A stretch of DNA of 22,648 bases, taken from positions 1-22,648 of IMG/VR virus record IMGVR_UViG_3300007511_000167. The stretch is one strand, 5' to 3'. Of this stretch, positions 1 through 22,648 are shown one piece after another (position 1 is the first letter of the stretch; each line of letters opens with the position of its first letter). The position numbers and the translations under genes are program-made. The notes beneath the pieces were generated by a model. It was not told where the DNA came from. It searched no databases and saw nothing but the letters and a program-made list of their open reading frames with translations. The DNA comes from a virus.

Positions 1-215
1 AGTACGGCCAGTGGCATATCGTCTTCGTTGACAAGTGTGACAGGGCAGCGGTCCACTTTCACTCCGTCCAGTTCAAAATCCAAAGCCCAAGGGTCACGCT
101 TATGGTCTATGTCGCTGGTGCATCCCCTGTGGTACTTCTCCCGGTCGGTACAGTCGGAGCATTTAAATTCGTCAGGGTGGAGCTGTAGCCAAATCGCTAC
201 CTCTATGCTTTTTTT
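1..215 (-). CDS. Tail assembly chaperone, -1 frameshift extension (partial, runs off the window)
   Basis: This frame has no start codon of its own. It is open from a TGA near base 260 to base 1, with no ATG until a few codons from the edge and no ribosome-binding site. It is reached by a -1 slip on the A7 run at 209-215 at the end of the upstream chaperone gene, whose own stop lies six bases past the run. The 69 visible residues begin SIEVAIWLQL and carry a Cys pair (CSDC) and two further Cys, suggesting a zinc-binding fold. This follows the lambda G/GT layout, where the minor longer product helps load the tail tube protein on the tape measure. Seen: open frame, Cys pattern and slippery run. 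Inferred: that the slip happens. The true 3' end is outside the window. Confidence 0.7.
203..215 (-). promoter_or_regulatory. Programmed -1 frameshift slippery site (A AAA AAA)
   Basis: On the minus strand the chaperone frame reads TCA AAA AAA GCA TAG. Seven A residues (209-215) let both Lys tRNAs re-pair after a one-base backward slip, and decoding then continues as AGC ATA GAG. The in-frame stop TAG (205-203) follows almost at once. Position and architecture match the known -1 site between the two tail chaperone genes of many siphoviruses. I did not find a convincing downstream pseudoknot by eye. Confidence 0.7.
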
Positions 216-538
216 GAGTCGGCCGTCAGTCCAGAGAATTTGACGATCTTGACCGCAAGGTCATTCGTGTCTACAGGCGGATCGCACTCCGACATCTCCA
301 GAATCGCCTCCGGTGACATCCTTGTGCATTCCACCATTCCCCGAACTGTTTTCACGGTACAGTCCTTTCCGTTCATCTGAACGATGCCGTAGGCCGATAT
401 TGCCATACACAGCTCTGCCGGGTTGCTGACGCTGCCGTCCTCGTTAGCAAACTCTGAAACAATGCTCCTGTGAACAAAGCGGTTGAGCCGTCTCACATGA
501 AACGGCACACCACCCGATACGATTTTTTTTAACTCCAC
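203..538 (-). CDS. Tail assembly chaperone (short form, lambda gpG-like role)
   Basis: This is a 111-residue soluble protein directly downstream of the tail tube gene, where tailed phages place the tail assembly chaperone. The start is GTG at 538, chosen because AGGAGG lies five bases upstream and there is no better ATG. It begins MELKKIVSGGVPFHVRR and ends with two Lys codons inside an A7 run. A -1 slip there would give the longer form running off the window. No domain is recognised with certainty from sequence alone; the assignment rests on position, size and the frameshift site. In the family it coats the tape measure protein during tail assembly and is not part of the mature virion. Confidence 0.65.
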   Translation of the reverse strand: MELKKIVSGGVPFHVRRLNRFVHRSIVSEFANEDGSVSNPAELCMAISAYGIVQMNGKDCTVKTVRGMVECTRMSPEAILEMSECDPPVDTNDLAVKIVKFSGLTADSKKA

Positions 539-561
539 GGTGTCCTCCTGTGGGTTATTGG

Positions 562-1608
562 TTAAGATGCTTCCCTGAGTACCTTCAGCAGGAACTCGTC
601 GTCACTTCCGCCCAGATCGAGCGTCAGGTCAGTGGTAACAATGCCGTTCACATCCCCGTCCTTAACGGAAACGATCTTGCCCCCGCTGGTCGCTTCGGAA
701 CCAGTACCAGAGTACCCGGACGGGAACTCGAGCTGGCCCCGGGAGGTAGCGTAAGTGGCTGCTTCGGACGGGTCACCGAATGTAGTACGGAACTCGCACA
801 TCTCGTTACCGATCATGAACTCGGTAGCCGATTCTGCAGCCAGTGACCGCTTCTCGAAACTGAGTGTAGCAGTAGGTTCACGCCCTGCGATCAGGTAACC
901 AGCCAGAGCATACTCTGCTGTAGCGTCAGGCCGCTCTACTACCTTGGTCTTGAGGTCTATCTCGACCTTGTGTAACACATAGTCCAGAACTGCTGAACCA
1001 GAGCCGAACCTGATAGCACAGTACACATTCCTCCACGGGTGGACGGTCTGAACTTCGATATCCCAAGGGTCAGGAGTGACCGGGTTGGAATACAGTTCGG
1101 GAGCTTCATACAGGCCGTAGAACTCGAACTCGATCATGGGAATTTTACCGTACTCCAGGACGATCTTGAATGTTCCGTAGCAGCCTGCCATGTAAGACAT
1201 TAGCAGCTCAGACTCCATGATCTTCAGTCCGACAGCCGTGTTAGCAGCCATAGCAACGGGAGTATTCGGGGCAGCAGAAGTATACTCTGACCCGACCCCT
1301 CCGGTTGTAAGTGCTGTGGCACAGGCTTTCAGCAGGTTGAAGTATCGTGGCACAGCCTGTTCAGAGGCCGTCTGGTCTTGCGCCCAGAGCGGAACCTTGA
1401 AGGTTGCCTTATGGCTGAGTTGTGTCACAATGGTTTCGCCCTGCGAGTAACTCTGCTGGTTGACTTCCAGCCGTTCAGACTTACTGAGCGGCTCAATACT
1501 TAGATCGGTGACCTGAATAAAATCAGTGTCCGTCCATGCCGCTTCCGTCTGGTAGGTGGCTTCCAGTTGCGCTGCTATGTAAGCCCGCTTTTTGAATAAA
1601 GGACTCAT
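562..1608 (-). CDS. Major tail tube protein
   Basis: This 348-residue protein should form the stacked rings of the tail tube. The central stretch around residues 130-170 (GTFKIVLEYGKIPMIEFEF followed by GLYEAPE) is typical of tail tube proteins: an acidic beta-strand pair, then a conserved G-L-Y/P segment. The sequence is beta-rich with no signal peptide or membrane segment, as expected. The ATG at 1608 overlaps the stop of the upstream gene (ATGA), so translation is probably coupled. It sits between a tail-terminator-like gene and the tail chaperone, the standard order. At 348 residues it is somewhat long, so an extra surface domain is possible in the C-terminal third. Confidence 0.75.
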   Translation of the reverse strand: MSPLFKKRAYIAAQLEATYQTEAAWTDTDFIQVTDLSIEPLSKSERLEVNQQSYSQGETIVTQLSHKATFKVPLWAQDQTASEQAVPRYFNLLKACATALTTGGVGSEYTSAAPNTPVAMAANTAVGLKIMESELLMSYMAGCYGTFKIVLEYGKIPMIEFEFYGLYEAPELYSNPVTPDPWDIEVQTVHPWRNVYCAIRFGSGSAVLDYVLHKVEIDLKTKVVERPDATAEYALAGYLIAGREPTATLSFEKRSLAAESATEFMIGNEMCEFRTTFGDPSEAATYATSRGQLEFPSGYSGTGSEATSGGKIVSVKDGDVNGIVTTDLTLDLGGSDDEFLLKVLREAS

Positions 1609-2048
1609 GCGTCCTCCCTTCGATAATGGTGTTGGATTTTGATTGTGTATTTCATAGCGTTAGCTCCTATCGGCTCACCTTCGCTGATTGAAACAGGGGC
1701 TACGATCTGCATGTGTTCCGTAGGAAAGGTTCCTACAGTGTGATTGGAAAGGTTGTCCAGTACTTCGTCCAATTCAACAGCCAAAGAGTCCAACTCTGTA
1801 TTCAGCCGCTTAGTGACCATGACTACTGGAATGATTAATTCGACAAACTTGTAGCGTGGCACATTACCGGGGCCAGCAGGTGAGTCAGGATCACCGAACA
1901 GTTCTCCCATGTAGATATTGAAAGACTTGTCAAGGTTAATCGCACCCCGAGTGTCCATCGACACAGGGTTGTAATGCCGGGTAAACCCTGCATTCTCAAG
2001 GACAGTTACATTCCGGGCTATGATAGTAGTGAGAGGGTTCACGCTCAT
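1605..2048 (-). CDS. Probable tail terminator / tail completion protein
   Basis: This 147-residue protein lies immediately upstream of the tail tube gene, where siphoviruses normally encode the tail terminator that caps the tube and joins it to the head. The visible sequence is mixed alpha/beta: a central strand-rich part (KFVELIIPVVMVTKRLN), an acidic helix (LDSLAVELDEVLDNLS), and a final strand (KYTIKIQHHYRRED) similar in layout to terminator proteins. I do not see a diagnostic motif. The start codon at 2048 overlaps the previous stop, and the gene ends in ATGA with the tube gene. Another neck protein is the main alternative. Confidence 0.5.
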   Translation of the reverse strand: MSVNPLTTIIARNVTVLENAGFTRHYNPVSMDTRGAINLDKSFNIYMGELFGDPDSPAGPGNVPRYKFVELIIPVVMVTKRLNTELDSLAVELDEVLDNLSNHTVGTFPTEHMQIVAPVSISEGEPIGANAMKYTIKIQHHYRREDA

Positions 2049-2437
2049 CGAGTCACCTCTATCACTCCAGTCTGGACAGTGGTCCCGTCATCAACACCGT
2101 CCTCATCTTCATCTAAGCGGTACTGAACACGGGTAATTGCCTGCTCGTAAATATCCCGCTGGTCGCCCGCTTTCACATCCCACAGGTCGCCTTGTGATAC
2201 AATCAGGGAAGTGTAAATCAGGTGTAAGGTCATAGCGATATGCGCCCGCTTGAAATTAACGGAAGAGTCCTCAAGGATCAGGTCAGGGTCTTGCCCTTTT
2301 TCCTGTAGGCGGTTCTGGATAGTTGTAAAAGCGGCTGCTATGAATGCGGTAATATCACCTGTTGAAATCCCGTCACTGGCGTAAGTGGGGTACAGTACTG
2401 TGATATTGCCGAACAGGATAATTGATATAAGCGCCAT
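2045..2437 (-). CDS. Probable neck / head-tail connector protein
   Basis: This 130-residue protein sits between the capsid genes and the tail terminator candidate, so a neck role is likely. It has a hydrophobic N-terminal strand (MALISIILFGNITVLYP), helices around residues 25-85, and an acidic tail (RLDEDEDGVDDGT). The D-E-D-x-D-G-x-D run could bind calcium, but that is only a pattern. An SD-like GAGG precedes the ATG at 2437, and the stop overlaps the next start. I do not recognise the family by motif; the call rests on gene order. Confidence 0.4.
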   Translation of the reverse strand: MALISIILFGNITVLYPTYASDGISTGDITAFIAAAFTTIQNRLQEKGQDPDLILEDSSVNFKRAHIAMTLHLIYTSLIVSQGDLWDVKAGDQRDIYEQAITRVQYRLDEDEDGVDDGTTVQTGVIEVTR

Positions 2438-2447
2438 AGTTACCTCG

Positions 2448-2843
2448 CTACACTACAGGGGCCCCGGGTTCGGGTTTCTTCTGCGGGTGGACTTCGATAA
2501 CCTTCCAGCCGTTAGCCAGGAGGCTCTTGATCTCACTCTGCCAGTCGGTTTCCAGTGTCTGGCCTGTGTCCGGGTTCTGAAGAACCGTACCGACTCCATG
2601 ATGGATATGTGGCACAAGCTGAGCCTTTTTCACTCGCTTGTCGCTGGCCGCTTTCTGATCATCGATGATCTTCTGCTGTTCCGTCCTTTTGTCAGGAGCG
2701 GTTTCTTCTATAACGGCTTCCACTTCCGGGGGTGTTTCCACATTCACATCCGTCAGCTCTACGCCCGGGCCGTCTACTGCGGGTTTCCCGGTTGCAGTTT
2801 CAGTTTTGCCTGCGACTTCGATCACAGGTTTGCGTTTACTCAT
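2448..2843 (-). CDS. Small head-region protein with acidic linker and NPxTG C-terminal domain
   Basis: This 131-residue protein of unknown function lies just after the capsid gene. Residues 1-70 are low complexity, rich in Glu, Thr, Val, Pro and Lys, and probably disordered. The last 50 or so residues form a compact segment, NPDTGQTLE followed by a helix and GWKVIEV. The 53-residue protein encoded just upstream has the same pattern (NPKTG..VE, helix, GFV), so the two may be related. The ATG at 2843 lies within the last codons of that gene (8-base overlap), implying coupled translation. A head decoration or head-tail joining role is possible but unproven. Confidence 0.55.
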   Translation of the reverse strand: MSKRKPVIEVAGKTETATGKPAVDGPGVELTDVNVETPPEVEAVIEETAPDKRTEQQKIIDDQKAASDKRVKKAQLVPHIHHGVGTVLQNPDTGQTLETDWQSEIKSLLANGWKVIEVHPQKKPEPGAPVV

Positions 2844-2997
2844 TTCGGTTGTCCTTCCGTTTGTTGAAATTGCGTGGAGTGGTTTTCACAAAGCCGTGCC
2901 GGGTTCGCATATCACGGAGCATCTCTGGAGTGGTAGCCTCTACAATATGGCCCGTCTTAGGATTGTGATACAGGACTCCACCATTCTTTCCCAACAT
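2836..2997 (-). CDS. Small protein of 53 residues with NPxTG motif
   Basis: This short gene reads MLGKNGGVLYHNPKTGHIVE and ends in a basic tail (FNKRKDNRNE). Its stop overlaps the next start by eight bases. It lies directly after the major capsid gene, and its motif recurs in the C-terminal part of the next protein, which supports real coding. There is no clear Shine-Dalgarno site before the ATG at 2997; the upstream 60 bases carry a GC-rich inverted-repeat stretch (3009-3050) that might be a weak hairpin. A small capsid-associated or neck protein is plausible. Function unknown. Confidence 0.55.
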   Translation of the reverse strand: MLGKNGGVLYHNPKTGHIVEATTPEMLRDMRTRHGFVKTTPRNFNKRKDNRNE

Positions 2998-3059
2998 AAG
3001 CAATAAAGGGAGCCCCCCGGCTGCGTTGTACGAGGGACCCCCACTCCTGTTATACAGGG

Positions 3060-3986
3060 TTAAGCAGCTGTCTTCAGAGCCGAGGTATTGACTACCTGCG
3101 GAGTGTTGTACAGCTTGCAGTTGTTGTAGGACTGATCCCAGACGCCAGCGTTGTTGCTGCCCTTTCCGGTATCATAACCAGCGGTCACGAGCAGGGCCTT
3201 GATCCAGAGCAGACTTGCGTCACTCATGTAGGCGCACTTGTTACCGGGGGCCAGATACAGGATGATCTCGTCCAGCATAGCCAGAGTCGGACGGTGGTCG
3301 CTGCCAGTTGCCCACAGGTTACCGTACTGGGCCATCGCCTTGTCGATGAATACAGCCAGACCGGGGTACATGCCGACCTTTTTGTAGTACGCCTCGTAGG
3401 GGCCCGTTGCGCCAGCGATCAGGCTCTTCGCCAGCTTGCCAGCCTTCAGGAGGCCGTTGGGGCCGATGAGGCCCTGTGCCTTTTTGGGGCCCCAGCTCAG
3501 GAAGAAGATATTGGTATGGTCGGCCCCGACAGTGTCCTCGCCACCGTCAAAGAAGTTCGCTTCACCATCGTCAGCGATCAGCGTATCCACACCGTCAAAA
3601 CCTTCAGTGGAAGGCCCGTAGAGGCATTCGGACTCGAACTTTGCAGAGTGAGCGTTGATCTGGAGCTGACACTCATCACTGAGCGTTTCAGCCCACTCTT
3701 CCTCTGCCGAGTCTACAGCCGGGTAGGACTCCAGAATCTTGACATAGGTTTTCACATTGGCAGCAACAGAGTAGCTCTGTGCCACACCGTCACCATGCGC
3801 ACGGAATGTGCTGGTGGGAGCGGTATTGACCCGCTTGTAGTCGAGGTAGTTCTTGCGCTTCAGAACCCGGAACAGGCAGTCCTTGAAGATCGGAACTTCT
3901 TTCTCGACATTCGATACCAGCCCCTTAATGGCCGTGTCTTCCGCACGGATTGCCCACTGAGCGGCTGTAAGATTGACATGTGCCAC
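3060..3986 (-). CDS. Major capsid protein (HK97 fold expected)
   Basis: This 308-residue protein follows the scaffold gene, the usual capsid position. It starts at GTG 3986 behind AAGGAG (spacing eight). Residues 1-60 hold a helix and strand typical of the N-arm region (WAIRAEDTAIKGLVSNVEKE). Around residue 160, IFFLSWGPKKAQGLIGP resembles the W-G-x...G-I/L-x-P stretch of a widespread capsid family. The C-terminal third (ALLVTAGYDTGKG, LYNTPQVVNTSALKTAA) fits the axial domain and end strand. It should assemble as hexamers and pentamers of the icosahedral head. There is no obvious large N-terminal delta domain, consistent with a separate scaffold upstream. Confidence 0.8.
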   Translation of the reverse strand: MAHVNLTAAQWAIRAEDTAIKGLVSNVEKEVPIFKDCLFRVLKRKNYLDYKRVNTAPTSTFRAHGDGVAQSYSVAANVKTYVKILESYPAVDSAEEEWAETLSDECQLQINAHSAKFESECLYGPSTEGFDGVDTLIADDGEANFFDGGEDTVGADHTNIFFLSWGPKKAQGLIGPNGLLKAGKLAKSLIAGATGPYEAYYKKVGMYPGLAVFIDKAMAQYGNLWATGSDHRPTLAMLDEIILYLAPGNKCAYMSDASLLWIKALLVTAGYDTGKGSNNAGVWDQSYNNCKLYNTPQVVNTSALKTAA

Positions 3987-3997
3987 GATTGTTCTCC

Positions 3998-4612
3998 TTA
4001 TTCTAAATCTTTTGCCTCCCGCTCGATCTGGTTAACGAGCGGGCTGTGTTCGTCCACTTCGTCGTCAGCCGCATCAGTAGTAGTGGTCTCGGTGGAAGCA
4101 CCAGCGGGGCCTGAACCAGAACCCGTAAGCACTTTAAGCCGTACCATCTTGTCATACTCGTCCAGGTTGGCTATGACGGCGACATCATCATCGGTTTCCA
4201 TGTCAAACAGTTCGTGGTGAGTTTCAGGGATTCCTGCTTTCACCTTCGTCCAGCGTTCCTGCTTTTTCGCGAACTCTTTGGTCTGGTACTCGGTAGCTTT
4301 CGCAAGGTCAGCCTCCAGTACCTTGATCCGATCCTCACCCTGCTCGTACAGCTTCTTGAAGTTCTTCTCATCGGCCAGCTTCTTGTCGGCCCGCTCCTTG
4401 TCAGCTTTCAACAGGTCGGTGTTCTGCGTCCGGAGATCGGTGATAGTCTTGGTCAGTTTGTCGATACGAATTTGTACCGCTGACTTCTTCTTGGGAGTTT
4501 CTTCCTCTTCCTCGGGTGTCTCCACTACCGGGGGATCGGCTTCGCTACCAGTGCCACCACCGTCTTCTTCGTGATACATCGGAACCATTTGCTCGCGCCA
4601 GAATTTCAACAT
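3998..4612 (-). CDS. Capsid scaffolding protein
   Basis: This is a 204-residue, highly charged protein immediately upstream of the capsid gene. Residues 15-45 are acidic and Pro/Gly rich (EEEEETPKKKSAVQIRID). Residues 45-130 form a long predicted coiled coil (IDKLTKTITDLRTQNTDLL and onward), and the C-terminal part holds a short domain and a charged tail (VNQIEREAKDLE). Composition, length and position match phage scaffolding proteins, which fill the procapsid and leave or are cleaved during maturation. The start at 4612 follows GAGGGG. No protease gene was identified in the head block, so the scaffold may exit intact or be processed by an unrecognised enzyme. Confidence 0.75.
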   Translation of the reverse strand: MLKFWREQMVPMYHEEDGGGTGSEADPPVVETPEEEEETPKKKSAVQIRIDKLTKTITDLRTQNTDLLKADKERADKKLADEKNFKKLYEQGEDRIKVLEADLAKATEYQTKEFAKKQERWTKVKAGIPETHHELFDMETDDDVAVIANLDEYDKMVRLKVLTGSGSGPAGASTETTTTDAADDEVDEHSPLVNQIEREAKDLE

Positions 4613-4706
4613 GATAACCCCTCTTTTTAGAACAGCGTTTTATCGTTTACGAAACGGCTGCGGAACTTTACAACCCCCACAGGGGCGGGCCGGGCGCTCC
4701 GGCTTT

Positions 4707-4904
4707 TTATTTCTCTATCCTTTTGGATTCCTTCTCGACATGCTCCAGCATTGATTCCCGGTCAGAGAACATAGCTTCATCCCGTCCGTGATTCGGGTAA
4801 TCCCGCCCGTCCTTCTGCTCTTCGTAGTTGGTGTAAACTACAAAGCCCCCGGTCTTACCTTTACCGACAGCTTCAATATTGATCCCCGTGTAAGTCTTCG
4901 GCAT
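4707..4904 (-). CDS. Small hypothetical protein, 65 residues
   Basis: This short gene has an excellent ribosome-binding site (AGGAGG, five bases before the ATG at 4904). It begins MPKTYTGINIEAVGKGKTGG and ends in a charged helix (SMLEHVEKESKRIEK). Function unknown. It lies between the zinc-binding head protein and the scaffold. The intergenic stretch after it (4613-4706) contains two small GC-rich palindromes (GCCGG..CCGGC and CCCC TGT GGGG on the minus strand), with no T tract typical of a terminator. Confidence 0.6.
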   Translation of the reverse strand: MPKTYTGINIEAVGKGKTGGFVVYTNYEEQKDGRDYPNHGRDEAMFSDRESMLEHVEKESKRIEK

Positions 4905-4916
4905 TCCGTCCTCCTG

Positions 4917-4949
4917 TTATGAGCCAACTGGCTTCAGAAAGCAGCGTCA
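4917..4949 (-). other. UGA codon in place of a family Cys, with resumed frame and SECIS-like hairpin
   Basis: The 134-residue head protein ends at TGA (4949-4947). Read past it, the frame gives R-C-F-L-K-P-V-G-S and then TAA (4919-4917), immediately before the AGGAGG of the next gene. With a Cys at the TGA, the end would read C-D-G-G-C-R-C-x-L-x-P, which fits the C-terminal metal-binding pattern I know from such phage head proteins. Ten bases after TGA comes a hairpin at 4936-4920 (stem UG/CA plus AGCC/GGCU, one bulged A, loop AGUU). Its loop starts 18 bases after the UGA with G in the second position, within loose rules for bacterial SECIS elements. Recoding, a recent nonsense mutation or a base error are all possible. 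Confidence 0.4.
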
Positions 4950-5351
4950 ACCACCGTCACAGATTGTAGCACCTGCTCCCGGGGGCCCTTCGTGCTGCCA
5001 TTCCTTCATCGTCTGCACCCTACCGTTATTACCCTTGCATGTATCACAATTTACAGCAGTCGGCTCCTTCACCCACTCCCAATCCTCTGCGAGCCCGTCA
5101 GTCTCGTCAAGGTAGGCGTTAGTAGCGAGCTGGTTCAGGGTGGTAGACAACCGCCTGTTCAGGTCGTTGACAAGCCTGTTGCGGAAGGACGCTACGGCTT
5201 CGGGTGTTGCAAAGTGCGCTGCTATGGCTGCTTCACTCATCCCGCCCATTTGCATTTCTGCTATCTGATATTCAAGAGCGTAAAGAACTTCGTCAATATC
5301 GTGCCCAAGAGCTGACAGTGTCAACTTAATTCGCTGCTCTAACCTACTCAC
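4947..5351 (-). CDS. Minor head protein with Cys-rich C-terminal motif (truncated by, or read through, UGA)
   Basis: This protein has 134 residues to the first stop. The N-terminal 100 residues are helical (LEQRIKLTLSALGHDIDEVL, FRNRLVNDLNRRLSTTLNQL). The C-terminal part has C102-x2-C105, then K-G-N-N-G-R-V-Q-T-M-K-E-W, P-G-A-G-A-T and C131, the arrangement seen at the C-terminal end of phage head morphogenesis proteins. The family then normally continues with a C-x-C pair, and the frame here does so after the UGA (see the overlapping entry). The start is GTG at 5351, overlapping the previous stop, and there is only a weak SD. Expected role: structural protein of the head interior or neck, binding zinc through the Cys residues. 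Confidence 0.6.
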   Translation of the reverse strand: MSRLEQRIKLTLSALGHDIDEVLYALEYQIAEMQMGGMSEAAIAAHFATPEAVASFRNRLVNDLNRRLSTTLNQLATNAYLDETDGLAEDWEWVKEPTAVNCDTCKGNNGRVQTMKEWQHEGPPGAGATICDGG

Positions 5352-5812
5352 ATGTCAATCCGTATTTGTCCACTGAAACTTAATTTCTTGTCGATCTGTT
5401 TGATTCCAGACTTCAGGAGCTTCTCTAACCAGTAGTCTTCATCGAACTTGGTAATGCCAAAATGCCGACTCGCATTCGGAATGCGTTTCGACTGGTCATC
5501 GTGGCCTTTCTGGTTCCATGCGCCTATATCTTCGTAGGTAGCCGACTCGCTGCTCGGGTGTCTGGTGTTCTTCACATAAATCCGCAGGCCGAGCTTACTA
5601 GCCCGGAAGTTGATAGCGTTCGCCAGGAATGCTCCGGTGCGTATCATTCGGGTTCCTTTACCGCTGGCTTTTGGTTTTGCCGGGGCCTGATCCATACCCA
5701 TGCCTTGCCGCATACGCTGCTTCATCTTGGCCTTCAGGGCCTCACCGCAGTCGTGCATCTCCTTGCGAAGGTCTACATCAGGGTATTTAATCTTGATCCG
5801 GCTTCGTGCCAC
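5348..5812 (-). CDS. Virion morphogenesis / HK97 gp10-like neck protein candidate
   Basis: This 154-residue basic protein starts at GTG 5812 behind GAGGG. The layout is a helical N-terminus (LRKEMHDCGEALKAKMKQRM), then a TG.L..AI segment (RTGAFLANAINFRAS), a strand (LGLRIYVKNTR), an aromatic-Gly segment (YEDIGAWNQKG), and a final helix. A helix followed by R-T-G-x-L-x-x-x-I-x and strands is typical of gp10-like and Mu gpG-like virion morphogenesis proteins involved in tail completion or neck assembly. Its position between portal and scaffold is unusual for gp10, which normally follows the capsid gene. Confidence in the exact family is moderate. Confidence 0.45.
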   Translation of the reverse strand: MARSRIKIKYPDVDLRKEMHDCGEALKAKMKQRMRQGMGMDQAPAKPKASGKGTRMIRTGAFLANAINFRASKLGLRIYVKNTRHPSSESATYEDIGAWNQKGHDDQSKRIPNASRHFGITKFDEDYWLEKLLKSGIKQIDKKLSFSGQIRIDM

Positions 5813-5813
5813 A

Positions 5814-6059
5814 CTATCCCTCTCGGTTGTACTCTTCAGTCACTTTACCAGCGAACCTGATTCCCTCGGCGGTTGCTTTTGCCATTTGCGCCCGGGCCGC
5901 TCTGTCAACTGTCAGCTTCAAGGCTTTCAGGTTCTGGCCCCGCTTAGAACCCCGTAACAGGGAGAGCGGGGTAGGTAGATCAAGCTTCTGTATCGACTCC
6001 CGGCTCTGCTGGCGTACCCGGTTCATCTTTTCGTAATGTTGATGATATAGCTTTTCCAT
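5814..6059 (-). CDS. Small basic protein overlapping the portal gene 3' end, 81 residues
   Basis: The ATG at 6059 lies inside the last 80 bases of the portal gene, in another frame, and is preceded by GGAG at six bases spacing. That supports a true start despite the long overlap. The protein is rich in Arg, Lys and Ala (MNRVRQQSRESIQKL, LKLTVDRAARAQMAKATAEG) and likely helical. Function unknown; its place after the portal suggests a head-assembly role. A later start at Met12 (6026) would still overlap the portal gene but has no better SD. Confidence 0.5.
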   Translation of the reverse strand: MEKLYHQHYEKMNRVRQQSRESIQKLDLPTPLSLLRGSKRGQNLKALKLTVDRAARAQMAKATAEGIRFAGKVTEEYNREG

Positions 6060-7461
6060 GTTCTACTCCAGCCAGAAATTCATCGTTCATCTCCCGGTTC
6101 TTTTCGTACTCTTCCCGGGCCTCGCCCTCTGTTAAGTCCGGGTTCCCGTTCATTATTTCTTTAATCGGGTTGCTCAGGTTATGCTCGAACTCGAATGCCA
6201 ACCGTACTGTACGATCGGTTGCGCTCTCGTACACTTCCGGCTCGGTGAAGTCCAGCGACATAATACCGTCAGGAGGTAGGTGTGTTCCCAACTCCTTGTT
6301 AGCTACCAGAGCGGTCTTTTCGTACAGCTCCTGTTCGTAAATGCGGATAATCCCTTCATCGTCTTCCCTGTCTTCAAGCATCTCTGACGACTCAACCACC
6401 TTTGCGATACCGCTTTCAACCTTTGCATCCTGATCACCGAAAGAGTCACGGGGTAGTCCCTTCGTTGCAGCAGCCAGACCGATCAGCCAGTCGATAGTGA
6501 GCCGCATCTCTTCTATCTCCGGGCTCGGTGAAGCGTAACCGATCTTTGGGTCAGCTTCATGCGAACCGACACCGTCACGGGAGAAGAACCTGCGCAGACC
6601 GAGTACCAGCTTCTTCTTCTCTTTGTCGGCCCCGTGCGGCTGTGTAAGCTGCATGTTGACAGCGTAACCGATGTCGTTACCCTGCATGAGAATAACTTCG
6701 ATCAGGTTGACCACCATTGCCATGAGGCTCTCGATAGACATTACCAGATCATCGGCCCCGGTTCCCCAGAAGGTCTTACTGTCCTCGCAGAGCCGGAGCG
6801 TGGCAAAGATTAAATCGCCATACGGGTTCGCATCGTTCAGGTCATTCTCTTCTTTTTTGCCGTCTGTTCCGATCAGTGAATAGTGCTGTTCAGCCGTCCA
6901 GACAACCCGCTTCAATATCTGTATACCCTCAGTGTTGAAAGCCATTACATCGTAGTACACAGCGTCAGCTACCAAGTAGTCCTCAGCGTTCTCGACCACC
7001 CCGCATACATCCGGTGTCAGGTTCAAGTACTTCAACTGCTTCCCCCGGACAAAGGGCCGGGTCAGTATTGTGTTATGAAGCTTCGCCAGATACAGGGCGC
7101 TCTTCGTGGCAGCGTTCATGTTGCTGAACCGGGTGATAGCTTTGTACTCTTCCGTAGCGACTTCATTCACTTCACCTTTACTGTTCAGGATCTTCCGTTC
7201 AGGCGGTTTCTTCAGCACCATTGAAGAGCGGCGAATAATCTTGCGCAACAGGGTCAGAAACATTTTCTGCATCTTCGCCCGGTCTTTAACACTGAACTCT
7301 TTCAGAGCTTCATTCAGGATTTCCAGAATCTGTGTCTTGTTGGCCGTGTAGTGCTTCTGCCGCCATGCTGCTATATCCTTGCGCTCCTGCTCAGACTTCA
7401 TCCGGGCTTCAATCGCTAGGAGCTTTACCATAGTCGCTGCATTCTTCGGGTAAATATCCAT
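5980..7461 (-). CDS. Portal protein
   Basis: This 493-residue protein lies directly after the large terminase, the standard portal position. It is helix-rich, with an N-terminal charged region, a middle part consistent with a portal body (ESLMAMVVNLIEVILMQGND, a long hydrophobic helix), a P-S-P-E-I-E-E-M-R-L-T-I-D-W-L-I-G-L stretch, then a stem-helix-like segment (LPRDSFGDQDAKVESGIAKV) seen in SPP1 gp6-like portals, and an acidic Pro-rich C-terminus. Twelve copies would form the DNA channel and motor docking ring at one capsid vertex. It starts at ATG 7461, one base after the terL stop. No strong SD is visible, suggesting coupled translation. Confidence 0.75.
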   Translation of the reverse strand: MDIYPKNAATMVKLLAIEARMKSEQERKDIAAWRQKHYTANKTQILEILNEALKEFSVKDRAKMQKMFLTLLRKIIRRSSMVLKKPPERKILNSKGEVNEVATEEYKAITRFSNMNAATKSALYLAKLHNTILTRPFVRGKQLKYLNLTPDVCGVVENAEDYLVADAVYYDVMAFNTEGIQILKRVVWTAEQHYSLIGTDGKKEENDLNDANPYGDLIFATLRLCEDSKTFWGTGADDLVMSIESLMAMVVNLIEVILMQGNDIGYAVNMQLTQPHGADKEKKKLVLGLRRFFSRDGVGSHEADPKIGYASPSPEIEEMRLTIDWLIGLAAATKGLPRDSFGDQDAKVESGIAKVVESSEMLEDREDDEGIIRIYEQELYEKTALVANKELGTHLPPDGIMSLDFTEPEVYESATDRTVRLAFEFEHNLSNPIKEIMNGNPDLTEGEAREEYEKNREMNDEFLAGVEHGKAISSTLRKDEPGTPAEPGVDTEA

Positions 7462-7462
7462 G

Positions 7463-8740
7463 TCAATTACTCGCTGTTATTGATTTGATAACGGGCCAGT
7501 CGGCCATCACACGATAGCCCCATGCGTCACTAACATGACCCACCTTCCCCCCGAGATCGTCTATTATTCCAGTGTCAGGCTTGTAGCCGAGTGTCTCCAT
7601 TTCATGATTCAGCTGCGTCATGCTCGGGTCAGTGTATGCTGTCACTTCCCCTTCGTGGTTACACCACTTACCGTTGACAGCCTGATAACGGTCACGCCTG
7701 AACGGGTTCGCTGCCGCAAAGCAGTTGACCACCTTATTCGGGAAGGCCCGCTCCATCCATTCCAGGATGATTAAGTGATCTGTCCAGCCCCGGGAGCTGG
7801 AGTGTAGGTTCTGGCCGGAAGAGTCACCGTACAGGTAGACAAGCTGCTGATGGGTGCTGTAACGCCTGCACAGCTCCTCGCACATCTCGTCCGTGTTCGA
7901 GCCGGGGATAATAGCTTCACCGATACCCCGGAGGATATTGCCCTCGGACTGCGATATGGTGGCTGACATCGGGTTCACATTAAAGTCAAAGCTGAACTCT
8001 ATCGGGAGCCGGGGGTTGTACAACTGTGGCACAGCCGAGTTGACCTTACGCTCGTAAGCGTAGTACGGCCTGCCCCCGGTCAGGTTTGTAAAGATGCCCC
8101 GGACATAAGCATCTATCATCGCCTTAGAATAATTGTGTAGGCGGTCGGTGAAGTAGTTCGGTGGCAGGTATATGTTCTGCCGGGCGTCAGCATGGATAGC
8201 GTAGTAAGCGTCCGATTTGTTCTGGCCATCTCCCCACATGCTGTAACAGAAGCCGAAGCCTTCCGGGGTTGTCGCTACACCTACTGGTGACTCCTTCGAC
8301 TTACGGACACGATTACAGACATTACGGAAAGCGGTTTTCGCATCGTTGTACTTCAGAATGTCCAGCTCATCTATCAGGGCCCACGCCAAGTTCGCTCCTA
8401 CGATCTGGCCCGGGTTCTTCATCGTCCGTAACAGCACCTTCACACCCCATTCAGGTAGATACCAGAACGGACTGCCACCACCCCGGATAATATACCGCAC
8501 CCGGTATTTTGTGCAGAACTCCTCTATCGCAGGGATCAGGGTATCGTCCACAATCGTGTAGGTGGGCTCGTAGATAGCACCCATGAGCCGGGGGTAACGC
8601 TTTGCCAGCTGCACGGCTTTCATCACCTGCAGGACGGTCTTTCCAAACCCGTAGCCTGCAAATATGCCAGTGTAGCGGGCTGTACTGCTCAGGTACTTCT
8701 GCTGATCTGCAAACACTGGTATGTGCGCTCTAACTTTCAT
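7463..8740 (-). CDS. terL: Terminase large subunit
   Basis: This 425-residue DNA-packaging motor has an N-terminal ATPase and a C-terminal RNase-H-like nuclease. Walker A is G-Y-G-F-G-K-T (residues 29-35), Walker B is W-A-L-I-D-E (120-125, catalytic E125), and the coupling motif is A-T-T-P-E-G (156-161). Probable nuclease acids are D252 (FSFDFNVNP), D306 (YGDSSG) and D405 (HVSDAWGY). The start is set at ATG 8740, inside the last codons of terS (11-base overlap). The frame stays open further upstream to 9202, but that part is the terS gene in another frame. At 425 residues it is a normal compact TerL, acting at the portal vertex during head filling. Confidence 0.93.
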   Translation of the reverse strand: MKVRAHIPVFADQQKYLSSTARYTGIFAGYGFGKTVLQVMKAVQLAKRYPRLMGAIYEPTYTIVDDTLIPAIEEFCTKYRVRYIIRGGGSPFWYLPEWGVKVLLRTMKNPGQIVGANLAWALIDELDILKYNDAKTAFRNVCNRVRKSKESPVGVATTPEGFGFCYSMWGDGQNKSDAYYAIHADARQNIYLPPNYFTDRLHNYSKAMIDAYVRGIFTNLTGGRPYYAYERKVNSAVPQLYNPRLPIEFSFDFNVNPMSATISQSEGNILRGIGEAIIPGSNTDEMCEELCRRYSTHQQLVYLYGDSSGQNLHSSSRGWTDHLIILEWMERAFPNKVVNCFAAANPFRRDRYQAVNGKWCNHEGEVTAYTDPSMTQLNHEMETLGYKPDTGIIDDLGGKVGHVSDAWGYRVMADWPVIKSITASN

Positions 8741-9200
8741 CGGGGCCGCTATCATCAGGAGGGATGACATCAAACTCAAAATCAACAGTCTCTGGAAGTG
8801 CGTCTTCCAGCTCGGGGCGGTGGGCCAGCAGGAACTCGATTGCTGAACGGTTAGGGGGCCGTCTCCACTTGCCTGCCTTTTTGATCTTGGTTTTAAGTTT
8901 ACCCTTGTGGTCGGTGACTTCAGTAATAGAGCTGTGCGTCTCTTCATACCCTTCCACCAGCTTCCGCAATCCTGCAACAGCTTTAAGGTGTAGCTCCGGG
9001 TCAGTCCTGTAAGCCTTTGCAGCAAAGACCTCTTTCGCGTGAGCGACAGCTTCGGGAAATTCGGGGTGTATCTTGAGCCACTCATAGAAGGTGTCTGCGT
9101 GTATCCCTCCGGCTTTAATTCCGTCCTTATCCTTGCCGGATTCAGATATAGCGTGAAGGATTTTTGTAATTCGGTTGGGGGTGTATTTGGACTTTGCCAC
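8730..9200 (-). CDS. terS: Terminase small subunit
   Basis: This 156-residue protein should recognise the packaging site. The N-terminal 50 residues form a helix-turn-helix-like segment (NRITKILHAISESG, then IHADTFYEWLKIHPEFPEAV), typical of small terminases and related to phage IS-like HTH folds. A central helical oligomerisation part and an acidic C-terminus (EFDVIPPDDSGPDES) follow; the latter is probably the TerL-binding tail. It starts at GTG 9200, because the frame is closed by TAA four codons upstream and no ATG lies nearby. The SD is weak. It is the first gene after a good promoter at 9267-9238, so it likely heads the late operon. Confidence 0.8.
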   Translation of the reverse strand: MAKSKYTPNRITKILHAISESGKDKDGIKAGGIHADTFYEWLKIHPEFPEAVAHAKEVFAAKAYRTDPELHLKAVAGLRKLVEGYEETHSSITEVTDHKGKLKTKIKKAGKWRRPPNRSAIEFLLAHRPELEDALPETVDFEFDVIPPDDSGPDES

Positions 9201-9237
9201 ATCTGTACGCCGTTAATGACTGATGCTCGTCTGGAGA

Positions 9238-9267
9238 ATGATAGTGGCAGGAAATCCAGATTGTCAA
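9238..9267 (-). promoter_or_regulatory. Sigma70-type promoter of the packaging/structural operon
   Basis: On the minus strand, TTGACA (9267-9262) is followed after 18 bases by TATCAT (9243-9238). That is a perfect -35 and a five-of-six -10 match, lying in the 79-base gap between the DUF1064-like gene and terS. Transcription would start near 9231, giving a leader of about 30 bases before the terS GTG. It is the only strong consensus promoter I found in the window, well placed for the late block. Confidence 0.6.
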
Positions 9268-9279
9268 GTGGTTTCTTTA

Positions 9280-9600
9280 TCAGGGTGTAAAGGTTTCAAT
9301 GATCCACTCTCCCCGTTTCAACTGGATTGCTATGAATTTGAACCACTGGTACTGAGTAGCGGCTACTTTGATCCTGACCCGGGCAGCTTCCATCCATCGG
9401 CCTTTCACTTCATGGATTTCAAAGTGGTCATCGAACACGACAAGGAAGTCGGGTGTGTACACGGCCCCGTTCCCGAGTTTGAACTTGACACCTTCGTATC
9501 GGTAGTCCACGATCTCCCCGGCCCGTTTCAAGATTTCCAGTCGTTCTGCATACTTGCGTTCGGTTGTGGATTTGTACTGATCTTGCAGGAGTGGGTGCAT
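9280..9600 (-). CDS. DUF1064-like PD-(D/E)XK nuclease
   Basis: This 106-residue protein has the core of a small resolvase-like nuclease: E20 in a helix, Y-T-P-D-F (P50-D51), and E-I-H-E-V-K-G (E64, K66), the PD..(D/E)XK signature. The order G-V-x-F-x-L...Y-T-P-D-F-x-V, acidic strand, E-V-K-G is typical of the phage DUF1064 family, thought to include Holliday-junction-type or structure-specific endonucleases. The ATG at 9600 follows AGAGG. It is the first gene after the promoter/palindrome element at 9668-9704, so it is probably transcribed from it. A role in processing recombination or replication branches before packaging fits its place between the early and late blocks. Confidence 0.75.
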   Translation of the reverse strand: MHPLLQDQYKSTTERKYAERLEILKRAGEIVDYRYEGVKFKLGNGAVYTPDFLVVFDDHFEIHEVKGRWMEAARVRIKVAATQYQWFKFIAIQLKRGEWIIETFTP

Positions 9601-9667
9601 GAGTTGACCTCTTTTTTTATTTTAATTCCAGTTCACCTTTCTATTCCTTTTTCTATTCTAATTCAAC
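9601..9667. other. A/T-rich leader next to the ori/operator element
   Basis: This stretch is markedly richer in A and T than its surroundings and contains two copies of GAATAGAAA on the minus strand. It would be the untranslated leader of the DUF1064-like gene, with an SD (AGAGG) close to the ATG. A similar A/T-rich stretch lies on the same side of the second element at 15902-15945, so it may also act as a DNA-unwinding region. Confidence 0.35.
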
Positions 9668-9704
9668 GGGGGGTATATATACCCTATCTATAGGGTATAG
9701 TCAA
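9668..9704 (-). promoter_or_regulatory. Promoter with palindromic operator, matching the element inside the initiator gene
   Basis: Minus strand: TTGACT (9704-9699), 17 bases, TATATA (9681-9676). The spacer contains the inverted repeat ACCCTAT-AG-ATAGGGT, so a protein bound there would control the promoter. On the plus strand the element reads G6, eight bases, CCCTATC, one base, ATAGGGTATAG. The same arrangement, with the same eight-base gap, is found at 15902-15945 within the replication initiator gene. It may be an operator, an initiator-binding site, or both. Confidence 0.5.
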
Positions 9705-9715
9705 GTCGTTTGTTA

Positions 9716-10021
9716 TCAGGCATATAGTGTTCTGATCTCGCCAACACGCTTTTTCCAGTTGTAACACGCTGGATCCTTTTTTCGGATGTCTGTTCCCCTG
9801 CCGTGCGTCCATCTTTTACGAATCAGGTGACACTTTCGCCAGATTTTATTATGGTAATGCACCCGGGTATAGTAATCGCAGCTGCCGCAAGTTTCCCCTT
9901 CCGGCCCGCTGGGTCGGGCAGGCGCATCGGTCACAGGCTTTGGAACCTGTTTTGGTGGCACGGGGTAGGGTGGCACTTCCGATAGCACCAGCGGCCCGTT
10001 ATCGTCTTTATTTTTGACCAT
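9716..10021 (-). CDS. Small zinc-finger protein with C-terminal WTHG/DIR motif
   Basis: This 101-residue protein has a Pro-rich N-terminal 40 residues and a Cys domain: C45-x2-C48, C64 and C86, embedded in G-E-T-C-G-S-C-D-Y-Y...K-C-H-L...R-W-T-H-G-R-G-T-D-I-R-K-K-D-P-A-C. I know this shape from uncharacterised small phage proteins; no function is established to my knowledge. It probably binds one zinc ion. The ATG at 10021 follows GGAG, which overlaps the end of the upstream 40-codon frame. Confidence 0.65.
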   Translation of the reverse strand: MVKNKDDNGPLVLSEVPPYPVPPKQVPKPVTDAPARPSGPEGETCGSCDYYTRVHYHNKIWRKCHLIRKRWTHGRGTDIRKKDPACYNWKKRVGEIRTLYA

Positions 10022-10024
10022 TGG

Positions 10025-10146
10025 CTATTCTCCTTTATTTACAGGGAAGCAGCGAGCCGCCACAGGACGACCCGCCACTTCACCACCTTCCAATAGTGTC
10101 AAGACCCGGGGGGTTGACCAGAACCGTTCCCGAACCTGTTGTTCAT
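10025..10146 (-). pseudogene. Small gene interrupted (or slipping) at a C6 run, about 40 residues if joined
   Basis: A well-placed SD (AAGGAGG) precedes the ATG at 10146, which overlaps the previous stop (ATGA). That frame gives only MNNRFGNGSGQPPGS before TGA. If the C6 run at about 10107-10112 had one more C, or ribosomes slip back one base there, the frame continues as R-V-L-T-L-L-E-G-G-E-V-A-G-R-P-V-A-A and ends P-V-N-K-G-E. It then stops at TAG (10027-10025), flush against the next RBS. The continuation looks coding and gene-end spacing is perfect. A homopolymer length error, phase variation or programmed slippage could explain it. A GTG at 10177 in the second frame (50 residues) is a weaker alternative start. 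Confidence 0.4.
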
Positions 10147-10328
10147 CGGCTGCCCTCCTTTCTCTGGGTGTTCCCACATTCGCCTGACCGTTCAAGGCTG
10201 GACAGAGTAGCTGCCAGCTCCAGGTCAGACACAGTTTTCACATAGTCCTCGTCACCGTTACATCTCGGGCAGGTTGCGCTCCTGTATTCCTCCGGGAACT
10301 GACTTCCGCACAGCGGGCAGGGTTTCAT
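10143..10328 (-). CDS. Small zinc-ribbon protein, 61 residues
   Basis: This protein has two CxxC knuckles (C4-P-L-C7 and C20-P-R-C23) in the first 25 residues, a typical zinc ribbon, followed by a helical tail (VSDLELAATLSSLERSGE). The ATG at 10328 overlaps the stop of the upstream membrane peptide gene. Zinc ribbons of this kind in phages bind nucleic acid or act as small adaptors; the partner is unknown. The gene ends in ATGA with the next reading frame. Confidence 0.6.
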   Translation of the reverse strand: MKPCPLCGSQFPEEYRSATCPRCNGDEDYVKTVSDLELAATLSSLERSGECGNTQRKEGSR

Positions 10329-10507
10329 GATCGCCCCCCCACAAACAGCAGGGCAGCCGCAAGCATAGCGCCAGCCATTACGATAGCGTCCGGGAGTGTC
10401 AGGCTGATCCGGGTGGTGACCAGTTCAAGGAACAGGGCCCCGAGAGCGAACCCGCCCCCGAGAAAACTGACAGCCCTTCGGGCCGGGTACTTCTGGTATT
10501 TAGACAT
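10325..10507 (-). CDS. Small two-helix membrane protein, 60 residues
   Basis: The start is placed at ATG 10507 because GGAGG lies six bases upstream; the longer frame back to 10627 overlaps another gene. The protein has a short basic N-terminus (MSKYQKYPARR) and two hydrophobic stretches, roughly residues 13-30 (FLGGGFALGALFLELV) and 38-57 (PDAIVMAGAMLAAALLFVGG), separated by a short polar turn. It would sit in the inner membrane as a hairpin. Size and topology would allow a holin, but it sits in the early small-gene region with no endolysin beside it, so an unknown membrane role is equally likely. Confidence 0.6.
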   Translation of the reverse strand: MSKYQKYPARRAVSFLGGGFALGALFLELVTTRISLTLPDAIVMAGAMLAAALLFVGGRS

Positions 10508-10961
10508 GGTGTTCCTCCAATCGTTTACCACAGGACGGGCAGTAACGGAACCCGTTTGCAAGCGGGTTGGTGTCGTTGTCGAAAACAAAAGCCATTCCGC
10601 ATTCGGATACCCAGTACATATCAGCACTATTGAACTTCCACACGCACGGAGGGGGGGGTAATTCAGCAGAACTAGAGAACACGGTCACACCTTTCACAAC
10701 TGGCCTTACTTCCAGCGAACTTTTATGATCGTGAAGATAGTGGTAGCCCCGGGGGTACAGCCGTAGCCATTCGTCAGGGTCAACCTCTTTCCATTTGTCT
10801 TCGCTGTACAGCCGGGAATATTGCAGGTCGAACAGGTTGTTGACAAGCTCTGCTGCTTGATCGAAGGTGGCAGCTTGTATCACAAGAACAATGTCCTTGT
10901 CCAGCGTCCAGCCGTTCAGTTTGTGGACATGCGACTGCCCAAAGGTTATGTAGTAATTCAT
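10500..10961 (-). CDS. Hypothetical protein with C-terminal zinc ribbon, 153 residues
   Basis: There are two parts. Residues 1-75 (MNYYITFGQSHVHKLNGWTL, then QAAELVNNLFDLQYSRLY) form an alpha/beta unit found in small phage proteins of unknown role. Residues 103-150 carry four Cys, C106, C121 and the C141-P-S-C144 knuckle near the end, forming a probable zinc ribbon. The combination suggests a fusion of two small phage modules. The ATG at 10961 follows GGAGGGG, and the start overlaps the previous gene's stop. No function assigned. Confidence 0.6.
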   Translation of the reverse strand: MNYYITFGQSHVHKLNGWTLDKDIVLVIQAATFDQAAELVNNLFDLQYSRLYSEDKWKEVDPDEWLRLYPRGYHYLHDHKSSLEVRPVVKGVTVFSSSAELPPPPCVWKFNSADMYWVSECGMAFVFDNDTNPLANGFRYCPSCGKRLEEHHV

Positions 10962-11215
10962 GATACCCCTCCGTACCTATCTCCGACCATGTGGCTGAAC
11001 CGCTCCCCCTTGGTTGCGTGAGCTATCATACGGCAAGCGTGATTGCTGATTAACCTCCGGGCCTCTTGGTATTCGTCCAATAAGTCGACAGTTACCCTAC
11101 CGGAGCCGACGTCCGGCGCACTATTGATTCGCCGCCCCAGTTCACACCAGCGTTCGGTAGCATCGAACATAGCTTTTAATTCCTCTCGCACCCCTTTGTT
11201 AATTACCAACTTCAT
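10958..11215 (-). CDS. Hypothetical protein, 85 residues
   Basis: I do not recognise this protein. It is helical and charged (VREELKAMFDATERWCELGR, LLDEYQEARRLISNHACRMI), with no membrane segment. The start at 11215 is preceded by the extended RBS motif AAAGGAGTCGGAAA that recurs before many genes here. It overlaps both neighbours by four bases, indicating one transcript. Confidence 0.55.
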   Translation of the reverse strand: MKLVINKGVREELKAMFDATERWCELGRRINSAPDVGSGRVTVDLLDEYQEARRLISNHACRMIAHATKGERFSHMVGDRYGGVS

Positions 11216-11499
11216 TTTCCGACTCCTTTCGGTGGTTCCACCCCGAGCTCTTCCAGCTTCCGGTCGATCCGGGCGATCAGTGTCCGGGCGTGGTTCTTTA
11301 GTTGTGCTGAGGCTCTATAGTAAACCTTGTCTCTGGCTTGGTCCATATATTCGTGACCGTCAATACCAGCAGCAGCGGACTGATCGCTGGGTAGGTTTTG
11401 AAGTGAGAACCCGTAGATGAACCCCCGCTTTAATCCGGCCTCCAGTTTATCACGCTGCAACAGTAACCGCTCGGCTACTGAAACCTGTTTAGCTTTCAT
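11212..11499 (-). CDS. Hypothetical protein, 95 residues
   Basis: I set the start at ATG 11499 because the extended RBS motif (AAGGAGTCGAATT) immediately precedes it; the longer frame runs back into the upstream gene. The protein is helical: MKAKQVSVAERLLLQRDKLE, then a Gly/Asp middle (SAAAGIDGHEYMDQ), then a helix-rich end (LIARIDRKLEELGVEPP). No family recognised. It overlaps neighbours by four bases on both sides. Confidence 0.55.
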   Translation of the reverse strand: MKAKQVSVAERLLLQRDKLEAGLKRGFIYGFSLQNLPSDQSAAAGIDGHEYMDQARDKVYYRASAQLKNHARTLIARIDRKLEELGVEPPKGVGK

Positions 11500-11786
11500 A
11501 ATTCGACTCCTTCCGGGGCGGCAACCAGCAGCTCCCACTCCTTTTTCTTAACCAGTTCCACCGGGTACACTTCCATCAACCACTCCAGCACCTGTAACAG
11601 ACAGTCCAGATAGGCAACCGGTTCCCCGTACTTCCGGGCACTCCTCACAACAGACCGGGGGACACCGTTCACATTCACCCGTCCAAGCCAGCCGACAAAA
11701 GTGTACGGCTTTCCTGTCCGGCTGTACTTCACGACCTCCAGCCTGTGTAGGTAGGTTGCTGTGCTGATATTATTCGGGTGTTTCAT
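11496..11786 (-). CDS. Hypothetical protein, 96 residues
   Basis: Unrecognised. It begins MKHPNNISTATYLHRLEVVK and has a strand-rich first half (KPYTFVGWLGRVNVNGVPRS) and a helical second half (YLDCLLQVLEWLMEVYPVEL). The start at 11786 has GGAGGTG seven bases upstream. Hydrophobic residues in the second half are in an amphipathic helix rather than a membrane span. Confidence 0.55.
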   Translation of the reverse strand: MKHPNNISTATYLHRLEVVKYSRTGKPYTFVGWLGRVNVNGVPRSVVRSARKYGEPVAYLDCLLQVLEWLMEVYPVELVKKKEWELLVAAPEGVEL

Positions 11787-12159
11787 TTCTCACCTCCAGC
11801 AGAAACGAGAACTCTTCCTCAATTCGTGCCACAGTGTCCAAGTAGCAGAGCGACTGGTCGATGGATTCCAGGAGTTGCTTCTTCAGAGCTTCAACCTGAT
11901 TTCGTGTCACAAAGTCCGGTTTTGCTTCTCCTGCTGGTTCTGTATAGAGCCACACTGGTTCACAGGAGTAACCTTTAGATTTTAATGCATCGGCTTCACG
12001 CTTCGTACACCAGTGAACAAACATTCCCCACACTATAACAGGGTCTTCTCCAAAAAGACCTTCGTGAACACTTCCATCTGGACGGACAACCCCCCACACC
12101 ATTTTCCAGTTACCTTTTGGTTGATCTGTAACGCTCACGCTACCACCTCCTTCGGCCAT
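11770..12159 (-). CDS. Hypothetical protein, 129 residues
   Basis: The frame is open back to 12252, but that part overlaps the upstream basic-peptide gene. ATG 12159 (MAEGGGSVSV) with GGAAAG upstream gives only a 20-base overlap, so I choose it. The middle is a compact Trp-rich domain (WKMVWGVVRPDGSVHEG, IVWGMFVHWCTKREADALKS, EPVWLYTEP), followed by a predicted helix pair (VEALKKQLLESIDQSLCYLD, ARIEEEFSFLLEVRN). Function unknown; the Trp-rich first half may bind a ligand or protein. It ends inside the next gene's first codons. Confidence 0.5.
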   Translation of the reverse strand: MAEGGGSVSVTDQPKGNWKMVWGVVRPDGSVHEGLFGEDPVIVWGMFVHWCTKREADALKSKGYSCEPVWLYTEPAGEAKPDFVTRNQVEALKKQLLESIDQSLCYLDTVARIEEEFSFLLEVRNETPE

Positions 12160-12307
12160 GACGGGCTTTCCAAGTGCGGCCCCCGAACTTTTTACGCTTC
12201 CGGGCCCGGGCTCTTTTACGGTTGATAAGAACCGATTTCTTGATCTGAACAAAGGGTTGCGGCCCCTGCGGCCCCTGTTCTAAGGTTTCCATGTACGGGT
12301 TAAACAT
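12140..12307 (-). CDS. Very basic small protein, 55 residues
   Basis: The start is ATG 12307 (MFNPYMETLEQGPQGPQPFV), which overlaps the previous stop by eight bases. The second half is extremely basic (INRKRARARKRKKFGGR, then RTWKARHGRRRW), about 20 Arg/Lys in 30 residues. Such a tail would bind DNA or RNA non-specifically. The GPQGPQP segment is a short repeat. Function unknown; a nucleic-acid chaperone, inhibitor or condensing peptide is conceivable. Confidence 0.5.
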   Translation of the reverse strand: MFNPYMETLEQGPQGPQPFVQIKKSVLINRKRARARKRKKFGGRTWKARHGRRRW

Positions 12308-12608
12308 TATCGCCCCCTTCTTTTGTGGCACATTTACTATCGACCAGCCGTATCAGCTTCTCCAGAACATTAGCAGGCGAATTGTCGCCAGCGTTATTCT
12401 CTGCGAACATTAATTCCTCCTCGTCCTCATCTTCGTTCCAGTCCACCGGATGGGAATACAGGACGACTCTGGTTTCATCGTGTGGCATCTGTTCACAGGA
12501 AAGAACCTGTGTCTTTGCCATTTCGCACACTTCATCAGGTAGCTCGGTTTCAACCAGCTTCTGACGCCCGTGCGGGTGTACGAACTGCGTAAGCGTTACT
12601 TTACCCAT
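12300..12608 (-). CDS. Hypothetical acidic protein, 102 residues
   Basis: The N-terminal part MGKVTLTQFVHPHGRQKLVE followed by ELPDEVCEMAKTQVLSCEQM resembles a recurring small phage protein of unknown function whose opening is V-T-L-T-Q-Y/F-V-x-P-H-G-R-Q. The middle is strongly acidic (NEDEDEEELMF) and the end helical (ANVLEKLIRLVDSK). The start at 12608 overlaps the previous stop. The acidic tract could mimic DNA, but that is speculation. Confidence 0.55.
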   Translation of the reverse strand: MGKVTLTQFVHPHGRQKLVETELPDEVCEMAKTQVLSCEQMPHDETRVVLYSHPVDWNEDEDEEELMFAENNAGDNSPANVLEKLIRLVDSKCATKEGGDNV

Positions 12609-12978
12609 TGTTCACCGCCTCTCTCGGTAAACCAATCTGGTCGCATACTGAATCCGGCATGAAAGCGAACCGCTTTTCCAGTATACTATCCAGCAGCTCC
12701 CCGGGCCCTGTAAACCCCCGGACACCCTCTTCGGTAACAACCCACCAGCCCCCGGTTCTGTACGGGTTGTCGCTGCCCTCTTCACCGTCTTTCGTGGAGA
12801 CAATAATTACCCCCTGTTCCATGTACCCCCGGCACTTATCACAGGGCTCGTGATCGTAACAGGCCTCCCGGGGAAGTACCTGTCGCAGCCTTTTGTGAAG
12901 CAGGATGCCTTTTGATTCACCACAGAAGAAACAGGTCATCATTCCTACATGGCTTTTCGTTGGATCGGTTGATCTCAT
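12601..12978 (-). CDS. Small zinc-binding protein, 125 residues
   Basis: The start is ATG 12978, placed because AAAGGAGTCGAACA precedes it; the upstream part of the open frame overlaps another gene. C16-F-F-C19 and C46-D-K-C49 form two knuckles of a zinc site, separated by HKRLRQVLPREACYDHE. The second half (GGWWVVTEEGVRGFTGPGEL, then LEKRFAFMPDSVCDQIGLP) is a compact alpha/beta piece. I know similar uncharacterised phage proteins. Function unknown. Confidence 0.6.
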   Translation of the reverse strand: MRSTDPTKSHVGMMTCFFCGESKGILLHKRLRQVLPREACYDHEPCDKCRGYMEQGVIIVSTKDGEEGSDNPYRTGGWWVVTEEGVRGFTGPGELLDSILEKRFAFMPDSVCDQIGLPREAVNNG

Positions 12979-12997
12979 TGTTCGACTCCTTTGTTGT

Positions 12998-13333
12998 TCA
13001 GCGGGGTTTCCGCTTCGTTGCATATTGGTATAAATCGTACCCGGAACCGTCCGTGTACTTCTCAGCTTGTAACACTTTACCGAGTGTGTTCCCGTGCTTA
13101 TCGTGATTATGGCCCTCGCAGCAGGAGCACCCTTCGCTCCGGACATAGTTGGCTACCGCACGGCGTATGTCGATCTTGTCATTAATCAGGGCAACCCGGG
13201 CGTCTACCAGTTTATCCCAGAGCTGGGCCTTGAACCCGTGCCGCATCGTGGGGGTCCACCGCCAGCCGAGCTCCTTAGCGATCTGGTTCTCGACCTCCAC
13301 CCGGGTAACCTTCGTCTTGCGTAGCGGCTTCAC
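12998..13333 (-). CDS. Hypothetical protein with Cys/His cluster, 111 residues
   Basis: The start is set at GTG 13333 because GGGAGGG lies five bases upstream and the codon overlaps the previous stop (GTGA). It is a basic helical protein (VTRVEVENQIAKELGWRW, WDKLVDARVALINDKIDIRR) with a metal-site-like cluster S-E-G-C-S-C-C-E-G-H-N-H-D-K-H-G. After that comes a basic tail ending KRKPR. No family recognised. The Cys/His cluster may bind zinc or another metal. Confidence 0.5.
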   Translation of the reverse strand: MKPLRKTKVTRVEVENQIAKELGWRWTPTMRHGFKAQLWDKLVDARVALINDKIDIRRAVANYVRSEGCSCCEGHNHDKHGNTLGKVLQAEKYTDGSGYDLYQYATKRKPR

Positions 13334-13491
13334 GCTTCCCTCCCGACACCGAATTGTGCCACAGTTTTCTCGAACAAGCTCCCCCGGGTGGGAAACGCTA
13401 TCGCCCGGGTCATGTTGGTTCTGGCAGTCTCCTGCACCCATCGGCCCCGGGTTGACTGCTTCGTTTTACTACGATTCATTTTCGGTTTCAT
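13330..13491 (-). CDS. Small basic protein, 53 residues
   Basis: The start is ATG 13491 with GGAGG seven bases upstream, overlapping the nuclease stop (ATGA). The first 20 residues are basic (MKPKMNRSKTKQSTRGRW) and the rest holds V-Q-E-T-A-R-T-N-M-T-R-A-I-A-F-P-T-R-G. No domain is recognised. It is tightly packed with both neighbours. Confidence 0.5.
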   Translation of the reverse strand: MKPKMNRSKTKQSTRGRWVQETARTNMTRAIAFPTRGSLFEKTVAQFGVGREA

Positions 13492-13979
13492 ATCGTTACC
13501 TCCAATTCCGTGAACCACTCGGCCGGGATGAACACGATAGGTTCAATGTCGTTCCGGTCACGGGTGTTTCTGGTGCGACCCCCGTATGCAAACTCCAGTC
13601 TGGCGTGCTTCCCGGTGACAGGATTAGCAGCCGGGCCCCGGAAGAAGTCGTCAGAGGATCTCTTGAACTGGTAGATTTTCCCCCGGGCATCGAGTATAGC
13701 AAATATGAACGGGAGCCCTGTCTCCAGCGACAGCTCCTTAGCAGCGAGCCACTTACTCAGGGACAAGACGATAGTGGGGTATTGCCCCCATTCCATTTTT
13801 CGGGCCTTCACCTCCAGCCATGCAGCGGGTGTGCCCGCCTCGTTGTTCTCGATCATCAGGTAATCCAGCTTGTAACTAATCGGTAGGGCCATCAGTTGAG
13901 TGTTGTAGGCCTCCCCGACTTTTAGCCTGACCCGGGCTTCATGCTCCAGGTCGGCAGCAGATTCATGTCGTGGTGTCAT
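13488..13979 (-). CDS. PD-(D/E)XK nuclease-like protein, 163 residues
   Basis: It has a restriction-endonuclease-like core: K-L-D39-Y-L-M-I-E-N-N, then W-L-E56-V-K58-A-R, then a strand/helix (YPTIVLSLSKWLAAKELSLE) and GLPFIFAILDARGKIYQF. A D followed some 17 residues later by E-x-K in a beta hairpin is the family's active-site layout, with an upstream Glu (E12 or E14) as a candidate first acid. Likely substrate is DNA; many such small phage enzymes process recombination or replication intermediates or attack host DNA. The start at 13979 overlaps the previous stop by four bases. Confidence 0.6.
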   Translation of the reverse strand: MTPRHESAADLEHEARVRLKVGEAYNTQLMALPISYKLDYLMIENNEAGTPAAWLEVKARKMEWGQYPTIVLSLSKWLAAKELSLETGLPFIFAILDARGKIYQFKRSSDDFFRGPAANPVTGKHARLEFAYGGRTRNTRDRNDIEPIVFIPAEWFTELEVTI

Positions 13980-14266
13980 TCTGCGGCCCCCTTCGCATGG
14001 TGTTTACTGTATAACTCCCGCAACCCCCTGACAGTTTTCTGGCACAACCTGATCCCGTTGCTGTCGTTTGTAACGCTCTGATTTTGCCAGAGGTAAACCC
14101 GTAGCGGGGGCGGATCATCTACCCCGCTCCAGCCGTTAGGGTAAACCCGGATATCGTAGTTGTCCACATGGCCGGAGTAACTGAAGAACACATGGAACCC
14201 CGGGCCGTTCAACTCCAGTGCGGTTTTCAACACAAGAGCTATGGCTGCTTTCACAGAATTTTTCAT
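13976..14266 (-). CDS. Hypothetical protein, 96 residues
   Basis: Unrecognised. The N-terminal helix MKNSVKAAIALVLKTALELN is amphipathic, followed by strands (GFHVFFSYSGHVDNYDIRVY, LRVYLWQNQSV) and a final helix (TVRGLRELYSKHH). The start at 14266 carries a perfect extended RBS motif (AAAGGAGTCGAAAATG). In the 53 bases upstream a small GC hairpin (CCCGG..CCGGG on the minus strand) separates it from the previous gene. Confidence 0.55.
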   Translation of the reverse strand: MKNSVKAAIALVLKTALELNGPGFHVFFSYSGHVDNYDIRVYPNGWSGVDDPPPLRVYLWQNQSVTNDSNGIRLCQKTVRGLRELYSKHHAKGAAE

Positions 14267-14319
14267 TTTCGACTCCTTTGTAACGGGGCCCCGGTGCTAC
14301 CCGGGAACCCCTGTGTGGT

Positions 14320-14709
14320 TTACTTTTTACCGATTGTCACTTTCAGCAACCCGGTATCGTAGTTGAAGACGACCTTCGGGAGGGCCTGCTGATGGAACAG
14401 CGGTTCGGTCATTTTCAAATCCTTCATGACCCGGTAGGGTTCCGTCAGGCTTTCAATAACACCCTCAATTACCCGTATAGCGGTCTGGTGAGCGATTACT
14501 TCCGGCATCTTCTCGTCTGACAGTAGAGCAGACTTTGCCATGTCACGCATACCTACCAGATTGGTGTACATGTCCTGCCAGCCAGTAGTGGTAGTCATGG
14601 CGGCTGCGCCCTTCAGCTTGGTAACGAGATCCTGCCATTGTCCCGCCTGCTTCTTCGGCAACTCTTTTTTTGCCGGGGCCGTTTTCTTTTCGTCAGTGTC
14701 CTTCGTCAT
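14320..14709 (-). CDS. Hypothetical protein, 129 residues
   Basis: It has a charged, Lys/Ala-rich first 25 residues (KKTAPAKKELPKKQAGQW), then a helical core (WQDLVTKLKGAAAMTTTTGW, ALLSDEKMPEVIAHQTAIRV, IEGVIESLTEPYRVMKDL) and a terminal strand (VVFNYDTGLLKVTIGKK). No family is recognised. A variant of the extended RBS motif (AAAGGAATCGAAC) precedes the ATG at 14709. A DNA-binding or replication accessory role is possible from its place next to the replication genes, but this is not shown. Confidence 0.55.
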   Translation of the reverse strand: MTKDTDEKKTAPAKKELPKKQAGQWQDLVTKLKGAAAMTTTTGWQDMYTNLVGMRDMAKSALLSDEKMPEVIAHQTAIRVIEGVIESLTEPYRVMKDLKMTEPLFHQQALPKVVFNYDTGLLKVTIGKK

Positions 14710-14721
14710 GTTCGATTCCTT

Positions 14722-15102
14722 TCAACTTTTCAACAGTGAATTTGGAAGCAGCATACCCTGATGCTTCGCTCTTAACTCGGCCGGGATTTGTTCCCGGTAG
14801 TACTGGTAAATAAAATCTTCGATCTGCCGCATGAGTGCGGGGTTCCAGTGTTCACCTCCTTTCGTTGACCTGTGTATGTACTTCTTAAAGTCGTTCAGTA
14901 CGGTAATGTAGTTCGTGAAATTGTCAGCTACCGTTGTCGGTGTCAGGCCGTCCACCATCTGCTCACTCTGCAACACCATTGTCCGGTACAGGATAGCGAA
15001 TACTGCCAACGGGTGATCCAGACAGAATGCGACTATCGATCCGACTTCTCCGGGCTCCCCGATCTGGTCAACCAGTGGCACGGAGTAGGTTTTCGCTGGC
15101 AT
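14722..15102 (-). CDS. Hypothetical helical protein, 126 residues
   Basis: The start is ATG 15102, five bases after AGGAGG and overlapping the previous stop (TGATG); the GTG one codon upstream is too close to the SD. The protein is helical (VGSIVAFCLDHPLAVFAILY, VADNFTNYITVLNDFKKYIH, MRQIEDFIYQYYREQIPAEL) with no membrane signal. No family recognised. Confidence 0.55.
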   Translation of the reverse strand: MPAKTYSVPLVDQIGEPGEVGSIVAFCLDHPLAVFAILYRTMVLQSEQMVDGLTPTTVADNFTNYITVLNDFKKYIHRSTKGGEHWNPALMRQIEDFIYQYYREQIPAELRAKHQGMLLPNSLLKS

Positions 15103-15467
15103 CACAGCCTCCTGTCGCTGGTAAACAGGTCAAGCGCAACCCGTTGGTTCTGTGGCGTGACGACAATCAACGAGTAACGGTAAGCACCTGATTCCAGGTC
15201 GCCAGCGGAATACAGGATTTTATTGTCCAGCCAATCAGTGGGGGTTTTAAGTTCACTCCTGAACAAGGCCCCGTCCGGGGTGTTGTTACGGGCTTTTACA
15301 GCCACTTGCGCTCCCGACACTTCTAACGCCATGCACATAGCTGTGAGTGAATCGAGTTGGGTGTCATAACGGGCCAACAGGTCAATAACCTCCTCCGGCC
15401 CCGCTTCACTGGGTGGCAGTAAACGGATTCTCTGATTGCGGTTCCGTTCCGCATCAATTCCTTTCAT
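15102..15467 (-). CDS. Hypothetical protein, 121 residues
   Basis: Unrecognised alpha/beta protein: a helix (EEVIDLLARYDTQLDSLTAM), strands (QVAVKARN, RYSLIVVTPQNQRVALDLF) and a short basic end. AAAGGA precedes the ATG at 15467, immediately after the replication initiator gene. It may be an accessory factor for replication, since such genes often lie directly after the initiator, but nothing in the sequence proves it. Confidence 0.55.
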   Translation of the reverse strand: MKGIDAERNRNQRIRLLPPSEAGPEEVIDLLARYDTQLDSLTAMCMALEVSGAQVAVKARNNTPDGALFRSELKTPTDWLDNKILYSAGDLESGAYRYSLIVVTPQNQRVALDLFTSDRRL

Positions 15468-15469
15468 GG

Positions 15470-16318
15470 TTAATCCTTTCGCTTCTGTTGTAATTCTTCT
15501 TGTGATTCACGGTCAGGCGGGGTTTCAGGGGCCCCCGTTATCGGTTCATCAATTCGCCTGTCGCCAGACTTCACCTGATTGTTGTAACTCCCTTCCAGCA
15601 CCAACAGGGCCTTGTCAGGCCGCAGGAAAAAGTCGAAGGTGGCTTTCCAGCCCCTATCGTTGATACCAAACAGGAACGCCTGCTTACTGGCTTCAGTGAA
15701 CAGCTCCACAAACCATTCGTCCGGGTGTTTCTGAAGCATCGTGTACAGTTTATCTTTCCGCTTCCCTTCGATCGAGCGGGGTTGCGGTAAATCAGGTAGC
15801 AGTTTACAATACTGATCGACAACATAGTCCGCTCGCTGGGCGAGCAGCTTCTTTTTCAATTCAGGTTTACCTTTCACTTTAAGTTTCTTTTTATATTTAA
15901 CGGGGGGTGTAGCTGCCCTATCAATAGGGTGTTCATAGGGTATAGCTAAGTGACTGTAGTGGTCAAGCACTTGCCCGATCAGCCAGTCGTCAGAACATTC
16001 CGACAGGGACTTCCCTAATGACTTCAGGATCATAGGGCTGGTGGATGACTGGTGCTTTATGAAGTTTACAACCCACACCCAAGCTCCGCTGACAACAACC
16101 TTGTGGGCCTCCTCGAGTATACCCATAGCCTTATCAATCTGGCTATCTGGCAAGGCTGTGTCCATGCGGATTTCCATAGGCGACCATTCAAACAAGCCAG
16201 CATTATTCGCCAGCGGCCCTGTGAACAGGTAGTTGTAAAACCCCTTCACCAGAAAGGGTTGACCTAGCAGCCAAGGGTCCCTCCAGAACCCTCTTGCTTT
16301 TATGGTTCGGTAGTTCAT
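15470..16318 (-). CDS. Replication initiator (lambda O / replisome organiser type)
   Basis: This 282-residue protein starts at ATG 16318 (MNYRTIKARGFWRDPWLLGQ), overlapping the ERF gene's stop. Residues 10-90 look like a winged-helix N-terminal domain of phage replication initiators (YNYLFTGPLANNAGLFEW, helix pair, WVWVVNFIKHQSSTSP). Residues 125-165 are a basic linker (VKYKKKLKVKGKPELKKKLL). The end has R-G-W-K-A-T-F-D-F-F-L-R-P-D-K-A-L-L-V-L-E-G, the C-terminal signature of such proteins, which contact the helicase or its loader. Its own gene carries an iteron-like, A/T-rich element in the linker region, as lambda O does. No helicase or loader gene is seen in the window. Confidence 0.7.
   Translation of the reverse strand: MNYRTIKARGFWRDPWLLGQPFLVKGFYNYLFTGPLANNAGLFEWSPMEIRMDTALPDSQIDKAMGILEEAHKVVVSGAWVWVVNFIKHQSSTSPMILKSLGKSLSECSDDWLIGQVLDHYSHLAIPYEHPIDRAATPPVKYKKKLKVKGKPELKKKLLAQRADYVVDQYCKLLPDLPQPRSIEGKRKDKLYTMLQKHPDEWFVELFTEASKQAFLFGINDRGWKATFDFFLRPDKALLVLEGSYNNQVKSGDRRIDEPITGAPETPPDRESQEELQQKRKD
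15868..15945. other. Candidate replication origin inside the initiator gene
   Basis: An A/T-rich stretch (15868-15900) abuts G6 (15902-15907). Eight bases later come CCCTATC, one base, ATAGGGT, four bases, ATAGGGTATAG (15916-15945). These repeats of ATAGGGT and its complement look like iterons. The same G6, eight-base gap, CCCTATC-N-ATAGGGTATAG core occurs at 9668-9700, there without the extra repeat. Location in the middle of an initiator gene is the lambda pattern. The conserved element is also part of the coding sequence. Confidence 0.5.
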
Positions 16319-17640
16319 TTCACACCTTTCGGGAACTTCTTGGCCCACTCGGCTGCAAGCCGTTGAGCTTCCGGCAGGTCGCTTTCCTGCATGTCCGGGA
16401 TGGTTTTAATGTGCAGGCCCAGACAGATGTAGCGAGCGATAGCTCCTGCGTTCTTTTTGAATAACGCTTCGGTGCGGTCGTCAGGTAACAGGGTAGCCAG
16501 AACCGCCCGGTTCATGTTACGCAACTTCTCGAGCGACTCTTCGGTGATCGGTTCAAGTGGAGCGGGCTTTGCGTTATCGTCCGGGTGTCCACCGGGAACC
16601 TCCTCGGCAGCTTCCTCTTCAGCCTGTTCCGGTTCAGCGGGTTTGTTATCACGAATCCATTTCAACACATGGTTTTCAGCGTCCGTGATTTCGTTCTGCC
16701 TGATTTCCGAAATGGTTGAAAGGTTCATGGTTTCCATCAGGTAGGTCACGAGTTCAGCGGCTTTCTTCTTCCGGGCCGCAGGGGTAAGGTCGCTGAATGT
16801 TTCTGCGATCTGCTTCCTGTAGGACTTTTGAAAAGCCTTCTCCTGCTCTACCGTCATAGTTGGCACTTCAACCCCTTCACCCCCGGGGGCCGCTTTTGTC
16901 GCCTTATCGGTCGCTGGCGGGGCCGGAATAAAGCCCGGGGCCCTTGTTGCCAATATCAGAGCGTCATGCTGCTCAGGGGCTGCCATTTTCAGGTCACCGA
17001 TATTGAACTTATCGCAGAGCCTGTGCATAGCCCCTTCCATCTCTTCCTTCGCTTCGGGTGTTCCTTTCTGCCATCCACCGAGATAGACTGCGTTCATAAT
17101 CGCCCGCTTCACAGCGACTTCCCGGTCAGCGTCCGTCAGGGGCCGGGCCACTGCCACCTGAGCCCCCCCTTCAGCGTCCATCGAATCACCAGCAATTTGG
17201 AAAGTTTGGATAGCCCAATACTTGTACGCCCCGGTCAGGGCTTTGTATAGAGCCTTGTCACCAGTATCGTTCCCCTGACCCGGGGCTGTCGATTCCTCGT
17301 AATCACCAGACTCAATATCTGTCAGGGTGTACTTCATCATAACCGTGACCCGGGCCGCAGGCTTCCCGGAAGTTGTTTGAATGGTTTCAGTCTCCATAGT
17401 CAGGCAGTCGGTTTTCACAACCAGACCAAGATCAGCAAGTAGATCCTTCAGGCTCGCCAGAATGTCATCTGCCTGAACGAACCAGTAGCCGGAGTGATCG
17501 TTGTAGCCGTTCTTTTCGACAACCAGCCGGGATAACACCTGATGCTTCTTGGCGAGCAAGCCCTCCAGTGGTTCAGCGTGAGTCGGTGGTTTGTTCACGA
17601 TTTTTGTCGGGGGCTTCTTAGCCTTTCGTTGCCCGGCCAT
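16315..17640 (-). CDS. ERF-family single-strand annealing protein
   Basis: This 441-residue protein should anneal complementary single strands during phage recombination. The ERF core is clear at residues 25-155: helix (LLAKKHQVLSRLVVEKNGYN), then a strand pair, M-K-Y-T-L-T-D-I-E-S-G-D, then the hallmark G-Q-G-N-D-T-G-D-K-A-L-Y-K-A-L-T and Y-K-Y-W-A-I-Q-T-F. Residues 160-441 are a long variable part with an acidic linker (EPEQAEEEAAEEVPGGH) and a C-terminal helical domain. Start ATG 17640 overlaps the previous stop (TAATG) and follows AGGTG; an ATG five codons upstream is possible. The initiator gene follows at once, so recombination and replication are expressed together. Confidence 0.85.
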   Translation of the reverse strand: MAGQRKAKKPPTKIVNKPPTHAEPLEGLLAKKHQVLSRLVVEKNGYNDHSGYWFVQADDILASLKDLLADLGLVVKTDCLTMETETIQTTSGKPAARVTVMMKYTLTDIESGDYEESTAPGQGNDTGDKALYKALTGAYKYWAIQTFQIAGDSMDAEGGAQVAVARPLTDADREVAVKRAIMNAVYLGGWQKGTPEAKEEMEGAMHRLCDKFNIGDLKMAAPEQHDALILATRAPGFIPAPPATDKATKAAPGGEGVEVPTMTVEQEKAFQKSYRKQIAETFSDLTPAARKKKAAELVTYLMETMNLSTISEIRQNEITDAENHVLKWIRDNKPAEPEQAEEEAAEEVPGGHPDDNAKPAPLEPITEESLEKLRNMNRAVLATLLPDDRTEALFKKNAGAIARYICLGLHIKTIPDMQESDLPEAQRLAAEWAKKFPKGVK

Positions 17641-18545
17641 TATAACACCTGCCATTCTTCGGGAGCGTCAAGCCCTGTGGAATGCAGGTGAGCGTCCGTG
17701 ACTTCATCGTAAACATCCGGGTAATTATGAATAAGATACTGGCTTACCCAGCTCAGGAAGTCCGGGTTGGTTGCCACCCGCCCGGCCTCCGGCACAAAGG
17801 TGGTATTATCCGAAGCTGTCTCCGGAGCCGGGGCCTCAGCCGCCACCCCAACAGTCTCCTCCCCGAGCTTCAGTGTTTCTTCACGCTGGTTCTGTTCGGC
17901 TTCACGCCTGTCAAGTTCGGCCTGCTTTTCCCGGAGCCGTTTGGCCTGTGCTTCCTGCTCTTCTTTCTGGAACTCGAAATCCAACCGCTCCTGTTCAGCC
18001 TTCTCGGCTTCGTCAATAGCTGTCTGGATAGCACTCAGGCCAGCGATCTTCAGCTTAACGGCCTCTTCGTAACGATCACCGAAGTAATCCTTATCCAGCT
18101 CGTCAGCTTCGACAAGGCCCTTCCTGATCCGCAGGTCTGACAGGTTTTCACCCTGTACCGCCACCGGGAGCCCCCGGAGAGCTTCCAGACGGTTTTCCAG
18201 TTCCCGGGCTGCCCGCTCGATCTCCGCATCGTAGTGGGCCTTCTTCCTCGCCAGCGGCCCCTCGATCTCCAGCACCTTAGCAGTCAGGCGTTTCCCTTCC
18301 GCTTCAATGGCCCGGCCCACTTCCAGAACAGGGGCTTTCAGTTCCTTCCTGCGCTTATCAATCCCGGTACGGACTTTTACAACAGCCCGGAGCCCTGTAG
18401 CCAGACGGTTGTATTCCGGGGCCTCCGTAATGTCCAGCTCCAGTAGCGGTTCCATTTGCTTCCGGAGTTCGTTGATCTCAACTTCTCCAACTTCGTACTT
18501 CTCAAGTTCTTGCTGGACGAGTTCAGATGTAGCATGGTCAGTCAT
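17640..18545 (-). CDS. Coiled-coil protein beside ERF (DUF1351-like)
   Basis: This 301-residue protein, starting at ATG 18545 (MTDHATSELVQQELEKYEVG), is mostly helical and coiled coil: LVQQELEKYEVGEVEINEL, KGLVEADELDKDYFGDRYEE, KEEQEAQAKRLREKQAELDR. Its order (helical N-terminal segment with K-x-R-T-x-I-D-K-R-R-K-E-L-K-A-P, then D-Y-F-G-D-R-Y/W) and its location next to the annealing protein match DUF1351-type phage proteins, which are thought to assist recombination. The C-terminal 60 residues (FLSWVSQYLIHNYPDVYDEV) form another short domain. The ATG overlaps the previous stop, with AAGGAAC upstream. Confidence 0.6.
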   Translation of the reverse strand: MTDHATSELVQQELEKYEVGEVEINELRKQMEPLLELDITEAPEYNRLATGLRAVVKVRTGIDKRRKELKAPVLEVGRAIEAEGKRLTAKVLEIEGPLARKKAHYDAEIERAARELENRLEALRGLPVAVQGENLSDLRIRKGLVEADELDKDYFGDRYEEAVKLKIAGLSAIQTAIDEAEKAEQERLDFEFQKEEQEAQAKRLREKQAELDRREAEQNQREETLKLGEETVGVAAEAPAPETASDNTTFVPEAGRVATNPDFLSWVSQYLIHNYPDVYDEVTDAHLHSTGLDAPEEWQVL

Positions 18546-18825
18546 TTTCTGTTCCTTCCGTTTTGTAAGCTCCGTCAATTAATTCCAGAGCGCATTTACA
18601 GTGGTGTTCTATAGTGTCCACCTGCCTGTTGTTAAGGCTGTTTTCGCCCTGTATTCTGAATACTACCGCTTTGATTCGGCCCATACGCTCAGCGAGTTTG
18701 CAGAGCCTGTTCAGGTAGTACTCTCGTTCCGAATGTTCCACTTTAAGTTCTCCTATTTTTAACTTGACAAGGGGCGAAGGATTAAGATATTGAGTGCGTT
18801 GGGAACGATTAACTTCGGTTATCAT
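18538..18825 (-). CDS. Hypothetical protein, 95 residues
   Basis: Unrecognised. It is helical in the centre (EREYYLNRLCKLAERMGRIK) and has Cys residues near the end (EHHCKCALELIDGAY). The ATG at 18825 is preceded by AAAGGAGTCGAGA, the extended RBS motif, and by a hairpin whose loop region repeats the motif GGAGTCGAA. It runs into the coiled-coil gene by an eight-base overlap. Confidence 0.5.
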   Translation of the reverse strand: MITEVNRSQRTQYLNPSPLVKLKIGELKVEHSEREYYLNRLCKLAERMGRIKAVVFRIQGENSLNNRQVDTIEHHCKCALELIDGAYKTEGTEND

Positions 18826-18839
18826 TCTCGACTCCTTTA

Positions 18840-18865
18840 CCCCGGCTTCGACTCCGGGGTTTTTT
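18840..18865 (+). terminator. Intrinsic-terminator-like hairpin pointing to the plus strand
   Basis: CCCCGG, an eight-base loop (CTTCGACT), CCGGGG and then six T residues. In plus orientation this is a classic intrinsic terminator, though no plus-strand gene lies nearby. On the minus strand, the transcribed side, it is a hairpin without a T tract; its loop contains GGAGTCGAA, the same motif as the following RBS. It overlaps the last codons of the ribbon-helix-helix-like gene. Confidence 0.45.
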
Positions 18866-19082
18866 ATTCCCGGAGCCTACGAGCGCAATCGTCATTCTTA
18901 ATCAGAGTGATCAGGTAGGCCCTGCGGTCAGGGAACCCGCCCTTCCTCCAGTTCTTCTCCATCTTCTTGAACAGGCTCTTGGGGATTCCCGTGTAGAGCT
19001 GCTGATCCGGCTCCGACTTGACGACGGGCCGCCCTCGTGAGCGGCCCTTGTTACGGTTATTGGTGACAGTTCTGCGTTTCAT
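18864..19082 (-). CDS. Ribbon-helix-helix-like small DNA-binding protein, 72 residues
   Basis: The start is ATG 19082 with AGGAGG six bases upstream; the open frame continues upstream but overlaps the DUF932-like gene. The N-terminus is very basic (KRRTVTNNRNKGRSRGR). Then comes Q-L-Y-T-G-I-P-K-S-L-F-K-K-M-E-K (strand-helix) and FPDRRAYLITLIKNDDCARR (helix), consistent with an Arc/MetJ-type ribbon-helix-helix. Expected role: regulator of phage genes. The family is common beside recombination genes in phages. Confidence is moderate because the fold is inferred by shape. Confidence 0.5.
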   Translation of the reverse strand: MKRRTVTNNRNKGRSRGRPVVKSEPDQQLYTGIPKSLFKKMEKNWRKGGFPDRRAYLITLIKNDDCARRLRE

Positions 19083-19090
19083 TGTTCCTC

Positions 19091-19867
19091 CTATGCTGCG
19101 TCCAGAAAGTAACGACTGACCTTGCGGTTCGCCCTGATTGGTGCGAACCCGTGTTCGTGTGAAAATACATTTGTGAAAGCCCGGTACAGCTCCCACTTGG
19201 TTTCCCCTTCCAGCTTCTTAACTACCCGCCCGATCGTGGCGTCACCGAGTTTGCAGACATCAGCAATATTCACCAGAACAGCTGCTATCTGTGAAGCTGT
19301 GAACTCCTGTTCCAGCATTCTGACCAGCTTCATACCCAGTCGATCAAAAGCCCCACCGTTAAGGATTCGCTGGAGCTGTTCGCCAGCTTCGTCCAGGAGG
19401 AACCCGCTACCGTTGTCATGCCGGAAGGTGTAGTCACCGAGGAAGTGGGAAACCATCATACCGTTAGAGCAGACCAGCTCCTGAGCGTTGATCTGGAACC
19501 CGAAGCGGGTACTCCCGTCATAGGAGTTCACCAAATCCAGAGTGGGAATAATATCACCTACATCCGGGACATCGGTTATCCCGTACTCCTCGTTCAGAGC
19601 GTAGGAGGCCCTGAACTTCTTGCCGTCAAACATTAACCTGAGCGGTTCCGTGTTCCCCAGATTAGTTGACTCCATAATCTGCTTGGCGACTTCGACTACC
19701 TGATGGTTCGGAACCAGTTCGTAGCCGCTGGTAATGTAGCCAGCTTCCAGTTGGTTACCGTCTTCTGTGTCTACAATGACACAGCTCCGGCTCGACTCCA
19801 CCCCACCGGGCAGTAACAGCTTCTCTACTCTTACTGGCAGGAACGGGTCATACAGTTTGGTTCTCAT
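19091..19867 (-). CDS. DUF932-type phage protein (LGT_TIGR03299-like)
   Basis: This 258-residue protein has the DUF932 features I know: S-G-Y-E-L-V-P-N-H-Q-V-V (residues 48-59), a strand-rich middle, and G-F-Q-I-N-A-Q-E-L-V-C-S-N-G-M-M-V (around 122-138), then a helical end. In phages and plasmids this family often lies next to recombination genes; its biochemical role is unknown. The ATG at 19867 follows AAAGGAGTCCGAG, a variant of the shared RBS motif. The gene ends eight bases before the ribbon-helix-helix-like gene's ATG. Confidence 0.75.
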   Translation of the reverse strand: MRTKLYDPFLPVRVEKLLLPGGVESSRSCVIVDTEDGNQLEAGYITSGYELVPNHQVVEVAKQIMESTNLGNTEPLRLMFDGKKFRASYALNEEYGITDVPDVGDIIPTLDLVNSYDGSTRFGFQINAQELVCSNGMMVSHFLGDYTFRHDNGSGFLLDEAGEQLQRILNGGAFDRLGMKLVRMLEQEFTASQIAAVLVNIADVCKLGDATIGRVVKKLEGETKWELYRAFTNVFSHEHGFAPIRANRKVSRYFLDAA

Positions 19868-19933
19868 CTCGGACTCCTTTGTGAAATGTTATGCGGCCTG
19901 TCTTATCAACGGGGGGCGGCCAACCCGGCCCGG

Positions 19934-19951
19934 AAGCCCCCGAAGGGGCTT
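19934..19951. terminator. UUCG-loop hairpin after the 58-residue gene
   Basis: On the minus strand this reads AAGCCCC, TTCG, GGGGCTT, a seven-pair stem closed by the extra-stable C(UUCG)G tetraloop, starting seven bases after the gene's stop. There are only two T residues after it on the minus strand, but three to four on the plus side. It could stall polymerase or protect the mRNA end; as an intrinsic terminator it is weak in the minus direction. Confidence 0.4.
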
Positions 19952-19957
19952 TTCGAC

Positions 19958-20134
19958 TTATACTCTGGCAGCAGCGGGCCCGGGGTACTTGTCACCTACC
20001 AGAGCCCGGGGGGAATTTATCAGGATTCCACCCTTCTGTTTCCGAACCTTTTTTGCAGCATACAGGCTGCCCTTAAATACAACCGCCCCGTTTACCACGA
20101 GGCCGTACTGTGAACTGGAGATTGTTTTCGCCAT
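19958..20134 (-). CDS. Hypothetical protein, 58 residues
   Basis: The start at ATG 20134 is preceded by AAAGGAGTCGGTC; the frame extends eight codons upstream, but the RBS decides for 20134. The sequence MAKTISSSQYGLVVNGAVVF followed by KGSLYAAKKVRKQKGG looks like a short beta hairpin plus a basic tail, similar in style to small nucleic-acid-binding domains. Function unknown. It lies just downstream of a strong terminator (20213-20183), so it needs read-through or its own promoter. Confidence 0.5.
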   Translation of the reverse strand: MAKTISSSQYGLVVNGAVVFKGSLYAAKKVRKQKGGILINSPRALVGDKYPGPAAARV

Positions 20135-20166
20135 GACCGACTCCTTTATGAATGACAAATATAGTT

Positions 20167-20210
20167 CAGGACAGTAACATACAAAAAAAAGCCCCCCTAC
20201 CGGGGGGGGG
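20167..20210. repeat. Inverted repeat, left arm (44 bases, perfect)
   Basis: This arm begins CAGGACAGTAACATAC, followed by A8, GCCCCCC, TACC and at least nine G. Its exact reverse complement lies at 20961-21004. The arms face each other across 750 bases holding one gene. Within the arm, C6-TACC-G6 can fold as a hairpin with the A8/T8 tract on the outer side. Confidence 0.85.
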
Positions 20211-20213
20211 GGC
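20183..20213 (-). terminator. Intrinsic terminator after the H1-like gene
   Basis: On the minus strand a C-rich run, GGTA, GGGGGG and C precede eight T residues: a strong GC stem followed by a T tract, placed 17 bases after the gene's stop. It is part of the left inverted-repeat arm. Genes further downstream on the same strand need read-through, antitermination or a promoter. Confidence 0.7.
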
Positions 20214-20229
20214 GTTGACCGGGTTTCGG

Positions 20230-20943
20230 TTATTTCTTAGCCTTCGCTTTTTTGTCGGCTTTTGCGGCCTTGACGGGCTTGGATTTACCCTTCGGGGCCT
20301 TGGTTACTTTCCCTTTCTTCGGGGCGGTGACGGCCTTCTTGGTGGTCTTCTTGGCCGGGGCCTTTTTTGCGGCCTTCTTGACCGGGGTAGCCTTGTCAGC
20401 GGAGGCCTTTGTCATGTGACACAGAACGCCACCTTCCACCCGCTCATACTTAAAGGCTTTCGGGAACCTGCGCTTGGCAGCCCGGTTCGGGGCTTTGCAG
20501 GAAACCAACATATTTCCGTCAGGCTGCTCGGTGACAGTGACCGGGCTCCGCTCCTTGCCCCTGCGGCTCTTCTGGCGATCTTCGACCAGAAAGTCAAAGG
20601 CCCCGGGCTTTCCTACCAGACGCTCAACTTCCAGTTCAGGGAAATCCACTTCAAAATGAACTACCCAGTTTTCACCGCTATCGGTATCCCGTGTTTTGTC
20701 GCCTCTCCTGAGCAGAGTAGCGGGGCCAACTTCGACTTCCAGCTTGTCCTGATTAAAGGCTTCTGTGACGACTGTTCCGGCTTTCAGGTTCTTCATTTTC
20801 GACTCCTTTGAATTGGTAACGGGTTTCTTCTTACTACTGTCAACATAGTCAACTGCTGCTTGTACTGCTGCCTTAGCGTCCTTCAGGTTGGGTTTGGTGT
20901 GCTTGACAGCGGTCTTCTTGGTAGCACTTTTTTTCGACTTCAT
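20230..20943 (-). CDS. Histone-H1-like protein with internal in-frame start
   Basis: This is a 237-residue, strongly basic protein. Residues 1-49 are a Lys-rich leader domain (MKSKKSATKKTAVKHTKPNL, KDAKAAVQAAVDYVDSSKKK). Residues 50-178 form an alpha/beta core (VVTEAFNQDKLEVEVGPATL, ENWVVHFEVDFPELEVERLV) that I do not recognise. Residues 185-237 are Lys/Ala/Pro/Thr repeats like the tail of histone H1 or bacterial H1-like proteins. A complete RBS motif and ATG at 20796 sit in frame, so a 188-residue form lacking the leader is likely made too. Such tails bind DNA non-specifically; condensing phage or host DNA is plausible. It is the only gene between the inverted-repeat arms. Confidence 0.65.
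   Translation of the reverse strand: MKSKKSATKKTAVKHTKPNLKDAKAAVQAAVDYVDSSKKKPVTNSKESKMKNLKAGTVVTEAFNQDKLEVEVGPATLLRRGDKTRDTDSGENWVVHFEVDFPELEVERLVGKPGAFDFLVEDRQKSRRGKERSPVTVTEQPDGNMLVSCKAPNRAAKRRFPKAFKYERVEGGVLCHMTKASADKATPVKKAAKKAPAKKTTKKAVTAPKKGKVTKAPKGKSKPVKAAKADKKAKAKK
20794..20809 (-). promoter_or_regulatory. Internal ribosome-binding site and start codon in the H1-like gene
   Basis: AAAGGAGTCGAAAATG on the minus strand, identical to the motif at the start of this gene (20943) and others nearby. It lies inside the open frame, where it is read as Lys-Glu-Ser-Lys-Met. The ATG at 20796 would begin a 188-residue product. It suggests that two genes once separated by this RBS became fused, or that both forms are needed. 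Confidence 0.65.
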
Positions 20944-20960
20944 TTTCGACTCCTTTCAAG

Positions 20961-21004
20961 CCCCCCCCCCGGTAGGGGGGCTTTTTTTTGTATGTTACTG
21001 TCCT
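20961..21004. repeat. Inverted repeat, right arm (44 bases, perfect)
   Basis: This arm is nine C residues, GGTA, GGGGGG, C, T8 and then GTATGTTACTGTCCTG, the exact reverse complement of 20167-20210. In plus orientation it is a terminator-type hairpin followed by T8. On the minus strand it lies in the leader of the H1-like gene, 10 bases before the Shine-Dalgarno site, where it could form a hairpin or pair with the other arm in the mRNA. Confidence 0.85.
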
Positions 21005-21013
21005 GGTAAAATG

Positions 21014-21220
21014 TTATGAGTGAAGCTTCTTCAGTTCAATTTTCAGGTCACGGATTTCTTCACGGTAGGCCATCAGTGATTCGTGACTTTCGCAGGCCTC
21101 TTCATCGTACCCGGCCCCGGTTGCCAGCTTCATATCCCTTTCGGCTTCAGCGGCAAATTTTTTGAGCTGAGAAATTTCGGCCTTAATTTCTGCGGCCCGG
21201 CTTGTGTTTTGGATCGTCAT
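21014..21220 (-). CDS. Small coiled-coil protein, 68 residues
   Basis: It is almost entirely helical: MTIQNTSRAAEIKAEISQLK, KFAAEAERDMKLATGAG, then MAYREEIRDLKIELKKLHS. It is likely a short coiled coil or helical hairpin that dimerises. The ATG at 21220 carries a perfect RBS motif (AAAAGGAGTCGAAAATG). Function unknown. It ends ten bases before the right inverted-repeat arm. Confidence 0.55.
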   Translation of the reverse strand: MTIQNTSRAAEIKAEISQLKKFAAEAERDMKLATGAGYDEEACESHESLMAYREEIRDLKIELKKLHS

Positions 21221-21408
21221 TTTCGACTCCTTTTTGTGATGACAAAAGCGGCTTCAAAGAACGCATTATTAACGGGTTTAATCCTGACAATGTAAAGGGG
21301 TTTATGCAAGGGTTTTATTACGCCCGCTTCAAGGGCATACAAAAACAGAGTGATGGGAGGGAAGAAAAATCTTCTAAAAAGCCTGTTAGAGTGCCAAATC
21401 CCGGTCAT
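21217..21408 (-). CDS. Doubtful small reading frame, 63 residues
   Basis: The frame between the radical SAM gene and the 68-residue gene runs MTGIWHSNRLFRRFFFPPIT to KRSRK and ends in ATGA with the next start. There is no good Shine-Dalgarno site, and the ATG at 21408 lies inside the radical SAM gene. The region is A/T-rich and contains a candidate promoter, so it may simply be untranslated. Confidence 0.25.
   Translation of the reverse strand: MTGIWHSNRLFRRFFFPPITLFLYALEAGVIKPLHKPLYIVRIKPVNNAFFEAAFVITKRSRK
21268..21296 (-). promoter_or_regulatory. Candidate promoter upstream of the 68-residue gene
   Basis: TTTACA (21296-21291), 17 bases, GTTAAT (21273-21268) on the minus strand, within an A/T-rich gap. 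The -35 matches consensus at five of six bases and the -10 at four. The transcript would start near 21261, giving a leader of about 40 bases. It would feed the H1-like gene cassette. Modest support only. Confidence 0.3.
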
Positions 21409-22648
21409 ATTTGTATATAACATTCCCCTCATCGTCAATTCCTTCAGGGCGCAAAACTCCACCGAAGTACTTGTAAGGGCTGTGTAGGCTGTTTGGCGTG
21501 TTCCAGGCGGCTCTGACATACTCGTACATGGTCTGGGTTGAACGCTTCACCCGGTTCACCTGATTGTTCGTGTTGAACCCGGTTGCATTTCGCCAGAGGA
21601 AGTGCTTAAATAATTCCGCATCAGGGGCGATGTCTGACCAGTACACAACCCCGTTTTCCTTTGCGATCATCAGGGCCTCTGTGAACTGACCCTTGTTGTA
21701 GGGCATGTCTGGAGGGAGGCCACAGCAGGCCCCCGTGCAACCCTGTTCTTTATGGTGTGCATCACTTACATGAAATTTCAAACCGACCCGGTCACAGGCC
21801 GCTTTCATATCAGCTATGAAGGGGGCTTTCACATTCCGGTTCAACCGCAGGTAGCCACCACCCTTTGACAGCTTCTTGTACATCCCCACAATATCAAAAC
21901 CCAGAGCGTCAGCCATTATCTGGTAGCTTTTTTTAACCGTTTCATTACTCCGCTGTTCCAGACAGAAGAACTCCGTGCTGACGGCAGAGGCCCCGGCCCC
22001 GGCAGCCTGCTCAATCAATTTAATGTGATCCCCGTTGGTGTCACTCATACCGATTATAAACGGGCGCAACCGGAGAACCGCCCCGGCGCAATCGAGCTCC
22101 GCTATTTTCCTTATAGCTTCCAGCCGCTCCTGCGGGCTCGGCACTCCAGCCTCCACTTTCGCCGCTACTTTTGGGTCCAAATTAATTATCGAAAACATGA
22201 ACACCCAGTTCTTCTGGCCCCTGATCAGGTCAGTATACCGGGGGTCGTCCAGCCACCATGTGGCTTTAGTGCTGAATCGGAGGGGGTAGTTGATGCTCTT
22301 GAAGAACTCCATCAGTTTCAGTGTGATCCCGTGCTTCTTCTCGAAGTTACAGAACGGGTCAGTCAGCCCGCCCCACTGCATAGTCAGCCCGGCCCGGATA
22401 TACCCGTTGAATTGCGAGTTGGTTTGCAGTGTGAACAGCTTTTGAATTGCGTCTACATTCACATGCTGGACAGGCTGACAGGTCAGCGGTTCCTTGAATG
22501 TGCCACGCCCGGAAGACTTCCGGGAGGCCTTCTGGAAGATACCGAAGCAGTAGCGACAGTTGTAGGAGCATCGACTGTAAGTGTCAAAAGTCATCGGCAT
22601 AGCGCAGTCCAGAATTTCACCAGACCACCGGGGGGACATATAGTACTT
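21386..22648 (-). CDS. Radical SAM enzyme of the SplB-like family (start may lie outside the window)
   Basis: From ATG 22639 this is 417 residues, but the frame is open to the window edge and no Shine-Dalgarno site is visible, so the true start may be further upstream. C24-S-Y-N-C28-R-Y-C31 binds the 4Fe-4S cluster that cleaves S-adenosylmethionine. W-G-G-L-T-D-P-F (89-96), R-F-S-T-K-A (121-126), F-S-I-I-N-L-D (149-155) and R-P-F-I-I-G-M-S-D (192-200) match the order of the SplB (spore photoproduct lyase) superfamily. C301, C305 and C306 may bind a second metal site. The substrate is unknown; nucleic acid is the obvious candidate given the superfamily. Confidence 0.75.
   Translation of the reverse strand, partial: KYYMSPRWSGEILDCAMPMTFDTYSRCSYNCRYCFGIFQKASRKSSGRGTFKEPLTCQPVQHVNVDAIQKLFTLQTNSQFNGYIRAGLTMQWGGLTDPFCNFEKKHGITLKLMEFFKSINYPLRFSTKATWWLDDPRYTDLIRGQKNWVFMFSIINLDPKVAAKVEAGVPSPQERLEAIRKIAELDCAGAVLRLRPFIIGMSDTNGDHIKLIEQAAGAGASAVSTEFFCLEQRSNETVKKSYQIMADALGFDIVGMYKKLSKGGGYLRLNRNVKAPFIADMKAACDRVGLKFHVSDAHHKEQGCTGACCGLPPDMPYNKGQFTEALMIAKENGVVYWSDIAPDAELFKHFLWRNATGFNTNNQVNRVKRSTQTMYEYVRAAWNTPNSLHSPYKYFGGVLRPEGIDDEGNVIYKYDRDLAL

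Follow-up and report, generated by a model that had tools for sequence, protein, structure and literature searches.

A perfect inverted repeat around a single phage gene, probably formed by copying of the gene's terminator into its own leader

Template switching between inverted repeats, homogenization of their arms and inversion of the spacer between them have all been documented (PMC8604942), and the stem-loops and processed leaders of phage mRNAs, such as those of T4, have been reviewed (PMC3014915). In the literature, we found nothing that deals directly with inverted terminators around one phage gene. Here, we analyzed such an arrangement in a bacterial virus record of 22,648 bases, which was taken whole and is called the window below.

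A repeat search of the window identified a single outstanding inverted repeat, composed of two 45-nt arms that are 100% complementary (20167-20211 and 20961-21005) and separated by a 749-nt spacer. The runner-up pairs were either about 70-90% complementary and far apart, or the same two arms matched again with an offset. Across 138 further phage loci (1,346,698 bases, 1.35 Mb), the longest exact inverted repeats with arms within 5 kb reached 20 and 19 nt, indicating that the 45-nt pair did not arise by chance. Each arm combines a C/G hairpin with an outward-facing stretch made up of an A8/T8 tract and another 16 bases, and the spacer contains one long ORF on the minus strand (Table 1). This layout, a single gene enclosed by outward-facing hairpins with A8/T8 tracts, had been described in a first-pass annotation and was reproduced here. 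The exact arms of 44 bases given there proved to be a perfect pair, but the stated coordinates miss a base: 20167-20210 has its reverse complement at 20962-21005, and the match is 45 nt long.

Table 1. Positions of the features discussed in the text, numbered along the window
Feature	Position	Strand	Description
GC hairpin unrelated to the arms	18839-18860	minus	Preceded by an A-run and directly upstream of the AAAGGAGTCG box of the gene starting at 18825; layout as in the right arm
DUF932 gene leader	19872-19893	minus	CATAACATTTCACAAAGGAGTC; paralogous empty site
Left arm	20167-20211	minus	Predicted intrinsic terminator 3' of the gene (hairpin and T8, minus strand) plus 16 nt GTATGTTACTGTCCTG; presumed source copy
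237-aa ORF	20230-20943	minus	Orphan protein; a core of predicted strands (model of low confidence) between ends rich in Lys/Ala
Shorter alternative product, 188 aa	20230-20796	minus	Start would be an internal ATG in the same frame, preceded by a separate AAAGGAGTCG box (20800-20809)
Inner half of the interrupted leader	20947-20956	minus	Ribosome-binding site AAAGGAGTCG, one of eight copies in the window
Right arm	20957-21005	minus	49-nt inverted copy (CAGGACAG...GGGGCTTG) in the 5' leader; hairpin directly upstream of the AAAGGAGTCG box; terminator-like on the plus strand
Outer half of the interrupted leader	21006-21018	minus	CATAACATTTTAC; 12 of 13 bases equal to the DUF932 leader after removal of the 49 nt

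A second virus contig, IMGVR_UViG_3300009008_000147 (33,475 bases), matches the window end to end with differences at 3 of the 22,648 positions, and bears the same arm pair in unchanged orientation. Two of these differences are adjacent (20213-20214) and lie at the inner edge of the left arm, which reads CAACG-C11 in the window and CAAG-C12 in the second contig; the homopolymer length and the inner edge of this arm are therefore uncertain. In the second contig, CAAG/CTTG is part of the repeat as well, and C-run length (12 and 10) is the sole difference between the arms. The remaining difference is at the distant base 910. The two records may not be fully independent samples. Since the ends of the longer contig are identical over 119 nt (L007 1-119 and L065 19063-19181), it is probably a closed, complete genome of about 33.36 kb.

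All identified genes of the longer contig run in the same direction. Profile matches among its larger ORFs include terminase, capsid, a DnaD-like loader, nucleases, peptidases, ParB_N, a glycosyltransferase and an Erf-like annealing protein, the last encoded at 16315-17655. One neighboring gene set (window 21386-22639, minus strand, and L007 4310-6895) encodes a ParB_N protein, a TET-associated glycosyltransferase (TAGT, PF20691) and a radical-SAM protein, which suggests DNA base hypermodification; at L007 1935-2972, a phage gene product was assigned to the Peptidase_C10 family of cysteine proteases (E 1.4e-36). When relatives sharing the locus were sought, the 237-aa, DUF932 and capsid proteins each matched only the one near-identical contig. 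Relatives of the radical-SAM protein shared that gene, and once also a ParB-like gene, but not the locus, and terminase relatives were about 23-34% identical; neither was retained as a relative of the locus. Other 16-mer matches in IMG/VR (L003, L004 and L006) lay in unrelated context and were attributed to chance.

The 237-aa protein had no family match in Pfam, PHROGs or NCBIfam, and searches of phage and plasmid collections, genome contigs and PDB gave no match to it. The earlier label of 'histone-like' was borne out by a Lys/Ala-rich C-terminal tail and a Lys-rich N-terminus but not by any family assignment, and the tail resembles that of histone H1 in composition only. A single-sequence structure model was of low confidence (pLDDT 45). 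The ORF contains a second AAAGGAGTCGAAAATGAAG, in frame and 49 codons past the first, and a 188-aa product is therefore possible. The first start region recurs almost unchanged 147 nt away as the internal ribosome-binding site and ATG (20796-20809, minus strand), which could represent either a start for the second product or the relic of a small ORF fused long ago.

Past the stop codon of the 237-aa ORF, the left arm, read in the direction of the gene, presents a GC stem and then T8, as in a standard intrinsic terminator. On the basis of these features, the left arm very likely terminates transcription. In a stricter scan of the whole 33.5-kb contig, it was the only strong terminator in the gene direction, accompanied by one weak candidate. 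The gene has in this arm a predicted terminator of its own, as would be expected of a moron. No convincing promoter for the gene was detected, and promoter-like sites in the region did not exceed the shuffled expectation.

The right arm separates the 237-aa ORF from a 68-aa ORF upstream of it. In sense, this arm consists of an A8 run and a hairpin of about -21 kcal/mol directly before the ribosome-binding site, and its terminator look is confined to the complement; the earlier assignment of a minus-strand terminator after the gene and a plus-strand terminator-like element before it thus had the strand logic right. Rfam matches on this arm were weak, far below curated cut-offs, and reflected a generic terminator shape. 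The AAAGGAGTCG box serves many genes and occurs eight times on the minus strand of the window against 0.04 copies expected. Because the gene starting at 18825 has an unrelated hairpin in the same order of A-run, GC stem and box, hairpin leaders appear to be tolerated in this phage. In the mRNA, the right arm would fold into a stable hairpin in the leader, 5' of the ribosome-binding site, where it would be either tolerated or mildly useful. Such a hairpin might protect the mRNA, insulate the ribosome-binding site, block antisense transcription as a terminator on that strand, or pair with the left arm.

We then compared the interrupted leader with that of the DUF932 gene. Deletion of exactly the copied unit (20957-21005, 49 nt) joins CATAACATTTTAC to AAAGGAGTCG, and the leader without interruption reads CATAACATTTYACAAAGGAG. 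In an ungapped alignment of this restored leader with the DUF932 leader, CATAACATTTCAC followed by AAAGGAGTCC, 12 of the 13 bases before the box are equal. Shifted deletion boundaries gave a poorer match, none of 20,000 random controls reached 12/13, and the 10-mer CATAACATTT occurs exactly twice in the contig, in these two leaders. Because the boundaries came from the inverted match rather than from the DUF932 comparison, the agreement is independent, and it indicates insertion of just the right arm into a leader already in place, rather than arrival of the gene between two arms. As judged from this paralogous empty site in the same genome, the leader appears to have existed before the right arm entered it. 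The junctions have 0-1 nt of microhomology, which together with the paralogous empty site fits a templated inverted duplication. There is no target-site duplication at the junctions, whose flanks are unrelated, and no orthologous relative without the insertion was found.

Two further observations concern the leaders of this region. Paralogous leaders of the form TTTGTCAT.CA..AAAGGAGTCG precede the genes starting at 21220 and 20134. A candidate hammerhead ribozyme (19892-19958, minus strand) immediately precedes the DUF932 leader; its score against Rfam RF02276, 29.5 bits (E 0.004 for 4.1 kb searched), falls short of the cut-off of 37. The candidate has GAAA, a UUCG-capped stem III, a UUC cleavage triplet and a GUC/GAC stem II; its core reads UUGAUAA versus CUGAUGA, with U3-A8 in place of C3-G8, and MFE folding does not favor it.

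We propose, with a probability of roughly 0.64, that the repeat arose by templated inverted duplication of the gene's own terminator into its 5' leader. As such a duplication needs, the right arm repeats a nearby sequence exactly in inverted form, and its insertion point has a paralogous empty site. At first, the phage gene would have had just the left arm, an ordinary intrinsic terminator 3' of it; an inverted copy of this terminator together with 16 nt of downstream DNA, 49 nt in total, would have landed in the 5' leader about 750 bp away, and the gene itself would never have moved as a cassette. A double template switch during replication is the likely cause, and annealing-mediated repair another, with the Erf-like annealing protein providing an alternative annealing route for copying; we infer both the direction of copying and the route. 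A template switch over about 750 bp that gives exactly one inserted arm is rarer than short-range events. Since the 16 nt past the T-tract are unneeded for termination, the perfect identity of the arms would reflect either recency or repeated homogenization. A duplicated terminator had been one of three options in the first-pass annotation, and it is this option that the right arm, inserted alone as an inverted terminator copy, supports. The repeat is real and unusual, and its origin is probably ordinary.

Several other origins were weighed against templated inverted duplication. Had the gene come with both arms as one unit, as a transposon-like cassette or moron, one would expect what is seen in part: one orphan gene between terminal inverted repeats (45 nt, 100%), with a terminator downstream. 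The earlier suggestion of such an acquired cassette is, however, contradicted by the empty-site comparison, which puts the insertion at the right arm alone. Neither a target-site duplication nor a transposase had been noticed at first, and this was confirmed by the unrelated junction flanks and by Pfam and PHROGs searches, in which no transposase or site-specific recombinase appeared among the ORFs scanned (all but two large tail-gene ORFs and some small ones). Nor did a search for mobile copies of the arm return a third one in the contig, in IMG/VR or in GTDB genomes, and we regard arrival as a unit as very improbable. It is physically possible that the segment inverts, the 45-nt arms recombining so that the gene is switched on or off with respect to transcription from upstream, and the outward terminators preventing leakage in both orientations. 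The arms are perfect and would look alike after inversion, the phage encodes an Erf-like annealing protein, and inversion of spacers by inverted repeats is known (PMC8604942). Nevertheless, the segment has one orientation in both contigs (n = 2) and the arm is in no other contig, the scanned ORFs include no site-specific recombinase, and the right arm interrupts a leader, which is unnecessary for a switch; an invertible segment is therefore improbable. One might suspect that a difficult homopolymer hairpin misled the assembly or the sequencing, since two of the three contig differences fall at the arm edge. Against this, two assemblies that differ at base 910 otherwise agree, the arms have unique flanks and different C-run lengths, and the contig closes by a 119-nt overlap, possibly the assembly word length, which exceeds the arms. 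We consider such an artefact very unlikely.

The repeat might instead have been selected through mRNA or transcription, with the right arm acting as a protective 5' hairpin and antisense terminator, or with the arms pairing so as to clamp the mRNA ends. The energy model favors arm-to-arm pairing (predicted MFE of -323.6 kcal/mol, versus -266.5 when pairs are limited to 300 nt), and such pairing is possible in competition with fast local hairpins. The A-run and GC hairpin before the ribosome-binding site of the gene starting at 18825 also speak for a function of this kind. However, the local hairpins of the arms (about -20 kcal/mol each) form first during transcription. Moreover, because transcripts ended at T8 lack the outer 16 nt, pairing leaves the identity of these bases unexplained, and recency or homogenization explains it better than selection on RNA. 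We therefore think selection of this kind unlikely. It is likewise unlikely that the arms form a maintained device, in which transcription would be kept within bounds by the outward terminators and the gene flipped through Erf-mediated annealing of the arms, or in which a double-stranded arm-to-arm clamp in the mRNA would control translation and decay of a DNA-binding protein.

If templated inverted duplication is right, the locus is a clean footprint of a terminator copied backwards into a leader, where it mimics a mobile cassette, and it warns that inverted repeats around single genes need not mean mobility. Such copying would be one route by which phage leader hairpins and antisense terminators may arise, and the perfect arms are a testable substrate for inversion by phage annealing proteins.

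Compared with known systems, the left arm resembles rho-independent terminators, with a GC stem and T8 shortly past the stop codon in the gene direction, whereas the second copy is reversed before the gene and is merely a hairpin in sense. As in phage morons, a single orphan gene with its own terminator lies among unidirectional genes; no convincing promoter was identified here and no relatives without the gene were found, and a second arm inserted separately, as proposed above, would set the locus apart from morons. The structured RNA upstream of the translation start is shared with T4-type leader stem-loops (PMC3014915), but here the predicted hairpin is a copy of the gene's own terminator. 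The locus is like template-switch mutations at inverted repeats (PMC8604942) in that one sequence would have templated an inverted copy on the same molecule, yielding perfect arms. In the known cases, existing short arms with short spacers are converted, whereas the present case has a new 49-nt arm within a leader, about 750 bp from its presumed source.
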